From: Nitrospirota bacterium
GTDB taxonomy: Bacteria > Nitrospirota > Thermodesulfovibrionia > Thermodesulfovibrionales > Dissulfurispiraceae
Length of the DNA: 64,000 bases
Direction: 5' to 3'
Assembly (NCBI GenBank): GCA_023476565.1
Contig: JAMCVZ010000014.1
Coordinates: 1 to 64,000, forward strand
Position 1 is the first letter of the stretch. Each line of letters begins with the position of its first letter. Position numbers and translations under genes: made by a program. This document shows, one piece after another, positions 1 to 64,000 of the stretch. The notes under the pieces were generated by a model. It saw nothing but the letters and a program-made list of their open reading frames with translations. It did no database searches and was not told the origin of the DNA.

Positions 1-116
1 TTTATCGCTAATACTTTCGTTATTGCCGCTGTCAATGTCGTCTTGCCATGGTCTACGTGCCCTATCGTCCCCACATTCGCATGCGGCTTTACTCTCTCAA
101 ATTTTGCCTTAGCCAT
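1..116 (-). CDS. tuf: Translation elongation factor EF-Tu, N-terminal part
   Basis: Only the first 38 codons are in the window; the gene runs off the left edge. The peptide starts [20 protein letters not shown] and continues with the EF-Tu P-loop GHVDHGKTT, so the family assignment is safe. EF-Tu delivers aminoacyl-tRNA to the ribosome in the cytoplasm. The start codon lies a few bases after a GGAGG ribosome site. It is the last visible gene of the str operon, about 100 bases after fusA, and that gap carries an AT-rich inverted repeat. Confidence 0.95.
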
Positions 117-131
117 TTCTCCTCCTTAATG

Positions 132-202
132 AAGATCAAAAATCAAATATCAAAAATTAAAATTATGGAATTCATTATTTTTACATTTTGCTTTTTGATC
201 TT
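132..202. repeat. AT-rich inverted repeat between fusA and tuf
   Basis: The arms AAGATCAAAAA (132-142) and TTTTTGATCTT (192-202) are perfect inverted repeats separated by about 50 AT-rich bases full of AAAT/ATTT words. The element resembles the AT-rich intergenic elements near 51.5, 52.4, 53.5 and 57.0 kb in composition, but not closely in sequence. No promoter is obvious in it. Confidence 0.5.
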
Positions 203-216
203 TGCATTTTCAATTA

Positions 217-2295
217 CTATCCTTTAACTTTTGCCACAATCCCTTCCATTATGCTCTTCGGAACATCTTCATAATGGGAGAATTGCATGGTATATGTCGC
301 CCTTCCCTGGGTCTTTGATCTGAGGTCGGTAGCGTATCCGAACATTTCAGAAAGAGGGACCATCGACTTTATTACCTGGGAGTTGCCCCTCTTTTCCATC
401 GATTGAATCTTGCCGCGTCTCGAATTCAGATCACCGATTACATCCCCCATGTACTCCTCGGGGGTGACGACCTCCACGCTCATTATGGGCTCCAGCAGCA
501 CCAGTTGCGCCCTCTTGGCGCCTTCTTTGAAGGCCATGGAGCCTGCTATCTTGAACGCCATTTCAGAGGAGTCAACCTCATGGTAAGAACCGTCGAACAG
601 GGTAACCTTTATATCAACGAGCGGATAACCGGCAAGGACGCCTCCGTCCATAGCCTCTTTCATGCCCTTTTCCACTGCCGGTACGTACTCCCTCGGTATG
701 GCGCCGCCGACTACCTTATTGACAAACTCAAAACCTTTGCCCCTCTCAAGCGGCTCCATATCTATCCATACGTGGCCATACTGGCCGCGGCCGCCCGACT
801 GCCTGACGAATTTGCCTTCCACTTTCCTGGCAGGGCTCTTGATCGTCTCTTTGTATGCGACCTGGGGCTTGCCTACGTTAGCGCCCACCTTGAATTCCCT
901 CATCAACCTGTCGACAATTATCTCCAGGTGAAGCTCACCCATTCCCGATATAATCGTCTGCCCGGTCTCTTCATTATAGGAGACTTTAAAGGAGGGGTCC
1001 TCCTGGGCAAGCTTTGCCAGGGACATGGACAATTTTTCCTGATCCGCTTTTGTCTTCGGCTCGATGGCCACCGAAATAACCGGTTCCGGGAATTCGATGG
1101 ATTCAAGGATTATCGGCTTGTTCTCATCACACAGGGTATCGCCGGTCAATGTGCTCTTCAAGCCTACGATCGCCGCAATATCTCCCGCCCTTACTTCCTT
1201 GATCTCTTCCCTTTTATTGGCATGCATTTTCAGGAGCCTGCCTATTCTCTCTTTTGTGTCCTTTGTGGAGTTATACACATAAGAGCCCGCATTCAAAACG
1301 CCTGAATAAACCCTCACGAATGCAAGCTGTCCCACATACGGGTCCGTCATTATTTTAAAGGCAAGGGCCGAAAACGGCTCGCTGTCGGACGGCTTCCTTA
1401 CTATCTCGCTGTTATCTTTCGGGTCCAGTCCAGTCATGGGAGGGACATCCAGGGGGGACGGCAGGTAGTCGACTATTGCGTCGAGCAAAAGCTGGACCCC
1501 TTTATTCTTAAAGGCCGAACCGCACAGCACGGGGGTTATCTTCAGATCTATCGCCCCCTGCCGCAGCGCCTTTTTTATTTCATCAGCGGATATCTCCCCG
1601 CCGGAGAGATATTTTTCCATTATGGTCTCATCAACATCGGAAATCGCCTCGAGCATTTTTTCCCTGAATTCCTTTGCTTTGGCCGCGTATTCCGACGGTA
1701 TTTCATCCTCTACATACTTTGCGCCGAGGGTCTCATCGTCGAAATAAAACGCCCTCATCGTAACAAGGTCTATCGAACCTCTCAATTTATCCTCGCTCCC
1801 GATGGGGATCTGTACGGGAACAGGCCGCGCACCCAGCTTCTCCACCATGCTGTCGACAGCCATGAAGAAGTCCGCCCCGACCCTGTCCATCTTGTTTATG
1901 AAGGCAATCCTCGGCACACCATATTTATTGGCCTGCCTCCAGACGGTCTCGGACTGCGGCTCGACACCGGCGACGCCGTCAAAAACAGCAACCGCCCCGT
2001 CAAGAACCCTCAATGAGCGCTCGACCTCAATAGTAAAATCCACGTGGCCGGGGGTATCGATTATGTTAACCACATGATCCCTCCATGAGCATGTCGTTGC
2101 AGCCGATGTTATGGTAATGCCCCTTTCCTGCTCCTGGACCATCCAGTCCATCACTGCGGTGCCGTCATGCACTTCGCCTATCTTATAGGTAACACCCGTG
2201 TAATACAGTATGCGTTCCGTAGTAGTAGTCTTGCCGGCATCTATATGCGCCATAATGCCGATATTCCGCGTTCTCTCTAATGGTACTCTCGACAT
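217..2295 (-). CDS. fusA: Elongation factor G
   Basis: This 692-residue GTPase catalyses ribosomal translocation. The P-loop AHIDAGKTT is at residues 16-24, followed by the switch region [19 protein letters not shown] and NKMDR. Domains II-V follow, with the domain IV signature [11 protein letters not shown]. The length matches bacterial EF-G, and it looks like the canonical translational form. It lies 15 bases downstream of rpsG in the order rpsL-rpsG-fusA-tuf. No internal disruption is visible. It is probably transcribed from the promoter upstream of rpsL. Confidence 0.98.
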
Positions 2296-2310
2296 CAGAT
2301 TCGGATCTCC

Positions 2311-2781
2311 TTACCACCTGTAATGCGCAAAAGCCCTGTTCGCTTCCGCCATCCTGTGCGTGTCTTCCTTTTTCTTTACAGAGGCGCCGGTATTGTTGTA
2401 AGCATCGAACAATTCCCCGGCAATCCTCTCACGCATGGTCTTTTCCTTGCGTGCGCGTGCGTAGCTGACGATCCATCTCAAGGCAAGGGCGATCTTTCTC
2501 TGAGGCCTGACCTCCATGGGAACCTGATATGTTGCACCGCCGACCCTCCTCGGTTTCACCTCGAGGAGCGGCTTGACATTCTCGACTGCTGCCTTAAATG
2601 CTTTTAATGCGTCCGTCCCTGTCTTATCCTTCAGAATATCGAATGCCCCGTAACATATCTTTTCAGCAGTGGACATTTTTCCATCTTTTAACAGGACGGA
2701 AACGAACCTGCTTACCAGCTTGCTGTTATATTTGGGATCGGGTAAAATTTCTCTTTTCTCAGCTACTCTTCTTCTTGCCAT
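2311..2781 (-). CDS. rpsG: 30S ribosomal protein S7
   Basis: The 156-residue protein starts [20 protein letters not shown], which is typical of S7. It also has the conserved [16 protein letters not shown] stretch and ends in a basic tail (FAHYRW). S7 nucleates assembly of the 3' major domain of 16S rRNA. It lies between rpsL (58-base gap) and fusA (15-base gap) in the classical str operon. Length and start are standard. Confidence 0.98.
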
Positions 2782-2839
2782 GTATCTTGCTCCGGAATCG
2801 TTCCCGCAGGATTATGCGGGGAATCTTTATTTTACTCCC

Positions 2840-3211
2840 TTACTTGGGCCTCTTTGCTCCGTACTTGGATCTCCCCTGCTTCCTGTCGGCCACACCGGCA
2901 CAATCAAGCGTGCCCCTCAGGATGTGATACCTGACGCCGGGAAGATCCTTGACCCTGCCGCCCCTGATTAATACTATCGAATGCTCCTGAAGGTTATGCC
3001 CTACACCGGGGATGTATGCAGTGACCTCCATAGCGTTTGTAAGCCTTACCCTCGCAACTTTCCTCAGAGCGGAGTTCGGCTTCTTGGGTGTTGTTGTATA
3101 AACCCTCACGCAAACGCCGCGCTTCTGGGGACAGTTCTTAAGGGCAGGACTCTTGGTTTTCCTTTCAACCCTCTTACGCCCGTTCTTAACCAACTGTGCA
3201 ATTGTAGGCAA
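2840..3211 (-). CDS. rpsL: 30S ribosomal protein S12
   Basis: This 123-residue protein starts [14 protein letters not shown] and has the decoding-centre loops [12 protein letters not shown] and [11 protein letters not shown], where streptomycin-resistance mutations fall in other bacteria. Both loops carry the ordinary sensitive-type lysines. It is the first gene of the minus-strand str operon, and a TTGACA-type promoter lies about 70-100 bases upstream. Confidence 0.98.
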
Positions 3212-3279
3212 TTTTCCTCCAAACTTTTACAAAACCGATTATACTTAAAGAATGCTCCGATTTATCGGAAAACCTGTTA

Positions 3280-3308
3280 AGCTTACCAGAGAAAATTCAA
3301 TTTGTCAA
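3280..3308 (-). promoter_or_regulatory. Sigma-70-type promoter of the str operon
   Basis: On the minus strand, TTGACA (3303-3308) is followed after 17 bases by TAAGCT (3280-3285). It lies about 70 bases upstream of the rpsL start and faces into the operon. The -35 box is perfect and the -10 box is weak. Confidence 0.6.
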
Positions 3309-3436
3309 GCTTTTTGAATGAATTTCTCTTGCAAACGCCGATAAGCAAGAAACTAAAGTATAACATATTAATTTGGGCCAAATAAAGTAAAATCTTTATG
3401 ATATAATTTTTCAGTTGCACCGGGGGGGCAGAGCGT

Positions 3437-3538
3437 ATGAGAAGAGCGCGTTATCGAGGGGCAGTCGTTACTATTATAATACTTTCAACGGTGTTGGTGT
3501 CAACGCCGTGGGCGGAAATACAAGGGGGAAAACCATGA
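3437..3538 (+). other. Signal-peptide-like 33-codon reading frame before the MBL gene
   Basis: An ATG at 3437 opens 33 codons that read like a signal peptide: a basic start (MRRARYRG), a hydrophobic core (AVVTIIILSTVLVSTPWA) and a possible cleavage site after PWA. It ends in a TGA that overlaps the ATG of the next gene (ATGA). Inserting one G in the GGGGG run at about 3522-3526 would fuse it in frame to the MBL protein. It may therefore be a frameshifted leader of an exported form, or a small translationally coupled reading frame. The ribosome site is weak. Confidence 0.35.
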
Positions 3539-4164
3539 TTCAGAATATTCATTGGCTCGGGCATGATACGTTCAAGATAACCGGGGATAAGATAATCTAT
3601 ACCGATCCGTTCAAGATCAAACAAAAGGATACCGCGGATATCATTCTCATAACGCATGAGCACTTCGACCATTGCTCCCCGGGGGACATCGAAAAGATCG
3701 TGGGACCCGACACCGTAATAGTCACCGTGTCCGACTGCGCCGGCAAGCTGGCGGGGGGCAAGCCGGGGAATATCAGGACGGTGGAGCCGGGCGATATTAT
3801 AAATGTACAGGGGATCGATATCGAGGCCGTGCCCGCATACAATACCGATAAGAAATTCCATACAAAGGACAGGGGATGGGTCGGGTATATCTTTACGGTA
3901 AACGGCCGGCGAATATACATTGCCGGCGACACGGACCACATCCCTGAAATGAAGACCTTCAAAGACATCGATATTGCGCTGCTCCCGGTTTCAGGCACCT
4001 ATGTCATGACAGCGGAAGAAGCGGCCAGGGCAGCGCTTGATATAAAGCCAGCGCTTGCCGTCCCGATGCATTACGGCTCCATTGTCGGCGGTAAAAACGA
4101 TGCGGAGCGCTTTGCAAAAGAATTGAAAGGGAAGATAGAAGTCGTACTATTGAATGAGGAATGA
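3535..4164 (+). CDS. MBL-fold metal-dependent hydrolase (UPF0173 type)
   Basis: A 209-residue metallo-beta-lactamase-fold protein. It begins MIQNIHWLGHDTFKI, carries the metal-binding THEHFDH motif near residue 40, then AGDTDHIPEM and PMHYGSIVG, as in the UPF0173/YtkL group. The substrate is unknown. The ATG at 3535 was chosen because it follows AGGGGG and matches the usual family start; a longer frame from a TTG at 3415 lacks support. A TATAAT-like box lies at 3402-3407. The stop overlaps the birA start by four bases. A signal-peptide-like reading frame immediately upstream raises the possibility that the intact protein is exported. Confidence 0.85.
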   Translation: MIQNIHWLGHDTFKITGDKIIYTDPFKIKQKDTADIILITHEHFDHCSPGDIEKIVGPDTVIVTVSDCAGKLAGGKPGNIRTVEPGDIINVQGIDIEAVPAYNTDKKFHTKDRGWVGYIFTVNGRRIYIAGDTDHIPEMKTFKDIDIALLPVSGTYVMTAEEAARAALDIKPALAVPMHYGSIVGGKNDAERFAKELKGKIEVVLLNEE

Positions 4165-5171
4165 TGTCCCCCAAAATAAAAAATGAAGCGGTTGTCGATC
4201 TGCTGCAGAAAAAGAAATCCGCCTTCGTGTCGGGCACTGAGATTGCGGGTGCGCTGGGGGTCTCACGGGCAGCCGTATGGAAAAAGATCAACCGCCTTAA
4301 AAAAAGCGGGTACACAATCGAGGCGTCGCGTGCAAAAGGGTACAGGCTGACGGAAGTCCCGGGACTGTCCATAGAGGAAATAAGGAATGCCCTCTCCGGC
4401 CGCCCCAGAATAATCGGCGGGGAGATAATCTTTTACGATACCGTCAGCTCTACGAATACTATTGCAGCGGAGCTTGCCGGAAAAGCCTCATCAGGCGGAG
4501 AAGGCTGTACGGAAGGCACGGTCATCATTGCCGACGGGCAGACCGGAGGGCGGGGAAGGCGCGGGAGAGCGTGGGTGTCCCCTCCGGGAAAAAATGTATA
4601 CATGAGCATCATAGTGACGCCCGGTGTCCCCCCGGTGCAGGCGGCCGTTCTGACCCTTATGACTGCGGTCGCCTGCGCGTCGGCCATCAGGAGGCTTTCC
4701 CCTGTTCCGGTTTCAATAAAGTGGCCCAACGATCTGATGGTATCGGACAGAAAGCTGGGGGGAATACTCACGGAAATCAAGGCCGATATGGACCGGATAT
4801 CCTATGCGGTAATCGGAATCGGGGTGAATATCAATCTCGAGGTGGACGATGCCCCTGACGACATCAGGTCAATCGCGACATCGCTGAAATATGAAACCGG
4901 CCGGCCCCAATCAAGGACGAAATATGCAATAGAAATACTGGACGAGATGGAAAAATGGTACGGCATCTTTATGAAAGAAGGCAAGAGGCCTGTACTGGAA
5001 GAATGGTTGCGATTGACATCCACTATCGGCAAAACGGTAAACGTAACCATCGGGGATACTCTACTAACGGGGACTGCGGAAAAGATAAACGATGAAGGGA
5101 TGCTGATGCTCAGGCTTTCTGATAATTCATTGAAGGTAATAAGCTCGGGAGATGTTACGGTACTCAGATGA
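4161..5171 (+). CDS. birA: Bifunctional biotin-[acetyl-CoA-carboxylase] ligase / biotin repressor
   Basis: A 336-residue protein. Residues about 1-65 form a winged helix-turn-helix (VSGTEIAGALGVSRAAVWKK). The catalytic domain contains the biotinyl-adenylate loop GGRGRRGRAW and the lysine-containing KWPNDLM, followed by KLGGILTE. A C-terminal SH3-like cap is present (GTAEKINDEGMLMLRL). It activates biotin to biotinyl-AMP and attaches it to biotin-dependent carboxylases. The N-terminal domain implies that it also represses biotin genes, though no bio operator was seen here. It overlaps the MBL gene by four bases and coaX by four bases, so the three are probably co-translated. Confidence 0.95.
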   Translation: MMSPKIKNEAVVDLLQKKKSAFVSGTEIAGALGVSRAAVWKKINRLKKSGYTIEASRAKGYRLTEVPGLSIEEIRNALSGRPRIIGGEIIFYDTVSSTNTIAAELAGKASSGGEGCTEGTVIIADGQTGGRGRRGRAWVSPPGKNVYMSIIVTPGVPPVQAAVLTLMTAVACASAIRRLSPVPVSIKWPNDLMVSDRKLGGILTEIKADMDRISYAVIGIGVNINLEVDDAPDDIRSIATSLKYETGRPQSRTKYAIEILDEMEKWYGIFMKEGKRPVLEEWLRLTSTIGKTVNVTIGDTLLTGTAEKINDEGMLMLRLSDNSLKVISSGDVTVLR

Positions 5172-5983
5172 ATGCCCTCCTTGCTGTCGACATAGGCAAC
5201 TCCACAATCGGCTTCGGCCTGTTTCCGGAGCCGGCGGGGGACGCCGGGCTTTTTATCAGGAAGATACCTGTACGTCCTGTCAGGTCACCCCGCACGTACA
5301 GGAAGGTCATTGCCGGGTTGCTCAAGGAGACGGCTCCGAACACCCATCAGCGGGGTCCCGGGCCCGGAAATTATACAATAAACACCATAATCTCCTCTGT
5401 TGTACCGTCCCTCAACAGGGTCCTTGCGGAATCCCTGAGCTCATTATCCGAAGAAAAGCCCTTGATGGTCAGTTCACGGTTAAACAGCGGCCTCACCTTT
5501 GAAACAGAGCGCCCGGAAGAAACAGGCGCCGACAGGATTGCCAATGCCGTAGCAGGCTACTCTTATACGAAAGGGCCGGTCGCTGTTGCAGATTTCGGGA
5601 CCGCTACCACGCTGACCATTGTAGGCAAAAAGCGGAATTTCCTCGGAGGCGCGATACTGCCGGGGATACAGCTCATGCGGAAATCACTGCGTGCGGAGAC
5701 CGCAAAGCTCCCCCTCATCGACCTCACGAGGCCGGAAAGAGCCCTGGGAAAGAGCACCGTCTCATCCATAGCATCCGGAATAGTGTTCGGGACAGTGGGA
5801 GCAGTTGAAATCCTTGTAAAAAGTATGGAGAAAGAGCTTGATTTTAAGTTACAATTGGTTCTGACAGGCGGTAATGCGCAGCTTGTGGCGCCCTTGATTA
5901 AACGGGACCACAAACTGATACCCGATCTTACCTTCGAGGGATTGAGGTTGATCTATTTAAGGACAGTAGCCAGCAGCCGGTAG
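5168..5983 (+). CDS. coaX: Type III pantothenate kinase
   Basis: A 271-residue ASKHA-fold kinase that phosphorylates pantothenate in the first step of CoA synthesis. The N-terminal phosphate loop DIGNSTIGFG, the ETGADRIANA segment and ADFGTATTLT are type III (CoaX) signatures. The birA-coaX pair is common in bacteria. It starts within the birA stop (ATGA overlap). Stop at 5983; the following intergenic stretch carries a repeat. Confidence 0.95.
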   Translation: MNALLAVDIGNSTIGFGLFPEPAGDAGLFIRKIPVRPVRSPRTYRKVIAGLLKETAPNTHQRGPGPGNYTINTIISSVVPSLNRVLAESLSSLSEEKPLMVSSRLNSGLTFETERPEETGADRIANAVAGYSYTKGPVAVADFGTATTLTIVGKKRNFLGGAILPGIQLMRKSLRAETAKLPLIDLTRPERALGKSTVSSIASGIVFGTVGAVEILVKSMEKELDFKLQLVLTGGNAQLVAPLIKRDHKLIPDLTFEGLRLIYLRTVASSR

Positions 5984-6066
5984 TCAGCAGCACGGGAGCA
6001 AAGAGATTTCAAAGAGTATAATGATTGATACCCCGGCTACCGGCTACATACGACTGGCTACTATAA
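5969..6066. repeat. Imperfect palindromic intergenic repeat between coaX and galT
   Basis: An AGTAGCCAG/CCGGTAG stretch near the coaX stop is mirrored near 6035-6062 by CTACCGGCT and CTGGCTACT, giving an imperfect inverted repeat with a spacer of roughly 40-60 bases. The left arm overlaps the last codons of coaX. It has the architecture of the other short palindromic elements in this window. Confidence 0.5.
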
Positions 6067-6076
6067 AGGACCGGCA

Positions 6077-7102
6077 ATGCACGAATTGAGAAAAGATCCT
6101 TTGCTTGGCAAGTGGATAGCTGTATTGAGTGACTCAAAGGGACCCGATTTCTATCTTGAAAAAAATGCGGAACACCCGGCTCACGGTCCGGACGATGAAG
6201 GCAGTTGCATACTCTGTGCGGGAAGAGAGCATGAGGCCGGCAGAGAGATATTCGCCATACGGGGAGGCAATCCGCCGGATTGGTACACGAGAGTAATTCC
6301 CCAGACCTCCCCCCTGTTTCAGATTGAAGGAGAGCTCGGGAGAAGGGGCGTCGGGATGTACGACAGGATGAACAGCATCGGCGCCAACGAGATTATCATC
6401 GAATCCCCGCAGCATACCATCTGCGCGGAAGATTCGGGCATTGCCCAGATGTCCCGTGTAATCACAACCTACAAATACCGCCTTTCAGAGCTCGAAAAAG
6501 ATCCGCGGCTCAGATATACGCACCTCTGCAAGGACTGCGGGAGGGCGGCGGGAGAGGGTTACCGTCATCCCCATTCCCAGATAATCGCCACCCCTGTGAT
6601 ACCCAAAGGAATCAAGGACGAGCTTGACGGTGCAAAGGCATATTTTTATTATAAGGAGCGCTGCATATTCTGCGACATAGCGGATGAGGAAATGAGAACA
6701 GGGAAGAGAATAATCATGGATACAGCCAACTTTATCGCGTTCACGCCGTTCGCCCCGAGGTTTCCCTTTGAATACTGGATACTTCCCAAGAAACATAATT
6801 GCGCTTTTCAGGACATACGGAATGAGGAGGTGGAAGACCTCGGTTTTATCCTGATGTCCACCTTAAAGAAAATGAAATATGTACTGCACGATCCTCCTTA
6901 CAGCTACGTGCTGCACACGGCGCCGAACAGGGTCCCGAGAAAAGACCACTGGCATACGCTCGGTGACGATTTTCACTGGCATATAGAGGTGATGCCGCAG
7001 CTCCTGAAGAAAAGCGGATTTGAACTGAGCTCGGAATTCTACATAATGGCAACATCACCCGAAGATGCAGCGGATTATCTTAAGGGGGCATCGCCCCTTT
7101 GA
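6077..7102 (+). CDS. galT: Galactose-1-phosphate uridylyltransferase family protein
   Basis: A 341-residue HIT-superfamily protein. It has Cys pairs for metal (CILC near residue 46, CKDC near 152, CIFC in the second half), the active-site HPHSQ motif near residue 167 and a second HWHIEV motif near the C-terminus. GalT transfers UMP between UDP-glucose and galactose-1-phosphate (Leloir pathway). Relatives in anaerobes can act as ADP-glucose:phosphate adenylyltransferases, so the exact nucleotide is uncertain. An AAAGGA ribosome site precedes the ATG. The last codons form a hairpin (GGGGGC/GCCCC). Confidence 0.85.
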   Translation: MHELRKDPLLGKWIAVLSDSKGPDFYLEKNAEHPAHGPDDEGSCILCAGREHEAGREIFAIRGGNPPDWYTRVIPQTSPLFQIEGELGRRGVGMYDRMNSIGANEIIIESPQHTICAEDSGIAQMSRVITTYKYRLSELEKDPRLRYTHLCKDCGRAAGEGYRHPHSQIIATPVIPKGIKDELDGAKAYFYYKERCIFCDIADEEMRTGKRIIMDTANFIAFTPFAPRFPFEYWILPKKHNCAFQDIRNEEVEDLGFILMSTLKKMKYVLHDPPYSYVLHTAPNRVPRKDHWHTLGDDFHWHIEVMPQLLKKSGFELSSEFYIMATSPEDAADYLKGASPL

Positions 7103-7212
7103 CCCCGGTGAGGGGAGAATATCATTTATAAAAGCTTGGGGATAACACCCCTCAAGAGAGATTCCCCGGTTAATTCCTGATAATTGTGGGAACAGCAAGG
7201 AGGGTTACTCTT

Positions 7213-7662
7213 ATGTTGGTGAAAAGGATTCTTTTTCCGACGGACTTTTCAGAAGGGGCATTGAGCGCGTTGCCGTATGCCGTCGACCTGGCGAAGAACT
7301 GCGGGGCAAAGCTGTACATGCTGCATGTAGTTTATGATATTGCAACCGCGTCCGGACTGTATGTGCCCCATGTCTCTGTCGATGAGATGTACAAAGAGCT
7401 TGAGGCCAGTGCAAAAAAGGAGCTTGAGAATTTCGGCCTTGAAGAGAGGAGAGGCGTCAAGGACGTTGAATACAGCGTACTGCGCGGCACTCCCTACGAG
7501 GAGATCCTGAAATTCGCACGTGAAAATAATGTCGATATGATCGTGCTCGGAACCCACGGGAGAAAAGGACTCGACAGGTTTCTGTTCGGAAGCACCGCTG
7601 AAAAAGTCGTGCGGTATGCCGCATGCCCTGTACTGACGGTAAGGGGGACGCAGAAACAATAA
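7213..7662 (+). CDS. Universal stress protein, UspA family
   Basis: A 149-residue single-domain Usp. The C-terminal nucleotide-binding signature GTHGRKGLDRFLFGS fits G-x2-G-x9-G-S, so ATP binding is likely. The N-terminus VKRILFPTDFSEGA is typical. The ATG at 7213 follows AAGGAGGG and was preferred to a GTG at 7186. Usp proteins are cytoplasmic dimers induced by stress; the specific role is not known. A 15-bp inverted repeat follows the stop. Confidence 0.92.
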   Translation: MLVKRILFPTDFSEGALSALPYAVDLAKNCGAKLYMLHVVYDIATASGLYVPHVSVDEMYKELEASAKKELENFGLEERRGVKDVEYSVLRGTPYEEILKFARENNVDMIVLGTHGRKGLDRFLFGSTAEKVVRYAACPVLTVRGTQKQ

Positions 7663-7670
7663 CGAGTTAA

Positions 7671-7755
7671 GAGTAACAAGTAACGAGTTAAAAGATAAGA
7701 AGGAATCCGGAAACTTGTTACTCGTTACCGTCTTCAGGCCCGTTACTTGTTACTC
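7671..7755. repeat. Intergenic inverted repeat with 15-bp perfect arms
   Basis: GAGTAACAAGTAACG (7671-7685) is repeated inverted at 7741-7755, and further GTTACTCG words occur between them. It fills the gap between the usp gene and the flavoprotein gene and replaces a recognisable ribosome site for the latter. Probably a short non-coding repeat; no transposase is nearby. Confidence 0.65.
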
Positions 7756-7767
7756 GTCACTGAGCTT

Positions 7768-8928
7768 ATGTTACGAACCAATGCCCTTATTATAGGCGGC
7801 GGACCTGCCGGAGCAACGGCCGCGCGTTTTCTTGCCGATAGCGGAGTCGAAACCGTTCTTATCGAAAGGGACCTGTCTTATGTAAAACCGTGCGGCGGGG
7901 GCATGCCGTCCTCGGCGCTCGACGAGCTGCACATACCCAGGAGCGTCGTAAAAAAAGAGATAGAGAGAATCAGGATAGTTTCCCCCAAAGGGAACGAGGT
8001 GGAAATCGAACTGACAGGCGGCCACCTGTGCATCACTGAACGGGGGGTCCTTGACGCTCAATTAAGAGGCATGGCGCAGGAAAGCGGTGCTTCTATACAG
8101 GAGGGCGAATTTATCGGGTTCGAACAGACAGGCAGGAGCACCGTTTCGATCATCAGGAAAAAAGAGAACAACGAGGAAATTAAGATAACGTCCGATTATG
8201 TCATTGCCGCCGATGGAATAACTTCCAGGGTGGCTTCCGCCCTTAACTACCCCAGGCCCGCTTGTCTTTTCACCATAAGCGCAAAGCTCAAGCATGCCCC
8301 GTTGCCGGAAAGCACAGGCGGAAACGGAGCGTGCGAATTCTGGTTTGGAAAAGAACATGCGTCCCATTTCTATTCGTGGATATTCCCCTCACGGGAATAT
8401 TCATCCATAGGCACCGGAAGCTGCAATGCAAAAGAGCTGGGCAGTTTGCTGGACAGGTTTACCAGGCGAAGGTTCAACACCCCGTTTAAAGACCTTGCCG
8501 AAGGCCATGCTCTTTCAGGAAAAGCGCGGGCCTTCAAAATGCCGGAGTGGAACGGCAAGCTTTTCAATATTGCAAATGTCCTCTTCACCGGAGACGCGGC
8601 GGGCATGGTGATGCCGGTAACGTATGAGGGAATCTATTATGCAATGAAATCCGGCGAGTTTGCGGCGCGTGCCGTCATGGAAGGGAACCCCGAGGTATAC
8701 AAAAAGCTCTGGAAAAACAGATTTTACAAAAGATTTCTCCTGATGAGCAGGATCAGGAGCCGCCTGTTCAAAAGCGACCGGGATATTGAGAAATGGGTGT
8801 CCCTGCACAGAAACCCTGAAATTCAGGAGTTGGCCATGCGGCTGTGGCTTCAGAAAAAACCCGGGAACAGCGCGTTTGTACCGTACATCAACATATTCAA
8901 GAGCATCTTTAAGAGTATGGGCTCATAA
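7768..8928 (+). CDS. Geranylgeranyl-reductase-family FAD-dependent oxidoreductase
   Basis: A 386-residue flavoprotein. The N-terminal Rossmann motif is GGGPAGATAARFLA, then the family-typical KPCGGGMPSSALDE about 45 residues in, and GDAAGMVMPVTYEGI near residue 285 for FAD binding. Members saturate isoprenoid chains or act on related lipids. The substrate here is not determined; menaquinone side-chain or polyprenyl reduction are options. The ATG at 7768 starts seven codons after an alternative upstream start, and neither has a clear ribosome site because of the repeat. It is directly followed by rsmA without a gap. Confidence 0.88.
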   Translation: MLRTNALIIGGGPAGATAARFLADSGVETVLIERDLSYVKPCGGGMPSSALDELHIPRSVVKKEIERIRIVSPKGNEVEIELTGGHLCITERGVLDAQLRGMAQESGASIQEGEFIGFEQTGRSTVSIIRKKENNEEIKITSDYVIAADGITSRVASALNYPRPACLFTISAKLKHAPLPESTGGNGACEFWFGKEHASHFYSWIFPSREYSSIGTGSCNAKELGSLLDRFTRRRFNTPFKDLAEGHALSGKARAFKMPEWNGKLFNIANVLFTGDAAGMVMPVTYEGIYYAMKSGEFAARAVMEGNPEVYKKLWKNRFYKRFLLMSRIRSRLFKSDRDIEKWVSLHRNPEIQELAMRLWLQKKPGNSAFVPYINIFKSIFKSMGS

Positions 8929-9708
8929 ATGGCGAAAAAACACCTCGGGCAGAACTTTCTTTTCGACCCGTCAATTCTGCACAGAATAATTGAAGTCTCA
9001 GGAATCACATCCGGCGACACCGTTGTTGAAATAGGCCCCGGACACGGGAGCCTTACGGCGCTTCTGGCAAAAGTTGCGAAAAAGGTCGTCGCTGTCGAGC
9101 TCGATGTCGAACTCTATGAAAAGTTGAAGGAAGATTCCCGTTTTCCCGATAACGTCGAGTTTGTCCACAGCGATGCGCTCAAATTCCCCTACGAGAAGCT
9201 GGAACAGTTCAAGGTTGTCGCGAATATTCCCTATTACATAACCACCCCCATAATATTCAGGCTTATCGAGGCGAAGAACAGCCTGAAATCCATGACCTTG
9301 ACGATACAGAAGGAGGTGGCCCGGAGGATCGTCGCAAAGCCGCATACGAAAGAATACGGTGTGCTGACGGTCGCCATCCAGTACTACGCAGAACCGAAAC
9401 TCGAGTTTATCATCCCCCGGGGGGCTTTCAGACCCGTTCCGAAAGTCGATTCCGCGGTTATCCGCATGGACATGATCGAGAGCCCAAGGGTAAAGGTGAC
9501 GGAAGAGAAACTGTTTTTCAGAATAGTAAAGACCGCGTTTTCACAGCGCAGGAAGACCCTGGCCAATGCCTTAAAGCCGGTCTCAAAGGATATAAAGGAG
9601 CTCCTCATGCTCTCGGGCATCGATCCCACCAGGCGTGCGGAGACCCTGAGTATAGAGGAATTTGCAGCCCTAACGAATCGTCTCTCTAAAAATAAATCAT
9701 CCGGATAA
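8929..9708 (+). CDS. rsmA: 16S rRNA (adenine1518/1519-N6) dimethyltransferase
   Basis: A 259-residue KsgA-type methyltransferase. It starts AKKHLGQNFLFDPSIL, has the SAM motif VEIGPGHGSLTALL near residue 38, and the catalytic NIPYYI motif near residue 101. It dimethylates two adjacent adenines near the 3' end of 16S rRNA during 30S maturation. The ATG follows the stop of the preceding gene immediately. A strong hairpin lies about 85 bases downstream. Confidence 0.96.
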   Translation: MAKKHLGQNFLFDPSILHRIIEVSGITSGDTVVEIGPGHGSLTALLAKVAKKVVAVELDVELYEKLKEDSRFPDNVEFVHSDALKFPYEKLEQFKVVANIPYYITTPIIFRLIEAKNSLKSMTLTIQKEVARRIVAKPHTKEYGVLTVAIQYYAEPKLEFIIPRGAFRPVPKVDSAVIRMDMIESPRVKVTEEKLFFRIVKTAFSQRRKTLANALKPVSKDIKELLMLSGIDPTRRAETLSIEEFAALTNRLSKNKSSG

Positions 9709-9792
9709 TACGCTTACGGTATTTAACAAACCGGAAACAGTAACTGAAAATATCTCAACCTTTAATCTTTCAATAGCTATCTCTCAGAAAGT

Positions 9793-9822
9793 CCCTGCCC
9801 CGGAATAAATCCGGGACAGGGC
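9793..9822. other. GC-rich hairpin downstream of rsmA
   Basis: CCCTGCCCCGG and CCGGGACAGGG flank AATAAAT, giving an 11-bp stem with one mismatch. It lies between convergent genes (rsmA and the small membrane gene). No T-run follows on either strand, so it is either a weak bidirectional terminator or a repeat arm. Confidence 0.5.
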
Positions 9823-9929
9823 AGTCAACGGGGGGAACGTGCCTGCTATACTCCCTATTCACGCTTTACAGGCGTTCCAGGCCTGTACGTCACGCCGGTA
9901 CAGCAGACAACAACAAGACAGAACGGGTT

Positions 9930-10229
9930 TTAAGACAGAGGCGGTTTATCTAACGAATAAGAAAGAATGGAAAGGTGAGCGGAATTGCCGATTTCCGGGA
10001 GGCGATGTATTGCCGGAAAGAACAGTATGAGCAGGGAAAAAGACACCAGCGCATACGCGATACCCGCTGAATGGATATCATGGCTGCTGCAGACATCAAG
10101 GGACAGCAGGGAAACGGGCAGACCGGAATCGTTTAAAGGGGCTGAATAGAAAAAGAGAACGAGGCAGGGCGCAAGGGAAAAAAGCACCAACAGGGAAACC
10201 ACCTTTGCGATTGCCGGCTTCATTTTCAT
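9930..10229 (-). CDS. Small two-helix membrane protein at the end of cluster A
   Basis: About 99 residues, not assigned to a family with certainty. The sequence shows a first membrane segment (AKVVSLLVLFSLAPCLVLFF), a short loop with DVCSSHDIHSAG, then a second membrane segment (IAYALVSFSLLILFF) and a polar tail. The Cys-containing loop facing one side of the membrane recalls small DUF4418-like proteins that accompany FtsX-type permeases, but this is tentative. It follows the ATPase gene by 77 bases on the same strand. The ribosome site is weak; starts at 10229 or a TTG at 10244 are possible. Confidence 0.5.
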   Translation of the reverse strand: MKMKPAIAKVVSLLVLFSLAPCLVLFFYSAPLNDSGLPVSLLSLDVCSSHDIHSAGIAYALVSFSLLILFFPAIHRLPEIGNSAHLSILSYSLDKPPLS

Positions 10230-10306
10230 CACTAAAATTAACAAAAATGTGCAACTCTGTCAATATAAATTTAAAAAGTTTGGATTTGTCGTGTCTAAAG
10301 GGCGGG

Positions 10307-11002
10307 CTACAGTGTCGCGATCGCGCCCTGGCTCATTCTCATCTGCCGCCTGGTCTGCTTCGCTATGTCGGTATTGTGGGTGACCATGATAAAGGTGATC
10401 CGCCTCTCCTCATTCACCTTTTTAAAAAGCCTCATCATATCGCTTTCCGTCTCTTCATCCAGGTCGCCGGTCGGCTCATCGGCGAGTATTATTTCGGCAT
10501 CGTTCATAAAGGCGCGTGCTATGGCGACGCGGCGCTGCTGCCCTCCAGACAACTGCGAGGGATAAGCATTGATTTTATCGCCCAGGCCTACCATCCCCAG
10601 CAGCTCTACGGCCTTCCGCTCATTGGCATCCGCCCCACCCGCACGCCGGCCGTTTTTGAAAACCACGGGCAGCATGAGGTTCTCTTTTACCGTAAGCATG
10701 GGCAGAAGACTTGCGAACTGGAACATGAACCCTATCGTCTCGCACCGGTACTCCGAAAGCCGGTCGCTGTCAAAGGAATAGATATCCGTACCCTCGAACA
10801 AAACCCTGCCGGATGTGGGCTTCACAATGCCGCCGATTATCGAGAGCAGCGTCGTCTTTCCGGACCCGGAATGCCCGACAATGGATATGAACTCGCCTCT
10901 GTTTACTTCGAGCGATGCATTGTTGACGGCATGAATTGATTCGTTGCCGATTACATAGCTTTTCATGATATTTTCCATGAGCAATTGCGGCATGGCTTTC
11001 AT
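10307..11002 (-). CDS. ABC transporter ATP-binding protein, LolD/MacB type (cluster A)
   Basis: A 231-residue ABC ATPase. Walker A is GHSGSGKTTLL, the signature LSGGQQRRVAIARAF, and Walker B with its D-loop ILADEPTGDLDEETE. Closest in type to LolD/FtsE/MacB ATPases, which drive FtsX-fold permeases by mechanotransmission rather than classical transport. Its start overlaps the stop of the permease gene (ATGA), so the two are translationally coupled. A paralogue with very similar motifs is at 33396-34106 in cluster B. Confidence 0.93.
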   Translation of the reverse strand: MKAMPQLLMENIMKSYVIGNESIHAVNNASLEVNRGEFISIVGHSGSGKTTLLSIIGGIVKPTSGRVLFEGTDIYSFDSDRLSEYRCETIGFMFQFASLLPMLTVKENLMLPVVFKNGRRAGGADANERKAVELLGMVGLGDKINAYPSQLSGGQQRRVAIARAFMNDAEIILADEPTGDLDEETESDMMRLFKKVNEERRITFIMVTHNTDIAKQTRRQMRMSQGAIATL

Positions 11003-12195
11003 TCTCCTTTTATGACAACGAGCGGCTCCAGCCTTTTGACTTTCCGGACCGGTGAAAGTGCGCCGATAATGCAGACTCCGGTCCCGATGGCAAGACCCGA
11101 CAGGGCTATGAGCGAGCGCTCGACGATACCCAGGTCCGTCGATATGTTTTTCAGGATCGTGAAACTCTTTGCCAGCGCCAGCGAGAGGGCCGTTCCCGAA
11201 ATGATCCCGAGCACACTGCCCAGGCTCCCGATGATGAAGACTTCAAGGATGAAGAGCTTGACGATGTGCGACTCCTTTGCGCCGATCGCCCTCATAATCC
11301 CGACCTCTCTCGACCTCTCGTTTGCAATTGCTGAGAACACCGCCCATGCAAGAAATGCGGCGAGTACGGAAGCAAGCGTTACGGTAACGGCGAAGATCTG
11401 GTTAATGTCCCTCAACGCATTGATTATATTTTTGCCTATGTCCTTCCGCGCGATAGTGTCCACCTCAATAACGGAATCCTCGATCTCCCCGGCGACTTTG
11501 TAAGGATCAAGCCCCTTTTTGACCTTTGCGAAAACAACGGATATCTGCCCCGGCTGTATGCTCGATTTGCCCTTCCTGATGATATCGTCGATATTGCTCT
11601 CATCGATGAACAATGCGGTGTCAAGTCCTGTCCCTGTCTTATCGAGAACGCCGACCATCTTGAACACATTGCCGAACAGCACGCTGTCTACATCCACGAG
11701 CCCGACACTGATATTGAAGGCCGACTCGCTCCCGACAATGGCCTCCCCTTTCCGGAGCCTTCTGCCCAGCTTTTTGGTGAGCCACGGCTTGATAACGAAA
11801 TCGGTATCCTGGTTGAATGCGACAACTACCGACTCGGGCACATCGCAGCAAAGCCCGGACAGGGTAACCAGATAGGTCTGGTACGTCATTTTATCAATGC
11901 CTTTAACCTTCCTGATCTTTTCAATAACGCCTTTATCCATATAGAATGATTTCGCTTTGTTTTCGAGCAGCACATCCTCTGCCGCCCCCCTCGATCCCGT
12001 CGGCACGATGAGCAGGTCCGCGCCCAGCCGGTCGGAAGTCATCTTGATGCTTGAATCAACGCGCCTGATAAAGGACAGGGCAAACACGAGAGCGGTTACC
12101 AGCAGCCCGATGGCAACAGCCAGTATCACTGTCCTCAAGGGTTTTCTTTTCAGGTTCCTGACCGCAAGTGAAAGCAGCGTAAATTCTTTTGTCAT
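10999..12195 (-). CDS. FtsX/MacB-type ABC permease with periplasmic Cys-Cys pair (cluster A)
   Basis: A 398-residue permease. One N-terminal membrane helix (TVILAVAIGLLVTALVFALS) is followed by an extracytoplasmic domain of about 220 residues, then three C-terminal helices with the FtsX-domain segment SREVGIMRAIGAKESHI. The periplasmic domain contains SGLCCDVPESVVVAFNQ; the Cys-Cys pair and the following TDF-I-PWL motif recur in the cluster B paralogue. It is predicted to work with the ATPase downstream. The partner is likely to be periplasmic or lipid-anchored; the upstream beta-propeller cytochrome is the obvious candidate. A long hairpin separates it from that gene. Confidence 0.88.
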   Translation of the reverse strand: MTKEFTLLSLAVRNLKRKPLRTVILAVAIGLLVTALVFALSFIRRVDSSIKMTSDRLGADLLIVPTGSRGAAEDVLLENKAKSFYMDKGVIEKIRKVKGIDKMTYQTYLVTLSGLCCDVPESVVVAFNQDTDFVIKPWLTKKLGRRLRKGEAIVGSESAFNISVGLVDVDSVLFGNVFKMVGVLDKTGTGLDTALFIDESNIDDIIRKGKSSIQPGQISVVFAKVKKGLDPYKVAGEIEDSVIEVDTIARKDIGKNIINALRDINQIFAVTVTLASVLAAFLAWAVFSAIANERSREVGIMRAIGAKESHIVKLFILEVFIIGSLGSVLGIISGTALSLALAKSFTILKNISTDLGIVERSLIALSGLAIGTGVCIIGALSPVRKVKRLEPLVVIKGE

Positions 12196-12224
12196 AATGC
12201 AGGTATTATAGTGGATTTTTGGAT

Positions 12225-12260
12225 ATTCTTTCTATGCGGCCGGGGCCGCATAGAAAGAAT
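12225..12260. other. 17-bp perfect hairpin between cytochrome and permease genes (cluster A)
   Basis: ATTCTTTCTATGCGGCC (12225-12241) is perfectly inverted at 12244-12260, with a two-base loop. It lies just downstream of the cytochrome stop and upstream of the permease start, both on the minus strand. No T-run follows, so it is either an inefficient terminator or an RNA-stabilising or processing element that sets the ratio between the two products. A TATAAT box on the minus strand (12205-12210) lies between it and the permease ATG. Confidence 0.75.
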
Positions 12261-12275
12261 AACAAAGAAAGGAGC

Positions 12276-13412
12276 TTATTTTTTCCAGTTGCCGTCCACG
12301 CCGCAGAGGACCGCGCTCTTGTCGCCGAGGGCCATGCCTTTATGGCAGCCGAGGCAGACCGACGCGGTTTTGCCTACGATCCTCTTGGCATCGACATCGT
12401 ACAGTTGGAGGGTTCCATCGGTAATCATCTTGCCGGGGATCGCCTTGCCGTTTGCATCGCATCCCTCGGTGTTTGTCCTCAGTGTCAGGACCGCATATTT
12501 GCCGTCAGGGGTCGGCATTGCATCGTGGTTCTGTCCGCCGGCGCTCATTTTCTCGTCAACGAGCTTCAGGGTGCTTCCGTCAAGCAGCCAGAATCTGTCC
12601 GCAGCCGACTGGAAGACGTACTTGTCATCCGGGCTGAAATACTGTCTGAAGGTGATGGTCTTTCCGGGCTCGCCGGTAAGCGTATTGCGTGCAAGCTCTT
12701 TGAATTTCCCTTTCTCAAGGGAGGCCATATCAACGAGTATGAAATCAACCTTCCCGTTGGCCTTTCCGTCCTCGCCCTTCATGGTTACGGTGAGGAGGAA
12801 TTTTTTCATGTCATTGGAGTTGGTGCCATGCAGGAATACGTAGGTGCCGGATTTGTATCCGAGGTCGCTGATGAACACCCTGTGCTTGTGCCCGAGGGTC
12901 GCCTTGTCGAATATGTCGACGTAGCCCTCATTGCCCATAAACACCGGCATAAAATACTTCCTGGACTGTCCTGAAGCACAGTAGAGCGGCGGCTTGGTAC
13001 CCGGGGACCTCTTGTCCGGATCAAGCGCTACGTCCTTTATAACGTTGCCTGTTTTGAGATCTGATTTGCCGACATGCGCCTTCCCTTTGGGGTCCAGTAC
13101 ATACGTTGTCCAGAACATCGTGTTTCTGTCATTAACATCCACCCGTGGATCATGGGTAGGATGCGTTGTTTTGTCACCAATGACAACTCTGTCAAGGTTA
13201 TTCACCTTTATTGGATTGTCAGTATCGTTCGGATCTATGGTTACATCCGCCTTCGCAAAATGGCCGCCCATACCGGCTACGTAAAGTGTCGATGAGTAAG
13301 TCTTCTTTGCAGCGGCGGCAATCGGAGTTTTAGACCCGACGATGCTGAAGCCGAGATAGCCTGTAACAGCAATTGCCATTATTCCCAATACACCAACCAA
13401 TCTTTTTTTCAT
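12276..13412 (-). CDS. Beta-propeller protein with C-terminal haem-c site (cluster A)
   Basis: A 378-residue exported protein. An N-terminal signal or anchor (GVLGIMAIAVTGYLGFSIVG) precedes a beta-propeller-like body with repeated DPKGKAHVG, FSPDDKYVF and PTPDGKYAVL blades, as in cytochrome d1/YncE-like proteins. Near the N-terminus is LYVAGMGGHFA; at the C-terminus are one haem-c site CLGCH and SAVLCGVDGNW. The paralogue at 36079-37195 shares all these landmarks. Function is unknown: a periplasmic electron-carrying or sensing propeller is likely. The ATG at 13412 follows GGGGGG; an upstream in-frame start at 13496 is less likely because it precedes the signal sequence by 28 residues. Confidence 0.82.
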   Translation of the reverse strand: MKKRLVGVLGIMAIAVTGYLGFSIVGSKTPIAAAAKKTYSSTLYVAGMGGHFAKADVTIDPNDTDNPIKVNNLDRVVIGDKTTHPTHDPRVDVNDRNTMFWTTYVLDPKGKAHVGKSDLKTGNVIKDVALDPDKRSPGTKPPLYCASGQSRKYFMPVFMGNEGYVDIFDKATLGHKHRVFISDLGYKSGTYVFLHGTNSNDMKKFLLTVTMKGEDGKANGKVDFILVDMASLEKGKFKELARNTLTGEPGKTITFRQYFSPDDKYVFQSAADRFWLLDGSTLKLVDEKMSAGGQNHDAMPTPDGKYAVLTLRTNTEGCDANGKAIPGKMITDGTLQLYDVDAKRIVGKTASVCLGCHKGMALGDKSAVLCGVDGNWKK

Positions 13413-13576
13413 AAACTTTTCCCCCCATTTTATATCTTTAATTTTTGGCCATACCCCGCCTCTTGAATACCTCCCTGATATCTCTTCCTCATTCACCCCC
13501 TTTCTCCCTCAAAATAATATCATTTTTTATCATCGATACATCTAAAGTCAACATCAAGTTTAAAATTCAGATTTCC

Positions 13577-14059
13577 TCAATGGTCATGGTGATGGGCGCT
13601 GTCAGAAGTCCTGGTAAATTTTAAGGGGACCTGTTTCTCCCCCGATTTTTCAAACATCAGATACAAGGTAAACTCATGCCCATCCTTGATATCTTTCGGC
13701 ATCTTGAATATCATGATATGCAAACCCTTCGGCTTCAGTTCCACCGTGCTCCTGGCAGGGATGGGGATTTTTTCCGTTTTTGCCATCCTCCCGTCCTTGA
13801 CCTCGTGGAGCTCGGCAACACTGCCCGGGATACCGGCCCTTGCTGAAAGGAGGTTATCATCACCGTTCCCGGAATTCTCGATCTTCATAAACACAGAGCC
13901 GACACCCAGCATGGCGGGAGATAATCTGGCTTCCTGTCCCTGAATGCTGATCTGGGGTACCCTGGGGGAGACACCCATCCCTATCGCAATCCCGGGCAGG
14001 ATTACGATAAGAGGTATTACCAAAAGCACAGCTCCCGATCTGTACATGCCTTTACTCAT
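13577..14059 (-). CDS. PCu(A)C-type periplasmic copper chaperone
   Basis: A 160-residue protein with an N-terminal membrane or signal segment (AVLLVIPLIVILPGIAIGMG). The PCu(A)C domain has MKIENSGNGDDNLLSARA, AELHEVKDGRM and GLHIMIFKM, the His/Met motif spacing that binds Cu(I). A His-rich tail HHHDH ends the protein. In characterised bacteria this family delivers copper to the CuA site of cytochrome oxidase or to other periplasmic copper proteins. It is the first gene of cluster A, 165 bases upstream of the beta-propeller cytochrome. Start chosen at 14059, five bases after GGAGG. Confidence 0.88.
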   Translation of the reverse strand: MSKGMYRSGAVLLVIPLIVILPGIAIGMGVSPRVPQISIQGQEARLSPAMLGVGSVFMKIENSGNGDDNLLSARAGIPGSVAELHEVKDGRMAKTEKIPIPARSTVELKPKGLHIMIFKMPKDIKDGHEFTLYLMFEKSGEKQVPLKFTRTSDSAHHHDH

Positions 14060-14153
14060 AGCCACCTCCGCATTTTTCGATATCCTTTCGGATAAAATAC
14101 CTCATAAATAATACCTTTTAAAAAACCCGGAGTCAATGTTTATCGAGTCTTCC

Positions 14154-14245
14154 CCAGGGCGAACGCACTTAAAAGCTGCCTATGATGATAATTACAGAGC
14201 ATCAATTCTCAATCTCAAGGAGATATCATAGTGCGTTCGCCCTGG
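14154..14245. repeat. 16-bp perfect inverted repeats bordering the starch/glucose cassette
   Basis: CCAGGGCGAACGCACT (14154-14169) is inverted exactly at 14230-14245, with 60 bases between. It lies at the boundary between cluster A and the glucoamylase cassette. The spacer has no gene. It could be a small MITE-like element or a scar of insertion; no transposase is adjacent. Confidence 0.7.
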
Positions 14246-14301
14246 ATCACGGGCTGTATCCCCCGTGCGCCAATGTGGTGTTCTTCCAGCCTTTGGTCCC
14301 T

Positions 14302-16704
14302 TTATCTAACCTCTACGGAAAAATTTCTCTTTTCCCATTGTCCGGCTTCAGTCCAATGGAACGTGAACTCCACCGTTCCATTGACGGGAATTTGTTTCGT
14401 CAAAAGGTCGGCACAGTGGACCCCGAGCCCCGTATCCTGCGTAGGAGTGTCTTGCACCGTGCGCCAGCCGTCGGCGGTCCAGTGCACCGTTGCCTGCGCC
14501 AACACCTCAAGCCGGAGCGTCCTGCCCGGCGCCATGGTCCGGCACTTGTGGTTGAACCGCCAGATGGCGTAGGGCGACCCGCTCTTTTTCACCTGGTAGC
14601 GCCGGACGGCCTGTGGCGGGAGATCGAACACGCGGCCATCACGCAAAGACCGTCTCAGTTTTACATACTCGGAATGGGCCCAGACCAGCGGCATGGCCGA
14701 GCCCGAGGGCTTGCCGAAGAAGAGCTCCTTTTCCGGGATGTCAGGGGCGTCCCAAACCTGCTCGGACAGCATTCCTCCCTCATTGGCAAAGGCCTCCATC
14801 GTCAATTTGAGCTGTTCCGCTTTAGCACGACGGCCCGCGGCAAGTTCGTAATGGCCGCGCTCTCCCGTAAGCAGCGGCCAGGCCCTTCCGATGCCCGTGC
14901 CGTCGAAGGGAGAACCGTCCGCGTGCTCACCGTAACCGTCGTCATTGTACCGGCGCCAGGAAGGGCCGTAGGGTGTTTCAACCTTTAAGAGGGCGTCAAT
15001 GACCTTCACAGTATTCACGATGCGCGGGTCATCGGCTGCGCGCAGGCCGAAGCGGACCAGGGCCAGGGCGTCGGGGCTCACGATATGAACGGCGGGCTCG
15101 GCGCTCTGGCCCACGGGCCGGTTCTTGATCGGCACGAACCCCGCTGCCGGAGATGCTGCATCAGCTTCTTCCGGCGGGGCGATGCGCACGTAGTACCCCT
15201 CTACTCCCACGCGCGTTGCCAGCTCCGTGCCGGTCACGTAGACCCAGCGTTCGATGTTCGCGTTCCAGACATCTGCGGTTTCGCGGAGGTACGCGGCGGC
15301 CCCGGGCTCATGGTTCATCCCGGCAAGATCCGCTGCGACCAGCAAGGCCGCGATCTCAACGGCAAGTGTGAAGGGCGAGTAGCCCGCATCTTCCTCCCAG
15401 CGGTCCTGCTGCGTTACCGGACCGTTTTGCACGAGAAAGCTTGCCGCCCTTCGCACCATGGGCCAGAGCCTGGTCAGATCGCCCTTGTCCAGCGCCTTCT
15501 CCCTTCGCGCCAGGTCAACGAGAAGGATGGGGAAGGCGGTCTCGTCCATCTGGATGCCGCTCCAGTACGGCATGCCGTCGAGCCACATGTTCTGCGGCCA
15601 GTATCCATCCGCTTCCTGCGTAACCTGAAGATAGCGAAGTGCACGAAGGACATCTTCCCGCGCCCCTGCAGCCAGGAGACCTCCGGCGGATTCGACCAGG
15701 TCCCGCGGCCACACAAGATGGTATCCGCCGAGATCATCATCGCCTTTTGAAAAACCCCACGGAATGGCAAGGCTGGCGATCAGGCCGCCGGGAAAACGTT
15801 TTGACTCGTGGGCACGGAGGACCGCGGTGCTCACCCGGAACAGATTATGGTTGTCCGTCTTGCCTCCGTCCATGATCGGCAGCGTTCGCTGCCACGCCTG
15901 CCACTCGCTGGTGTACAGCGTCTGCGCTGCCTCGAACCCGTCGTACAGACTTGCCAGGGCCCGGTTCCCTGCTTCGGCGGAAGTATTGCCGAACCCCAGG
16001 GCGAGCAGGAACGTACCGTTGCTTGCTTCGAGGTCGACCTCACCGCACATTGACACGTTGCCGTTCTCGGCGCGCGTATATTCCCGGACCATCAGCTTGC
16101 TGCACATCAGGTCCTGCCATGTATCGGATACTCCGACAAAGCCGGTAGAACGCTTGAGCCACGGCGCTGAACAAGCCAGCGCCAGGCCATTGCCGCCGCG
16201 CTCCGCAAAGAGCATGGGCACGCCTTTATAATCGCCGACCCATGCGGTGTTGCCGGCGCCGTAGTTGCCGAGGTGCGGCGCCAGGAGGACGTAAAGATGA
16301 TAGTCTTCCAGTCTTCCCTGCAGAGCAGTGAAGCGCGTCTGCTGGAGCACAACGTCCCTTCGAGGGTCTGTGATGATATCCTTCTCGATCCGGTAACGTC
16401 CTTCCCGTGAGGTGTTTACCAGGTGGTAGGCCGGAACGCCGTCAACGGGATAAGCCACCGTGGATGAGGCATGGCGCTTTTCCTCGGAGAAAAAATCACG
16501 GCCATCGGTGACGATGAGGCCCAGATCGCGCGTACACGCCTGGTCCACGCGGGGATAGTATATCTCGTTCAGGATGCCGTGGCTCAGGGTGAACCAGACG
16601 CGGCTGGCAGGGCTGAGGGACGTCCCAACCCCGCTCTTCGCGCTCGATGTCCAGCGTGCCGGGATGCCCGGCCATCCGGGTGCATAAAGAATCGGTGCAA
16701 CCAT
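14302..16704 (-). CDS. Glucoamylase, glycoside hydrolase family 15
   Basis: An 800-residue protein without an obvious signal peptide, so probably cytoplasmic or released by another route. The N-terminal beta-sandwich region includes SRVWFTLSHGILNEIYYPR. The (alpha/alpha)6 catalytic domain contains YHLVWPRDLVESAGG, GYWPQNMWLDGMPYWSGIQ with the MDET acid segment, and TGERGHYELA holding the presumed second carboxylate. These are GH15 glucoamylase/glucodextranase features. It releases glucose from the non-reducing ends of alpha-glucans. It is last in a tight minus-strand operon after a sugar porter and glucose dehydrogenase (26-base gap), and an inverted repeat lies at its 3' side. Confidence 0.93.
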   Translation of the reverse strand: MVAPILYAPGWPGIPARWTSSAKSGVGTSLSPASRVWFTLSHGILNEIYYPRVDQACTRDLGLIVTDGRDFFSEEKRHASSTVAYPVDGVPAYHLVNTSREGRYRIEKDIITDPRRDVVLQQTRFTALQGRLEDYHLYVLLAPHLGNYGAGNTAWVGDYKGVPMLFAERGGNGLALACSAPWLKRSTGFVGVSDTWQDLMCSKLMVREYTRAENGNVSMCGEVDLEASNGTFLLALGFGNTSAEAGNRALASLYDGFEAAQTLYTSEWQAWQRTLPIMDGGKTDNHNLFRVSTAVLRAHESKRFPGGLIASLAIPWGFSKGDDDLGGYHLVWPRDLVESAGGLLAAGAREDVLRALRYLQVTQEADGYWPQNMWLDGMPYWSGIQMDETAFPILLVDLARREKALDKGDLTRLWPMVRRAASFLVQNGPVTQQDRWEEDAGYSPFTLAVEIAALLVAADLAGMNHEPGAAAYLRETADVWNANIERWVYVTGTELATRVGVEGYYVRIAPPEEADAASPAAGFVPIKNRPVGQSAEPAVHIVSPDALALVRFGLRAADDPRIVNTVKVIDALLKVETPYGPSWRRYNDDGYGEHADGSPFDGTGIGRAWPLLTGERGHYELAAGRRAKAEQLKLTMEAFANEGGMLSEQVWDAPDIPEKELFFGKPSGSAMPLVWAHSEYVKLRRSLRDGRVFDLPPQAVRRYQVKKSGSPYAIWRFNHKCRTMAPGRTLRLEVLAQATVHWTADGWRTVQDTPTQDTGLGVHCADLLTKQIPVNGTVEFTFHWTEAGQWEKRNFSVEVR

Positions 16705-16730
16705 TGTTCTCCTCCAACTTTTTTTAGTGA

Positions 16731-18104
16731 TTATTTCTTCCCCATCTCGCGGGGATGTTTAGCGGCCCGCCAATGGGCCTCGATGTCTTCCAGGCTCCGT
16801 CCTTTTGTTTCAGGCGCCAGAACATAAGCGAATATCCAAGCCCCGATGCTGAGCAGCCCGTACAGCCAAAAAGTTCCCGGCCGTCCCAGAACCTGAACAA
16901 GTGTGAGAAAGGTGAGGGCAACGAGCAGGTTTGCACCCCAGTTGGCAACGGTGGCGATGCTCATGGCCAGACCCCTGATCTTCACGGGATATATTTCTGA
17001 AATCAGCAGCCAGAAGACCGGCCCCAGGCCCACGGCAAAAGAACCGACGTAGAGCATCAGGCTTCCCGCGGCAAACCACTTCAAGACGCGAAGGTGGGGG
17101 AACAGGAAGGCCGTGCCGAGCACTGCCAGACTGATGACCATGCCGGCCAGGCCGGTCAACAGCAACGGCCGTCGTCCCACGCGGTCCAAAAGCAGCAGCG
17201 CCACAACGGTCATCAACACGTTGATAACGCCCACGCCTGTTGTTGCAAGAATAGCGACTGACGCGGACTCGATTCCGGCGGATTGAAAGATGGTCGGCGC
17301 ATAGTAGATGACCGTGTTGATGCCCGTCACCTGCTGGAACAGGGCCAGGCCGATGCCGACGATCATAGCCGGTCTGAGCAACGGGCTTGACAGCTCGACC
17401 CAGTTGCCGCTCTGCTGTGCGGAGCTTCGGCGGATGTCCTGCACCTCATCGTCAACAGCGGCTGTTCCGCGGATACGCTGAAGCACGGAGCGTCCCTTGT
17501 CCACCATCCCGCGGCTCACAAGCCAGCGCGGACTTTCAGGCATGAACACCATCCCTATTCCCAGCAGGGCTGACGGGACCGCGGCCAGACCGAACATCCA
17601 GCGCCACCCCCGCATGCCGGACAACGCATAGTCCACGAGATATGCAATGACAATTCCGCTGGTGAGCGCAATCTGGTTGAAAGAGACGAACCGGCCGCGC
17701 ATGGTGACGGGAGATATCTCGGAAATGTAAAGCGGAGCTGTAAAGGAGGCCACGCCGATGGCGATACCGACGATAACCCGGCCAATGATCAGCCAGGTGA
17801 TCGTGGGCGCCAGGGCCGTGCCGACAGCGCCCAGGGCAAAGAGGGCCGCTGTCAGTACGAGTATGATGCGCCGTCCAAAGCGGTCGGTCAGAGTGCCGCC
17901 CGCAACGGCGCCGAGCATTGCCCCGAACACAACGGAGCTGACAACGACCTCTTCAAGGGTCGGTGAGAGAGCGAAGTCCTGCTGAATGAAGAGGATGGCG
18001 CCTGAGATGACGCCGGTGTCGTATCCGAAAAGCATGCCGCCCAGCGCTGAGATTGCCGCGGCAATGTAAACAAAGCGCGGACTGTTATCGGCTCTGCTCA
18101 TCAT
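16731..18104 (-). CDS. MFS sugar porter (XylE/GalP type)
   Basis: A 457-residue 12-helix transporter. Family signatures are all present: DRFGRR between helices 2 and 3, PESPRWLVSRG after helix 6, QQVTGINTVIYYAPTIF in helix 7, and PETKGRSLEDIE after helix 12. It is likely a proton-coupled hexose importer in the inner membrane. It lies between glucose dehydrogenase (23-base gap) and glucoamylase (26-base gap) on the same strand, which points to glucose as substrate. Confidence 0.93.
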   Translation of the reverse strand: MMSRADNSPRFVYIAAAISALGGMLFGYDTGVISGAILFIQQDFALSPTLEEVVVSSVVFGAMLGAVAGGTLTDRFGRRIILVLTAALFALGAVGTALAPTITWLIIGRVIVGIAIGVASFTAPLYISEISPVTMRGRFVSFNQIALTSGIVIAYLVDYALSGMRGWRWMFGLAAVPSALLGIGMVFMPESPRWLVSRGMVDKGRSVLQRIRGTAAVDDEVQDIRRSSAQQSGNWVELSSPLLRPAMIVGIGLALFQQVTGINTVIYYAPTIFQSAGIESASVAILATTGVGVINVLMTVVALLLLDRVGRRPLLLTGLAGMVISLAVLGTAFLFPHLRVLKWFAAGSLMLYVGSFAVGLGPVFWLLISEIYPVKIRGLAMSIATVANWGANLLVALTFLTLVQVLGRPGTFWLYGLLSIGAWIFAYVLAPETKGRSLEDIEAHWRAAKHPREMGKK

Positions 18105-18127
18105 ATCCTGTCATCCTTTCTGAAGCA

Positions 18128-19270
18128 TCAGAGGCGTCCCCCCAAAAGACTATAAGGAGACATTGTGTTCTGCCATTCCAACACTACCTTGATCTCGTCC
18201 GAAGCATGGTGCTGAAGGACAGCCGCAAAGTCAGTATAGGGATACCGGTGGGTGATGAGACGGGCCACGTGATCCCCCCATTTCAAATACGCATGAGAAA
18301 GGTCGTCCACGGCCATTTGGAAGTGGTCCCGTGATGCATTGACACTGCCGACCATCACCTGGTTGCCGAGCACCAGCCGGCGGATCAGCTCTGCGCCCTT
18401 AATATTGAGAGGGCGATCGCCGCCGGGAATCCCGGTCAGCACATATACGCCATTCAGGCCGAGCACGTCCAGCAGATTGAACTCCAATGGGGCAATGCCC
18501 GTTGCCTCAAAAATCAGGTCAACCGGCCCCAGTTCCTGCCTGGCGCGGTCAGGCGGCGACTGACGGCCATCTATATATTTTCCTCCGATGTGCGCCAACC
18601 ACGCCGGTCGCGCCGTGCCGGCATCAACAATATCCAACCCGTAAACTTCAGCGCCTCTCAAGCGCAAGGCCAACGCAGCAAGAAGGCCGACGGGCCCCAG
18701 CCCGGCTACCAGGCAGCGCCGCCCGAAAAGCCAGTCAGGAGTGGCCGCTGCGTCCGGCATGCGGGCAGCCTGCACCTGGATCGCCTCAGCAACGGCCTTT
18801 TCGACAATCGAAAGGGGCTCGCACAATACGCCGATTGTTTCCAGTTCCCGGGGCAGGCGGACAACATATTGTTCTTTATCGACCACATATTCCGTCTGAT
18901 AACCGTCAAGCCCCCAAATACCCCGTTCCCGGTAGTCACCGCTCCTGCACATATCCGGCCGGTTCATGCTGCACGGCATGCACTTGCCGCAGCCCCGGCG
19001 CACCGTAAAAACGGCATAATCACCGGGCCGCACCCGCGTAACAGTCTTGCCCGCTTCCACCACCTCTCCGAGCATCTCGTGGCCCATGACGAGGTCTTGC
19101 CGGCCGGTCGGGGCGAGTGCGCGGCCTCCTGCCGCTTCCTCACGATCAGTGCCGCAGATACCGACCCGCACTATCCGTACTTTTACCTCGTCCGGCGAGG
19201 TGATGGACGGTTCCGGTCGGTCAACCAGCCGAAGGGCCGAGGCGCCGGGGACGACTGCTATCGCTTTCAT
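18128..19270 (-). CDS. Zinc-dependent glucose 1-dehydrogenase (medium-chain type)
   Basis: A 380-residue MDR-family enzyme. The catalytic zinc region is GICGTDREEAAGG and MGHEMLGEV; the structural zinc site is CGKCMPCSMNRPDMC; the nucleotide-binding motif is GLGPVGLLAALALRLRG. The arrangement fits the Sulfolobus/Thermoplasma-type glucose dehydrogenases, which oxidise glucose to gluconolactone with NAD(P). It heads the operon with the sugar porter and glucoamylase. Together they form an import-and-oxidise route that bypasses glucokinase. Probably acquired by transfer; the region is GC-rich compared with flanking genes. Confidence 0.88.
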   Translation of the reverse strand: MKAIAVVPGASALRLVDRPEPSITSPDEVKVRIVRVGICGTDREEAAGGRALAPTGRQDLVMGHEMLGEVVEAGKTVTRVRPGDYAVFTVRRGCGKCMPCSMNRPDMCRSGDYRERGIWGLDGYQTEYVVDKEQYVVRLPRELETIGVLCEPLSIVEKAVAEAIQVQAARMPDAAATPDWLFGRRCLVAGLGPVGLLAALALRLRGAEVYGLDIVDAGTARPAWLAHIGGKYIDGRQSPPDRARQELGPVDLIFEATGIAPLEFNLLDVLGLNGVYVLTGIPGGDRPLNIKGAELIRRLVLGNQVMVGSVNASRDHFQMAVDDLSHAYLKWGDHVARLITHRYPYTDFAAVLQHHASDEIKVVLEWQNTMSPYSLLGGRL

Positions 19271-19314
19271 TGATTCAACTCCTTTATGAATACTTGAAGA
19301 CGAGCTGCCCGCTA

Positions 19315-19767
19315 TCAGCCTCTCCGCACGATGAGCACAGGAACCTTCGTCTCCTTATGAATGACTCCGTAGGTAACGCTGCCGAGGATTGCCGCCCTTA
19401 CAGCGCTTTTGCCGTGGGAACCCATAATAATCAGGTCGGCCTTTGAAGCGTCAGCCTCCTTTATGATCTCCTCAACCGGATGCCCTGACCTGACAGCCTT
19501 TTTTGACCGGACATTATTTTTACTGCACAGTTTTACAGCCTCTTCGATATGGGCTTCAGCAGCCTGTTTCAGGTAATCCTCAATAGGCTCCGTGAGATGC
19601 GTCGGGGCCACAACATCAGGGACAGACTGGACCGTAAAAGCGCTCATGTCGATCACACTGAGAAATGTTACGGTGGCGCCTGTCTGTTTTGCGAGCCCGA
19701 CTGCATATTCGACAGCCTTACCCGCTGCGGATGAACCGTCGACAGCCACAAGAATCTTTGAAATCAT
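19315..19767 (-). CDS. Universal stress protein, UspA family
   Basis: A 150-residue Usp with the N-terminus MISKILVAVDGSSAAGKA and the nucleotide motif GSHGKSAVRAAILGS. ATP-binding type. A good ribosome site (AAAGGAGGAC) precedes the ATG. Its 5' leader (19795-19843) is repeated upstream of the Met-rich gene, suggesting common control. It opens the stress/redox island. Confidence 0.92.
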   Translation of the reverse strand: MISKILVAVDGSSAAGKAVEYAVGLAKQTGATVTFLSVIDMSAFTVQSVPDVVAPTHLTEPIEDYLKQAAEAHIEEAVKLCSKNNVRSKKAVRSGHPVEEIIKEADASKADLIIMGSHGKSAVRAAILGSVTYGVIHKETKVPVLIVRRG

Positions 19768-19794
19768 ATGTCCTCCTTTAATTGAGTGAATTCC

Positions 19795-19843
19795 GCTAAA
19801 ACAATCATTAATCTTTTCATCTTCTTCCTTCTAATCAAGGGTT
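19795..19843 (-). promoter_or_regulatory. Duplicated leader sequence, copy 1 (upstream of usp)
   Basis: A 49-base segment upstream of the usp start is about 85% identical by eye to 20884-20933, which lies upstream of the Met-rich gene. It contains the shared word TTAATGATTGTTTTA on the minus strand. In this copy a possible 18-codon frame (MKRLMIVLAEFTQLKEDI) crosses the usp start region. It may be a common promoter or leader, or a partial duplication. Confidence 0.45.
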
Positions 19844-20022
19844 AACTATTTACAGGACTATAAAGCTGCTTTCAATGTATCCTTCAAAAAGAGCGTTCAT
19901 TTTCATTCCATCCTCCCCATCGTTGTTATCAGCGTGCCCCATTCCATCCTGCCGGAGTTCTGAATGGTTACTATGTTCCATTAATCCTCCTCTTTGTGCA
20001 CGTGCCGGAAATGAATATTCCT

Positions 20023-20409
20023 TTATACTCTGTCGATAACTGTTTTCAGCTTATTGCTGATTTCGGAAGCAATCTCCTTTAACGCGGGATTTTCTATGGC
20101 CTGCATGGAAGCCAGAGGGTCGATGGCCGTGACCTCTACCTGCCCGTCTGAAAGCTCTTGCACAATTACGTTGCAGGGAAGCATGACGCCTATCTTATCC
20201 TCTGCCTGCAAGGCCTTGTATGCAAAAGGCGGGTTGCAGGCGCCGAGAATCCTGTATTTTCTGAATTCGACATCGAGTTTCTTCTTCAACGTGGCCTTTA
20301 CGTCTATGTCGGTCAGGATACCGAATCCTTCCTTTTTAAGTTCTTCCGTCACTCCGGCAATCGCCTTATCAAAGGACAGATTCAATGTCTTATTGAAATA
20401 ATAGCTCAT
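20023..20409 (-). CDS. DUF302 family protein
   Basis: A 128-residue protein of the DUF302 family: YRILGACNPPFAYKALQAED and IGVMLPCNVIVQEL are characteristic. The structure of the family is known but its function is not; it is often next to stress, metal or redox genes, as here. An AGGAGG ribosome site lies directly upstream. No signal peptide. It lies between usp and a periplasmic Met-rich protein on the same strand. Confidence 0.9.
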   Translation of the reverse strand: MSYYFNKTLNLSFDKAIAGVTEELKKEGFGILTDIDVKATLKKKLDVEFRKYRILGACNPPFAYKALQAEDKIGVMLPCNVIVQELSDGQVEVTAIDPLASMQAIENPALKEIASEISNKLKTVIDRV

Positions 20410-20473
20410 AATAACCTCCTCCTTTTACCTAATGTTTATGCGGATCAGTCTTGGAGGGCTCTCTCCTCAGCTC

Positions 20474-20869
20474 CTATTTCTTCTTTTCAATGTCCGACAT
20501 CATGCCCTGCATCTTGCCCATGCGGTCCTTGAGCTTCTTCATTTCCTTATCGGACATCATGCCCCGGTCCATCGCCTTCGACATCTCCACCATCTGATTG
20601 GACATGTTTTTCATGAACGGCGACATCTGCTTCATCTTATCTTTAGGCATATTTTTCATCATGCCCGACATCTTTCCCATCATGTCCGACATCTGTTTTG
20701 ACATATCCATCATTTCGCCCATCATCTGACCATGTTCCATCATCCCCTTATGCTCCATCATTCCCTTTTGCTCCATTTTCTGACTTTTTTCCATTCCGCC
20801 CGTCTGGGCAAAGCTGTAGGCTGCAGTCAACATCAGTACCACCAGGCATATTGTCAATATCTTTTGCAT
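20474..20869 (-). CDS. Exported methionine-rich small protein
   Basis: 131 residues. A clear signal peptide (ILTICLVVLMLTAAYSFAQ) is followed by a low-complexity body dominated by Met, Lys, Gly and His (for example KMEQKGMMEHKGMMEHGQMM and many further MM pairs), ending in a lysine-rich tail. No family recognised. Periplasmic Met/His-rich proteins often bind Cu(I) or Ag(I); that role is inferred from composition only. The start at 20869 follows GGAGGAG. The upstream leader is duplicated at the usp gene. Confidence 0.75.
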   Translation of the reverse strand: MQKILTICLVVLMLTAAYSFAQTGGMEKSQKMEQKGMMEHKGMMEHGQMMGEMMDMSKQMSDMMGKMSGMMKNMPKDKMKQMSPFMKNMSNQMVEMSKAMDRGMMSDKEMKKLKDRMGKMQGMMSDIEKKK

Positions 20870-20883
20870 TTTACTCCTCCTTC

Positions 20884-20933
20884 GCGTTAAAACAATCATT
20901 AATCCTTTCGTCTTCTTCCTCCTATCAAAGGTT
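20884..20933 (-). promoter_or_regulatory. Duplicated leader sequence, copy 2 (upstream of Met-rich gene)
   Basis: Second copy of the roughly 50-base segment at 19795-19843, again just upstream of a minus-strand gene of the stress island. In this copy the small reading frame has no stop before the Met-rich start, so it would extend that protein if used. Confidence 0.45.
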
Positions 20934-21090
20934 GGCGTGACTCGAATTGGATTGACTACGTCATTGTTGTCCACCTCCTTTTTTATTGTATCCCTCTTTA
21001 TAAGTATCGCACATTCATGGGGTCATTTCCATGCAGCCGGATTTTTCGAAATCAACCACAGCCCCGATGCCGGAAACCACGGCCGCAGAG

Positions 21091-21121
21091 AAGCGGAGTC
21101 GTAGAACAGGGACTGTCCCCG
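21091..21121. repeat. Half copy of the GGGGACAGTCCC repeat
   Basis: On the minus strand the segment reads GGGGACAGTCCCTGTTC followed by TACGACTCCGCTTC. It matches one half of the full palindromic element at 51456-51518. It sits at the 3' end of the ClC gene. This word is typical of REP-like elements mobilised by REP-associated transposases. Confidence 0.65.
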
Positions 21122-21130
21122 CCGCATGCC

Positions 21131-22471
21131 TCACAAATGAGTGGATGGCACAGTTTGCGTGGGATGGTTTTGCGGGATCGAGTGCGCGTAAATCGATCCC
21201 GGATGCAGCGCCGAAGACACGTAATAGCCTGCCAGGCTCGCGAGAACCAGCGCCGGCAAAAGGCTGTATCCCGACGTCATTTCACTGACCATCACCACGG
21301 CTGTGAGCGGCGCGTGGGTCACGGCGGCGAGGAACGCGCTCATGCCGACAAGGGTGAACGCCGGCATCGATGCGCCGGGCAGCACAAGCTGCACCACGCT
21401 ACCGGCCAGCGTCCCGATTGCTGCGCCGACAAACAGCGTGGGCGTGAACACGCCGCCCACTGCCCCCGAGCCGGAAGTCAACGTCGTGGCGAACACTTTC
21501 AGCACCAGGATGAGCAGCACGCTTTGCCATACCCACGGCTGGTGAAGCAATGAATTTATCACCGAATAGCCATTGCCCCAAACTTCCGGGCGAATCGCGG
21601 AAAGTCCGCCGACCGCCAGTCCGCCGACCGCCATCTTCAGCCATAGCGGTAAACGCATCGAAGCAAAACCCTGATGCGTCCGATCCAATGCGCTGATGAG
21701 CAGGGGGCCGAGCAATCCTGCCGCGATACCGGTCGCGACGACCCCTATTAATTCCGGCACACTTTGCAGATTGCCGGGCGTGGCCGCAAAAATCGGCCCC
21801 CCGTGGCTGACGTGGCGCACCAGCAAATCGGCAATCGCGGCTGCCAGCAGCAGCGGACCAAAGCTTGCGACGCTGATGACGCCCAGCACAATTTCGGCGA
21901 CGAACAAGGCGCCGGCAATCGGCGTATTGTATGCGCCCGCAAGTCCCGCTGCAGCGCCGCAGGCCACGGCAAAACGTCTCTCATCGGACGACAGACGCAG
22001 AACTTTACCAAACACACTGCCGGCCAAGGCCGCCAGTTGCACCATTGACCCTTCGCGCCCAATGGAACCGCCCGAGACTACCGTAGCCGCTGAAGCCGCG
22101 GACTTCAATAGCGACGATCTCACCGGAATGTCGCTTCCGCCTGCGATGGCTTCCATATAATCGGCGCCGCTTTGTTCTTTGCGGTGCCCGAGAAAATATT
22201 GCAATATCAGGCCCGCGACAAAACCGCCGGCGGCGGGAACGAAGATACGTACTTCCGGTGGCAGACGAGCGGCATCGGCGACCAGCCCTTGCTTTGAGCC
22301 ATAAAGCGCCAGTTCAAGGACAGACAGCAACTGATGAAACGCGAGCACCGCAAGCGCGCCAAGCATGCCGACGACAATTGCCAGCCCGAGGAGACGCAGC
22401 AACTGCACGTTTCGGCTGTAGCGCGATGATGGAATAAGTCCAGCGTCACCTAACGAGGGGGCTGTGGTCAT
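21131..22471 (-). CDS. ClC-family chloride channel / proton antiporter
   Basis: A 446-residue membrane protein. ClC selectivity segments are present: GGSIGREGSMVQLAALAG with the gating glutamate, AYNTPIAGALFVAEIVLG, and GSGAVGGVFTPTLFVGAA. A GYY motif near the C-terminus may supply the central tyrosine. No CBS domains follow. It moves chloride, possibly with proton exchange, across the inner membrane; acid or envelope stress roles are known for relatives. Its 3' end abuts a repeat, and it is in the stress island on the same strand as its neighbours. Confidence 0.92.
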   Translation of the reverse strand: MTTAPSLGDAGLIPSSRYSRNVQLLRLLGLAIVVGMLGALAVLAFHQLLSVLELALYGSKQGLVADAARLPPEVRIFVPAAGGFVAGLILQYFLGHRKEQSGADYMEAIAGGSDIPVRSSLLKSAASAATVVSGGSIGREGSMVQLAALAGSVFGKVLRLSSDERRFAVACGAAAGLAGAYNTPIAGALFVAEIVLGVISVASFGPLLLAAAIADLLVRHVSHGGPIFAATPGNLQSVPELIGVVATGIAAGLLGPLLISALDRTHQGFASMRLPLWLKMAVGGLAVGGLSAIRPEVWGNGYSVINSLLHQPWVWQSVLLILVLKVFATTLTSGSGAVGGVFTPTLFVGAAIGTLAGSVVQLVLPGASMPAFTLVGMSAFLAAVTHAPLTAVVMVSEMTSGYSLLPALVLASLAGYYVSSALHPGSIYAHSIPQNHPTQTVPSTHL

Positions 22472-22590
22472 CTTATTGTTGTTTCTTTCGGCTGAGAATT
22501 AGTTTTCCTCTTCATAATTATCCTCCCTTTCCGTTGCTCCCGAATGGTCTTTAGCTTGTTTTTATAGCTGAATCTGCGCGTAACCTTCCT

Positions 22591-23012
22591 GTATCAGTTG
22601 AATTAAGCGGCCCACGGCCCCGGTATTGACCTTAACCCTCCCTATAATTATTTTACCCGATTGATAAGGCGCTGCAGAATCGCGCTGGTCAGACGCAGTC
22701 CTTCAGGAACACGAAAAATCGCCTGCGCATGGGCAGAACCCTTAAAGATAAGCGCTTCATTCTGTTTCCCCTGTGCCTCCTTTGCCATACGCCGTACCGC
22801 ATCAGCAATGCCCTCATCTTCACTGGCCACAAAGAGCTTGGGGGCAGGCCCGAGGCCGCTTACGTCTCCCGTACTGGAAAGCAGGATAAGTTGATCCCAT
22901 TTCCGGGGTGATCGAGCCATAGCCGTTATCGCTGTGCTGCCCCCGGCGCTTGCACCGATGAGCGCCACTGCCTTCACCCCATACTTTTCGTGCAGATAAG
23001 AGTTAGTCGCCA
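22591..23012. repeat. 422-bp direct duplication, copy A
   Basis: This segment matches 25849-26270 with about 98% identity by eye (around eight differences), in the same orientation and 3,258 bases away. It covers the 3' part of an alpha/beta hydrolase gene and about 57 bases downstream of it. Similarity ends abruptly at both edges. Confidence 0.9.
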
Positions 23013-23013
23013 T
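22648..23013 (-). pseudogene. Truncated duplicate of the alpha/beta hydrolase
   Basis: It encodes only the last roughly 118 residues of the hydrolase at 25906-26568, including GASAGGS and KGSAHAQAIF, with four or five substitutions. The N-terminal half, including the signal peptide, is missing; the apparent ATG at 23013 is at the breakpoint and has no ribosome site. It is therefore a remnant created by the 422-bp duplication. It lies directly downstream of the di-haem peroxidase-like gene. Confidence 0.85.
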
Positions 23014-23039
23014 TTCGCCGTTATTGTCTTACAATGCTG

Positions 23040-24449
23040 TTAAAGTGCCCTCATAAATGCTACAAGGTCCTTCTTTTCCTGATCATTAAGTTTGAGTTCA
23101 AGGATCAGGTTGAAGAACTCCACCGTGTCCTCCAGCGTGAGCAGCCGGTCATCATGCAGGTATGGCGGCGAGTCCTTGATGCCGCGCAAGGGGAAGGTCT
23201 TGATCGGGCCGTCCGCAGAAGCCATCATGCCGTTGATCATGCGGGGCTTGTAGAACCGCTCGGCCCGCAGGTTGTGCATGGAGTTATCGGTGTAATAGGG
23301 CGCCGGGTGGCAGCTGCCGCAATTCGCCTTTCCGAAGAAGAGTTGCTGCCCACGCAGCTCGGACTCGGTGGCCTTTTTCGCATCCAGCTTGCCGTCAATG
23401 CCGAGTTTTGGAGCAGGAGGAAAGTCCAGGATCTCCTGGAACTCTGCCATGAAATGCACCTGACTGCCTCGTTCAAGAATATTGACACCTTTCTTTGTAG
23501 CAATCACCGGATCCCCATCGAAGTAAGCGCCACGTTGTTCGAATTCTGTGAAGTCTTCTACACTTTTCAGGGCGCGCTGCGAACCAAAGAGGCGCTGGAT
23601 GTTCACACCACGCAGAGTCGGGGTATCAATGCGGTGCCGGAACTCCTGGGGACGGATGTCGCCCACAAGGTGCGTGGCCGCGATCGTATGGCCGTTGGCG
23701 TGGCAGTCGAGGCAGGCCACCCCAAAACTCGGGCGTTCCGATCTCCGATCATCAGTCTGATTGAACTGCTGTTGGGGAAATGGGGTCACTAACAACCGGA
23801 GACCTTCCAGTTGCTTTGGGTTCAGGATGCCGTTGAATAGGTCTTGGTGATTTGCAATCGTTACCAGTTTCCCTTTGGAGACGTCACCGAGGTCCGGTCT
23901 TGTCGTCAAATAGATGGGTGGTGGAAACTCCGGCAAGAAGTGGTCGGGCAGGTCAAAATCCAGGTCGAACCGGGTAAGGTCCCGTCCCTCTTGCTTTTTG
24001 ATCTCGTCGATAAGGAATTTCGGGAAGAGCATGCCGCCTTCCGGGTGGTTTGGGAACGGGAGAGGGAATAAACCCGCAGGGAACAGATCCTTTTCCCGAA
24101 TCTCCTCCGGGCTCATGGCTGCCAGCTTTTCCCATGTCATGCCTTTTGGAAGTTTGACCCGCACGCCTTCCTGTATGGGTTTTCCACGGGACATGGCAAC
24201 ACCCTTGGCCGGCCGGTTGCTCAAGTCATAGCGCTCATTGAGCAGATCAATATGCTTTTTCTCCACAGCGGGTTTCGCAGCCTTCATCCGTGCCATGATC
24301 GCTGCAAAATCCTCGGTGATGTCAACAGGCATATAACTCGACGTTTTCTTTCCGGTGTCTTGAGCAAAGGCTGTCGCCAACGTCACAATAAACGCGGAAA
24401 CAGGAATCAGCAACAGTATCCAGCGGCTTTTTTCCATACTTTGTTTCAT
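23040..24449 (-). CDS. Di-haem cytochrome c, peroxidase/MauG-like
   Basis: A 469-residue exported protein. A signal peptide (WILLLIPVSAFIVTLATAFA) precedes a long N-terminal region, then two haem-c sites, CLDCHANGH in the middle and CGSCHPAPYYTD in the last third, with DTPTLRGVN and KTFPLRGIKDSPPYLHD typical of the cytochrome c peroxidase/MauG superfamily. It probably reduces peroxides or performs a related oxidation in the periplasm. A strong ribosome site (AAAGGAGGT) precedes the ATG. It is followed by the hydrolase remnant and preceded by the ferritin-like gene. Confidence 0.88.
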   Translation of the reverse strand: MKQSMEKSRWILLLIPVSAFIVTLATAFAQDTGKKTSSYMPVDITEDFAAIMARMKAAKPAVEKKHIDLLNERYDLSNRPAKGVAMSRGKPIQEGVRVKLPKGMTWEKLAAMSPEEIREKDLFPAGLFPLPFPNHPEGGMLFPKFLIDEIKKQEGRDLTRFDLDFDLPDHFLPEFPPPIYLTTRPDLGDVSKGKLVTIANHQDLFNGILNPKQLEGLRLLVTPFPQQQFNQTDDRRSERPSFGVACLDCHANGHTIAATHLVGDIRPQEFRHRIDTPTLRGVNIQRLFGSQRALKSVEDFTEFEQRGAYFDGDPVIATKKGVNILERGSQVHFMAEFQEILDFPPAPKLGIDGKLDAKKATESELRGQQLFFGKANCGSCHPAPYYTDNSMHNLRAERFYKPRMINGMMASADGPIKTFPLRGIKDSPPYLHDDRLLTLEDTVEFFNLILELKLNDQEKKDLVAFMRAL

Positions 24450-24493
24450 GTTAACCTCCTTTTTGGGCGAAACGGCGACTGCACCTTCCGGTA

Positions 24494-24775
24494 CTATTTC
24501 AAAATCCCTTGCACCTCCTTTCTCCCTTCTTCCAATTCTCTTTCTTGTTCCTTATCCGCTCTCAATAACAACGTTTGGAATTCCCCCACATGGGTCTTTT
24601 CTTCTTTTGCTATATCCAGCAGGATTTTCCGGATGTTTTCATTTGCAGTAAGAGCCGCCATCTGCTCATAAAGATTTATGGCGTCCAGTTCGGCTATTAT
24701 CCCCGCTCTCAATATCTCCTTATCAATATCCTCCTTTTTTATTTTCTCGAGGTTTAATGGTATTTTCGATAGCAT
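24494..24775 (-). CDS. Encapsulated-ferritin-like (EncFtn-type) small ferritin
   Basis: 93 residues predicted as two antiparallel helices. AGIIAELDAINLYEQMA and IAKEEKTHVGEFQTLLL carry the Glu and Glu-His ligands of the encapsulated ferritin-like family, and match the ferritin-like domain fused to archaeal encapsulins in style. Such proteins form ring-shaped decamers with ferroxidase activity and are usually enclosed in an encapsulin shell. No shell gene and no C-terminal cargo tail are visible here. A strong ribosome site (AAGGAGGT) precedes the ATG. Confidence 0.8.
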   Translation of the reverse strand: MLSKIPLNLEKIKKEDIDKEILRAGIIAELDAINLYEQMAALTANENIRKILLDIAKEEKTHVGEFQTLLLRADKEQERELEEGRKEVQGILK

Positions 24776-24986
24776 GTCTCTACCTCCTTACTTTTTTTGG
24801 CACAACAGCATTGTTATGCTTTATATCCTCTGTCGGCTATTTGAAAGCCTTGAGGATATGTCCTGTTATCTTCTTTGCATCATCCTCCTTCCTCTCTTTC
24901 CTTCCAGCCAGGTCATTGCCTTCTTTTCTCATTTACTATCTTCACAAGGCCCCATCTGACCTCTTCAGGCAGGCTCCAGAGTCTTT

Positions 24987-25065
24987 AGGGTCAAGTCTTT
25001 TTTGTTGCATTTCCATCTTCTACAACGCAAGACTGGCAATATTGCAAGGAGAAAGACTTGACCCT
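24987..25065. repeat. 14-bp perfect inverted repeat at the end of the ykgJ-like gene
   Basis: AGGGTCAAGTCTTT (24987-25000) and AAAGACTTGACCCT (25052-25065). Both arms lie in or at the end of the coding region, and the left arm supplies the TGA stop of the gene. The word resembles the ends of the REP-associated transposase element at 44.6 kb (GGGGTCAGACTT) but is not identical. Confidence 0.6.
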
Positions 25066-25431
25066 TAAGGTTCTCTTTGCCTGACCTACATCACAAATAA
25101 CATTATAGGCAGTTCTGAAGCTGTATCCACACTGGCAATTTACATCCATGAGGTCTTCTTCACTGATAGGAAATTGCATACAGACTTTGGAACGGTGGTT
25201 ATATATCCTGCATCTCGAGTGAGGAGTTTCCCCGACAAGCATCGGGCACCTGAATACGAGTTTACAGCATCTTCCACACTGCAAACATTTACCTTCCCGC
25301 AGTTCAAGTTGTTTTTGTACTCGTCCGCTAAAAAGGTATATGTAAATATGTCTTTTAATTTTTTGTTTCGCAATTCTTATTACGGCTGCAATATTCACAG
25401 ATCTCCTCGTGTTGCTCTTTGGGTTCAACAA
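24991..25431 (-). CDS. YkgJ-type cysteine-cluster protein, probably frameshifted near its start
   Basis: The core has GKCLQCGRCCKLV, the CxxCxxCC signature of the YkgJ family, followed by further Cys (FRCPML, SRCRIY, VCMQFP, NCQCGY), so a metal or Fe-S site is likely. The stated frame begins at TTG codons without a ribosome site. An overlapping frame from ATG 25447 to a stop at 25355 encodes a Cys-containing N-terminus (MKKLKIVEPKEQ, ICEYCSRNKNCETK). Deleting one A in the A6 run near 25360 would join the two. Function unknown. Its 3' end lies within an inverted repeat. Confidence 0.6.
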   Translation of the reverse strand: MLNPKSNTRRSVNIAAVIRIAKQKIKRHIYIYLFSGRVQKQLELREGKCLQCGRCCKLVFRCPMLVGETPHSRCRIYNHRSKVCMQFPISEEDLMDVNCQCGYSFRTAYNVICDVGQAKRTLRVKSFSLQYCQSCVVEDGNATKKT

Positions 25432-25516
25432 TTTTCAGTTTCTTCATGATGAGCAGATAAAGACATTCCCGCATTATGTATCCCTTCAACAGAGTAAATA
25501 AAAACAACATAGGCTT

Positions 25517-25847
25517 CTACACCGCCATAGTCTTCGCACCGAAGAAGTTGTTATGCCAGAGGCCCAAAAGCTCCATTCGCACCGGCACGTTGCGCTGGAA
25601 AGGGTCAGTGCGGAAATACGCATCCATCTGGTGGATACTGTCGTGCATGGTGCGGAAATCTTCGGCGCCAAGGGTAATCATCGTCGAAATGCCGATCTCG
25701 GAGTCCGTTGAGTATCGCGCGCCGACCCAATCCCAAAACACGATCATATTTGCGGTGTCTATGCCGAACCTGACTGCTTCCCCGGTGTTGGTCGAGACCG
25801 CGACGAAATGCCGTGCAACATGCTCGGGGGCACCCGGTGAATTATTA
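25517..25847 (-). pseudogene. pgi: Glucose-6-phosphate isomerase, internal fragment
   Basis: Translation gives HFVAVSTNTGEAVRFGIDTA, MIVFWDWVGARYS and MELLGLWHNNFFGAKTMAV, matching the conserved middle of glucose-6-phosphate isomerase (HFVALST, FWDWVGGRYS, LLGIWYNNFFGA). Both the N-terminal third and the C-terminal third are absent. The fragment begins exactly where the 422-bp duplicated segment (copy B) starts, so recombination removed the rest. It is one of several wrecked sugar-phosphate genes in this island. Confidence 0.85.
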
Positions 25848-25848
25848 A

Positions 25849-26270
25849 GTATCAGTTGAATTAAGCGGCCCCCGGCTCCGGTATTGACCTTAAACCTCCC
25901 TATAATTATTTTGCCCGATTGATAAGGCGCTGCAGAATCGCGCTGGTCAGACGCAGTCCTTCAGGAGCACGAAAAATCGCCTGCGCATGGGCAGAACCCT
26001 TAAAGATAAGCGCTTCATTCCGTTTCCCCTGTGCCTCCTTTGCCATACGCCGTACCGCATCAGCAATGCCCTCATCTTCACTGGCCACAAAGAGCTTGGG
26101 GGCAGGCCCGAGGCCGCTTACGTCTCCCGTACTGGAAAGCAGGATAAGTTGATCCCATTTCCGGGGTGATCGAGCCATAGCCGTTATCGCTGTGCTGCCC
26201 CCGGCGCTTGCACCGATGAGCGCCACTGCCTTCACCCCATACTTTTCGCGCAGATAAGAGTTAGCCGCCA
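25849..26270. repeat. 422-bp direct duplication, copy B
   Basis: Donor-like copy of the duplicated segment, lying within the intact hydrolase gene and its 3' flank. Copy A is at 22591-23012. The left edge joins the pgi fragment directly. Confidence 0.9.
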
Positions 26271-26568
26271 GAAGGTCGTCCGGTTCCACTTCTTCAAGGG
26301 CCAGCGCCACCATTCCGTTTTGGGCAATCTCCCTTGCCAGCGGCGTCCAGCTTGCTGCATCATAGACCGCCCCGTGAGAGAGAACAACGCCATACACTCC
26401 CTTACCCCGGAGCAGTCCGTGGACGGTCTTGCCATTATGTGTAAAGTTTACCTGGGTGGGTTCGTTGACATCGGGAGATTTCGCTGCAGCGAGCCTGCCA
26501 TCCCCGACAAACACAAGCAGACTCTCCACGATTACCGCAACAACGGATAACATTATACTCTTCTTCAT
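25906..26568 (-). CDS. Exported alpha/beta hydrolase family protein
   Basis: 220 residues. A signal peptide (IMLSVVAVIVESLLVFVGDG) is followed by VYGVVLSHGAVYDAASW, an oxyanion/HG region, then the nucleophile elbow GASAGGS, and late acid and histidine candidates in KLFVASEDEG and FKGSAHAQAIF. It resembles small dienelactone-hydrolase or poly(ester) hydrolase-like proteins; the substrate is unknown. The ATG at 26568 follows AGAGAGGT; upstream in-frame starts precede the signal peptide and are unlikely. A truncated duplicate lies at 22648-23013. Confidence 0.8.
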   Translation of the reverse strand: MKKSIMLSVVAVIVESLLVFVGDGRLAAAKSPDVNEPTQVNFTHNGKTVHGLLRGKGVYGVVLSHGAVYDAASWTPLAREIAQNGMVALALEEVEPDDLLAANSYLREKYGVKAVALIGASAGGSTAITAMARSPRKWDQLILLSSTGDVSGLGPAPKLFVASEDEGIADAVRRMAKEAQGKRNEALIFKGSAHAQAIFRAPEGLRLTSAILQRLINRAK

Positions 26569-26605
26569 AAGCATACCTCTCTTCATAGTCATATCTTCAA
26601 CTGGT

Positions 26606-26887
26606 TTATAAAGAAATAAACGGGAAAAACTGCCTGAGCATCGGGTTGTCGATGCTGCCGTGGAAGTCCGGCAGGTTGTCCACTTCCGGGACCGTGAACT
26701 CCAACCCCTTGTCGATGGCCGGGTTGTTCTTGCCATGACTCCAGGGCGGGAATATCTGTTCCTGATAACCTGGTGTTTTCATATTGCCCCCAAAACCCAT
26801 ATCCGTTCCCTGGGCGCTCACGCCACACAGGGCCAGGAAAATGGCAGCCGCCAGGGCCGCCGCACGATTATGCATTTGTTTCGACAT
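26606..26887 (-). CDS. Small exported protein, possibly a truncated N-terminus
   Basis: 93 residues with a signal peptide (AAALAAAIFLALCGVSAQG), then FPPWSHGKNNPAIDKGLEF and TVPEVDNLPDFHGSIDNPML. I do not recognise the family. The mature part resembles the beginning of a periplasmic binding-type protein, and the abrupt ending PFISL suggests it has lost its C-terminus, in line with the decay around it. It has a good ribosome site (AAGGAG). It lies 37 bases upstream of the hydrolase gene. Confidence 0.55.
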   Translation of the reverse strand: MSKQMHNRAAALAAAIFLALCGVSAQGTDMGFGGNMKTPGYQEQIFPPWSHGKNNPAIDKGLEFTVPEVDNLPDFHGSIDNPMLRQFFPFISL

Positions 26888-26962
26888 TTTTTGACTCCTT
26901 TTTGGCTGCCTTGAGTTTATACCAGAAGAGAGGCCCTGGGCTCATTTATACGCTCGGGGCGA

Positions 26963-27484
26963 TCATCTCCCACCGGGAGAATGAACGAACACCTCGTGGC
27001 CGGCGCTTTTCAGGATATCCCTGGCCTTGGACAACTCATCCCCCGCGCCATGAACCACCAGCAGGAACTTATCGGACTTGACGGAGGATTCATAATTGAT
27101 AATACTGTCCTTCGGAATGCCGATGCTGTAAAGACCCGCGCCAAGCGCGCTCAATCCTCCAACCGCCACAGCGCCCTCCAATCCTCCAACGATGGCGGAG
27201 ACAAGCGGACCTGCCACGACAAGCGGACCAATCCCGGGAATCCAGAAAAAGGCGGCCCCGAACAAGATACCCCACAGGCCGCCCCAAAAGGCGCCCAATT
27301 TGCCCCAGTACTTCATGCGGTCGCCAGTATGGTAGTACCCGACAACCTGTTCCTCGGTGTGATAGTCCTTGCCCACGATGGACAGCTTCTTCATATCAAA
27401 GCCTGATTTCTGCAATTCCTTCACGGCATTTTCGGCCTCTACGTGAGTATTGAATATAGCAACAGCTACATTTTCCTTTGACAT
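26963..27484 (-). CDS. General stress protein 17M-like membrane protein
   Basis: 173 residues. The N-terminal part (VAVAIFNTHVEAENAVKELQ, MKKLSIVGKDYHTEEQVVGY) matches the general stress protein 17M/YflT-like fold. A central glycine-rich hydrophobic segment (LGAFWGGLWGILFGAAFFWI and the following stretch) forms one hairpin of membrane helices, and a C-terminal alpha/beta part ends in the last 30 residues. Such proteins are common in stress islands; the function is unknown. Ribosome site AGGAGG before the ATG. Confidence 0.8.
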   Translation of the reverse strand: MSKENVAVAIFNTHVEAENAVKELQKSGFDMKKLSIVGKDYHTEEQVVGYYHTGDRMKYWGKLGAFWGGLWGILFGAAFFWIPGIGPLVVAGPLVSAIVGGLEGAVAVGGLSALGAGLYSIGIPKDSIINYESSVKSDKFLLVVHGAGDELSKARDILKSAGHEVFVHSPGGR

Positions 27485-27653
27485 GGTTAATCCTCCTGCT
27501 TTTTAATGGTCAATTTTTTTATCTGGCCCAATGAGCCGTTTTGGGAAACCTATTTAAAGCATACCTAATTTTCTCGATCACGTCTATTACGAGGCAATCG
27601 AGAAATCTGCAACAGCTTGATACAAGGTAGAAGAGCGGCAAAGAGACAGGAAA

Positions 27654-28499
27654 TCACCCCAAGAAAAATATAGGGGCGCGAAGCACAAACCGTTCCATCG
27701 CATTGGCAAAACCTTCAGCCTCGCTCGACGTGGTGACATACGTAGCGGCTTTTCGTACTTCCGCGCTGGCGTTGCCCATGGCAATGCTCATGCCGCTCTT
27801 TTCAAACATGAGCATATCGTTCGGCATGTCGCCGATGGTCGCAATGGCTTCGGTGGGAATATCGAGCAGCTTGGAAAGCGTGAGCACTACGCAGCCCTTG
27901 TTTGCGCTGGGATGAGTCACATCGAGGTAATACGGCTGCAAACGTTCAGCGGAGATGCGCGTGCCGCCCCAGTCCTGCATCGCCTTCTCGCAGCGCGCAA
28001 CTGCTTCAAGATCGTCGCTGACGCCGACGATTTTGACCACGCGTTCCAAGTGCGGCGAGTAGTCAGCCACAACGACGGGCGGAAATCTCACAGTCCACTG
28101 TTCGCGCGCAACATGCGGCCTTTTGGCGTCTGTCACGTACCAGTCCGTGTCGGTATAAAGTCACGCGTCCAGTCCGTGCGCGTGAATCATTCGAATCACA
28201 GCGGCGGCGATGTCGGCAGACAAAAGATGGCTCGCAACAACACTCAAGTCCGGGTTGACGACCACTCCACCGTTAAAGGCCGCGAGCGGCTCCGTCAACT
28301 GCAGAGCATCGTTGATCATGCTCATTCCTTTCGGAGGCCGTTCGCTGGTGACCGCAAACCGCACATTTGCCGCGCGCAGTCGCGCGACCGCGGCGATCGC
28401 GCGGGGCGTCAACACCTTTTCTTTTGTGACAAGCGTGCCGTCAACGTCGGCGATGACGAGACGGATCGATGGCGGCGTTGCCGCCGATTGAGTGCTCAT
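27654..28499 (-). pseudogene. Cof-type HAD hydrolase interrupted by an in-frame TGA
   Basis: The N-terminal part (IRLVIADVDGTLVTKEKVL) holds the DxDGT nucleophile motif and the C-terminal part IGDMPNDMLMFEKSGMSIAM holds the GDxxND motif of Cof-type HAD phosphatases. The two parts are in the same frame but separated by TGA at 28161-28163, between HGLDA and LYTDTDWYVTDA. Family members usually have Trp here, so a TGG-to-TGA point mutation is the simplest explanation. There is no other damage. It lies downstream of the transketolase-transaldolase scar on the same strand. Selenocysteine read-through is unlikely. Confidence 0.82.
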
Positions 28500-28568
28500 A
28501 AGCGCTCTTGTTCTCCTGGTGTCGAGATTCTTCGCCATCGGCTCAGAGTGACAAATGCAACCATCAAT

Positions 28569-28849
28569 TTACCGGAGCACTCGGCGCCTGGCCGGGATAT
28601 CAGCTTCTGCCGCGCAGGCCTCGATAGCGGCGCCGGGCAATTGCTTTGCTGCGGCGAGGGTGCTTTGCGTGTCGTACGCCAGCTTGGGCGAGACTTCCAG
28701 CGATACAAAGCCGTCCACAGCGCATAAGCCACCGGCGCGACGTCCAGCAGTGTGCCGGGGTGTCCGGAGTTTGACTTTTGAATGGCATCGATCACCAGCG
28801 TGCGTATGGTGTCGATGGATAATTGATCGATGTCCTTTTCTGTGCTCAT
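28569..28849 (-). pseudogene. Transketolase N-terminus fused to an internal transaldolase fragment
   Basis: The first 44 or so codons (from ATG 28849: [40 protein letters not shown]) are transketolase. Around 28716 the reading changes: in the next frame [20 protein letters not shown] is transaldolase (family [10 protein letters not shown]). The transaldolase stretch itself is lost after AAAKQL and the frame ends at 28569. The junction TGTGGACGG is readable in both genes, suggesting deletion at short homology. It is non-functional and a scar of a former pentose-phosphate operon. Confidence 0.82.
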
Positions 28850-28898
28850 TTGTCTACTCCGTCGTAGATAGTCCCCCATGGGAGGCAGGGTCTACTGT

Positions 28899-29861
28899 TT
28901 ATGCCGCAGGTTCGCGGCCATACTTTTTGTAGTACGGCCGCCAGGCCAGCCGATAGAGCCTCAGACCGCGCGGAAGGGAACGCAAGCCCGGGATGAACGG
29001 CAGGAAGAAGACGACCAGCATCACCAAACCAAACATGGCTGTTGCGAGGATGTCCGTGCCGACGTTGCTCCACGGCGGGAGGTTGTACCACATGGTATAG
29101 CTCCATAACCAGGGCTGCCCAGGCCAGCTGCCAATCTGGTTCATCATGCCCCACTGGTTGCCCTGCAGGTGATAGTAAGTAGCGATGTCACCCAGATAGT
29201 TCCCGTCCGCCTGGTACAAGAGCGCCTTGGAGTAGTTCATCGAGTAGGTATTGCCCGGCGCGTTGATCGATTGCGAATCCAGCGCGCCCGATTGCGCCAG
29301 CGCCAGCATGGCGCTCAACAGGGTCGGGATGGGTCCGGTGTCTCCTTGCCCGGTCAAGGCCACCTTGACGCCCTGCAGGTTGACGGTGGACGAAATGGCA
29401 TTGAGACTCCACCGTTGCCGCTGCAAAGCCTCCGCGCTGTTCCATTGTTGCAGTGCGTTTTGCAGTTCCCGATTCAAGGGTGCATAGGCCGTGAGCGGCG
29501 CAATCACAAAATCCTGCGGCGGGTTGACCGGCATGCGCACGCCGACCCACGCCTGGGGCGACAAGGGTCCCAGCGACTGCACGTTATCCGTGCCATTGTT
29601 GTACGGCGGACCGTAGGTGGCTGATCCCGACGTGCCGGCCAACTCAGCCAGCGTCGTTTTCACAAAGTCATTGGCATCGGCCTGAGCCCAACTCTGAAAG
29701 CTGACCGCCGGGACCAGCGGGGCACCAAAGAGGATCGCAAGCCCCACGACGAGAACCGCAATGACAAGCATTGCGATGATCCCCTCAGTGATTAGGTCAT
29801 AGCGCCCGAGCGGACCGATCCATCTGCGCTTTGCCTGGGCATTATCGTGTTTCCAGCTCAT
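28899..29861 (-). CDS. Membrane subunit downstream of cytochrome b, unknown
   Basis: 320 residues. One N-terminal helix (IAMLVIAVLVVGLAILFGAP), a long polar extracytoplasmic domain of about 190 residues (PPYNNGTDNVQSLGPLSPQAW and further, rich in Gln, Asn, Tyr and Trp) and a C-terminal helix (ILATAMFGLVMLVVFFLPFI). No haem or Fe-S motif. It overlaps the cytochrome b gene by four bases, so it is almost certainly part of the same complex, possibly replacing the subunit IV or core function. I do not recognise the family securely. Confidence 0.72.
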   Translation of the reverse strand: MSWKHDNAQAKRRWIGPLGRYDLITEGIIAMLVIAVLVVGLAILFGAPLVPAVSFQSWAQADANDFVKTTLAELAGTSGSATYGPPYNNGTDNVQSLGPLSPQAWVGVRMPVNPPQDFVIAPLTAYAPLNRELQNALQQWNSAEALQRQRWSLNAISSTVNLQGVKVALTGQGDTGPIPTLLSAMLALAQSGALDSQSINAPGNTYSMNYSKALLYQADGNYLGDIATYYHLQGNQWGMMNQIGSWPGQPWLWSYTMWYNLPPWSNVGTDILATAMFGLVMLVVFFLPFIPGLRSLPRGLRLYRLAWRPYYKKYGREPAA

Positions 29862-30568
29862 GGCGCCGTCTCCTCTATTGCGGGTGCGAGGTGCTCTTCG
29901 CGCGCGTCATACGGCGCGGCGATGCCGTGCTTGCGCACCCACAACAGGTGGACTCCCACGATGACCCCCACGATCAAAGGGAAGAGCACGATATGCATCG
30001 TTATTATCTGTCCGGGATTAAGCAGGTTAAAGAGCGACCCCGCGCCGGTCGAGTTGATCGCATCTTTGCCTTGCGTGGTGATCCACTGCGCTTCAAAGTC
30101 CTGTATCGACGCGTAGCCGGTGAAAGCCGTGACAACGCTGGTCATGAACGCCAGCACGCCCAGCATCCATGTTAACCAGCGCTTGCCGCGAAACGCACCC
30201 ATCAAGAACACGGTGATAAAGTGGACGAACATGAACAAAAAGAAAAGTTGTACCGACCAATAGTGCATGGCGTCGGTGTAGGCGCCGATCGCTGTGTTCA
30301 GCCACCACTCGGGCCCGAAAAAAGCCAGGATGATGCCGGTCACGACCAACATGACCAGCGACATCAGCGTCAGCATACCGAACACATAGAGCCAACTCTT
30401 GACATAGATCGGTTCTGTATCGGGCGCCAACTCTTGCACACGCCAGCTCTGGAGGAACCAGCGGCGGCTGCGACCGTCGAGTGTTTTACGTATTTCGGGC
30501 GGATACTTGCCGGGATCGTCAACAACGACGACTTTTTGCATTCCCCAGTCCTTGAATGGGTTTTTCAT
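29858..30568 (-). CDS. Cytochrome b/b6-type membrane subunit
   Basis: 236 residues with four membrane helices. Helix B has HYWSVQLFFLFMFVH (His pair 14 positions apart) and helix D has HIVLFPLIVGVIVGVH (15 apart), the two bis-histidine haem pairs of the cytochrome b N-terminal domain, with spacing like b6. It is short and lacks the C-terminal quinol domain, as in b6f-type split cytochromes. Partners: a 73-residue membrane protein upstream and the 320-residue protein downstream, all overlapping by four bases. No Rieske gene was seen. Confidence 0.85.
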   Translation of the reverse strand: MKNPFKDWGMQKVVVVDDPGKYPPEIRKTLDGRSRRWFLQSWRVQELAPDTEPIYVKSWLYVFGMLTLMSLVMLVVTGIILAFFGPEWWLNTAIGAYTDAMHYWSVQLFFLFMFVHFITVFLMGAFRGKRWLTWMLGVLAFMTSVVTAFTGYASIQDFEAQWITTQGKDAINSTGAGSLFNLLNPGQIITMHIVLFPLIVGVIVGVHLLWVRKHGIAAPYDAREEHLAPAIEETAP

Positions 30569-30786
30569 GACTCGCCCCCCTCCCCGGGCCGCTGATAGCC
30601 GGTGAAGTCGATTTCCTTCGCCGGGAACGGCAAGAAGAGACCCAAGACGACTAACAACGCCGCGAGCCCGAACCAGATCAGGTTAGGGAGTTGGATCAGA
30701 AACCACGGTATCCCAAACGTGTAGGTCGGGGCTGGCGTGCACAAGTTGATCAGACCTTCAGTCGTGCAGGGTGGAATAGGTGGCAT
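30565..30786 (-). CDS. Small membrane protein upstream of cytochrome b
   Basis: 73 residues: a Cys-containing extracytoplasmic start (PPCTTEGLINLCTPAPTYTF), one membrane helix (LIWFGLAALLVVLGLFLPF) and a short polar tail. No recognised family. Its stop overlaps the start of the cytochrome b gene, indicating a small subunit of that complex. Ribosome site AAGGAGG. Confidence 0.7.
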   Translation of the reverse strand: MPPIPPCTTEGLINLCTPAPTYTFGIPWFLIQLPNLIWFGLAALLVVLGLFLPFPAKEIDFTGYQRPGEGGES

Positions 30787-30834
30787 CGGTACTTCCTCCT
30801 TGGGTTGAATTAAAACCTTATTTCAATGAAGCTC

Positions 30835-31077
30835 TCAAAGAGAGCGCGTATTTTCCCGGTCAATGGAATTTTGCCTTTTCTTGGACAACTTCCTTCTAAA
30901 GAGAGATGCTGCAATAACTCCTATAGCCACACCTGCCAAAACAGAGAGAAATAAAACAATTGCAAGGGACGCCTCGAATTTCCAAAAGAGAAATGAAATT
31001 ACAACAGGTATTGCATTCTGTACCGAAAAGACCGTCACCACCCCAATGATGATAAACACGATTATTAATGTGATCAT
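30835..31077 (-). CDS. LapA-domain (DUF1049) membrane protein
   Basis: 80 residues with two helices (TLIIVFIIIGVVTVFSVQNA and ASLAIVLFLSVLAGVAIGVI) and a basic cytoplasmic tail. The sequence pattern VQNAIPVVISFLFWKFEAS is typical of LapA/DUF1049. LapA-type proteins assist lipopolysaccharide assembly in some bacteria and are otherwise uncharacterised. It has its own ribosome site (AAAGGGGGAG). Confidence 0.82.
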   Translation of the reverse strand: MITLIIVFIIIGVVTVFSVQNAIPVVISFLFWKFEASLAIVLFLSVLAGVAIGVIAASLFRRKLSKKRQNSIDRENTRSL

Positions 31078-31200
31078 TTTCTCCCCCTTTGCTGTTTTTC
31101 AAACTCCACCCTTTCCTCAGCGATAAATGAGCAAAGGATCGGGGGGTACAATAAGTTGAAAGCCCGAATATCCGGAATTATGCAGGAGTCAATAATTGAA

Positions 31201-32733
31201 TCAACGGCATTGAATTTCTCCTTTTCTTTTCTCCCTTCCACCTTCAACAAGGCGTTTCTCAAAGACCTTTCGAAAATGGAAACCGTAGATCGAGAGGGTG
31301 ACGGCCTGAGAAAAGAGGCTGGGACGCCTGAAAATGGTCCAGAACAGCAGTCTCCAATAATGAACCCGTTCTTTTCCAATGACCCCGAGGACGACGACGG
31401 ACCTGAAGAACGCGCCCAGGTAGTTGGGCCGCAACCGAAAGGCCTTCTTTTTTTTCTTGGGGGCGATATATCCCCTCAGGAATGTCCTGACCCTTTCATA
31501 GTAGTGCCTCGGCGAATACAGGGTGCTGAGGACCTTTTTATAGCCGCTGATCAGCAGGTCATAGTCCATCCTCGGGATAAAATTGGTCCCGAAATCCGTA
31601 TTGTTCCCCGAGGTCTCTTTCAGCAGCCGCTGCTCCTTTTTGAGTCTTTCGTAGAGCTGCGTGCGCGGGAGGGCGATGAGGATGCCTACCATAGCGGTGA
31701 CAACCCCGCTCGCCTGGATGAACCTGATCTGGGTGTCGAAAATCGTAAGGGGGTCATTGTCAAAGCCGACGATGAATCCTCCCTGCACCTCGAGGCCTGA
31801 CTTCTGGATATTCCTGACGCTTGCGAGGAGATCGCGGTTCTTGTTCTGGAATTTGCTGCATTCCGCAAGGCTCTGCTCGTGCGGGGTCTCGATGCCGATG
31901 AAGACGACATCGAATCCCGCCCTTACCATCAACTGCATCAGATCTTTATGATCGGACAGTTCTATGGATGCCTGCGTATTAAAGGAGAAGGGATGCCTTC
32001 TCCTCTCCATCCATTCGATGATGACAGGGAGGATCTCCTCCTTCAGCTTTTTCTTGTTCCCGATAAAATTGTCGTCAACAAAGAAGACCTGGCCCCTGAA
32101 CCCTGACGCGTAAACACTCTCGAGCTCCCTGATAAGCTGGTCTTTATCTTTTGTGCGCGGCGTGCGACCGCAGAGAAGGGTAATGTCGCAAAACTCGCAG
32201 TTGAAGGGGCAGCCCCGGGAATACTGGATATTGATTGAGGCGTAGCGCTTCATATTGATAAGCCCCCAGAGCGGGATGGGTGTCTTGCGTATATCCGCCC
32301 ACTGATCGGTCGTATAGAAATGGCCTGCATTGCCATTCCGGAAATCCTCCAGGAACCGGGGCAGGGTGATTTCGGCCTCGTTCAGCACCAGATGGTCTAC
32401 ATCCTGGAACGCCTCATATTCGGTCGTGAAAAGAGGACCTCCGGCGACAATCCTGACATCGGCCGCCTTGCATCTGGCGATCACTTCTTTCACTGATTCT
32501 TTCTGGACAGACATCGCGCTCACAAAGACGAGATCAGCCCACTTCAGGTCGTTGTCATCCAGGCTTTCCACGTTCATGTCGACCAGTTTTTTCTCCCACT
32601 CTTCAGGAAGCATCGCTGCAATGGTCAACAATCCGAGGGGTGGACTGCTCGCCTTCCTGTGAATGAATTTCAGGGCATACCTGAAACTCCAGAAGGTATC
32701 CGGGAATTCAGGATAAATGAGGAGTGCTTTCAC
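31201..32733 (-). CDS. B12-binding radical SAM protein (DUF4070 / HpnP-like)
   Basis: 510 residues. The N-terminal B12-binding-like domain begins MKALLIYPEFPDTFWSFRYA; the radical SAM cluster motif is RGCPFNCEFCDI near residue 176; the C-terminal DUF4070 part follows. The family contains hopanoid C-2 methylase and many uncharacterised methylases or rearrangement enzymes. No hopanoid genes are near, so the substrate is open. The first ATG is used. It is oriented like the neighbours but separated from the cytochrome b unit by more than 400 bases. Confidence 0.88.
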   Translation of the reverse strand: MKALLIYPEFPDTFWSFRYALKFIHRKASSPPLGLLTIAAMLPEEWEKKLVDMNVESLDDNDLKWADLVFVSAMSVQKESVKEVIARCKAADVRIVAGGPLFTTEYEAFQDVDHLVLNEAEITLPRFLEDFRNGNAGHFYTTDQWADIRKTPIPLWGLINMKRYASINIQYSRGCPFNCEFCDITLLCGRTPRTKDKDQLIRELESVYASGFRGQVFFVDDNFIGNKKKLKEEILPVIIEWMERRRHPFSFNTQASIELSDHKDLMQLMVRAGFDVVFIGIETPHEQSLAECSKFQNKNRDLLASVRNIQKSGLEVQGGFIVGFDNDPLTIFDTQIRFIQASGVVTAMVGILIALPRTQLYERLKKEQRLLKETSGNNTDFGTNFIPRMDYDLLISGYKKVLSTLYSPRHYYERVRTFLRGYIAPKKKKKAFRLRPNYLGAFFRSVVVLGVIGKERVHYWRLLFWTIFRRPSLFSQAVTLSIYGFHFRKVFEKRLVEGGREKRKGEIQCR

Positions 32734-32829
32734 GGATTTCTCCTTTTGATATCGGATATATCCTCTATTTCAATGATACCACGCATAAGCGCTCTTGAAA
32801 ACCGCATTCCGACGGGATTCCAGAGGTCC

Positions 32830-32940
32830 TCAATGGATAAATTCCACGGCGACTTCAATACCGAAATGTTCCGTGAAATTACAGCCAAGCCGCCGAACAA
32901 CGGAATGATCATCGGCAATGAGCACCTTAATCATGGGCAT
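32830..32940 (-). pseudogene. Response regulator, N-terminal remnant
   Basis: From ATG 32940 the translation reads MPMIKVLIADDHSVVRRLG and then diverges, ending at TGA 32830. IKVLIADDHSVVR is the start of a NarL-type receiver domain. Only about 16 residues are recognisable. Together with the histidine kinase remnant at 33102-33389 it is the trace of a deleted two-component pair in the normal kinase-regulator order. Confidence 0.65.
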
Positions 32941-33101
32941 ATCCTAACAGATAGTGAATGTCACAATCTGTCAGCATAAGAATGATTATACTATCGGTTT
33001 TTGTCTTACAGGAAATCCCTGAGAGGAGCATCCTCCCTGCTTTCTATGGGTATAACTACTGTTATTAAGGAAGCTGCGTCCTTTGAGATTACTTGAGCTC
33101 T

Positions 33102-33389
33102 TCATGAATTATCGTGATAGGCCCCGGTGAATTTTTTATCATTGAGCATATTGTTTTTATGAAGAGGAAGACTTACAATTACCGAGGTCCCTTTATCAGG
33201 AATCCCTTTGATCTCGAACTTGCCGGATAGGCAATGCACTCGTTCTCTTATCCCCATCAGGCCGAAGGTCCGGGGCTTGGAAATCTGCTTTTGTGTTATC
33301 CCTTTGCCGTTATCGCTGAAATTCAAGGTAATCATCCCTTGCTTCCACCGTACGCAACGGTACGCCTCAGTCGCGCGCCTCGCCGGCAC
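33102..33389 (-). pseudogene. Histidine kinase, C-terminal ATPase remnant
   Basis: The readable part MITLNFSDNGKGITQKQISK followed by RTFGLMGIRERVHCLSGKFE is the N-box/G-box end of a NarX/DegS-type HATPase domain (DNGKGI, FGLMGIRERV). The dimerisation domain, sensor and most of the ATPase domain are absent; the gene is joined directly behind the cluster B ATPase. Not functional as a kinase. Confidence 0.75.
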
Positions 33390-33395
33390 GGCGCA

Positions 33396-34106
33396 TCAAC
33401 GCTCTCGGTGCGATACCGTATTTATGAACGGAAGCACTGAGCCGCTGCTCATCCTGAGTTGCCGCCCCGCCTGCCCGGCGAGCTCGGAGCTATGGGTGAC
33501 CAGAAGAAAAGCGGTCTTCCTCTCCCTGTTCATCCTCTTGAACAATTCGATTACCTCCCGCTCCGTCTCTTCGTCGAGGTCCCCTGTCGGCTCATCCGCC
33601 AGGACGACCTCCGGCCTGTTTATGAAAGCCCGTGCAACGGCAACCCTCCTTTGCTGCCCGCCGGAGAGCTGGGACGGATATGAATCAGCCTTGTCTGCCA
33701 GCCCTACCAAACCGAGGAGTTCCCTCGCATAGCCTTCGACATCTTTACCGTAATTTCCGAAGGTAGTCGGGAGCATGATATTTTCGAGCGCAGTCAGGGT
33801 CGGCACGAGGCTTGAAAACTGGAATATAAAACTGATCTTCCTGTTCCTGAGCTCGGACAGGCTGTCGTCGTCCATCGACCAGATGTCTTTCCCGTCGATT
33901 ACAACCGACCCGGAATCCGGCTTTGTCAGGCCCCCGACAAGACTCAAAAGAGTGGTCTTGCCGCTGCCCGAATGCCCGATAATCGATACGATCTCCCCCG
34001 TGCCCATCGCGAAGCTTACCTTGTCAACCGCCTTTACGGTCTGCCCGCCGATGCCGTATGTTTTCGTAACGTTCCTGATATCTATCATTATGCCGTCTTT
34101 CAGCAT
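33396..34106 (-). CDS. ABC transporter ATP-binding protein, LolD/MacB type (cluster B)
   Basis: 236 residues. Walker A GHSGSGKTTLLSL, signature LSGGQQRRVAVARAF, Walker B ADEPTGDLDEETER. Close in motifs to the cluster A ATPase at 10307-11002. The ATG at 34106 overlaps the TGA of the TPR lipoprotein gene. The C-terminal tail (PFINTVSHRER) is unlike the cluster A enzyme and adjoins the kinase remnant, so the natural end may have been altered by a deletion. Confidence 0.92.
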   Translation of the reverse strand: MLKDGIMIDIRNVTKTYGIGGQTVKAVDKVSFAMGTGEIVSIIGHSGSGKTTLLSLVGGLTKPDSGSVVIDGKDIWSMDDDSLSELRNRKISFIFQFSSLVPTLTALENIMLPTTFGNYGKDVEGYARELLGLVGLADKADSYPSQLSGGQQRRVAVARAFINRPEVVLADEPTGDLDEETEREVIELFKRMNRERKTAFLLVTHSSELAGQAGRQLRMSSGSVLPFINTVSHRER

Positions 34107-34780
34107 CAAGGGCCCCCTTTGATCTCTTCCATGAGGGCCCCGGCAATACCGCTGTCGATGTCCTTCAAAGATTCATACTGCTGCAACGCGGCCTTTTTAT
34201 TTCCCGTCTTTATATAGGCAAACCCCAGGTTGTATCTCGCCGCCGCATATCCGGGGCGCAATTTTATCGCCTTTTTAAGGACGCCTATCTCCGCGTCCGT
34301 CCTGTTAAGCCTTCCATAGGCGACCCCCAGGTTATTGTAGGCAGGCGCATGTCCGGGCATATACTTGATCGCCTTTTTAAATGCGCCTACGGCCTCCGCG
34401 GGTTTGTTGAGACGGTCATACGCAGTGCCGATTTTAAAATACACATATCCCGTACCGGTTTTAAGCTCCGTCACTTTTTTATACGCTTCTATGGCCTCGG
34501 TATATTGGCCGTTGCGGTCATACAAATCGGCAAGATGATACCACGCGTCCGCATCCCCGGGATTTTCCTGAAGCCTTTTTTTTGTCTCAAGGAAAACCGA
34601 ATCGGTCGAATACGGATTTACTGCCTGACCTGCCTTCCTCCCGGGCGGAGAGCTGTCTTTCCCGCATGAGCCAAGCGCTGATATCATGAGGGTCAGCATT
34701 ACCAGGATGGATAATCCCCGCAGATACCTTTGTCCCCTCTCCTTTGCCTTTTCATTACTGCAATATTTAAAGGCTTCCAT
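34106..34780 (-). CDS. TPR-repeat lipoprotein (cluster B)
   Basis: 224 residues. A hydrophobic segment ends in the lipobox LGSC (about residue 37), then about five TPR units, for example DAWYHLADLYDRNGQYTEAI and APAYNNLGVAYGRLNRTDAE. It is predicted to be anchored in the periplasm and to act as a scaffold. It lies between permease and ATPase, an arrangement cluster A lacks. Start at 34780 follows GGGGGAG and is only four bases from the permease stop. Confidence 0.85.
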   Translation of the reverse strand: MEAFKYCSNEKAKERGQRYLRGLSILVMLTLMISALGSCGKDSSPPGRKAGQAVNPYSTDSVFLETKKRLQENPGDADAWYHLADLYDRNGQYTEAIEAYKKVTELKTGTGYVYFKIGTAYDRLNKPAEAVGAFKKAIKYMPGHAPAYNNLGVAYGRLNRTDAEIGVLKKAIKLRPGYAAARYNLGFAYIKTGNKKAALQQYESLKDIDSGIAGALMEEIKGGP

Positions 34781-34783
34781 CAA

Positions 34784-35992
34784 TCACTCCCCCTTCCTGA
34801 TGGCCGCGTACGGTTCCATTGTGCTTGCGGAGATTGCGGGGAGCAAGGATGAAAGGAGCCCGGTTATCATTGCGAATACCAGCGCACCCGCCGTCAGTTC
34901 AGCAAGCACAGTTGCGGACGGCACAAGGTAAGGGAGTTTAAGGCTGCTGAGGATAGGCCCCTTGAACGCGAGCAGGAGGACGGACCCGCCTGCCAATCCG
35001 GCTATGCCGCCTGCCGCGGAAATAATGACGGCCTCAGTAATGATAAGCCTGAAAATATACCCCCTCTTCGCGCCCATTGCCCTTAACAGGCCGAGTTCCC
35101 GCTGGCGCTCGTTCACCATCATCGAAAACGCAAAGCCCATCATGAGGAGGGCCAGTATCCATAGGACGGCGCTGACCGCAAGTATCCCTTTCAACAGGCC
35201 GCCCAATTGTTTCCTTACCGTATTGATGATTTCATCCGAGGCTATCGCTTTAATGCCCTCGATGTCGTGCTCCAGTCTTATGGCAACCCTGTCGGGAGTA
35301 TAGCCGTCCTGCACGCGAACAAGCACCGCCGATATTCTGCTCCTGTCCAGATCGATCGGCTGCATTGAATTCGCTTTTGAGTTTGCGGCCATGGTATAGG
35401 CCGCATCCATAGTCATAAAGGCCGACCGGTCGAAAAATTTCATTCCCGTCGGTTCCATGGTCCCTATCACCTTGAAAGGCGTTCCGAAAAACGGCACCGT
35501 GTCGCCGGTGATGAGAGGCACCTCCCTGCCCGTGATTATCTCATCGCCGGACAGCGGTTTTTTCAGGTTTTTCTCAAGCCACGGGGCAATCGTAAAATCG
35601 GTTGCCGGTTCGAATGCTATAAGAAAAACATCCACGCTGTAGCAGCAGGTAAAAGACGCAGGTTTGATGAAGAGCTGGGGGGACGCCTGCTTCACCCCCT
35701 CGACCCGCTTCACCTTTTCATAAACCGCCCTGTCCATATAAAAGCTTGTCGGCTCCCCGGCAAGCAATGCGGTACGGGCTTCGGAGACGTATTTCTCAGG
35801 GACGACCAGCACATCTGCGCCGAGCCTGTACGTGCCGATCTTCAAGGCATTCCGCATGCTGGATATGAAAAGGGTCGCGGAAAACAGTGTGCCGGTCACC
35901 ACGGTGACAGCCAGGAAAAGCAGCGCTGTTCTTATAATCTTCCTTCTGAGGTTTTTTACTGCGATCGAGAATGTGTTTAATCCTGTCTTCAT
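34784..35992 (-). CDS. FtsX/MacB-type ABC permease with periplasmic Cys-Cys pair (cluster B)
   Basis: 402 residues. An N-terminal helix (ALLFLAVTVVTGTLFSATLF), a periplasmic domain of about 230 residues and three C-terminal helices with RELGLLRAMGAKRGYIFRL. The periplasmic domain contains ASFTCCYSVDVFLIAFEPAT, where the Cys-Cys pair and the following TDFTIAPWL align with cluster A (CCDVPES, TDFVIKPWL). The 5' gene is a frameshifted beta-propeller cytochrome. Confidence 0.88.
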   Translation of the reverse strand: MKTGLNTFSIAVKNLRRKIIRTALLFLAVTVVTGTLFSATLFISSMRNALKIGTYRLGADVLVVPEKYVSEARTALLAGEPTSFYMDRAVYEKVKRVEGVKQASPQLFIKPASFTCCYSVDVFLIAFEPATDFTIAPWLEKNLKKPLSGDEIITGREVPLITGDTVPFFGTPFKVIGTMEPTGMKFFDRSAFMTMDAAYTMAANSKANSMQPIDLDRSRISAVLVRVQDGYTPDRVAIRLEHDIEGIKAIASDEIINTVRKQLGGLLKGILAVSAVLWILALLMMGFAFSMMVNERQRELGLLRAMGAKRGYIFRLIITEAVIISAAGGIAGLAGGSVLLLAFKGPILSSLKLPYLVPSATVLAELTAGALVFAMITGLLSSLLPAISASTMEPYAAIRKGE

Positions 35993-36024
35993 TGGGTCTT
36001 CAGAACGATATCGCTTTAGAAAGA

Positions 36025-36050
36025 GAGGGGGCAGATAAATCCGCCCCCTC
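36025..36050. other. GC-rich hairpin between cytochrome and permease genes (cluster B)
   Basis: GAGGGGGC (36025-36032) and GCCCCCTC (36043-36050) enclose ten bases. It occupies the same position as the 17-bp hairpin in cluster A, between the cytochrome stop and the permease start. No T-run follows on the minus strand. Confidence 0.65.
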
Positions 36051-36078
36051 CTGATCAGGGAAAATCATCAGTGCGCAC

Positions 36079-37195
36079 CTATTTGCCGGGATGCCAGTCT
36101 ATCTCGATGCCGCACAGCAGCGGCGAGCCCTTGTCGACTTTGACCTGTACTCCCGCAGCCTTATGGCATTCGGCACATGCAGATACCTTTCTCACGATAG
36201 AGTAGTTTTTCATATCCATGATGTTTAACGCGCTGTCATCACCGTACGTCCTCGAGGAAAGGAACGCATACTTGCCGTCGGCGGTGAATGCGAAGTCATG
36301 CGGCCTTACGTTATCGGGCAGGATGATGCGCTTTGTGATCTCGTCCTTGTTCGTATCGATAACGATGACCTGGCTCTTGTGCGTGCCCGGTTTCAGTCCC
36401 GGATCAAACTCGTTCGGAGCGCTCACCCAGAGTTCCTTTCCATCCGGGGTCATTCTTGCCTGATGGATGAAGGTCATTTCCGGGCTTGTTATCTCTTTTA
36501 TTTTCTTCTTGGTCTTCCAGTCATAAACGTAGACTGTTCCCGTCGGCATATCTGTGATGTAAGCCTTTTTATTGTTTTTGGTCCACTGGATGCCGCACAC
36601 GGCCTTGCCTATGGGCATCTTGTCGACCGTCTTTAATTTTTTCGGGTTCCATACATATACGTTACCGTTGGCCATGTCCTCAAAATATATATTGCCGTCC
36701 GGTCCTACGATAGTGCCGCAGAATTTGTCACCCACCTTGAAGGGACCTTCCTTTTTCCCGGTGGCGAGGTCGTATTTATAGACATTTCCGGCCAATGGCC
36801 AATGTGCCGACAATCATGACCTTCCTGCCTTTCTCGTTGATAAGGGCCTGGCCGTGGGTGCCGCCTGCCTTCTTTACCTCTTCGAAGTTCATTCCGGCGA
36901 TCTTGCCTTCCATTTCAGAGCCTGCCTCAGCAAAGACGATCCTGTCCTTTTCAATGTCCGTCGGCGGCTTCATTGTCCTCATGTCGATTATTGCCACGTG
37001 ACCGCCGTGTCCGGCAATGTAGGCAATAGCATTAAAAGCAGGCTCTTTTGCGGGTGTTACTTCCTTTGCTTCAATGACCTTCTCTTTTCCTGCAGCGCCG
37101 GCAGCGGGTATTCCATGATCAGGAGCACCGCTGAACACCAGATAGCCCGCAGCGGCAAGCGCCGTCACCAATACAACCATAAACTTTTTCACCAT
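36079..37195 (-). pseudogene. Beta-propeller protein with C-terminal haem-c site, frameshifted (cluster B)
   Basis: Two overlapping frames (start 37195 to about 36790, and about 36800 to 36079) encode one protein of about 369 residues. The N-terminal part has a signal segment (FMVVLVTALAAAGYLVFSG) and FNAIAYIAGHGGHVAIIDM. The C-terminal part has propeller blades (TPDGKELWVS, TADGKYAFLS), the haem-c site CAECH and SPLLCGIEIDWHPGK. Removing one copy of the 7-bp duplication at 36790-36803 restores VGTLAGNVYKYDLATG. All landmarks match the cluster A protein. It is broken as read, unless the duplication is an assembly error or a reversible switch. Start at 37195 follows GGAGG. Confidence 0.8.
36790..36803. 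repeat. 7-bp tandem duplication that shifts the reading frame
   Basis: GGCCAAT occurs twice in tandem (36790-36796 and 36797-36803). Seven is not a multiple of three, so the reading frame of the cluster B cytochrome is broken at this place. One copy gives an uninterrupted frame. Confidence 0.9.
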
Positions 37196-37354
37196 TCTTT
37201 TCCTCCCCGTTTTTCTGTTTTTGCTTTTCATTTTTCATACTGGATCGCTAAAGCTGCTTACATACTGCAATTGCAACCGAACGACTGATTTCCCCTGTCT
37301 CCTCACCCCCCTTTAGTTTCAATATACAGTTATAATGATATTCCTAAATATTGC

Positions 37355-37406
37355 TGTCAACATAAAATTATAAGTTTAAGTTGCCCCTGTTTCAACCTGA
37401 AACAGG
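37355..37406 (-). promoter_or_regulatory. Promoter and operator-like palindrome upstream of cluster B
   Basis: On the minus strand TTGACA (37355-37360) is a candidate -35 box for the cluster B transcript, with AT-rich CATTAT/TATAAC 17-20 bases on. About 25 bases upstream of it lies CCTGTTTCA-ACC-TGAAACAGG (37386-37406), a perfect 9-bp inverted repeat typical of a dimeric regulator site. No regulator gene is adjacent. Confidence 0.45.
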
Positions 37407-37421
37407 CCGGTTTAAACTACT

Positions 37422-37874
37422 TCAGCAGATGATGAAATTATCAAAGGAAGTCTTATGTGGAGCAAGGACGGTTTTCAAGGCAAAATGGGGATCAGCATAC
37501 TCGTCTTTCTTTTTTATCAGCAGCCATTCCTTATCCTTCCCCCTCATTTTTGTCAGCACAAAGATTCCTTTCAGCGTAATGCCGTGCAGGAGAAACTCGA
37601 TCTTTCCCGACTCAAGGCCTCCGCCGAGCAGTTTATATGTCCCCCGGTCCCAGATGCGGACAGCGCCCGCACCATACTGCCCTTCGGGGATGATCCCCTC
37701 AAACGAGCCGTAATCGAGGTGGTGATCTTCGACCATAACGGCGAGTCTTTTGTCGGCAGGATTCATGGATGGCCCCTTGGGAACAGCCCAAGACTTGAGG
37801 ACACCTTCCAGCTCAAGCCTGAAATCAAAATGGAGGCGCCTGGCATGATGCTCATGTACAACAAATCCCGGCAT
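37422..37874 (-). CDS. Stand-alone LigD-type 3'-phosphoesterase
   Basis: 150 residues. FVVHEHHARRLHFDFRLELE, KSWAVPKGPSMNPADKR, VEDHHLDYGSFEGIIPEGQY are the catalytic segments of the LigD phosphoesterase (PE) domain, which trims 3'-phosphates and ribonucleotides at DNA ends. Metal ligands (His, Asp) are kept. The ligase and polymerase domains are absent and no Ku gene is in the window, so it works alone or is a remnant. Start placed at the ATG 37874 before FVVHEHH; a longer frame exists. Confidence 0.85.
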   Translation of the reverse strand: MPGFVVHEHHARRLHFDFRLELEGVLKSWAVPKGPSMNPADKRLAVMVEDHHLDYGSFEGIIPEGQYGAGAVRIWDRGTYKLLGGGLESGKIEFLLHGITLKGIFVLTKMRGKDKEWLLIKKKDEYADPHFALKTVLAPHKTSFDNFIIC

Positions 37875-38052
37875 AAAACCAGCATACTGCAATTTCACGC
37901 GGAAAGCAATCACGCACAGCATTAAGATATCCGGCAGCCGGTTATGACCGCATCGTGGTGGAGCTCCGGGACCCTTCCAACCTCTGCATTAGATTTTTAT
38001 TATTTATTTTCAATGCATTTTAAATCTTTCTGTTTCAAAGTTTAGAAAGTTA

Positions 38053-38082
38053 TTGACAATGTTTCATATAATCGTATATAAA
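38053..38082 (+). promoter_or_regulatory. Promoter of the arsR-tolC-RND operon
   Basis: TTGACA (38053-38058) with TATATA (38075-38080, spacer 16) or TATAAA (38077-38082, spacer 18). The predicted transcription start falls about at the arsR start, so the message could be leaderless. AT-rich sequence around the -10 box is a plausible site for ArsR itself. Confidence 0.55.
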
Positions 38083-38083
38083 T

Positions 38084-38518
38084 ATGTTTATGAAAGTATT
38101 TCTGGAAACCATCAAGGTGCTCTCCGATGAGTCGAGGCTCAGGATATTGATGCTCCTTACGAAGAAGGAGCTCTGTGTCTGCCAGATCATGGGGGTGCTG
38201 AATATGTCCCAGCCCCTTGTATCAAGGAACCTCTCCCTGCTTTCAAGGGCGGGCTTTCTCAAGGACAGGCGGGAGGGAAAGCTTATGTTCTATGCGATAA
38301 GAAAAAATCTCCCGAAAAAGCACCTGATGCTTTTGTCCCTATTAAATGAGCTCTTGAAAAATGATAAGATTTTCTTAAAGGATCTTGCATCATTGAGGGA
38401 CTGCGAGGACTTTCAAAAGCAGACCGGCACGTGCGATATGGAAACGCTCAAGGCGTTTATAAATCGCAAAAAGGGGAGGAACCGGTACAAACATTCGGGA
38501 GACAGGAGGCTGATATGA
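38084..38518 (+). CDS. ArsR-family metal-responsive repressor
   Basis: 144 residues. Winged helix with ETIKVLSDESRLRILMLLTK, then ELCVCQIMGVLNMSQPLVSR. The ELCVC motif is the arsenic/antimony-sensing site of classical ArsR proteins. It probably represses the downstream efflux genes, with which it overlaps (ATGA). Start at 38084 or at the second ATG 38090; no ribosome site is present, and promoter position suggests a leaderless message. Confidence 0.88.
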   Translation: MFMKVFLETIKVLSDESRLRILMLLTKKELCVCQIMGVLNMSQPLVSRNLSLLSRAGFLKDRREGKLMFYAIRKNLPKKHLMLLSLLNELLKNDKIFLKDLASLRDCEDFQKQTGTCDMETLKAFINRKKGRNRYKHSGDRRLI

Positions 38519-39888
38519 TCAGGCACATAAAGGGAAGCCTACGGGCGTATTCATTTTTTATCCTCTCTGCCGGCTTGCTGCTTGTGCTGCCCGTTACCGG
38601 AGCAGGACGCGTGCATGCCGCCGAAAAACAGCTCCATCTTACCGAAGCGGTAAGGCTCGCCCTTGAAAACAATTATGAGGTAAAAGCATCCGGATACTCT
38701 CTTGAGGCGGGAAAAGAGGATATAGGAATAGCGCGGAGCTTCCTGCTGCCCAGGATCACCTTTGAGGAAAGGTTCATGAGAACGGATAACCCGACGTATG
38801 CGTTTATGGCAAAGCTCAATCAGGAGCGGTTCACCTCATCGGACTTCGCGATAAATTCACTCAATAACCCGAACCCCGTAAATGATTTCCGGACATCCCT
38901 CTCGTTCGAGCAGCCCATATTCGCACGGAAAGCGAATATAGGGTTGAAAATGGCTAAAACGGAATACTCGGCGCAGAACGAGAATTACGTGAGGAAAAAA
39001 GAAGAGATCGCCGTAAAAGTGGTGAGGGCCTATCTCGCGGTGCTCACGGCAAAAGAGTTTGCAGGCATCGCTGAAAAAGCGCTTGAGGACAGCAGGGAGC
39101 ACCTGCGCATAGCCGATTTGAGATATAAATCAGGGTTGGGCCTTTATTCCGATACGCTGAGGGCATCCACTTCCGTTACCGAGGCGGAGCAGAAGCGTGT
39201 AAGCGCACGGAAAAACCTCAGCATTGCCAAGAGGGCGCTGGCCCTTCTGCTCGGCGAGACTGAATCCGTCGACGCCGCAGACGGGCGCCTCGAAATCCCG
39301 GTGCTGGGAATAGATTATTACAACAACGAGGCCCTGTCGAGAAGGGACATCAAATCCCTCGAAACAAGACATGAGAACGCGCAAAACAGCATAAAGCTCG
39401 CGGAAGCAGGATATCTGCCCACCGTCGGCATAGGGGGCTCCTACCAATTGAATGACCACAGGAGGCCGGGCTCGGAGGGAGACAGTTGGCAGCTCACGGC
39501 CTTTCTCAGATGGGAGCTCTTCGATGGAACCAAACGGGAGCACGAAAGGGCAAAGGCAAAGCTTAAGGCAGCCGAGGCCGGAGAGGGGCTGAAAGGCTTG
39601 AAAAATGCGGTATCCTTCAAGGTTTACGAGGCATACCTGAGTGCGGATGAGGCAAAGAAAAACGCGGAGCTTTCGGCCTCGGCGCTGAAGACCGCCGAGG
39701 AAGGCAGGAGGCTGGTAAAAGTGCGGTACGAAAATTCCCTGTCCCCCCTTATCGATCTCATAGACGCACAGGTAAGCCTGGACCATGCGCGGGCAACCCT
39801 GGCAGCGCGGGAAAATGAATACAGGAGCGCTATAGCCGATCTCAGTTATGAAAGCGGGACAATTTTAAAAGATCTGAAAATCGAATGA
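38515..39888 (+). CDS. TolC-family outer membrane efflux protein
   Basis: 457 residues with a signal peptide (SFFILSAGLLLVLPVTGAG) and the long helical repeats of the TolC/OMF family (LTEAVRLALENNYEVKASGY near the start and the paired internal repeat). It forms the outer-membrane duct of a tripartite pump. ATG chosen at 38515, after AGGAGG, overlapping the arsR stop; this fits translational coupling. It is followed by adaptor and pump genes. Confidence 0.9.
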   Translation: MIRHIKGSLRAYSFFILSAGLLLVLPVTGAGRVHAAEKQLHLTEAVRLALENNYEVKASGYSLEAGKEDIGIARSFLLPRITFEERFMRTDNPTYAFMAKLNQERFTSSDFAINSLNNPNPVNDFRTSLSFEQPIFARKANIGLKMAKTEYSAQNENYVRKKEEIAVKVVRAYLAVLTAKEFAGIAEKALEDSREHLRIADLRYKSGLGLYSDTLRASTSVTEAEQKRVSARKNLSIAKRALALLLGETESVDAADGRLEIPVLGIDYYNNEALSRRDIKSLETRHENAQNSIKLAEAGYLPTVGIGGSYQLNDHRRPGSEGDSWQLTAFLRWELFDGTKREHERAKAKLKAAEAGEGLKGLKNAVSFKVYEAYLSADEAKKNAELSASALKTAEEGRRLVKVRYENSLSPLIDLIDAQVSLDHARATLAARENEYRSAIADLSYESGTILKDLKIE

Positions 39889-39957
39889 AGGCAATCTTAA
39901 CCACAGGGGGCCGGAGAAATTTTATAAAAACGGTAAAGATGAAATTGCGGAGGGAGT

Positions 39958-41085
39958 ATGAAAAAAGGTCGGCAGTCAGAAATTATAAGAGGTGATTTGA
40001 AGAGGCTTGTTCTTTTTATCTTCCTCTTGCTGCCGGCTGCCGGCTGCTTGCTGCTGACTTCCGGCTGCAAGGACAAGGTGAAGCCGGGCGTTACGGATGT
40101 GAAGAGGCCGGCGGTCAGCGGTGTGGCGATCACAGAAATCCATCCGTCGCAGGTCGATGAATACTATGAGACCTCGGGGACTGTAAAAGCAAAAACTATC
40201 AGCGCCGTTGCCAGCAGAGTGATGGGCACGGTGACATCATTAAAAGTAAAAGAAGGCGACCGGGTCCGCGCAGGCCAGGTGCTCATGACCATAGACGACC
40301 GCGATGTTGCGCAGAGGGTGAAAGCATCTGAAAAAGCGCTTGAAGCGGCAAAGCAAAACAGGTCTCTGTCCGATGTAACCTATCAAAGATACAAGAAGCT
40401 CTCTGATGAAAAGGTCATCTCGCAGCAGGAGATGGACCAGATAGAGACCCGGAAAAAAGTTGCCGATATCGAATACGAACGGGCAAAAGCTATGCTCGCG
40501 GAGGCACAGGTCAACCACGGCTTCACAAGGATAACGGCGCCCGCTTCCGGAGTGGTGACCGCCAGGAAGATCGACCCCGGCAGCATGGCTGTACCGGGCG
40601 CGCCGGTCCTCGTGATCGAAGATACTTCGTCCTTTACGCTCGAAACAAACCTTGACGAAAGCCTTTCGGGCAAGCTCAGGGCCGGCATGCCTGTCGAGGT
40701 CGTGATCGATTCAATCGGGCAGCAGGCGAACGGCAGGATATCCGAGATCGTCCCATCCATTGATCCCCTGTCGAGGACCTTTCTCGCAAAGATAGACGTG
40801 AAGGGGCCCATGCTCAGGACAGGCCTTTACGCAAAGGTGAGGATACCTATCGGCAAAAAAGAGGTGATCGTGGCGCCTGAAAAGGCGCTTGTCGAGAAGG
40901 GGCAGCTTACAGGAGTTTATGCTGTCGACAGCAAAGGGATAATCACCTACAGGCTCATAAGGGCAGGAAAGCATTACGGCAGCGATGTCGAGGTCCTGTC
41001 GGGTGTAGGCCCGAACGACAGGATCATCGTTGACGGCGTTTCCAGGGCGGTTGACGGCGGGATCGTCAATGAGGTGAGGAAATAA
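39958..41085 (+). CDS. RND efflux periplasmic adaptor (membrane-fusion) lipoprotein
   Basis: 375 residues. Lipobox LTSGC near residue 36. Lipoyl/barrel-sandwich hybrid domain [20 protein letters not shown], a coiled-coil hairpin ([20 protein letters not shown] and following), then beta-barrel and membrane-proximal domains. It connects the inner-membrane pump to TolC. The signal region is unusually Leu- and Gly/Ser-rich and its DNA contains repeat-like words (CGGCAGTCAG). GGAGGGAG ribosome site. Confidence 0.92.
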
Positions 41086-44000
41086 TGAATGTATTGGGGC
41101 CGGCAGGCAGGATAGCGAAGACCTTCATCAAATCAAAGCTTACGCCTTTGATTGTCATCGCATCGCTCCTTCTGGGCGTATTTGCGGTCATCGTCACCCC
41201 GAGGGAGGAAGAGCCGCAGATCGCCGTCCCCATGATCGATGTCCTGGTAAACTATCCCGGGGCATCAGCAAAGGAAGTGGAAGAGCGCGTAACAAAGCCC
41301 ATGGAAAAGCTCCTCTGGGAGATAAAAGGAGTCGAATACATCTATTCCATGTCAAAGCCCGGGGCGAGCATTGCAATCGTGCGGTTCTATGTGGGACAGG
41401 ACATGGAGAACAGCCTTGTCAAGCTTTACAACAAGCTCATGTCCCACTACGATATCATTCCGCCGGGAGTCTCCCGGCCCCTTGTCAAACCAAGGTCCAT
41501 AGATGATGTCCCCATCCTGACCTTCACGCTCTGGAGCGGCCGGTACAGCGGGTATGAGCTGAGAAGGGTCGCCGCCGAAGTAGCGGATGAGTTAAAGAAA
41601 GACAGCGATATATCCGAATTCACCATAATCGGCGGACAGAAGAGACAGGTGAAGATAAGCCTCAATCCCTCCCGCCTCAGGGCATATAATATCTCTCCCC
41701 CGCAGATAGCAGGAATGCTGCAGAAGGCCAATTTCATACTGCCTTCCGGCGCTTTCCCTTCGGACAACAGGGAGCTCCTGGTCGAAACCGGCGGGTTCCT
41801 CAAAAACACACAGGAAGTAGGGAATGTGGTCGTCGGCGTTTTCAATGATAAGCCTGTTTACCTGAAAGATATTTCTAATATAGCGGACGGGCCGGAGGAG
41901 CCCTCGAATTACGTTTTTATGGGCTTCGGCCCGGCCTCAAGCCGTGGAGGGCCCCCCCTCTCCTCCACGGCCCCCCCCTCTTTATCAACGGGCTCCGGCC
42001 AATACGAGGCCGTGACCATCGCCATCGCAAAGAAAAAAGGAACTAACGCGACCCATATCGCTGAAAGGACGCTGAAAAAGATAGAAGCGATCAAAGGGAA
42101 CATCATCCCGTCAGGCGTGGAGATCACAACCACGAGGAATTACGGAGATACCGCAAAAGAGAAGTCCGATGAGCTCCTCGAACATATGCTTATAGCAGCG
42201 ATTTCCGTGACCATACTGATCGCCCTTGCACTCGGCTGGAGGGAATCCATTGTGGTCGGCGTGGCGGTTCCGGTAACCCTTGCGCTCACCATACTCGTAA
42301 ATTACGCGTACGGCTATACGCTGAACAGGGTCACGCTCTTCGCCCTGATCTTTTCGATCGGCATCCTGGTCGACGACGCCATAGTGGTTGTTGAAAATAT
42401 TCATCGTCATTTCAGAATGGGCACGGTCGACCCCGAAACAGCGGTGCTCGCAGTGGATGAGGTCGGCAACCCGACCATACTGGCCACCTTCACCGTAATA
42501 GCAGCCCTCCTGCCCATGGCATTTGTCTCTGGACTGATGGGGCCGTACATGCGCCCGATACCTGTCGGCGCATCGGCTGCCATGCTGTTGTCTCTGCTTA
42601 TAGCCTTTATCATCAGCCCGTGGCTGAGTTACATAGTGCTGCGCGGGACAAAAAAAGACAGCGGGGCGCATATCGAGGAAAAAGAGAACAGGATGCTGAC
42701 GGCGCTCAACCACCTGTACGAGAAGAACCTCAGGGGCCTTCTCGAACATAAGAGGAAAAGACTTGTCGGGCTTCTCCTGGTGCTCCTGCTGATGGGTGGC
42801 GCAATCATGCTGGTGCCTCTGAAACTGGTCACGGTAAAAATGCTCCCCTTTGACAACAAGAGCGAACTGCAGGTCATCATCGATACGCCCGAAGGAACGG
42901 CCCTTGAGGAAACCGCGGCGCTCTCGCGGGAAATCGGCGAATACCTGAAGACCGTGCCGGAGGTCACCAATTATCAATTATACGTCGGAGCGGCGGCGCC
43001 GTTCAATTTCAACGGGCTGGTGCGGCATTATTTCATGAGGGCAAGCAGCAGCGGGGCGGATATCCAGGTCAATTTCGTCCCCAAGGGCGAGAGGAAGGCC
43101 CAGAGCCATGATATCGCAAAAAGGATCAGACCGGAGATCGACAGGATCGGCGAAAAATATCATGCGCGCATCAAAATTGTGGAAATCCCTCCGGGACCTC
43201 CGGTGCTGAGCACACTGGTAGCCGAGGTCTACGGACCTGATTTCAACAGGCAGATCGGGGTAGCGCGGGAGATCAAGGAAATATTTAAAAAGACCGGCGG
43301 GGTAGTCGATGTCGACTGGTATGTTGAGGACGACCAGAAAAAGATAACCTTTGATGTCGACAAAGAGAAGGCCGCGTATAACGGAATCAGCACCGAGGCT
43401 GTTTCGCAAACCCTCAGGATGGCCCTGGACGGCGCGGTTGCCGGGCTCGCCCATATTGAAAACGACAAAGAACCCGTCGAATTGTACCTGAGGACACCCC
43501 TTGCCGAAAGGGCGGGAATAGAACGCCTGAAGGAGATAGCCATTCCTTCGGGCAACGGGACCCCTGTCCCTCTTTCCGAGCTGGTCAAAGTAAAGGAGGG
43601 GATAGAGGACAAGACTATTTACCGGAAAAACCTCAAACGGGTGGTATACGTAACCGGAGATGTCGCCGGCACCGAAGAAAGCCCCGTATACGCCATACTT
43701 AAAATGAAAGAGATGATAAAAAATCTCAAGCTGCCCGAGGGCTACGAGTTGAAGCAGTATTCATCCGTCCAGCCGTGGATCGAGGACAAATACTCCATGA
43801 AGTGGGACGGCGAGTGGCACATCACCTATGAGGTCTTCAGGGACCTGGGTATAGCCTTCGCAGCGGTGCTGGTATTGATCTACATCATGGTGGTCGGCTG
43901 GTTTAAATCGTTTGTCGTTCCCATTGTCATCATGGCGCCGATCCCCCTCTCGCTGGTGGGAATCCTGCCGGGGCATGCCCTCATGGGCGCATTCTTCACC

Positions 44001-44321
44001 GCGACATCCATGATCGGGTTTATAGCCGGGGCAGGCATAGTCGTCAGGAATTCCATCATCCTGGTCGATTTCATCGAGCTCAAACTCTCCGAGGGTGTCC
44101 CGCTCAAAGAGGCGGTTGTGCAGGCGGGTATCATCAGGTTCAGGCCTATGCTCCTTACCGCAGCGGCCGTCGTCGTCGGTTCGTCGGTCATACTCTTCGA
44201 CCCCATATTCCAGGGCATGGCCATCTCACTGATGGCGGGCGAGGTGGCATCCACACTGCTTTCAAGGACCATGGTGCCGGTCCTTTACTATGTATATAAG
44301 AAACGGACAATAAAAGCATGA
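41085..44321 (+). CDS. RND efflux pump, inner-membrane permease
   Basis: 1078 residues, HAE/AcrB-like architecture: 12 helices in two halves and two large periplasmic loops. Signatures include [20 protein letters not shown] in TM4 with the two Asp of proton translocation, and [20 protein letters not shown] in the second half. It is coupled by a one-base overlap to the adaptor gene. Near residue 280-305 (41929-42003) there is a Gly/Ser/Pro-rich stretch encoded by a palindrome, which looks like an in-frame insertion. ArsR control suggests metal or metalloid stress, but the family exports many organic compounds; the substrate is undetermined. Confidence 0.92.
41942..41970. repeat. Palindrome within the RND gene
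   Basis: CCGTGGAGG (41942-41950) and CCTCCACGG (41962-41970) frame a C-rich centre. The encoded stretch [20 protein letters not shown] is low-complexity and, in my judgement, lies where homologues have a short loop. It is likely an inserted short repeat that kept the frame. Confidence 0.55.
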
Positions 44322-44342
44322 AACTGAATTGAGGAGGTTCAC

Positions 44343-44573
44343 ATGTACATTGCACAAACAGACAAATGGTATCTCGAAAGAATAGTATGGCTCATAGCCG
44401 GAGTATTCACGTTGTCCAGCGTCATACTGGCATGGGTCCACAGCCCCTACTGGCTGATCCTGACCGTGTTCGTGGGTATAAACCTGATAATATTTGCGCT
44501 CACGGGGTTCTGCCTTATGGCAAACATCCTGTATAAACTGGGGGCAAAACCGAGACTTCAGAAAAACCAGTAA
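44343..44573 (+). CDS. DUF2892 (YgaP-like) membrane protein
   Basis: 76 residues with two helices (IVWLIAGVFTLSSVILAWVH and LTVFVGINLIIFALTGFCLM) of the DUF2892 type, as in the C-terminal membrane part of YgaP. Often linked to metal/sulfur genes; no rhodanese domain here. It has a GAGGAGG ribosome site 21 bases after the RND gene, so it is probably in that operon. The gene ends eight bases before the left repeat of a transposase element. Confidence 0.85.
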   Translation: MYIAQTDKWYLERIVWLIAGVFTLSSVILAWVHSPYWLILTVFVGINLIIFALTGFCLMANILYKLGAKPRLQKNQ

Positions 44574-44580
44574 GGGGAGT

Positions 44581-45589
44581 GGGGTCAGACTTAACTATTG
44601 ACATTTGCCCTTTCCCCCTTTAACAATCTAATCACTTTCTCAATTTCCTCTTCCGATTGCGCTCTCTCTTTAAGATGCCTTGTTACTACTACCGGATCTT
44701 TTCTTATGAATTCTGCTATCTCTTTGTTCTTATAACCATACTCACTTGCTACAAGGCTCATCAGTCTCTTGCCAACCGATAGCTCCCTTGATTTGCTCCT
44801 TCTGCGTATCTGCTCCAAAGAGACCCCATACAATTCCTCCACCGCTCCGGCTACCTCCTCTAAAGTGTACTGCCTCTCCCTTCTTTTCCTGCTCACTTTA
44901 TCGGCGCTCTTCTTAATTACTCGATCAACAAACCTTTCATCTCCCAGTATCCTTTGCTCAACCGTGCTGTAAATATTCTCTTTCCTGATTGCCGCCTCAT
45001 CTCCCATGTAAGCTCTATAGAGTCTTCTTGCCGTTCCCTTATTCTCTGAAAATATTCGCAAAACCTGGTCAGTATCAACTATATCTTGCTCCTTTGTCTT
45101 TTGAATATAGCTCCGGTGGCTGCTCCATTGATACTCAGCAGGTGTCTTCGTTATCTTTGCCCTTACCGGGTTGCAATGGATATATTTAACCAGTGATTGC
45201 AAATACTCATCCCGGTCACAGAGGATTGCCTTATATCTCCCCTGAAAAAGATGGCCTACTGTTTTATATTTCCTGTTGAAATACATGGTATAGCTCTGGT
45301 TAATACCCTGGAGTATCTTTGATAGCGGCGTCTTTTGCATCTCTATGAGCACATGCACATGATTGCTCATCAACACATAGGCATAGAGAAGAAATCCATA
45401 TCTCTCTTTATATAGGGATAGTATCTCAAGATATTGCAGGAAGTCGTCTGGTGCCTTGAATATCTTCTGCTTCTGGTTTCCACGTATGATGACGTGATAA
45501 AATGCTCCCTCAAATTCGATTCGTGCTTTTCGTGCCATGCTGAAGAATAGCAGAGGATTTTCTAAATGTCAATAGTTAAGTCTGACCCC
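44581..45589 (-). mobile_element. REP-associated transposase element with 26-bp perfect inverted ends
   Basis: The ends 44581-44606 (starts GGGGTCAGACTTAAC) and 45564-45589 are exact inverted copies of 26 bases. A single Y1 transposase gene lies between. It is inserted at the 3' end of the dinG-like gene, whose last codons and stop come from the right end. A 13-bp perfect tandem duplication (CCCCATAAAGATT at 45586-45598 and 45599-45611) lies at the junction. Confidence 0.85.
44591..45538 (-). CDS. REP-associated tyrosine transposase (RAYT)
   Basis: 315 residues. MARKARIEFEGAFYHVIIRG at the start and HVHVLIEMQKTPLSKI with the HUH metal motif define Y1-type transposases; the catalytic Tyr is probably in SLVKYIHCNPVRAKI. 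A C-terminal DnaA-like helix-turn-helix region (ASEYGYKNKEIAEFIRKDPV) is present. RAYTs act on short palindromic sequences. It is the only visible transposase, so it may be responsible for some repeat families in the window. Its stop lies inside the left inverted end. Confidence 0.93.
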   Translation of the reverse strand: MARKARIEFEGAFYHVIIRGNQKQKIFKAPDDFLQYLEILSLYKERYGFLLYAYVLMSNHVHVLIEMQKTPLSKILQGINQSYTMYFNRKYKTVGHLFQGRYKAILCDRDEYLQSLVKYIHCNPVRAKITKTPAEYQWSSHRSYIQKTKEQDIVDTDQVLRIFSENKGTARRLYRAYMGDEAAIRKENIYSTVEQRILGDERFVDRVIKKSADKVSRKRRERQYTLEEVAGAVEELYGVSLEQIRRRSKSRELSVGKRLMSLVASEYGYKNKEIAEFIRKDPVVVTRHLKERAQSEEEIEKVIRLLKGERANVNS

Positions 45590-47516
45590 ATAAAGATTCC
45601 CCATAAAGATTCCATAAAGACTCCAGAAACTTCCGCCCGTACGCCATGGTCTCGATCCGCTCATCGCAGATGATCACCCTGCCGCTGTCGTCCCTGGAGC
45701 GTATCAGCCTCCCGAACCCCTGCTTGAATTTGAGCACGGCCCGCGGCACCGAATACTCGTAGAATGAGTTCCCGCCCCTCCTGTCGATTTCCTCTGTCCT
45801 CGCCTTTGCGATCGGCTCTGTAGGGACTTCGAAGGGCAGTTTTGTGATGATCAGGCATTTAAGCGCATCCCCCTTCACATCCACCCCTTCCCAGAAAGAA
45901 TCGAGGCCGAAGATGACACTGTTTTCGCTCTCCCTCATGATCTCGAGCATGAGACTGTTCGGCATCTCGCCCTGGATCATGGGATTAAGCTCCATATCGG
46001 TCAGTTCATCGAGCGCCGATTCCCAGGTCTTTTTCATTACATCCCTCGAGGTGAAGAGCACGAGCACACCGCCGTCTTTTTTAGATGCCTCTGCAATTAT
46101 CACTTCGGCGAGCCTCTCTATGCTGCCGGGGGTTTTAAGATTTATGCCCCTTTTGATTTCAACGGCGACCTGCTTGCGGATATCAAACGGAGAGGGGACG
46201 GCTACCCTTTCAGATTCCTCAAGCCCGAGCACATTCGTGATAAAACCGAAATCGCCCGATACCGAAAGCGTTGCGGAGGTGAGTATCATTGCCTGGTGCT
46301 CCGGCACGATGCTGTTCGTTACAAAGTCTCTCGGATAGACCGGCGACATCCTGAGCGCGATCCTCCTGTCCTCTATATCGGCCCACCTTACAAAACCGGC
46401 AGTCCCCTCCAACGGCCCCTCGCTGATCGCCTCCATGCCGTCCGCAAAGGCCTTGAGCTTGATCAGCGCCGCCTTCATCTCAAGCTCATCATCTTCCTGA
46501 AAAAGCCCTGTTGTGCCGGTCTTCATCTGCTCGATGAGGTTATTTATCGAGCCGGAGAGGTCCATCATCATATCCTTGAATCTGAATTTTCCTTTTATTG
46601 TCACCCTGTGGGTTAAATTACCCTTCACCTGGACCCACAAGAGCCCCATCTCTGTCCTCAGGTTTTCGACGGCTGCAAACAGGTGCGGTGATTGAGCGAG
46701 GAGCCCCCTGTACGTGCCCCGCTCATCAAGCCTCAGGAATTTGTTCATGATATAGTCGAATCCCCTGTTTGAGAGGGTTATGCCCGCTACCTCCGACAGC
46801 ACATGATCAAGGGCGTGCGCCTCATCAATGATCAGCGCATCCGCGCAGGGCAGGATTTTCGAATCCTCGGCGAGCATGGCGTTGATGCCGACCAGGGCAT
46901 GGTTTGCGACAACGATCTGCGCCTTTTCCCATTTCTGCCGTGCGGCGAAATAAAAGCATTTGCCGAAAAAGCCGCATTGCAGGCCCTTGCACGCGTCAGA
47001 ATCGGAACATACCTTGTCCCAGATGGAAATCCTTTTCAACCCGCAATCCTCTCTATCTCCTGTCTTCGCCTTTGGGGCCCACCTCAGCAGCCCCGCATAT
47101 TCCTCTCCCTCTGTTTCATCAGCGGCCCTGAATGCATTGAGCCGCCTTAAACAGAGGTAGTTCCCCCTTCCCTTCGCTATGGCATAATCGAACTCCCTCA
47201 GGCCGGAAAGAAATTTCAGATCCTTTGAGATTATCTGCTCCTGGAGATTTATCGTCCTTGTGGAGATAAGCGCGCGCTTGCCGGAAAGCATCAAAGGAAC
47301 AAGGTAGGCGAAGGTCTTGCCCGTGCCTGTGCCTGCTTCCGCCAGCAGAGTTCCGCCTCTCTCAAGGGTTTTAGAGCATGCCCTCATCATCTCCAGTTGC
47401 GGCTGCCTGAGCTCATAATTCTCCATCGCAGCCCCTACGGCTTCTGTCAGAAACCGTTCCGCATGGCGCGAGAGATCTGAGGGGATATCGTTGCCGTCTA
47501 TATTATAGTTGTCCAA
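45576..47516 (-). CDS. DinG/XPD-type ATP-dependent DNA helicase
   Basis: 646 residues. Walker A EAGTGTGKTFAYLVPL, DEAH box IIDEAHALDH, and four Cys (CGLKRI, VCSDSDACKGLQC and FGKC region) consistent with the Fe-S domain of DinG/XPD helicases. C-terminal motifs include FGLDSFWEGVDVKGDALK and FGRLIRSRDDSGRV. It unwinds DNA with 5'-3' polarity. The last residues (GESLWGQT) and the stop are encoded by the inverted end of the transposase element, so the natural C-terminus has been replaced or slightly shortened. Confidence 0.93.
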   Translation of the reverse strand: MDNYNIDGNDIPSDLSRHAERFLTEAVGAAMENYELRQPQLEMMRACSKTLERGGTLLAEAGTGTGKTFAYLVPLMLSGKRALISTRTINLQEQIISKDLKFLSGLREFDYAIAKGRGNYLCLRRLNAFRAADETEGEEYAGLLRWAPKAKTGDREDCGLKRISIWDKVCSDSDACKGLQCGFFGKCFYFAARQKWEKAQIVVANHALVGINAMLAEDSKILPCADALIIDEAHALDHVLSEVAGITLSNRGFDYIMNKFLRLDERGTYRGLLAQSPHLFAAVENLRTEMGLLWVQVKGNLTHRVTIKGKFRFKDMMMDLSGSINNLIEQMKTGTTGLFQEDDELEMKAALIKLKAFADGMEAISEGPLEGTAGFVRWADIEDRRIALRMSPVYPRDFVTNSIVPEHQAMILTSATLSVSGDFGFITNVLGLEESERVAVPSPFDIRKQVAVEIKRGINLKTPGSIERLAEVIIAEASKKDGGVLVLFTSRDVMKKTWESALDELTDMELNPMIQGEMPNSLMLEIMRESENSVIFGLDSFWEGVDVKGDALKCLIITKLPFEVPTEPIAKARTEEIDRRGGNSFYEYSVPRAVLKFKQGFGRLIRSRDDSGRVIICDERIETMAYGRKFLESLWNLYGESLWGQT

Positions 47517-47671
47517 AACAGCCCCGCTCTCTATGAATCCATTGCCTTTTATTTAATAACATACTGCCGGGTTATTGCCAGTCTCAGGATTTTATCGACA
47601 ACACTCCGGAACTAAACGTTGACGGTAAAAGATATGTCGGACTACAGGAGCATTCTATATTTGAGGAGATA

Positions 47672-47715
47672 TAAAAAAACTGAAGGCAGGCACAGGCAGT
47701 GATCCTGCGCCCGCC
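47672..47715 (-). terminator. Rho-independent terminator of the HU gene
   Basis: On the minus strand, a 12-bp stem with two G-T pairs (GGCGGGCGCAGG with CCTGTGCCTGCC) and a 7-base loop is followed by TTCAG and seven T. It begins seven bases after the HU stop. Confidence 0.85.
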
Positions 47716-47721
47716 CGGAAA

Positions 47722-47994
47722 TTATCTTACAGCATCTTTAAGAGCTTTGCCGGCGCTGAACTTCGGGACCTTTGTTGCAGCGATCTTGATTACTTCGCCT
47801 GTCCTCGGATTGCGGCCTTTTCTTGCCTTTCTCTTTGATACCGAGAAGGTGCCGAAGCCAACCAGCGTGAGCTTTTTCCCCTTCTTCAGTGTTGTTTTGA
47901 CTGCATCGATCATTGCATCAAGCGACCTTGAAGCATCTGCTTTCGTAAGCTTCGCACCGGATGCGATCTTCTCGATCAACTCGGTCTTCGTCAT
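47722..47994 (-). CDS. HU-family DNA-binding protein
   Basis: 90 residues. [20 protein letters not shown] and the signature [20 protein letters not shown] are those of HU/IHF proteins. It bends and compacts DNA in the nucleoid. AAGGAGG ribosome site; its own promoter and a strong terminator make it a single-gene unit. Confidence 0.97.
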
Positions 47995-48038
47995 CTAATC
48001 CTCCTTAAAGATACAAATATTTTTATTTATTACCGATT

Positions 48039-48067
48039 AAAGTATCAGGAGCAACCATATTTGTCAA
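48039..48067 (-). promoter_or_regulatory. Promoter of the HU gene
   Basis: On the minus strand TTGACA (48062-48067), 17 bases, then TACTTT (48039-48044). Located about 45 bases upstream of the HU start. Confidence 0.7.
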
Positions 48068-48169
48068 GCATTTTCGCACCTATGAAAATATTTGATTAAT
48101 CAGGATATGAACCGCCGATACCTTTACTAAAAGCCGCTGATCTGCTATAAATAATAGTTGAGGCGCCGC

Positions 48170-48244
48170 GGGCGATTAGCTCAGTGGAAGAGCGCTTCCT
48201 TCACACGGAAGAGGTCGCTGGTTCAATCCCAGCATCGCCTACCA
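48170..48244 (+). tRNA. tRNA-Val (CAC)
   Basis: A 75-base cloverleaf with the acceptor GGGCGAT pairing to ATCGCCT, D-loop AGCTCAGTGGAAGAGC, anticodon arm CTTCC-TTCACAC-GGAAG (anticodon CAC), T-arm GCTGG-TTCAATC-CCAGC, discriminator A and encoded CCA. The first acceptor pair is G-T. A TPR gene starts 32 bases downstream, with no integrase or repeated tRNA end nearby. Confidence 0.95.
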
Positions 48245-48275
48245 TAACTTCAAGAACCGGAAGCCAGGAGCCCCT

Positions 48276-48836
48276 ATGAGCAAAAAAGGGAAGTATGAGC
48301 TTGCCCTCTCCAATTACAGCAAAGCCATCACATTGAATCCGGGAGATTACAGGGCATACAACAACCGGGGGAACGTATATCAGCAAAAAGAAGAGTATGA
48401 CCTTTCCATCGCTGATTACAATAAGGCCATCCAATTAAACCCCGGGTTTGACCTGTCCTATATAAACAGGGGGAATGCCTACCAGAAGAAAGGCCGGTAC
48501 GAACTTGCCGTCGCTGATTACAATAAGGCGATCGAATTAAACCCGTCAAACGGCATGGCTTATAACAATCGGGGGTTCGTTCTTATTCTTATGAAAAAAT
48601 ATGCGGAAGCTGAACAGGATATCAAAAAGGCGCTTGAGTTCAATCCGAACAATATTTACGCCTTGAACAGCATGTCTGAGCTCTACTCGGCAAAAGGCGA
48701 CGTGACCGTGGCCTGCACATGGCTGAGGAAGGCCATAGAAAAAGGATACAACAACTGGAACTATATAAAGACATCCGGAACGTATGACGGGATCCGGCAT
48801 TCTTCCTGTTACAAGGAAATAATCACCGGCAAGTAA
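48276..48836 (+). CDS. TPR-repeat protein
   Basis: 186 residues with four TPR units (ALSNYSKAITLNPGDYRAYN, SIADYNKAIQLNPGFDLSYI, AVADYNKAIELNPSNGMAYN, AEQDIKKALEFNPNNIYALN) and a C-terminal Sel1-like part (VACTWLRKAIEKGYNNWNYI). The gene begins within a TPR unit and has no signal peptide, so it may be an N-terminally shortened version of a longer protein. ATG with CAGGAGCC upstream. Protein-protein scaffold; specific role unknown. Confidence 0.78.
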   Translation: MSKKGKYELALSNYSKAITLNPGDYRAYNNRGNVYQQKEEYDLSIADYNKAIQLNPGFDLSYINRGNAYQKKGRYELAVADYNKAIELNPSNGMAYNNRGFVLILMKKYAEAEQDIKKALEFNPNNIYALNSMSELYSAKGDVTVACTWLRKAIEKGYNNWNYIKTSGTYDGIRHSSCYKEIITGK

Positions 48837-49236
48837 TCCACCCTTTACGAAAGGAGGGCAATCACTATCCTTTCGGTATGTCCATTGGAGAAAGCTCACC
48901 TTTAAACTTCCCCCTCCCTTTTTTAAAGGGGGATGTAGGGGGATTACTTAAATTTGGGCATTACATTTATAATTAGCAACTGTTTCCTTATTTCACATCA
49001 ATGTAGCAGAATAAACACAATCCTGCACCGGCTGATCATATTATTTCCCTCTTCTTTCAATGACATTTATTTGGCATGCTTGTTGCTAATATTACTATAC
49101 TATACCGACTGGCAATGTTCCTTGAGAAGAGGTTCGTTTTTTTCTTGCAATAAGGCCCTGCATGGGCTAAAATGAACATATTTTTTTCAAAGTGGAGATA
49201 CCTTCAACAAAGGGGGTGGTAGCGGAAGAGAGAAAT
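48837..49236. other. Gene-free interval with a palindrome upstream of the porin
   Basis: No convincing gene in 400 bases. At 48909-48952 there is a CCCCCTCCC...GGGGGATGTAGGGGG type inverted repeat, a C/G-rich palindrome, and the remainder is AT-rich. It likely includes the porin promoter, but no clean -35/-10 pair stands out. Confidence 0.5.
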
Positions 49237-49299
49237 ATGAAAAAGGCTTTTATCAAAAAAGTTGTTGCAAATCCGCCTTTGGCGGGCAAACTGAACTAA
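49237..49299 (+). CDS. Possible 20-residue leader peptide upstream of the porin
   Basis: ATG at 49237 after GGAAGAGAG encodes MKKAFIKKVVANPPLAGKLN and stops 18 bases before the porin start. The coding DNA contains CCGCC-TTT-GGCGG, a hairpin that could affect ribosomes or transcription. It is basic and short and matches no known family. It may be a regulatory leader or simply chance. Confidence 0.3.
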   Translation: MKKAFIKKVVANPPLAGKLN

Positions 49300-49317
49300 C
49301 CATAGGAGGGTTAGGAA

Positions 49318-50730
49318 GTGAGAAAATATCTTATAGTAGCATTAAGCGTACTTTTCGTAATGGGTACGGTCGGCAGCGCGTTCGCAATCCACGCTGACAT
49401 CCCGGCAGAGTCCCAGGCAGTAGTAGCAAAGGGCGCCACCAAGATACATCTGGGCGGCGAAGTCAGGATAAGGGGTGAGTTCAAGCAGAACACAACCGAT
49501 TTCAATAAGGATAAGGCAGACCACTACGCTGCCTACGATCAGAGGGTAAGGCTCTCCACCCATGCGCAGGTAACCCCGAATACCGAGGGCCAGATACTTA
49601 TTTCGGCAGGCGACGGCAACGGAGTAGACCCTTATACATGGGGCGCTAACGCCACACCAGCCACCGCTAGCTCTTACGGTAAAGGCATCTATCCTGTAGG
49701 CGAGTCGAAAAGAGGCCAGATTCAAATAGTAGAGGCATGGATCCTGCACAAGGGCTCGGGGCTCCTCGGAATCCCTGCAGGAATAAAAGTGGGTCATATG
49801 CCTTTAATTCTCGGGAACGGCCTCTTCTTTAACCACACACTCTTCGGCGACGATGCGATCGTGCTCTTTGCCAACCCGACAAAAGAGCTCGAAGTTGCAT
49901 TGTTGACAGCGAAGTTTGCCGAAGGCACCACAACTGCTAACGACGATTCTAACGGTTATGTCGGCCTGTTCACTTATAAGCTCAATAAGGACACGAATTT
50001 CAGCGGCGACGTCACTTATGTTGATGACCAGGCAAATGGCTACGCCAGCAAATCCACTGTTTCCGCAGCAGCAAAGGGAACCCATCTGTGGAACTTCGGA
50101 CTCAGGGGCGATACCAATATTGCAGGTTTCGGCCTGAAAGCCGACGTTGAATTACAGGCAGGAAAATCCAAGTCGGTTACTGGTGCCACTGGCACTGGCA
50201 CTACCGGGGACATCTCCAACAGAGGCTATGCAGTTATGCTTGGCGCCAGCTACAAGCTTGCTCCTGTTACCGTAAGCCTTGATTACGCATACGGCAGCGG
50301 CGATGACAACGCCACCGACAACAAGAACAAGACCTTTGTTACAGCCACTACAGCAACTCCAAATTACACGTATGTTTATGACTACCGTGCACCTACCGCT
50401 TACGGCTCTGCAAACGCCGGCATATCAAATACCCAGTATGTAAAACTCGGTTTGGCATCCGACTTCACCAAAGAACTGAGCGGTAACATCAATGCTTACA
50501 TCCTGAGGGCTGCCAAGAAGCGTGTAATCACCCTGGGCACTGCTACAACCAAAGGCGATTCCAAGAGCATCGGTACGGAAATCGATGCCAAGATCGCTTA
50601 TAAGCTCGACAGGAATCTCACCTACTGGGTAGAGGGCGGTTACCTCTATGCAGGCGCTTTCTATGACACAGCAACAAAGAGCTCGGACAACGCCTATGCA
50701 GTAAGACACGGAATCCAGCTCAGCTTCTAA
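49318..50730 (+). CDS. Outer-membrane porin
   Basis: 470 residues. Signal peptide YLIVALSVLFVMGTVGSAFA, then a mature part rich in alternating hydrophobic/polar beta-strands, Gly, Asn and Thr, ending in GIQLSF with the C-terminal Phe typical of outer-membrane barrels. Ribosome site GGAGGG and a GTG start. Family not assigned with certainty; it resembles porins of Nitrospirota and deltaproteobacteria. Followed by a strong terminator, so a single-gene unit; probably highly expressed. Confidence 0.85.
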   Translation: MRKYLIVALSVLFVMGTVGSAFAIHADIPAESQAVVAKGATKIHLGGEVRIRGEFKQNTTDFNKDKADHYAAYDQRVRLSTHAQVTPNTEGQILISAGDGNGVDPYTWGANATPATASSYGKGIYPVGESKRGQIQIVEAWILHKGSGLLGIPAGIKVGHMPLILGNGLFFNHTLFGDDAIVLFANPTKELEVALLTAKFAEGTTTANDDSNGYVGLFTYKLNKDTNFSGDVTYVDDQANGYASKSTVSAAAKGTHLWNFGLRGDTNIAGFGLKADVELQAGKSKSVTGATGTGTTGDISNRGYAVMLGASYKLAPVTVSLDYAYGSGDDNATDNKNKTFVTATTATPNYTYVYDYRAPTAYGSANAGISNTQYVKLGLASDFTKELSGNINAYILRAAKKRVITLGTATTKGDSKSIGTEIDAKIAYKLDRNLTYWVEGGYLYAGAFYDTATKSSDNAYAVRHGIQLSF

Positions 50731-50763
50731 AGACCGTCATGCGTAAAGCGTGATGCGTGAAAG

Positions 50764-50796
50764 AAAAAGGCGGGTCATCTCGGCCCGCCTTTTTTA
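50764..50796 (+). terminator. Rho-independent terminator of the porin gene
   Basis: AAAAAGGCGGG, a loop of about 9 bases, CCCGCCTTTTTT. About 35 bases after the porin stop. Confidence 0.92.
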
Positions 50797-50852
50797 TTGC
50801 AACGAAACCTCCTTTTTATTAAACGGCAGAGCATCTAACAATCTGAAACGTC

Positions 50853-50905
50853 GTCATTCCCGCTTGTCGGGAATCATAGCTCCCCTCCTATTTTAGGAGG
50901 GGTGG
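50853..50905. repeat. Two short palindromes downstream of the porin
   Basis: ATTCCCG-CTTGT-CGGGAAT (50856-50874) and CCCCTCCTATTTTAGGAGGGG (50882-50902) lie side by side. Both words are common as intergenic repeats; neither belongs to a gene. They lie between the convergent porin and ispF. Confidence 0.6.
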
Positions 50906-50932
50906 CCGAAGGCCGGGGTGGTAATCCGGCCG

Positions 50933-51409
50933 CTACCTTTCAATTTTCTTCAATAAACACACCGCCTGCGCTGCGATGCCTTCCCCCCGTCCGATAAAAC
51001 CCATTCCCTCATTCGTTTTGGCTTTTATGTTGATAACGGACTTCGGGATCCCGGACTGCGAGATGGCGTCTTTCATGGAATCCATACAATGTGCCAGCTT
51101 CGGCTGCTCGGCAAGGATGACCGAATCGATCCACACGATTTCAAATCCCTTCGACTTTACCATCTCGACGATATGCTTCAGAAGCAGGATGCTCGAGGCG
51201 TCCTTCCACCTCGCATCGGTATCGGGGAAGTGCTTTCCTATGTCCCCCTCGCCCAGAGCACCGATGAGCGCGTCGATAATGGCATGGCAGAGGACATCTC
51301 CATCCGAATGGCCGAGGAGTCCTTTTTCAAACAGGACGTCGATCCCTCCGAGGACCAGCCTCCTGCCTTCAACAAGCCTGTGTGAGTCGTAACCTATACC
51401 GATACGCAT
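50933..51409 (-). CDS. ispF: 2-C-methyl-D-erythritol 2,4-cyclodiphosphate synthase
   Basis: 158 residues. GYDSHRLVEG supplies the metal-binding Asp and His; GHSDGDVLCHAIIDALIGAL and DIGKHFPDTDARWK are family signatures; the end NIKAKTNEGMGFIGRGEGIA is conserved. It performs the fifth step of the MEP isoprenoid pathway. ATG at 51409 preferred to a GTG at 51415. Separated from ispD by a palindromic element rather than fused or coupled. Confidence 0.96.
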   Translation of the reverse strand: MRIGIGYDSHRLVEGRRLVLGGIDVLFEKGLLGHSDGDVLCHAIIDALIGALGEGDIGKHFPDTDARWKDASSILLLKHIVEMVKSKGFEIVWIDSVILAEQPKLAHCMDSMKDAISQSGIPKSVINIKAKTNEGMGFIGRGEGIAAQAVCLLKKIER

Positions 51410-51455
51410 ATACACCTCAAATCAGAGATTCTAATACAAAACTGAAAATGGGAGT

Positions 51456-51518
51456 GAGGGGACAGTCCCTATTCTACGACTCCGCTCCGCTTCGTCCGTA
51501 AATAGGGACAGTCCCCTC
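51456..51518. repeat. Complete GGGGACAGTCCC palindromic element
   Basis: 18-bp perfect inverted ends (51456-51473 and 51501-51518; GAGGGGACAGTCCCTATT and its complement) enclose 27 bases with CGACTCCGCTCCGCTTCG. A half copy lies at 21091-21121. It matches the class of REP elements mobilised by REP-associated transposases. Confidence 0.8.
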
Positions 51519-51526
51519 GGGGTTAA

Positions 51527-51592
51527 AACTATTTTGAATTTCGGTCATTTGAATTTTGAATTTGTTTAGAGTTTAGTGCTTAGTGCTTGCCT
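51527..51592. repeat. AT-rich intergenic repeat upstream of the ispD stop
   Basis: Contains TTTGAATTTTGAATTTGTTTAGAGTTTAGTGCTTAG, split here: TTTGAATTTTGAATTTG and TTTAGAGTTTAGTGC. The same words occur near 52.4, 53.5 and 57.0 kb between genes. No gene. Confidence 0.6.
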
Positions 51593-52349
51593 TTAATATC
51601 GCTTCAGCAATAGCTATATCCTCAGGTGTCGTTATTTTTATGTTGCCGTAAGAGCCCCCGATAATTTTGATACTGCCGCCGTATTTCTCTATCAGCGCGG
51701 CATCATCAGTGGCATAATAGCCTTCCGAGCGCGCCTTTTTGTGTGCAGCCTTGAGCTTCTGGAATTTAAACACCTGCGGAGTCTGAACCGCCCACAGCAC
51801 ACTGCGGTCCAAAGTCTTTTTTACAAGAAGCTCTGAAGCATGCTCATGCGCAGACGCCGCTCCGCCTGGAGCGGACCTCACCTTGCATTCTTTGATCGTA
51901 TCCTTTACAGGCACGCCGGTGACCACACCATCATACCCTTTGAGCTCCTCTATCGCCGTCCTGATTAAATCCTTATCGGCAAACGGCCTCGCTCCGTCAT
52001 GGATTACTACTATGGAAGTGCTGTCGTCGAGTATTTTGATGCCGTTATAAACGGAGTCCTGGCGCTCCTTTCCTCCAGGGACGATCCTCTTTACCTTTGG
52101 CATGGAATAACTTTCGATCAGCGCGATCCCGGCTTTTAAGTCATCCCCCTTCAATACCGGAACTATCTCATCGATCTCCGCAACGCTCTGGAGCAACTCA
52201 AGAGCCCATATAATAAGAGGTTTGCCTGCAAGCTCGTATAACAGCTTGTTTTTTGCATGGCCGAACCTCTTGCCGATCCCCGCAGCAGGGACAATGGCAA
52301 CAATCCTGTCTTTAACAGCGCCTATCTTACACCTCAGTTCGTCCGGCAA
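51573..52349 (-). CDS. ispD: 2-C-methyl-D-erythritol 4-phosphate cytidylyltransferase
   Basis: 258 residues, slightly longer than usual because of an N-terminal extension and an internal loop (APGGAASAHEHASE). Nucleotide-binding VPAAGIGKRFGHAKNKLLYE, VIHDGARPFADKDL and ATDDAALIEKYG are conserved. It transfers CMP to MEP in the MEP pathway. Upstream is a PIN/TRAM protein, as in many bacteria. Its 3' end overlaps an AT-rich repeat. Confidence 0.95.
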   Translation of the reverse strand: MPDELRCKIGAVKDRIVAIVPAAGIGKRFGHAKNKLLYELAGKPLIIWALELLQSVAEIDEIVPVLKGDDLKAGIALIESYSMPKVKRIVPGGKERQDSVYNGIKILDDSTSIVVIHDGARPFADKDLIRTAIEELKGYDGVVTGVPVKDTIKECKVRSAPGGAASAHEHASELLVKKTLDRSVLWAVQTPQVFKFQKLKAAHKKARSEGYYATDDAALIEKYGGSIKIIGGSYGNIKITTPEDIAIAEAILKASTKH

Positions 52350-52377
52350 TCATAAGCATACTTGTATAAAAGCAAAA

Positions 52378-52457
52378 TTCTAAATTCAAATGCTCAAAAC
52401 CGTTTTGGGTTTTGGTTATTGTGATTTGTTTAGAATTTAGATATTAGGATTTAGAAT
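52378..52457. repeat. AT-rich intergenic repeat between PIN gene and ispD
   Basis: Contains AAATTCTAAATTC-like, TTTGTTTAGAATTTAG and ATTAGGATTTAGAATTTG words. Same family as 51527-51592, 53466-53553 and 56949-57065. Confidence 0.65.
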
Positions 52458-52465
52458 TTGCCTCT

Positions 52466-53446
52466 CTATTCGTCCTCCTTCAGCTTCGCGAATATCATCC
52501 TTCCTGCCGTTGTCTGCAGAACACTCGTGACGACCACTTCGGCATTCCTGCCGATAAGCTTCCTCGCGTTCTCAATGACAACCATGGTCCCGTCATCGAG
52601 ATACGCGACGCCCTGGTTGTATTCCTTGCCTTCCTTGACGATGAAAAGGTTCAGCACCTCACCGGGCAGCACTACGGGTTTAAGGACATTTGCAAGCTCG
52701 TTTATATTCAGGACCGAAACGCCCTGAAGCTGGGCGACTTTATTCAGGTTGAAATCATTGGTGATTATCTTCCCGCTCATGAGTCTTGCAAGGGCAATGA
52801 GTTTCGCATCGACCTCTTTTATTTTCGGGAAATCCTCTTCGATGATCCTGACTTTTATATTGGACATTTTCTGGACACGATGCAGGATATCGAGCCCCCG
52901 CCTGCCCTTGGTCCTCCGCATGGGGTCCGGAGAGTCGGCTATATACTGGAGCTCCTGGAGTATGAACTGGGGGATAATGAACGTCCCCTCCAGGAACCGG
53001 GCCTCGATGACATCCGCTATGCGCCCGTCGATTATGACGCTGGTGTCCAGGATCTTGATGTCTTCTTCGAGCTCCTGCCCTTTGAACGAGCGCATGATCG
53101 CGGGGACCGTGAGGTTCCTGCCCCTGTCCAGTCCTATGAGGAGCCCTCCATAACCGAAAACCGCATTCAGGATGAAATGCGACAGCGCGCGTCCCTCTTC
53201 GGTAAGGACATAGCGGAGCGGGACCAAAAGAAGATTCGAAAAGATCAACCCGGTTCCCAGGCCCAGGAGCCCTCCGAGCATCGAGCCGAAAGATATCCTC
53301 TTGAGCCTCGCTTCAATAAGGACGGAGATGATTCCGAGGACAAGTCCTGCCGAAAGGCCGTAAAGAATGAATCCGTACCGCAAACCGTAAAAATACCCGA
53401 TAAGAATAAAAATGAGCGCTATGGCGATTCGTGCTAATGCATTCAA
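52466..53446 (-). CDS. PIN and TRAM domain membrane protein (YacL-like)
   Basis: 326 residues. Four N-terminal helices, then a PIN nuclease domain ([20 protein letters not shown]; later acidic residues in [13 protein letters not shown]) and a C-terminal TRAM domain ([20 protein letters not shown]). Probable ribonuclease or RNA-binding protein at the membrane. Start assigned to TTG at 53446, seven bases after AAGGGGGGG, rather than an upstream frame that would include repeat DNA. Confidence 0.88.
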
Positions 53447-53465
53447 GAAATTCCCCCCCTTCTTA

Positions 53466-53553
53466 AAAATTCCAAATTCTAAGCACGAAATCCTAAACAT
53501 TTTGAAATTTGAATTTTGAATTTGTTTAGGATTTAGATATTAGAATTTAGGAT
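53466..53553. repeat. AT-rich intergenic repeat between htrA and PIN genes
   Basis: AATTCTAAGCACGAAATCC, GAATTTTGAATTTGTTTAGG and AGAATTTAGGATTTC words. An overlapping frame from 53500 uses this repeat as coding but is not supported by a ribosome site. Confidence 0.65.
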
Positions 53554-53559
53554 TTCTCC

Positions 53560-55014
53560 TCACTGCGGCGATACCGCAACATAAAATTTCTTGCCGTTCC
53601 GGTTGACGAACAGCAAGACAGTATCGGCCGGTTTTACTTTGGAAACAGCTTTATTGAAGTCATTAAGATTGCTGATCCGTTGCCTGTCGATTTCCTGGAT
53701 AATATCGCCCTTTTTAATGCCCGCATCATCCGCAGGGGAGTTCGGCTCGGTCTTGATGATAACAACCCCTTTATCGTCCTTGTCTATTCCAAGCTGCTTG
53801 GCGATGGTGCGGTTGAGATCCACTGCGGTGACGCCCGAAAGCGCGTTCTCATCAACTTCGGTCCTCTGCGAGGAGCTCGGCGCCGCATCGGCAGTATCCA
53901 CAGGCAGTTCCGTTATGGTAGCGGTTACGGTCATTTCCTTGTCACGCCTTAATATTTTTATCACGGCCTGCGAACCGACCGTGCTCTGGGCCACCATATT
54001 CCTCAACATGCCTACATCCCCGATCTTCTTCCCGTCGAATTCGCGGATAATATCTCCCCTCATAATGCCCGCTTTCTGAGCAGGGCTTCCTTTTGAGATA
54101 TCGCTGATCAGTGCGCCTTCCGAGGCCTTAAGCCCGAATTTTGCGGCAAGCTCCGGGGTCAGTTCCTGGATGGTGACACCAATCCACCCTCTCGTCACCT
54201 TTCCTTTCTTCAACAGTTGGTCCATGACGAGGCGGACCATGTTGCTCGGGACGGCAAACCCGATACCCTGGTATCCGCCCGTCTTCGAAAAAATAGCAGT
54301 GTTTATTCCGATCAGCCCTCCTTTTATGTTCACCAGAGGGCCTCCGGAATTGCCGGGGTTTATCGCGGCGTCCGTCTGTATGAAGTTTTCATAGTCGGCT
54401 ATTCCCACATCGGCCCTGCCGACAGCGCTGATTATGCCCATGGTAACCGTGTGGCTCAAACCGAACGGGTTGCCTATCGCAAGCACGAACTCCCCTACCT
54501 GCAGCTTATCGGAGTCACCCCACGGCAGCACCGGGAGCCCGGTCGCATTTATTTTTATGATCGCTATATCCGTCTTGGGATCGGCCCCTATGATCTTTGC
54601 CCTGAAACTCCTCCTGTCATAGAGTATGACCTTAATGTCATCGGATTGCTCCACCACATGGTTATTGGTGACTATGTAGCCGTCCGCGGAAACAATAACC
54701 CCTGAGCCGAGGCTCTGCTCCTTCCATTTTTTGGAATGGCCGTCAGGAAAGGGGTACAGGAAATCGAAGAACTCGTCAAACGGGGTTTGCTGCTTCTTCA
54801 AGGTCTTGACGCTTGAGATATTGACAACCGACGGGGAGACCGCCTTAACGACATCCGAAAAAGCCCTCGACGCCTCTGTTACCGAGCCGGGCACCCTCGG
54901 CGTGAACGGCATATAGGAAGGCGTCGTTGACCTGCTTAAGAAGTAGTAAGTAATTCCACCCAGCAAGAATCCGATAAGGAGAACTACGGGTATCCAGATA
55001 AAGCGTTTTTTCAT
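53560..55014 (-). CDS. DegP/HtrA-type periplasmic serine protease
   Basis: 484 residues. N-terminal membrane anchor or signal (FIWIPVVLLIGFLLGGITYY). Catalytic triad His119 (TNNHVVEQ), Asp149 (DPKTDIAII) and Ser223 (NPGNSGGPL). Two PDZ domains follow (GWIGVTIQELTPELAAKFG and GVVIIKTEPNSPADDAGIKK). It degrades or refolds damaged periplasmic proteins. It follows selB on the same strand with only a few bases between. Confidence 0.94.
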   Translation of the reverse strand: MKKRFIWIPVVLLIGFLLGGITYYFLSRSTTPSYMPFTPRVPGSVTEASRAFSDVVKAVSPSVVNISSVKTLKKQQTPFDEFFDFLYPFPDGHSKKWKEQSLGSGVIVSADGYIVTNNHVVEQSDDIKVILYDRRSFRAKIIGADPKTDIAIIKINATGLPVLPWGDSDKLQVGEFVLAIGNPFGLSHTVTMGIISAVGRADVGIADYENFIQTDAAINPGNSGGPLVNIKGGLIGINTAIFSKTGGYQGIGFAVPSNMVRLVMDQLLKKGKVTRGWIGVTIQELTPELAAKFGLKASEGALISDISKGSPAQKAGIMRGDIIREFDGKKIGDVGMLRNMVAQSTVGSQAVIKILRRDKEMTVTATITELPVDTADAAPSSSQRTEVDENALSGVTAVDLNRTIAKQLGIDKDDKGVVIIKTEPNSPADDAGIKKGDIIQEIDRQRISNLNDFNKAVSKVKPADTVLLFVNRNGKKFYVAVSPQ

Positions 55015-55017
55015 AAT

Positions 55018-56905
55018 CTATTTTAACATTAATTTTCTAATATCCCCAACCCTCAAGGTAATCCTGTGTGAATCAAGATACTCAACAAGAGGGAGGGCAT
55101 ATTTGCGGGTCGTCCCGAGAATATCCCTGAATTCGGCTATGGTCATTTCAGGCTTTTTCGAATAAAAATCCTTCATCAATGCGATCATTTTATCGTATTG
55201 CTTCCCGGTTATATACAGGGAATCGTTGATCCTTACCAGCGCGCCTTCCCTGGTGAGGAGCTTTATAAGATCGTCAAGCTCCCTGGCGCTGATGGACAAC
55301 TGCCGGACCAGCTCTGCCTTAAGGGGCGGCTGGAACCCATCTTTGTCCAATACGGAAAGAATCCTGTTTTTTGAATCTTCGTCAACGCTCGAAAGGGCAA
55401 CTTTGAAACTCCTGAGCCGGAGCATCTCCTTATCGACGACAACATCCTCCACCAGAGAGGCAAGCGACGAAAAGTGGGGGGTAAGGACCTTAACCTTGAG
55501 CTCCTCTTTGGACATGCCGGATTTCAGCGGATTATCTTTGTGAAAGCGGCTGAGGGCCGAGATCAATGCTTCCCTGAAGGCCTTAAAGCCGTCACGGTGA
55601 AAGAGGACATCGCGGCTTCTGACCAGTATCCCCTCTTCAAGGAGCTGTTCGACGCCCGCATTTATTTCGGGGATGTTCCCCTGAACCCAGCCTTCGATTT
55701 CAGAAACAGTGCAGCCGTTAAAGTGCGCCCTCCTGACCTTTGTCTCGATCTTTTCTTTCAGGGTTCCTTTTTTAAAGACAACCAGGTCGTCTATTCCCGC
55801 CTTCTTTCTTCGCCTGACAGGATACGGATCCAGTATCTCGCCGCCGCCTATGGTCTCAAGGGGAGAAAACCTCCTGATAATGTACCGGTCTCCCGAGAGG
55901 GCCACGACCGGCTCTTCCAGCCTGAACTGGCAATAGCACGCTTCTCCCGGCTTTACATCATCGCTGTTGTAAACAATGACCCGGGCCACGGTCTCTGATG
56001 TTCCGGAATAGAAATGGACAAGGCCTCTGCTTTTAAGGGGGGGGGGCATCCTTCAGCAGCTCCAGTTCCGCGTCAAGGACCCTGGTCGGGGTGAATCTTT
56101 CCGGTGCGACAACGACATCTCCCCTTTTCAGCAAGTCCCTGTCGATCCCCTGCAGGTTGATCCCCAGCCTCTGGCCCGCATGGGCGCGCTCAACGCTTTT
56201 TCCGTGGCTCTGCAGACCCCTCACCTTGCTCTCGATCTTTGACGGAAGTATCTCGACAGGGCTGTCCAGAGTTATAGTCCCGGATAAGGCCGTACCTGTG
56301 ACAACGGTCCCGAACCCCTTGAGCGTAAAGACCCTGTCGATGGGCAGCCTGAAAATGCCCCCGGTCAACTTGGGCCTGACATCCAGGGCGACTGTCCTTA
56401 TCTTTTCTTTCAGGCTGTCGATATGCGCCCCTGTTTTCGCCGATACGGGTATTATGTCCGCCTGCTCAAGGAAGGTCCCTTTTACAAATCTCTTCACATC
56501 GTCCATAACAAGGTTCAGCCAATCCTCATCCACAAGGTCCGCCTTTGTTATGGCGACAATCCCCGCCTTGATCTTCAGCAGCTCACATATGGCAAGGTGT
56601 TCATTGCTCTGGGGCATGACCCCCTCATCGGCGGCAATGACCATGAGAACGATATCGATCCCCCCCGCCCCGGCGAGCATATTCTTTATAAGCCGCTCGT
56701 GGCCCGGCACATCGACAATGCCCACCGTGAGGCCGTCGGGATAAGAGAGACTGGCAAAACCGAGGTCTATGGTAATGCCCCGCTCCTTCTCTTCCTTCAG
56801 CCTGTCAGGATCAACACCCGTAAGCGCTTTTACAAGCGAGCTCTTGCCATGGTCGATATGGCCCGCGGTGCCGAGAATGACACTTTTTATGTTTGTTGAA
56901 TTCAT
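55018..56905 (-). pseudogene. selB: Selenocysteine-specific elongation factor SelB, split at a C10 tract
   Basis: Frames 56905-56033 and 56049-55018 together encode a SelB of about 628 residues, the normal length. The first has [30 protein letters not shown] and DVPGHERLIKNM (EF-Tu-like GTPase with DxxG), NLLKIKAGIVAITKADL and domains II-III. The second has the rest of domain III and the four winged helices that bind SECIS RNA. They are out of phase by one base at the C10 run (56037-56046); nine C would restore the frame. Sequencing error, slippage or true pseudogene are all possible. The start at ATG 56905 was chosen, since an earlier frame crosses repeat DNA. Confidence 0.88.
56037..56046. 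repeat. Ten-base G/C homopolymer at the selB break
   Basis: Ten G on the plus strand (ten C in the coding strand) lie precisely at the point where the selB reading frame is lost. Such tracts are prone to polymerase slippage and to sequencing miscalls. Confidence 0.9.
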
Positions 56906-56948
56906 TGTTCTTGGTAACGAATAAACCACAGAGGACACAGAGAAATGA

Positions 56949-57065
56949 TAAATCCTAAACTCTAAACCCGAAATCCTGAACAAATCCCAAGGCTCAAAAT
57001 CGAAAACCTGTTTGGGGCATTTGAATTTTAAAATTGTTTAGGATTTGGTGCTTAGAATTTAGAAT
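56949..57065. repeat. AT-rich intergenic repeat between hisH and selB
   Basis: A longer copy of the family: AATCCTAAACTCTAAACCC, GAAATCCTGAACAAATCCC, TTGAATTTTAAAATTG and TTTAGGATTTGGTGCTTAG. Imperfect inverted symmetry around 57000-57015. Confidence 0.65.
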
Positions 57066-57106
57066 TTTTCTCCGTGTCTCCGTGCTCTCTGTGGTTATTT
57101 TGTATA

Positions 57107-57733
57107 TTAATGATTGCCGGCTACAAAGTCGCTGAACCCTTTAAGTATCTTCAAGCCGAGTCCCTGGCTCTTTTCCGGATGGAACTGCGTTGCGAACACA
57201 TTGTCCTTCCATACCATGGAGACAAAGTCGATCCCGTAGTCGGTCCTCGCGGCAACGATATTTTCCTCCTCAGGCACTACGTGATACGAATGGACAAAAT
57301 AAAAATATGACTTGTCCGGTATTCCGTTAAACACGGGCGGTCTCTGCAGCAGTCTCGCATTGTTCCATCCCATATGGGGAATTTTCATCTGGGGGTTATC
57401 ATCGAATTTGAACCTGACCACCTTCCCCTTGAATATGCCCATGCCTTTGCAGAAGCCGAACTCTTCCGATTCAGTGAATAATATCTGGAGCCCGAGGCAT
57501 ATGCCCAGATAGGGCTTTCCTTTTTCAATCTCCTTCACAATAGAACCGAGAATATCGAGGTTATCGAGGTTTCTCATGCAATCCTTGAAAGCCCCGACCC
57601 CCGGCAGCACAACGCCTTGTGCGTCTGCGATGACTTCGGGGTCGGACGTTATCCTGACGTCGGCGCCGACCTTTATGAAGCCCTTCTCGACACTTCTTAT
57701 GTTCCCTATGCCGTAATCTACAATTGCAATCAT
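57107..57733 (-). CDS. hisH: Imidazole glycerol phosphate synthase, glutamine amidotransferase subunit
   Basis: 208 residues. Start IAIVDYGIGNIRSVEKG, catalytic Cys in YLGICLGLQILF, and the His/Glu pair FATQFHPEKSQG. HisH hydrolyses glutamine and feeds ammonia to HisF in histidine synthesis. No other his gene is in the window. ATG at 57733 chosen because it precedes the conserved MIAIVDYG. Confidence 0.95.
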   Translation of the reverse strand: MIAIVDYGIGNIRSVEKGFIKVGADVRITSDPEVIADAQGVVLPGVGAFKDCMRNLDNLDILGSIVKEIEKGKPYLGICLGLQILFTESEEFGFCKGMGIFKGKVVRFKFDDNPQMKIPHMGWNNARLLQRPPVFNGIPDKSYFYFVHSYHVVPEEENIVAARTDYGIDFVSMVWKDNVFATQFHPEKSQGLGLKILKGFSDFVAGNH

Positions 57734-57752
57734 ATTTCCACCAAACTTTATT

Positions 57753-60287
57753 TTACCATACAAGAAAAAGTTTTTTTAGATTAACGACTTCAGCGCTGGC
57801 GGTGTGCGCTTCCGAGAATCGGAACTCCCTCCATGTCTCTACCTCCAGCTTCCCGTCAGCCGTCTCCCTTATCCCTATCGCCCCATCCCTGTCGGTCCTG
57901 AAGACCTTCGCGTTGCGGAGCGCCTCAAGGGCCTCTTCATGCGGGTGGCCGTACGGATTTTTACGGCCGAGGCTGATCACGGCCAGCCCGGGGGATACCG
58001 CCCGGTAAAACGCCTCCGATACGGATGAGCGGCTGCCGTGATGGGGGACTTTGAAAACAGTGCTTTTGAGATGTCCGCCGAGATATGCCATATTTTCTCC
58101 TGCGGCCTTCTCGATATCGCCTGTAAATAAAAATGCGTTCCTCCTGCCCTGGATTTTCAGCACAAGCGAATCGTTATTTTCATCCGTGTCCCCGGTATCA
58201 GCGACATAAAAACCATCATAAGGGTGGAGCACCGTAATCGCATAACCGCTGCCGCTGATCACATCTCCTCTCCGGAGTCCCCTGTGCCTTATGTCTTTCA
58301 GAAGTCCCTCCGGATAAACCAGACGGCTGTTGTCCCACACCTCGCTGATCCTGAAATTTTCGATCAGATAGCGCGTTCCACCGGCGTGGTCAACCTGCCC
58401 GTGGGACAGGACCACGGCCTCAATTTTTTTTATTCCCCGGTACCTCAAAAATTCACCTGACTGGAGACCGTTCCTGCCCGTATCAATTACCAGGGCCCTG
58501 TTGTCGGGCAATTCAACTACCGCGGCATCGCCCTGTCCGACGTCAAGATAGGTAATACGGATCCCTTTGTGCTCGAAAAGTCTGATGCCTGTATAGATGA
58601 CTATAGGAAGGACCGCGACAGCTAACGACCGTGATGCGTAGTCCGTAATGCGTGATGAGCTTAAAGATGAAGAGTCTTTGTTCTTCAACTCATTACTCAT
58701 TACGCTTAACCCATTACGGTATTTATGAATCACATAAAACAAGGCGCCGCAATAAAAAGCAATGAGCACTGCAGGGGGGAAAGCCGGAATCTTGATATCG
58801 ACGAAGTCCCATTGCGCTATGTATTTTATCGAATCAAGGATAAAATCCGTAATCCCGCTGATCAGGGCATGCAAAGGGAATTCGCCGAGCATCAGAAAGA
58901 CACAGGAGGATGCGAGGGCCGAAGGCAGAACAATAAATCCTATTGCAGGGGTAATGATCAGATTGGTAAGCGGTGACACGAGGGAGAAATAATGGAAATA
59001 AAAGGCAACGAGAGGCGTGGTCCCGAGCGTGGCAGCAAGGGAGATACGCAGAGAAGAAGCGACAAAACGGCGAATGGGCGGGAGGGTGACACGGAGAGTC
59101 TTCCAGAGCCCGCGTTTTCTATGATCTGTCGCCTCCGGTTCCCTGTGTCCCCGGTTCTCCGGCCCTCCGTATCTTTTATCCGCTGCAATCCCGATACAGA
59201 GCACCGCAATAAACGATAATTGAAATGAGAGGTCGAGTATGGAATCGGGCTGGATGGCAATTATTATTGCTGCCGCCAGGAGCACTGTATTCAGCCAGAA
59301 ACCTTTCCTCTGGATTAATAGCCCGAAAAGAAAGAGCATTATCATGATGAACGACCTGATCGCGGGAGGGCTCATATCCGAGATGCCCAGATAGGCAATC
59401 ATAAAGGGCATGCAAAGCGTTGCGGCAAGCTGTGAGGGAGTAATATACAGTGTCAGCCTGTACAAAAGCCCGTACGGCGCCATTTTAACCAGCGACCTGA
59501 ACAGCCCGAACAGGACCAAAAGCAGCAACCCGAAATGCGAGCCCGAAATGCTCAATATGTGGGCCAATCCCGTTACGTTAAAGGCGTTATTCACATCTCC
59601 CGGCAGCAGGCCGCGCTCGCCGGTTATTATCGACATGAGAAAGGGCGCCGATTCCCCGGAAAAATTATCTTTAATCCCTTTGTTAAGCCTTGCCCTCAAT
59701 CCCCCGAAAAAGTCCTTTGCAGGATTTCCTTCCGGCTTGCTCCTGTCTACCTCCACCCCGGCAGCATACCCTGAAAGACGTCTGTCGTAAGCGCCCGGAT
59801 TCAGGAAGTACGCGTTCCCGGGTATGCGCACTTTGATGAGATACTGCTCACCTGGGAGCAGAGCGACAGGGCTGATGAGGCGCAGTTCTTTCAGGTTCAG
59901 AGGTTTCTTAGCTTCGTCAGTTGCGTGCTTTATTCCGACAATCTGCGAAAAGGCATCTGTTCCGGGATTTACCCGTGCGGCTTCAGACCTTGCCGTACCC
60001 CTCACCTCGATAACCTTACCGGCAACATCTGAATACGGCTGGACCGGCGCATACGAGAATTGCGCATAATAAAAACCGGCGGCAGAAGACAAGGCACAGA
60101 GCACGGAAGACAAAAGCCGGAGGACGGACCCGGTATCTTTTTTGCCTCTTTTTAACCTGTACTCCGCCTTCTGTCTTCCGACTTCCGAAAGCAGCAGGAC
60201 GAGGGAGATGAGAATACTCGTAAAGGGAAAAAACTTATAGATATAAAAAAGGGCTGCACCATAGATGAACGCGATAAGATAGCTCAT
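57753..60287 (-). CDS. comEC: ComEC/Rec2 family DNA-internalisation channel
   Basis: 844 residues. N-terminal membrane segment, an OB-like external domain, the competence domain with LTGLAHILSISGSHFG-like segment (VTGLAHILSISGSHFGLLLL), many membrane helices, and a C-terminal metallo-beta-lactamase domain (SHGQVDHAGGTRYL, FTGDIEKAAGEN, PHHGSRSSVSEAFY). ComEC transports single-stranded DNA during transformation. At least two regions (58629-58719 and 60104-60180) encode low-complexity stretches over DNA with palindromic repeat structure, but the frame is open throughout. Confidence 0.9.
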   Translation of the reverse strand: MSYLIAFIYGAALFYIYKFFPFTSILISLVLLLSEVGRQKAEYRLKRGKKDTGSVLRLLSSVLCALSSAAGFYYAQFSYAPVQPYSDVAGKVIEVRGTARSEAARVNPGTDAFSQIVGIKHATDEAKKPLNLKELRLISPVALLPGEQYLIKVRIPGNAYFLNPGAYDRRLSGYAAGVEVDRSKPEGNPAKDFFGGLRARLNKGIKDNFSGESAPFLMSIITGERGLLPGDVNNAFNVTGLAHILSISGSHFGLLLLVLFGLFRSLVKMAPYGLLYRLTLYITPSQLAATLCMPFMIAYLGISDMSPPAIRSFIMIMLFLFGLLIQRKGFWLNTVLLAAAIIIAIQPDSILDLSFQLSFIAVLCIGIAADKRYGGPENRGHREPEATDHRKRGLWKTLRVTLPPIRRFVASSLRISLAATLGTTPLVAFYFHYFSLVSPLTNLIITPAIGFIVLPSALASSCVFLMLGEFPLHALISGITDFILDSIKYIAQWDFVDIKIPAFPPAVLIAFYCGALFYVIHKYRNGLSVMSNELKNKDSSSLSSSRITDYASRSLAVAVLPIVIYTGIRLFEHKGIRITYLDVGQGDAAVVELPDNRALVIDTGRNGLQSGEFLRYRGIKKIEAVVLSHGQVDHAGGTRYLIENFRISEVWDNSRLVYPEGLLKDIRHRGLRRGDVISGSGYAITVLHPYDGFYVADTGDTDENNDSLVLKIQGRRNAFLFTGDIEKAAGENMAYLGGHLKSTVFKVPHHGSRSSVSEAFYRAVSPGLAVISLGRKNPYGHPHEEALEALRNAKVFRTDRDGAIGIRETADGKLEVETWREFRFSEAHTASAEVVNLKKLFLVW
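58629..58719. repeat. Palindromic repeat inside comEC, in frame
   Basis: CCGTAATGCGTGATGAG-like left arm (58629-58662) and CTCATTACTCATTACG-like right arm (58687-58719), about 75% complementary by eye. It encodes VMSNELKNKDSSSLSSSRIT, a low-complexity insert just before the catalytic domain. Confidence 0.6.
60104..60180. repeat. Palindromic repeat inside comEC, in frame, near the N-terminus
   Basis: CGGAAGACAAAAGCCGGA (60104-60121) and TCCGCCTTCTGTCTTCCG (60163-60180) are inverted with two mismatches over 18 bases, with a spacer of 41. It encodes a basic polar segment, roughly GRQKAEYRLKRGKKDTGSVL. Confidence 0.65.
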
Positions 60288-60345
60288 AGCCGGTGGCTCA
60301 TAGAAAGCAATGGACTATCATCCATGAGCTATGGGCCATGGGCTA

Positions 60346-61701
60346 TCAGATGTTTGCCCCCACATGCCTGCGGATCACCTCGGCAACATCCTCGGCCGCG
60401 CCTTGTGCCATCGCAAAATCCTCGGCCTCGACCATAACTCTTATCTTCGGTTCAGTACCCGAAGGCCTGACGAGCAGCCTTCCTTTATTGCCAAGCCTCC
60501 TGATCGATTCGTCAATCGCTTTCGTCACTTCCGGGATCTTTTTATAATCCCTTCGTTCGGAAACAGGGACATTCAAAAGCACCTGGGGGTAGAGTTCTAT
60601 GCCGGCGGTCAGCTCGGAAATGAGCCTGTTCTTCTTCCTCATCAGGGATAAGACCTGAAGGGCCGTGATAGGGCCGTCGCCGGTGGTGTTATAGTCAAAC
60701 AGAATTATGTGCCCCGACTGCTCGCCGCCGATATTGCACCCGTTCTTTATCATCTCTTCAACGACATACCTGTCACCGACCTTTGTCCTGAAAAGCTCTA
60801 TCCCCTGTCCTGACAGATATTTCTCAAGGCCCAGGTTGCTCATAACGGTCGCAACAATCCCGCTGCCTTTCAGTTTATCATCCTTTTTAAACTCAGACGC
60901 AATGATCCCGAGTATCACATCGCCGTCGATGATATTCCCCTTCTCATCGATAAAGAGGGTCCTGTCCGCGTCGCCGTCATGCGCTATACCGATATGCGCG
61001 TTATTTTCCCTCACGGCTTTAATGGTGCACTCCAGATGCAGCGATCCGCAGTTGTCGTTGATATTGACGCCGTTCGGTTTATCGTTTATGGAGAGGACTT
61101 CGGCCCCGAGTTCCCTGAGCAGCACAGGGGTAACCTTGTAAGCAGCGCCGTTGGCCGAATCGACGACGATTTTCAGGCCCTCGAGGTCCATCCCCCTCGG
61201 TATCGTCGATTTGATGTACTCTATGTACCTGCCCGTGGCATCATCAAGCCGGAAGGCCTTTCCTATCCTGTCTCCCGTCACTCTCCTGGCAGGGAAGTCT
61301 CCATTTGCGATCAGCTTCTCGATCTCCTGTTCAAGTTCATCTGAAAGCTTGAACCCTTCAGACGAAAAAATCTTGATCCCGTTGTCCTCAAACGGGTTAT
61401 GCGAGGCTGAAATCACTATGCCGGCATCGAGCCGCAAGGCCCGTGTGAGAAAGGCGACCCCCGGGGTGGGGATGGGGCCGACAAGGGTTACATCCATGCC
61501 TTTCGCGCATATGCCGGAGGTCAGCGCACTCTCGATCATGTAGCCGGAAAGCCGTGTATCTTTCCCCATCAGCACCATATGCCTTCCGTGATCCTTCCTC
61601 AAGACAGAAGCGGTCGCCATGCCCACCCTCAATACGTTTTCAGGCGTCATGGGGAACCTGTTGACCCTGCCTCTTATTCCGTCAGTGCCGAATAATTTCA
61701 T
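60346..61701 (-). CDS. glmM: Phosphoglucosamine mutase
   Basis: 451 residues. Active Ser in VISASHNPFEDNGIKIF (near residue 100), metal-binding DGDADRTLFID and phosphate loop RPSGTEPKIRVMVEA. It converts glucosamine-6-phosphate to glucosamine-1-phosphate for cell-wall UDP-GlcNAc. Overlaps the cdaR stop by four bases. In many bacteria GlmM binds and inhibits CdaA, so the cda-glm module couples wall synthesis and c-di-AMP. Confidence 0.97.
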   Translation of the reverse strand: MKLFGTDGIRGRVNRFPMTPENVLRVGMATASVLRKDHGRHMVLMGKDTRLSGYMIESALTSGICAKGMDVTLVGPIPTPGVAFLTRALRLDAGIVISASHNPFEDNGIKIFSSEGFKLSDELEQEIEKLIANGDFPARRVTGDRIGKAFRLDDATGRYIEYIKSTIPRGMDLEGLKIVVDSANGAAYKVTPVLLRELGAEVLSINDKPNGVNINDNCGSLHLECTIKAVRENNAHIGIAHDGDADRTLFIDEKGNIIDGDVILGIIASEFKKDDKLKGSGIVATVMSNLGLEKYLSGQGIELFRTKVGDRYVVEEMIKNGCNIGGEQSGHIILFDYNTTGDGPITALQVLSLMRKKNRLISELTAGIELYPQVLLNVPVSERRDYKKIPEVTKAIDESIRRLGNKGRLLVRPSGTEPKIRVMVEAEDFAMAQGAAEDVAEVIRRHVGANI

Positions 61702-62348
61702 TTCCCGAGCCTCTTTATAGTAATGCTTACCGTTACTTCGGGTATTTTCGTCCTGATATTCCTGCCGTTCGTATTAAGCTTCACGCTCTGGATGATATTT
61801 GAATCAAGGCCCGCGGCATCTATCGGTTCCGTCCGCAAAACGGCAATCCGTGCAAGTTCGGTCTTTGCGCCTTCGACCGCTACCGATGAGGGTTTCACGT
61901 CAATCGACGTTATCCTGAATCCCTTTTCGGGCGTGCCGATGACGGCCGCCTTTACCGGGATGACCTTTGTTACGGACTCATCGAGCAAAACCTTCACGGA
62001 GGTCGGCTCAATCCTCAGGACCTCCACGGTCCTCGGGACTATTACACTGTCCTTATCGAAATAATACGCGGAATCACCTTTCCGTGCATTCGAAAGGTCT
62101 ATGACAACCCCTACGTCTATCGGTCTCAAACTCTTCAGAAGTCTTTCATGCCCCCTCAAGCTCAGGCTCACGTTCTTTACGCTCTCCCTCACAAGCTCCA
62201 GTCCCCTGGGCACATTTTTAAACCCGATGGGGGTCTCGATGGACATTTCAGCCTGTCCGCGGTAGGTCACGAAAAACCATGTGGATATGGCCAGAAAGAC
62301 TGCGAGCGCCTTCAGCCCTATATTGCTTAATATGCTTTTTTTCAACAC
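61698..62348 (-). CDS. cdaR: YbbR-domain regulator of diadenylate cyclase
   Basis: 216 residues. N-terminal membrane segment (LKALAVFLAISTWFFVTYRG) followed by two or three YbbR-like beta domains (PIGFKNVPRGLELVRESVKN and similar). In Firmicutes CdaR controls CdaA at the membrane. Located between cdaA and glmM, the usual order. Confidence 0.88.
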   Translation of the reverse strand: MLKKSILSNIGLKALAVFLAISTWFFVTYRGQAEMSIETPIGFKNVPRGLELVRESVKNVSLSLRGHERLLKSLRPIDVGVVIDLSNARKGDSAYYFDKDSVIVPRTVEVLRIEPTSVKVLLDESVTKVIPVKAAVIGTPEKGFRITSIDVKPSSVAVEGAKTELARIAVLRTEPIDAAGLDSNIIQSVKLNTNGRNIRTKIPEVTVSITIKRLGK

Positions 62349-62386
62349 AACCCCTTACAGGGCACGACGAACGTCAGCATGACAGC

Positions 62387-63202
62387 TCACAACCTGACAT
62401 CGTTTTTCTGCAAAATCTTCGCATTTTTCGCGGCGCCCTTCCCTTTTTTTGACTCTGTAAAAAGGTCCGTGAGCATATCTCTCAGCGTCCCCATATCGAT
62501 CCGGGAGTCCAGTTTGCCGTTGATCGCCACGGAGATGGAGCCGGTCTCTTCGGAAATGATTATGGCGACAGCGTCCGTCTCTTCCGCAATGCCGATACCA
62601 GCCCGGTGGCGGGTGCCGAGGGCCTTGCTGACTTCAGAGCCCAGGGTGATAGGCAGGAAACACCCTGCTGCGACAACCCTGTTTCCCCGGATCACGACCG
62701 CACCGTCATGTATCGGGGAGGTCGGATGGAATATGCTCAGAAGCAATTCCCTTGAAACCTTCGCGTCGAGCGGGGTCCCGATCTCAACATAATCCTTGAG
62801 GCTCACGTCCCTCTCTATGACGATCAGCGCGCCGATCTTCCTGTTCGCCAGCGCCACGGACGCCCTGACTATTTCCTCCAGCGATTTCAGTTCCTCGGCA
62901 GAGGTGAAGTTCTGGAAGAACGATGACTCCCCCACATGGGCAAGCGCCCTTCGTATTTCAGGCTGGAAGAGTATTATCAGCGCTATGGCCACCTGGGACC
63001 AGAAACTCTGGATTATCCAGTCCATGGTGTAGAGCTGGAGGTATTTCGAGAAGAAGGAGGCCACGAGCAAAACCCCGAGCCCCAGGAGCATCTGGGCGGC
63101 CTTTGTACCCTTTATGATCAGAAGGATGCGGTAAAGGATCAGCGAGACGATTATTATGTCCAGTAAATCCTGCCATCTGATCTGTCTTAATAATTCCAGC
63201 AA
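62387..63202 (-). CDS. cdaA: Diadenylate cyclase CdaA
   Basis: 271 residues. Three N-terminal membrane helices (IIIVSLILYRILLIIKGTKA onwards) and a DAC catalytic domain with the DGA motif (PIHDGAVVIRGNRVVAAG) and the RHR motif (GTRHRAGIGIAEETDAVAI). It forms c-di-AMP from two ATP. TTG at 63202 is preferred to a GTG at 63235, because it follows AGAGGAG at good spacing. First gene of the cdaA-cdaR-glmM unit. Confidence 0.93.
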   Translation of the reverse strand: MLELLRQIRWQDLLDIIIVSLILYRILLIIKGTKAAQMLLGLGVLLVASFFSKYLQLYTMDWIIQSFWSQVAIALIILFQPEIRRALAHVGESSFFQNFTSAEELKSLEEIVRASVALANRKIGALIVIERDVSLKDYVEIGTPLDAKVSRELLLSIFHPTSPIHDGAVVIRGNRVVAAGCFLPITLGSEVSKALGTRHRAGIGIAEETDAVAIIISEETGSISVAINGKLDSRIDMGTLRDMLTDLFTESKKGKGAAKNAKILQKNDVRL

Positions 63203-63273
63203 GGGATCTCCTCTTTCCAAAAAGGCACGGGACACCTTTTGAGAGATTTTCGGGCTCTAAAATGAATACAATA

Positions 63274-63282
63274 ATTATAGCA
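63274..63282 (-). promoter_or_regulatory. Extended -10 promoter of the cdaA operon
   Basis: On the minus strand TGCTATAAT, a TGn-extended perfect -10 box about 75 bases upstream of the cdaA start. No good -35 box, which extended -10 promoters tolerate. Confidence 0.55.
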
Positions 63283-63390
63283 TATTGCGGCCCTATCAAA
63301 AACCTTTGCTTCGCTTTGAGCGCGCCCCCCTTGCGTAATCCGGGCCGAAACTTTAAAATAAGCACCGGGTGGAGGGGGCAGAGGAGAGGA

Positions 63391-64000
63391 TTGTTCACAT
63401 CGTTCCGGGAAATAATGCCTTTCAGGAAAAGAGCTTGTACGGCCCGGCTTTTGATCATCGTGCCCATTGCTGTATTCACAGCGGCCCTCCTGCTCACAAT
63501 TCCAACAGCGGGGAAGAGCGCCAAATCGGGTCTCTGCAAAACCTGCCATGTGATAGCCACGGATGTCCGCTACCAGCATACCGTGGTAAGGGATGACTGC
63601 ACCATATGCCATACTGCCACGGAAGCGGAGCCGAGGACAGTAGTGAGATCGTACTCCTTCCATAGGAGAATGATCTGCTATCTCGACATCCCTCATGAGA
63701 ATGAGGAGTACCAGGTCCGTGTTGTCCTTGCCGACAGGAACGGAAGCCATTCCGAACCAAAAGCCGTCAGCGCCGTTCCCCGGAGGGCATCCGAATACGG
63801 CAAGGACAAGGACGCCGCTCTGAAAGAGATGTTCGGGATAAAGCTGGAAGAGATAAGGAAGGGCATTCTGGCTGAGGCCACGATCTCCTGGATCACCGAT
63901 GCCCCTGCAATTTCCGAGGTCGAGTACGCGCCGATAGAAGAGCATATGAGCACGGCCGCTTCGGAAGACCTGTTCTCCATGGACCACAAAATAACCCTCA
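63391..64000 (+). CDS. Multihaem c-type cytochrome, 5' part
   Basis: The gene is open to the right edge. The N-terminal signal or anchor is LLIIVPIAVFTAALLLTIPT, followed by haem-c sites CKTCHVIATDVRYQHTVVRD and CTICHTATEAEP. A Fn3-like beta region (ICYLDIPHENEEYQVRVVLA) and an EMFGIKLEEIRKGILAEATI stretch follow. Probably a periplasmic or outer-membrane electron carrier. TTG at 63391 after GAGGAG, or ATG at 63415, are both possible starts; neither is certain. More haem sites may follow beyond the window. Divergent from cdaA. Confidence 0.75.
   Translation, partial: MFTSFREIMPFRKRACTARLLIIVPIAVFTAALLLTIPTAGKSAKSGLCKTCHVIATDVRYQHTVVRDDCTICHTATEAEPRTVVRSYSFHRRMICYLDIPHENEEYQVRVVLADRNGSHSEPKAVSAVPRRASEYGKDKDAALKEMFGIKLEEIRKGILAEATISWITDAPAISEVEYAPIEEHMSTAASEDLFSMDHKITL

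Follow-up and report, generated by a model that had tools for sequence, protein, structure and literature searches.

To our knowledge, the assembly of metal clusters in periplasmic propeller enzymes is known, and then in part, for NosZ only. NosDFY, the ABC proteins of that system, are of a type other than the FtsX/MacB-type permease of the gene cluster described here. The chaperone NosL of the NosZ system delivers Cu(I), which it binds with attomolar affinity, to CuZ of NosZ, a propeller copper enzyme (PMC6530538). Thiocyanate dehydrogenase (TcDH), a tri-copper propeller, probably passes its electrons to a single-haem cytochrome that is a protein of its own (PMC9456337), and the TcDH active site consists of Lys103, His135, His136, Gln156, His206, Glu288, Asp314, His381, His437, His482, His528, Asp529 and Arg544 (PMC6504805). 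Four uncharacterised ABC subunits are encoded downstream of TcDH in the Thioalkalivibrio cluster, and copper acquisition has been suggested for them (PMC5328954). For some copies of the unit described below, the FetMP-FetABCDEF system comes nearest in gene content among described relatives (PMC10783030, PMC6083913).

Our analysis of a 64,000-nucleotide stretch (the window) from the 2.67 Mb draft genome of a Nitrospirota bacterium (96% completeness) confirmed the original prediction of five same-strand genes, which we call cluster A. All lie on the minus strand. An exported PCu(A)C copper chaperone (13577..14065; Pfam PF04314, 82.6 bits), probably starting at the ATG at 14059, has the sequence HX6MX21HXM, which resembles the canonical copper site, and is the sole copy in the genome. 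It is followed by an exported beta-propeller (12276..13496), recognised from its AlphaFold2 (AF2) model, its invariant residues and its adjacency to the permease gene, for which the ATG at 13412 is a likelier start than the GTG at 13496. The FtsX/MacB-fold permease (10999..12195; PF02687 at 68 bits) is assigned to what we call the Cys-Cys family by alignment, Foldseek and tree, and overlaps by four bases (10999-11002) with the gene of its partner, a LolD-like ABC ATPase (10307..11002; PF00005, nearest NCBIfam model LolD). The last gene encodes a small membrane protein with an SLDVC motif (9930..10244), recognised by its recurring relatives, some of which carry LDVC, LDTC or LNVC (loci L095, L065, L066, L175 and L176). 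Gaps of about 80 bp separate the propeller gene from its neighbours on each side, and about 60 bp precede the small gene. Cluster A is flanked by housekeeping and carbohydrate genes; upstream of it lie a glucodextranase-type GH15 enzyme (14302-16704) and a sugar transporter (16731-18104).

The propeller had no family in Pfam or NCBIfam and no match among PLSDB plasmids. Its AF2 model is a beta-propeller (pLDDT 89.8), for which Foldseek returned generic WD40, YncE and NirN matches alone, their query TM-scores being under 0.5. As predicted, it has one C-terminal CxxCH, in the form CLGCH, and this motif is present in all 95 propellers that we aligned. The residues G77, G78, H79, G224, H324, D325, D331, R340 and C381-x2-C384-H385 are invariant over the same set, C173 and C398 each occur in 94 of the 95, and H115, M187 and H223 are additionally invariant in the 59 propellers of the cluster A type (subtype A). 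In the AF2 model the invariant residues are placed at the starts of inner strands, in one interstrand loop and in the last connection and, judging from the strand order, the invariant Cys and His would all face one side. A distant propeller (L061) contains a further CxxCH, a point in favour of haem at the motif, and we infer that the CxxCH of the family carries haem. The family is unnamed and probably consists of metal-containing haem proteins. The models of L-NosZ (NF052460) and hydrazine synthase beta matched a cluster B-type propeller (see below) weakly, far below the cut-off. A cd1-type nitrite reductase-like protein is encoded a few genes downstream of the cluster A core in one relative (L043, 12499-14118).

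The window permease has two adjacent cysteines, C116 and C117, and an AF..xTDF..xPWL stretch; the Cys-Cys pair lies in the periplasmic domain and is kept in 133 of 135 non-redundant permeases. Profile searches returned FtsX/MacB-type ABC models alone, and the tree places the Cys-Cys permeases in a single clade with respect to other FtsX permeases (support 0.991), within which both the cluster A-type permeases (0.998) and the TcDH-linked permeases, including one from Methylocella (0.997), form clades. Members of the family mostly score above 300 bits with the family profile. A group of related permeases of 563-581 amino acids (L139, L140, L142, L174-L177 and L194-L196) are extended at the N terminus by a domain of some 140 residues, apparently membrane-spanning and with a conserved C....HPE-like stretch; a DUF4418 origin of this domain was unsupported (hhalign probability 15). 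DUF4418 genes do adjoin related permease and ATPase genes in Firmicutes, Fusobacteria and Spirochaetes (L148, L151, L152 and L154), one such set being clustered with P19 and FtrD genes and another lying in a cysteine-metabolism context. No propeller was seen with the Firmicutes and Fusobacteria relatives that lie beside DUF4418 and Fet genes.

The pairing of propeller and permease is conserved. The propeller is present in 33 of 100 relatives and the permease profile finds matches in 59. Among the 135 permeases left after removal of near-identical copies, taken from loci in named genomes and relatives that were retrieved by the permease alone and annotated by script, 109 lie no more than 3.5 kb from a CxxCH propeller, a proportion inflated by a profile built from propeller-linked copies; five others are accompanied by TcDH and the remaining 21 by neither, several of the latter lying at contig ends. 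Copies of the permease that are about 30% identical still keep the gene order. The two genes thus do not lie apart in most genomes, the outcome that would have counted against the original prediction, and because the two are adjacent in most loci retrieved by the permease alone, the arrangement of cluster A is not due to chance. The hosts are mainly metagenome-assembled Nitrospirota and Desulfobulbales, with Desulfurivibrio sp. AMeS2 and Desulfogranum mediterraneum in addition. In a few loci (L034, L036, L038 and L048) the propeller stands alone.

Within four genes of the 109 propeller-linked permeases we found PCuAC in 22 loci, NosL in 20, FtrD-like proteins in 19, YeeE in 15 and TPR proteins in 22. 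PCuAC or NosL occurs in 36 of the 109, about two thirds having neither. Many of these genes are held together in four clusters (L174-L177). The genome of the window itself gave no match in a NosL search, and a search for FtrD-like proteins found none there or in any control genome. Proteins with a C_GCAxxG_C_C motif and CxxCH, of split-Soret-like type, are encoded near PCuAC and family permease genes in an archaeon (L131) and a member of the Nitrospirota (L064).

The window contains a second, divergent set of paralogous genes, also on the minus strand (cluster B, 33396-37231), with a propeller (36079..37231), a Cys-Cys permease (34784..35992), a TPR lipoprotein-like protein (34106..34783) and an ABC ATPase (33396..34109). 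This composition indicates that the conserved unit consists of propeller, permease and ATPase, with PCuAC, TPR proteins, NosL and FtrD-like proteins as variable additions. The cluster B propeller has an apparent frameshift near 36795-36800, which could mean either that the gene is broken or that the assembly is wrong at this point; several of its relatives have an open frame. In nine loci (L066, L067, L163, L172, L174, L176, L177, L180 and L181), a YeeE/YedE sulfur transporter gene lies directly or closely upstream of a cluster B-type propeller, which suggests a sulfur substrate.

The gap between the propeller and permease genes of cluster A encodes a perfect 17-bp hairpin (12224..12261, minus strand) with a predicted free energy of -28.7 kcal/mol and a z-score of -8.9. 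By the same measure, for which the shuffles were mononucleotide, a strong hairpin (z < -3) occupies this gap in 77 of 92 distinct loci, compared with 26 of 250 other same-strand gaps. It has a run of T residues in some loci and lacks one in others, the window included. The hairpin is a probable attenuator or mRNA stabiliser that probably allows the propeller to be made in excess of the ABC unit; its position 3' of the propeller gene fits an abundant protein served by a scarcer accessory machine.

TcDH provides the main lead. In five Nitrospirota loci (L186, L187, L188, L191 and L192), a Cys-Cys permease is encoded directly downstream of TcDH, as it is for five of the six TcDH matches in 296 genomes of the phylum. 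The TcDH of L187 matches the solved enzyme over nearly its full length (E 1.9e-197), and position mapping, with a near-constant offset, showed that the published active-site residues are kept in the five Nitrospirota proteins. In L187, TcDH and permease are followed by an ATPase, a second FtsX permease, a second ATPase and two small proteins. A more distant homologue of the permease lies behind a TcDH-like protein in Methylocella; this protein (L153, 6992-8899, on a plasmid of Methylocella tundrae) is annotated as hypothetical and has Gln at the position of the active-site His482. This arrangement agrees with the published gene order of the Thioalkalivibrio cluster, whose ABC genes would, on that order and the Nitrospirota and Methylocella cases, belong to the same family. 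Around the TcDH-linked permeases, neither PCuAC nor NosL occurs at a distance of up to four genes, and a TcDH search of the window's genome gave nothing at E 1e-20. The propeller profile matched TcDH weakly and in part; a specific homology is not supported, since hhalign gave 96.5% for TcDH and 94.8% for an ordinary YVTN propeller, with a low score for a cd1 protein.

These observations lead us to propose, at roughly even odds, that the operon specifies a redox protein of the periplasm, the beta-propeller, together with a dedicated unit for the maturation of its metal centre, working as NosDFY and NosL do for NosZ but without homology to that system. The propeller would be exported by Sec and would receive first haem c and then, in the periplasm and helped by PCuAC, a second metal; PCuAC, like NosL in relatives, would hand Cu(I) to it. 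The mature protein would hold one c-type haem next to a second site at the channel mouth, formed by invariant Cys and His residues and occupied most likely by copper. Through the Cys-Cys permease and the LolD-like ATPase, cytoplasmic ATP would drive a periplasmic step of assembly, thiol handling or reduction, the Cys-Cys pair handling a thiol, sulfur or Cu(I), much as NosDFY and NosL act on the CuZ propeller NosZ. We infer copper binding and, for the ABC unit, its maturation role, its direction and any cargo, as we do the metal, substrate and reaction of the propeller. More tentatively, and with less confidence than we place in the general scheme, the propeller may contain an undescribed mixed Cys/His metal centre, probably of copper, wired to the c-type haem, with the Cys-Cys ABC family serving propeller metalloenzymes in general, TcDH included, as a maturation machine unrelated to NosDFY. 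The original prediction of ATP-driven periplasmic delivery or recycling of copper or of the haem protein is partly supported: a unit of this kind concerned with copper or haem fits, given PCuAC or NosL in a third of the propeller loci and ABC genes of the same type behind TcDH; recycling of the haem protein found no support, and metal-centre maturation in the propeller fits better.

The strongest rival explanation casts the ABC unit as an exporter of a thiol, or as another source of periplasmic reducing power or sulfur, which the Cys-Cys pair would relay and which the propeller, TcDH and Fet systems would all need, with copper being incidental. The near-universal Cys-Cys pair, the FtrD-like (CxxC) and YeeE genes in 19 and 15 of the propeller loci, and a copy in Treponema that lies among cysteine-metabolism genes all agree with this, as does the suggestion by the authors of the Fet study that FetBCD is a source of reducing power (PMC10783030). 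We nonetheless consider it rather unlikely, as PCuAC and NosL turn up repeatedly, TcDH is itself a copper enzyme and no thiol-transport family is prominent among the permease matches. The copper neighbours might instead point to general copper import, export or homeostasis, in which the propeller would bind or sense copper and not be an enzyme, in line with the copper acquisition that has been put forward for the ABC subunits encoded behind TcDH (PMC5328954); the tight pairing with the propeller and its replacement by TcDH in one clade speak for a client-specific role, making this reading improbable.

Two further readings, each of which we also hold to have a low probability, start from the kinship of the ABC proteins. 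In Foldseek searches the permease shares its fold with LolCDE, MacB and HrtB, a haem exporter, the ATPase is nearest to LolD, and the partner propeller has a c-type haem motif, so that the unit might pull a lipoprotein, or else free haem, out of the membrane, for example in the biogenesis of cytochrome propellers. The two proteins are, however, far under the Lol cut-offs (226 bits against 307.75 for LolD and 29.4 against 362.45 for LolC/E), inspection showed no lipobox in the window propeller, and TcDH, a copper enzyme which is without CxxCH, uses the same ABC family; the resemblance to LolCDE and HrtBA is one of fold only. The other is a variant of FetMP-FetABCDEF iron uptake, with the haem propeller as an iron-binding or ferric-reductase component. 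FtrD-like proteins occur near some copies, and a Tissierellia genome clusters a Cys-Cys permease with P19, FtrD and two FtsX permeases. Set against this, P19 (PF10634) was found in only one of the 100 relatives (G007), with none in the window's genome, and G007 has, beside its propeller systems, a separate Fet-like cluster whose FetB/FetC-like permease pair (L207) scores 58-72 bits with the family and has no Cys-Cys; we reject the iron-uptake reading on these two grounds.

Several described systems resemble cluster A in part. The NosZ, NosL and NosDFY genes similarly unite a propeller copper enzyme, a Cu(I) chaperone and an ABC unit in one cluster, although the window propeller, which NosZ models did not match, is not NosZ and the permease is of the FtsX/MacB and not the NosY type. 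FetMP-FetABCDEF of C. jejuni and E. coli has FtsX permeases and a LolD-like ATPase in common with the unit, as well as the FtrD-like proteins near some copies, whereas FTR1 and P19 are absent at the cluster A locus and the permeases belong to another subfamily. LolCDE, MacB and HrtBA agree in permease fold and in the nearest ATPase models, but cluster A falls below the family cut-offs, its ATPase and permease are separate genes, unlike the fused MacB, and neither MacA, LolA nor a fused ATPase domain is found at the locus. The prediction that no described system has this composition held for the full set, as literature searches returned no paper describing the five genes together; it was only partly right, since four uncharacterised ABC subunits have been published as part of the Thioalkalivibrio TcDH cluster (PMC5328954).

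The core of cluster A is a conserved, unnamed system with a new propeller family, whose known part is the uncharacterised ABC unit beside TcDH. As in cluster A, a periplasmic beta-propeller gene is followed in the TcDH cluster by ABC genes and, in Nitrospirota, the permeases are of the same Cys-Cys FtsX family; sigma-54 two-component genes lie beside TcDH and likewise beside the haem-propellers of L065 and L068. The TcDH cluster has two ABC pairs where cluster A has one, and cluster A adds PCuAC. The window propeller is not TcDH: it has its own CxxCH and an invariant set that includes Cys, and where TcDH would hand its electrons to a separate cytochrome, the window family has a CxxCH within the propeller itself. 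That one ABC type is common to TcDH and the haem-propeller suggests for it a role in building or maintaining the metal sites of propeller enzymes of this sort. A unit of this kind would be a second, independent case of propeller metal assembly, widespread in Nitrospirota and Desulfobulbales, that would add an unnamed haem-propeller family and would account for the orphan ABC genes beside TcDH.

Follow-up and report, generated by a model that had tools for sequence, protein, structure and literature searches.

The window, i.e., the whole stretch of 64,000 nucleotides of Nitrospirota DNA analysed here, carries an intact and recently mobile TIRYT, a Y1/HUH transposon of the RAYT group that consists of one gene between terminal inverted repeats (TIRs). 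At elements of this kind, the DNA of the outer junction is tandemly duplicated at about one end in five. Excision does not coincide precisely with the repeat, as copies of one end type in the same genome often have another 2-13 bp of flanking sequence in common, termed X below. The family itself is already known as TIRYT or TIRtron, within TnpA-Y1 subclass 2.1. The junction pattern is new as far as the literature was searched: no description of it was found in the open-access library searched, and a search for GGGGTCAG combined with transposase gave nothing relevant among the matches listed. The junction signature is statistically strong; the mechanism is what we infer from it.

The element spans 1011 bp (44580-45590), with the adjoining tandem repeats counted as flank (Table 1). 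An earlier, sequence-only reading had described perfect inverted repeats of 26 bp; the repeats are indeed perfect, with 100% complementarity, but they measure 27 nt. Separated by 957 nt, they form the sole inverted pair of at least 12 nt within 44000-46200, and a perfect 27-bp pair would not be expected by chance in 2.2 kb; the recurrence of these ends in this genome and in others of the phylum, given below, likewise speaks against chance. The repeats start with GGGGTCAG, and their inner half contains a TTGACA that is conserved in most ends and that, in the start-codon-side repeat, is positioned to form the -35 element of a promoter-like sequence serving the transposase gene. The perfect 13-bp tandem duplication reported at the junction was located at 45588-45613, adjoining the right repeat, where CCATAAAGATTCC occupies 45588-45600 and 45601-45613 and is followed by a third copy with 92% identity at 45612-45624. 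An Rfam search of 43500-46500 gave no match.

Table 1. Positions of the element, its parts and the neighbouring genes in the window.
Feature	Position	Strand	Basis or remark
Left terminal inverted repeat (stop-codon side), TGGGGTCAGACTTAACTATTGACATTT	44580..44606	+	inverted-repeat search; recurs in own genome
Right terminal inverted repeat (start-codon side)	45564..45590	-	holds the last four dinG codons (WGQT) and TAA
TIRYT/RAYT transposase gene, 315 aa	44591..45538	-	ORF list and domain search
Iterated outer flank at right junction: array of a 13-bp unit (2 perfect copies, a third at 92%)	45588..45624	-	
Outer flank at left junction, AGGGGAG	44573..44579	+	GGGAG next to TGGGG also in the contig C31 copy
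dinG-like helicase gene, end altered by the element	45576..47516	-	ORF, 646 aa
76-aa gene beyond the left end	44343..44573	+	
Promoter-like site TTGACA-17-TATTCT with TG, -35 within right repeat	45544..45572	-	consensus match only

The gene had been assigned to the RAYT class, and the domain searches agree: the protein matches Pfam Y1_Tnp (E 3.9e-17) and scores 76.7 bits against the NCBIfam model REP_Tyr_transpos (REP-associated tyrosine transposase), just under the cut-off of 80. On its Y1_Tnp core it bears NHVH and the class 2 Y...NP motif, and the HUH residues H60 and H62 as well as Y119, N123 and P124 are invariant across nine aligned sequences. The C-terminal part is HTH-like; its match to Bac_DnaA_C reaches 20.4 bits, below the 31.5 set by Pfam, and a C-terminal profile matches four DnaA chains at E about 0.002-0.004. 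These weak but consistent matches suggest an HTH resembling domain IV of DnaA. The inverted ends, regarded in the sequence-only reading as unusual for a RAYT, have in fact been on record for years. RAYT-like genes between long TIRs with GGGGWSAS, a motif that GGGGTCAG fits in the element studied here, were named TIRYT or TIRtron by Di Nocera (2013, PMC3733652), and Quentin (2018, PMC6006769) placed them in TnpA-Y1 subclass 2.1, which is characterised by NHVH, Y[IV]HLNP, HTH-like tails and, in the available part of that source, no REP hairpins.

Two other placements were rejected. The ends do not belong to a GTAG REPtron: they begin with GGGGTCAG and not with GTAG, and instead of high-copy REPs the 2.67 Mb genome contains just six end matches with at most three mismatches. 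In hairpin folding of DNA, five single ends did no better than shuffled sequences (z from 0.68 to -1.87), so recognition of a REP-like hairpin is unsupported. Nor is the element a classical IS200/IS605 member, having TIRs, ends that are at most weak hairpins and Y...NP instead of Y...Q; the IS200/IS605 motif is given as Y...Q (PMC6006769), and the group is described, in the part of the source available, as having neither terminal inverted repeats nor larger target duplications (PMC2817692).

Elsewhere in the genome, partial copies with these ends occur on contig C31 (206 bp of one end at 100% identity), on C57 (a remnant of the other end) and on C43 (a short piece carrying both ends, 30521-30645). 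Together with the dinG genes of 11 family relatives, which end without the element, these copies bear out the suggestion of a recently mobile RAYT. A search for further copies of the ends had been proposed, and elsewhere they were found both with and without the gene; neither are the ends confined to this locus nor are the relatives arranged in the same way, the two observations that had been named as telling against mobility. Relatives of the transposase at E 1e-60 or better are present in 35 of 295 genomes of the phylum. The end pattern was detected in 20 of 27 chosen genomes; when 395 genomes of the phylum were scanned with a stricter version, 38 carried it and the control pattern was absent from every one. 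A single genome has up to 14 ends.

Several side observations concern these copies. The C31 copy (L002 1240-1530) is broken about 206 bp in by what appears by eye to be the start of a mutator-type (IS256-like) transposase. In genomes such as G211 and G198, many end copies are found no more than a few hundred bases from the end of a contig, a distribution that assemblies interrupted at near-identical copies would produce. At locus L267 (G116 C71), a DDE-type transposase gene apparently lies between ends starting with GGGGACAGCGAC, the left one preceded by purine-rich repeats, which is possibly a GGGG-type end pair with another gene.

As had been read from the sequence, the right end of the element supplies the WGQT codons and the stop of the dinG-like gene, whose TAA (45576-45578) is inside the right repeat and whose product terminates in FLESLWNLYGESLWGQT. 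Homologues terminate in FLES(I/V)F* or similar. The claim that the 3' end of the helicase gene was replaced thus stands as an alteration but not as a large replacement: only about two residues and the stop were exchanged, and the protein became longer by about 11 residues. A 440-bp fragment from the 3' part of dinG on contig C18, 99.5% identical and without the element, ends in FLESIF* and likely retains the ancestral end. This suggests that dinG was altered recently, provided that C18 truly belongs to the genome (contamination estimate 2.1%). The fragment (L003 1117-1580) is situated after an end-like GGGGCCGGTTCTTTTTATTTGACA and a frame that looks Rhs-like by eye, and before a secretin-like gene.

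Of the comparison with empty sites, one half succeeded: relatives do have dinG without the element, but a clean insertion between two old neighbours was not found. The dinG gene of the sister species G301 has the same HU neighbour and is followed by different DNA, and no relative shows the two flanks of the window joined. The site is a synteny break; therefore a clean insertion into an empty site is not seen, and rearrangement or gene loss is possible. The junction in the window could be a scar of rearrangement or deletion, left by recombination between two copies, in place of a fresh insertion. The left 76-aa gene is followed in G301 and G300 by a dsrE-like gene (named by eye) and not by dinG, and this dsrE-like gene was sought in the window's own genome and not found; no left-side gene was seen beside dinG in the stretch examined in 11 relatives; and the flank at the left junction recurs at C31 but that at the right junction at C57, two different copies, all of which speaks for the scar. 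On the other side, insertion with subsequent local gene loss is compatible with the same data, and the assembly, in 73 contigs, is 96% complete. We give the scar a little less than an even chance; it concerns this site alone and is compatible with the best explanation of the ends in general.

The 13-bp repeat had been taken for a possible trace of insertion, and it fits a general junction pattern. In the larger of two sets, 154 distinct ends were compared with 4311 control GGG sites: an exact duplication of at least 9 nt reaching the end was found at 31 ends vs 37 controls, and one of at least 12 nt at 24 ends vs 6 controls; this pattern drops ends with less than 85 bases of flank and misses some iterated ends of the first set (e.g., L025, L105, L113). 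The first set comprised 78 ends at 39 loci, reduced to 67 ends after 11 without a readable end or with too little flank were dropped. There, the last 14 outer bases recur over at least 10 nt in the preceding flank at 17 of 67 ends vs 2 of 2193 control GGG sites (16/65 vs 2/2193 without a duplicate, as L026 and L091 look like one place). In 24 end pairs with a spacing of 920-1070 bp, iteration affects one end or more in 11 pairs and both ends in three, and about 80% of ends have no duplication. None of four ends of other TIR types (loci L032 and L034) was iterated. Assembly error was rejected as the general cause, as an array is also present in the one-contig genome G250 (L132).

Thirteen ends of other Y1 elements or end copies in the window's own genome include two that carry exact duplications of 16 nt or longer and another two whose duplications measure 8 nt. 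Two observations from this genome are recorded in their own right. Another Y1 element with GGGTCAGGTCTTGAAA ends (L022 920-1010, G000 C48) bears an array of GGGGTCAT units at one end. At L019 340-431 (G000 C63), REPIN-like inverted ends GGTAAAGGGGACGGTTCTATTTA lie 28 bases apart, with a 16-bp duplication at the left junction and the same end copied nearby.

The repeat units, 7-39 bp long, combine outer flank (X) and the G-run with anything from none to about 16 bases of the repeat; inside the element their match stops between 3 bases before and 16 bases after the G-run/TCAG border. Arrays have up to six copies, which mostly share a start base in the flank and differ in their stops; in one six-copy array the stops fall at +3 (four times) and inside the G-run. 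By eye, no common sequence was apparent at the unit starts. By our own reading of the arrays, TIR bases are present within the units of about 14 of 31 arrays, and those arrays were thus formed with or after insertion.

X is defined as the flank beyond the G-run that is common to copies in the same genome and differs between genomes. For pairs of the same end type in the same genome, the shared stretch past the G-run averages 4.8 bases; it is at least 5 nt in 11 of 25 cases and at most 3 nt in 10 of 25. Between genomes, at least 5 nt are shared by 26 of 6894 pairs with unlike interiors and by none of three with like interiors. In the window, the right junction has 11 bases before the G-run in common with C57, and the left junction has 6 bases in common with C31. 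Since same-genome copies of one end type often share X, the cut does not lie exactly at the repeat. Same-genome pairs with unlike interiors reach at least 5 nt as well, in 14 of 338 cases, so that end type accounts for the sharing only in part. Some of the sharing could reflect an extension of the end that is specific to a lineage, and across all ends AT precedes GGGG more often than chance would predict. A search for empty sites in the sister species, made with five pieces, gave one usable site, that of C31, whereas one piece matched the source locus itself and the remaining ones had an unclear match or none. In G301 the empty C31 site reveals the target sequence, and the C31 array consists of this target sequence joined to X, the same X as at the left end of the window, with both repeated.

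We hypothesize that the transposase would nick the strand a few bases outside GGGG and hold the 5' end of X plus element, a position that would explain both the carried flank and the duplication of flank and repeat tip. Were the held 5' end passed to a target, X would travel along. In an incomplete reaction, the free 3' end of the host strand may be extended across X and the repeat tip until synthesis halts at the bound protein, and religation of the new end to the held 5' end would add one unit; repeated rounds would then build arrays with a constant start and variable stops. The nick position, primer extension and religation are all inferred from the arrangement of the junctions. The whole explanation, a mobile TIRYT with a nick outside its repeat and arrays made by nicking, extension and religation, is tentatively preferred, at only just short of an even chance. 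Its extension to TIRYTs as a rule, i.e., a cut several bases outside the TIR at no fixed sequence, with fresh flank carried along and the junction copied in situ by nick, extension and religation, is possible and on balance doubtful.

The main and serious rival keeps the mobile TIRYT and ascribes the arrays to slippage of host replication at paired ends or at the G-run, independently of the transposase. Long inverted pairs of any kind can stall replication, the units are short, the leftover matches of 0-3 nt at many duplications could be microhomology, and GTGG in the C31 target matches GTGG at the tip of the element. However, these leftover matches are often 0 nt, and the ends are weak hairpins. 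Slippage could moreover act on both sides of the repeat, yet duplication was found at 0 of 148 inner boundaries vs 30 of 148 outer ones. Ends at DDE transposase genes of related genomes were iterated in 0 of 18 cases, which is a small and imperfect control, as it draws on the 9 of 30 loci with a TIR-like pair, some of these pairs being doubtful and probably spurious. We consider slippage a possibility of real weight that is somewhat doubtful as the source of the arrays.

It is improbable that the arrays arose by nested transposition, in which a copy carrying X inserts at or beside a resident end and recombination between the near-identical copies then deletes all but a fragment of the end. Such a course would suit the units with 12-16 end bases (L027, L114, L209) and the repeated ends near each other in G113 C16 and G130 C1, but each unit would require an insertion and a near-complete deletion, and many units have no TIR base beyond the G-run. 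Preferential landing beside pre-existing tandem repeats, for which the roughly half of arrays without a TIR base beyond the G-run could be cited, was rejected as highly improbable because of the TIR bases inside the units of the other arrays and because repeats of this kind are absent both from the empty sites at dinG and from the empty C31 site of the sister species.

Most descriptions treat RAYTs as domesticated genes, and an explanation is still wanted for the way in which they mobilise REP sequences or assemble tandem clusters. Relatives of theirs that have well-defined ends, recent copies and a strong one-sided junction signature offer a testable system for the position of cleavage, for strand transfer and for how tandem units originate. 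The junction signature is in addition a simple marker of the outer boundary of such elements in genomes. If the extension of the mechanism to TIRYTs as a rule is true, the junction arrays would record abortive rounds in the genome and would act, on a small scale, as a source of the still unexplained tandem REP/REPIN clusters.

The element agrees with the TIRYT/TIRtron of Di Nocera (PMC3733652) in its RAYT-like gene flanked by GGGGWSAS TIRs and in TIRs that also occur as separate copies. That account, in the part available, reports TIR dimers and clusters and, unlike the present data, neither duplication of the flank, shared flank nor empty sites. With TnpA-Y1 subclass 2.1 (PMC6006769) it shares NHVH, Y-I-H-x-N-P, a long Bac_DnaA_C-like C-terminal domain and the lack of REP hairpins, whereas class 2 is described there as low in copy number (2.3 excepted) and in intragenomic identity, and here the partial copies are near-identical. 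The Y1/HUH core is common to IS200/IS605 elements such as IS608, in which a guide sequence 5' of the end selects the cleavage sites (PMC8266576). TnpA-REP enzymes are reported to cleave at several sites 5' and 3' of the REP, some of them distant, with a tetranucleotide 5' of the palindrome helping to choose them (PMC8266576). The proposed mechanism resembles the model of Nunvar (2010, PMC2817692) for BIME growth, in which a RAYT nick provides a primer 3'-OH and is followed by religation; that model, however, was made for GTAG REPs and whole BIME modules, and the same study found RAYTs to have no IS-like mobility. The arrays likewise recall the tandem REPIN clusters of Bertels and Rainey (2011, PMC3116915), flank-containing tandem repeats beside RAYT-related elements that are attributed there to an unknown second mechanism. 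The units of those clusters are whole REPINs plus flank, whereas the present units join flank to a fragment of the element's end.
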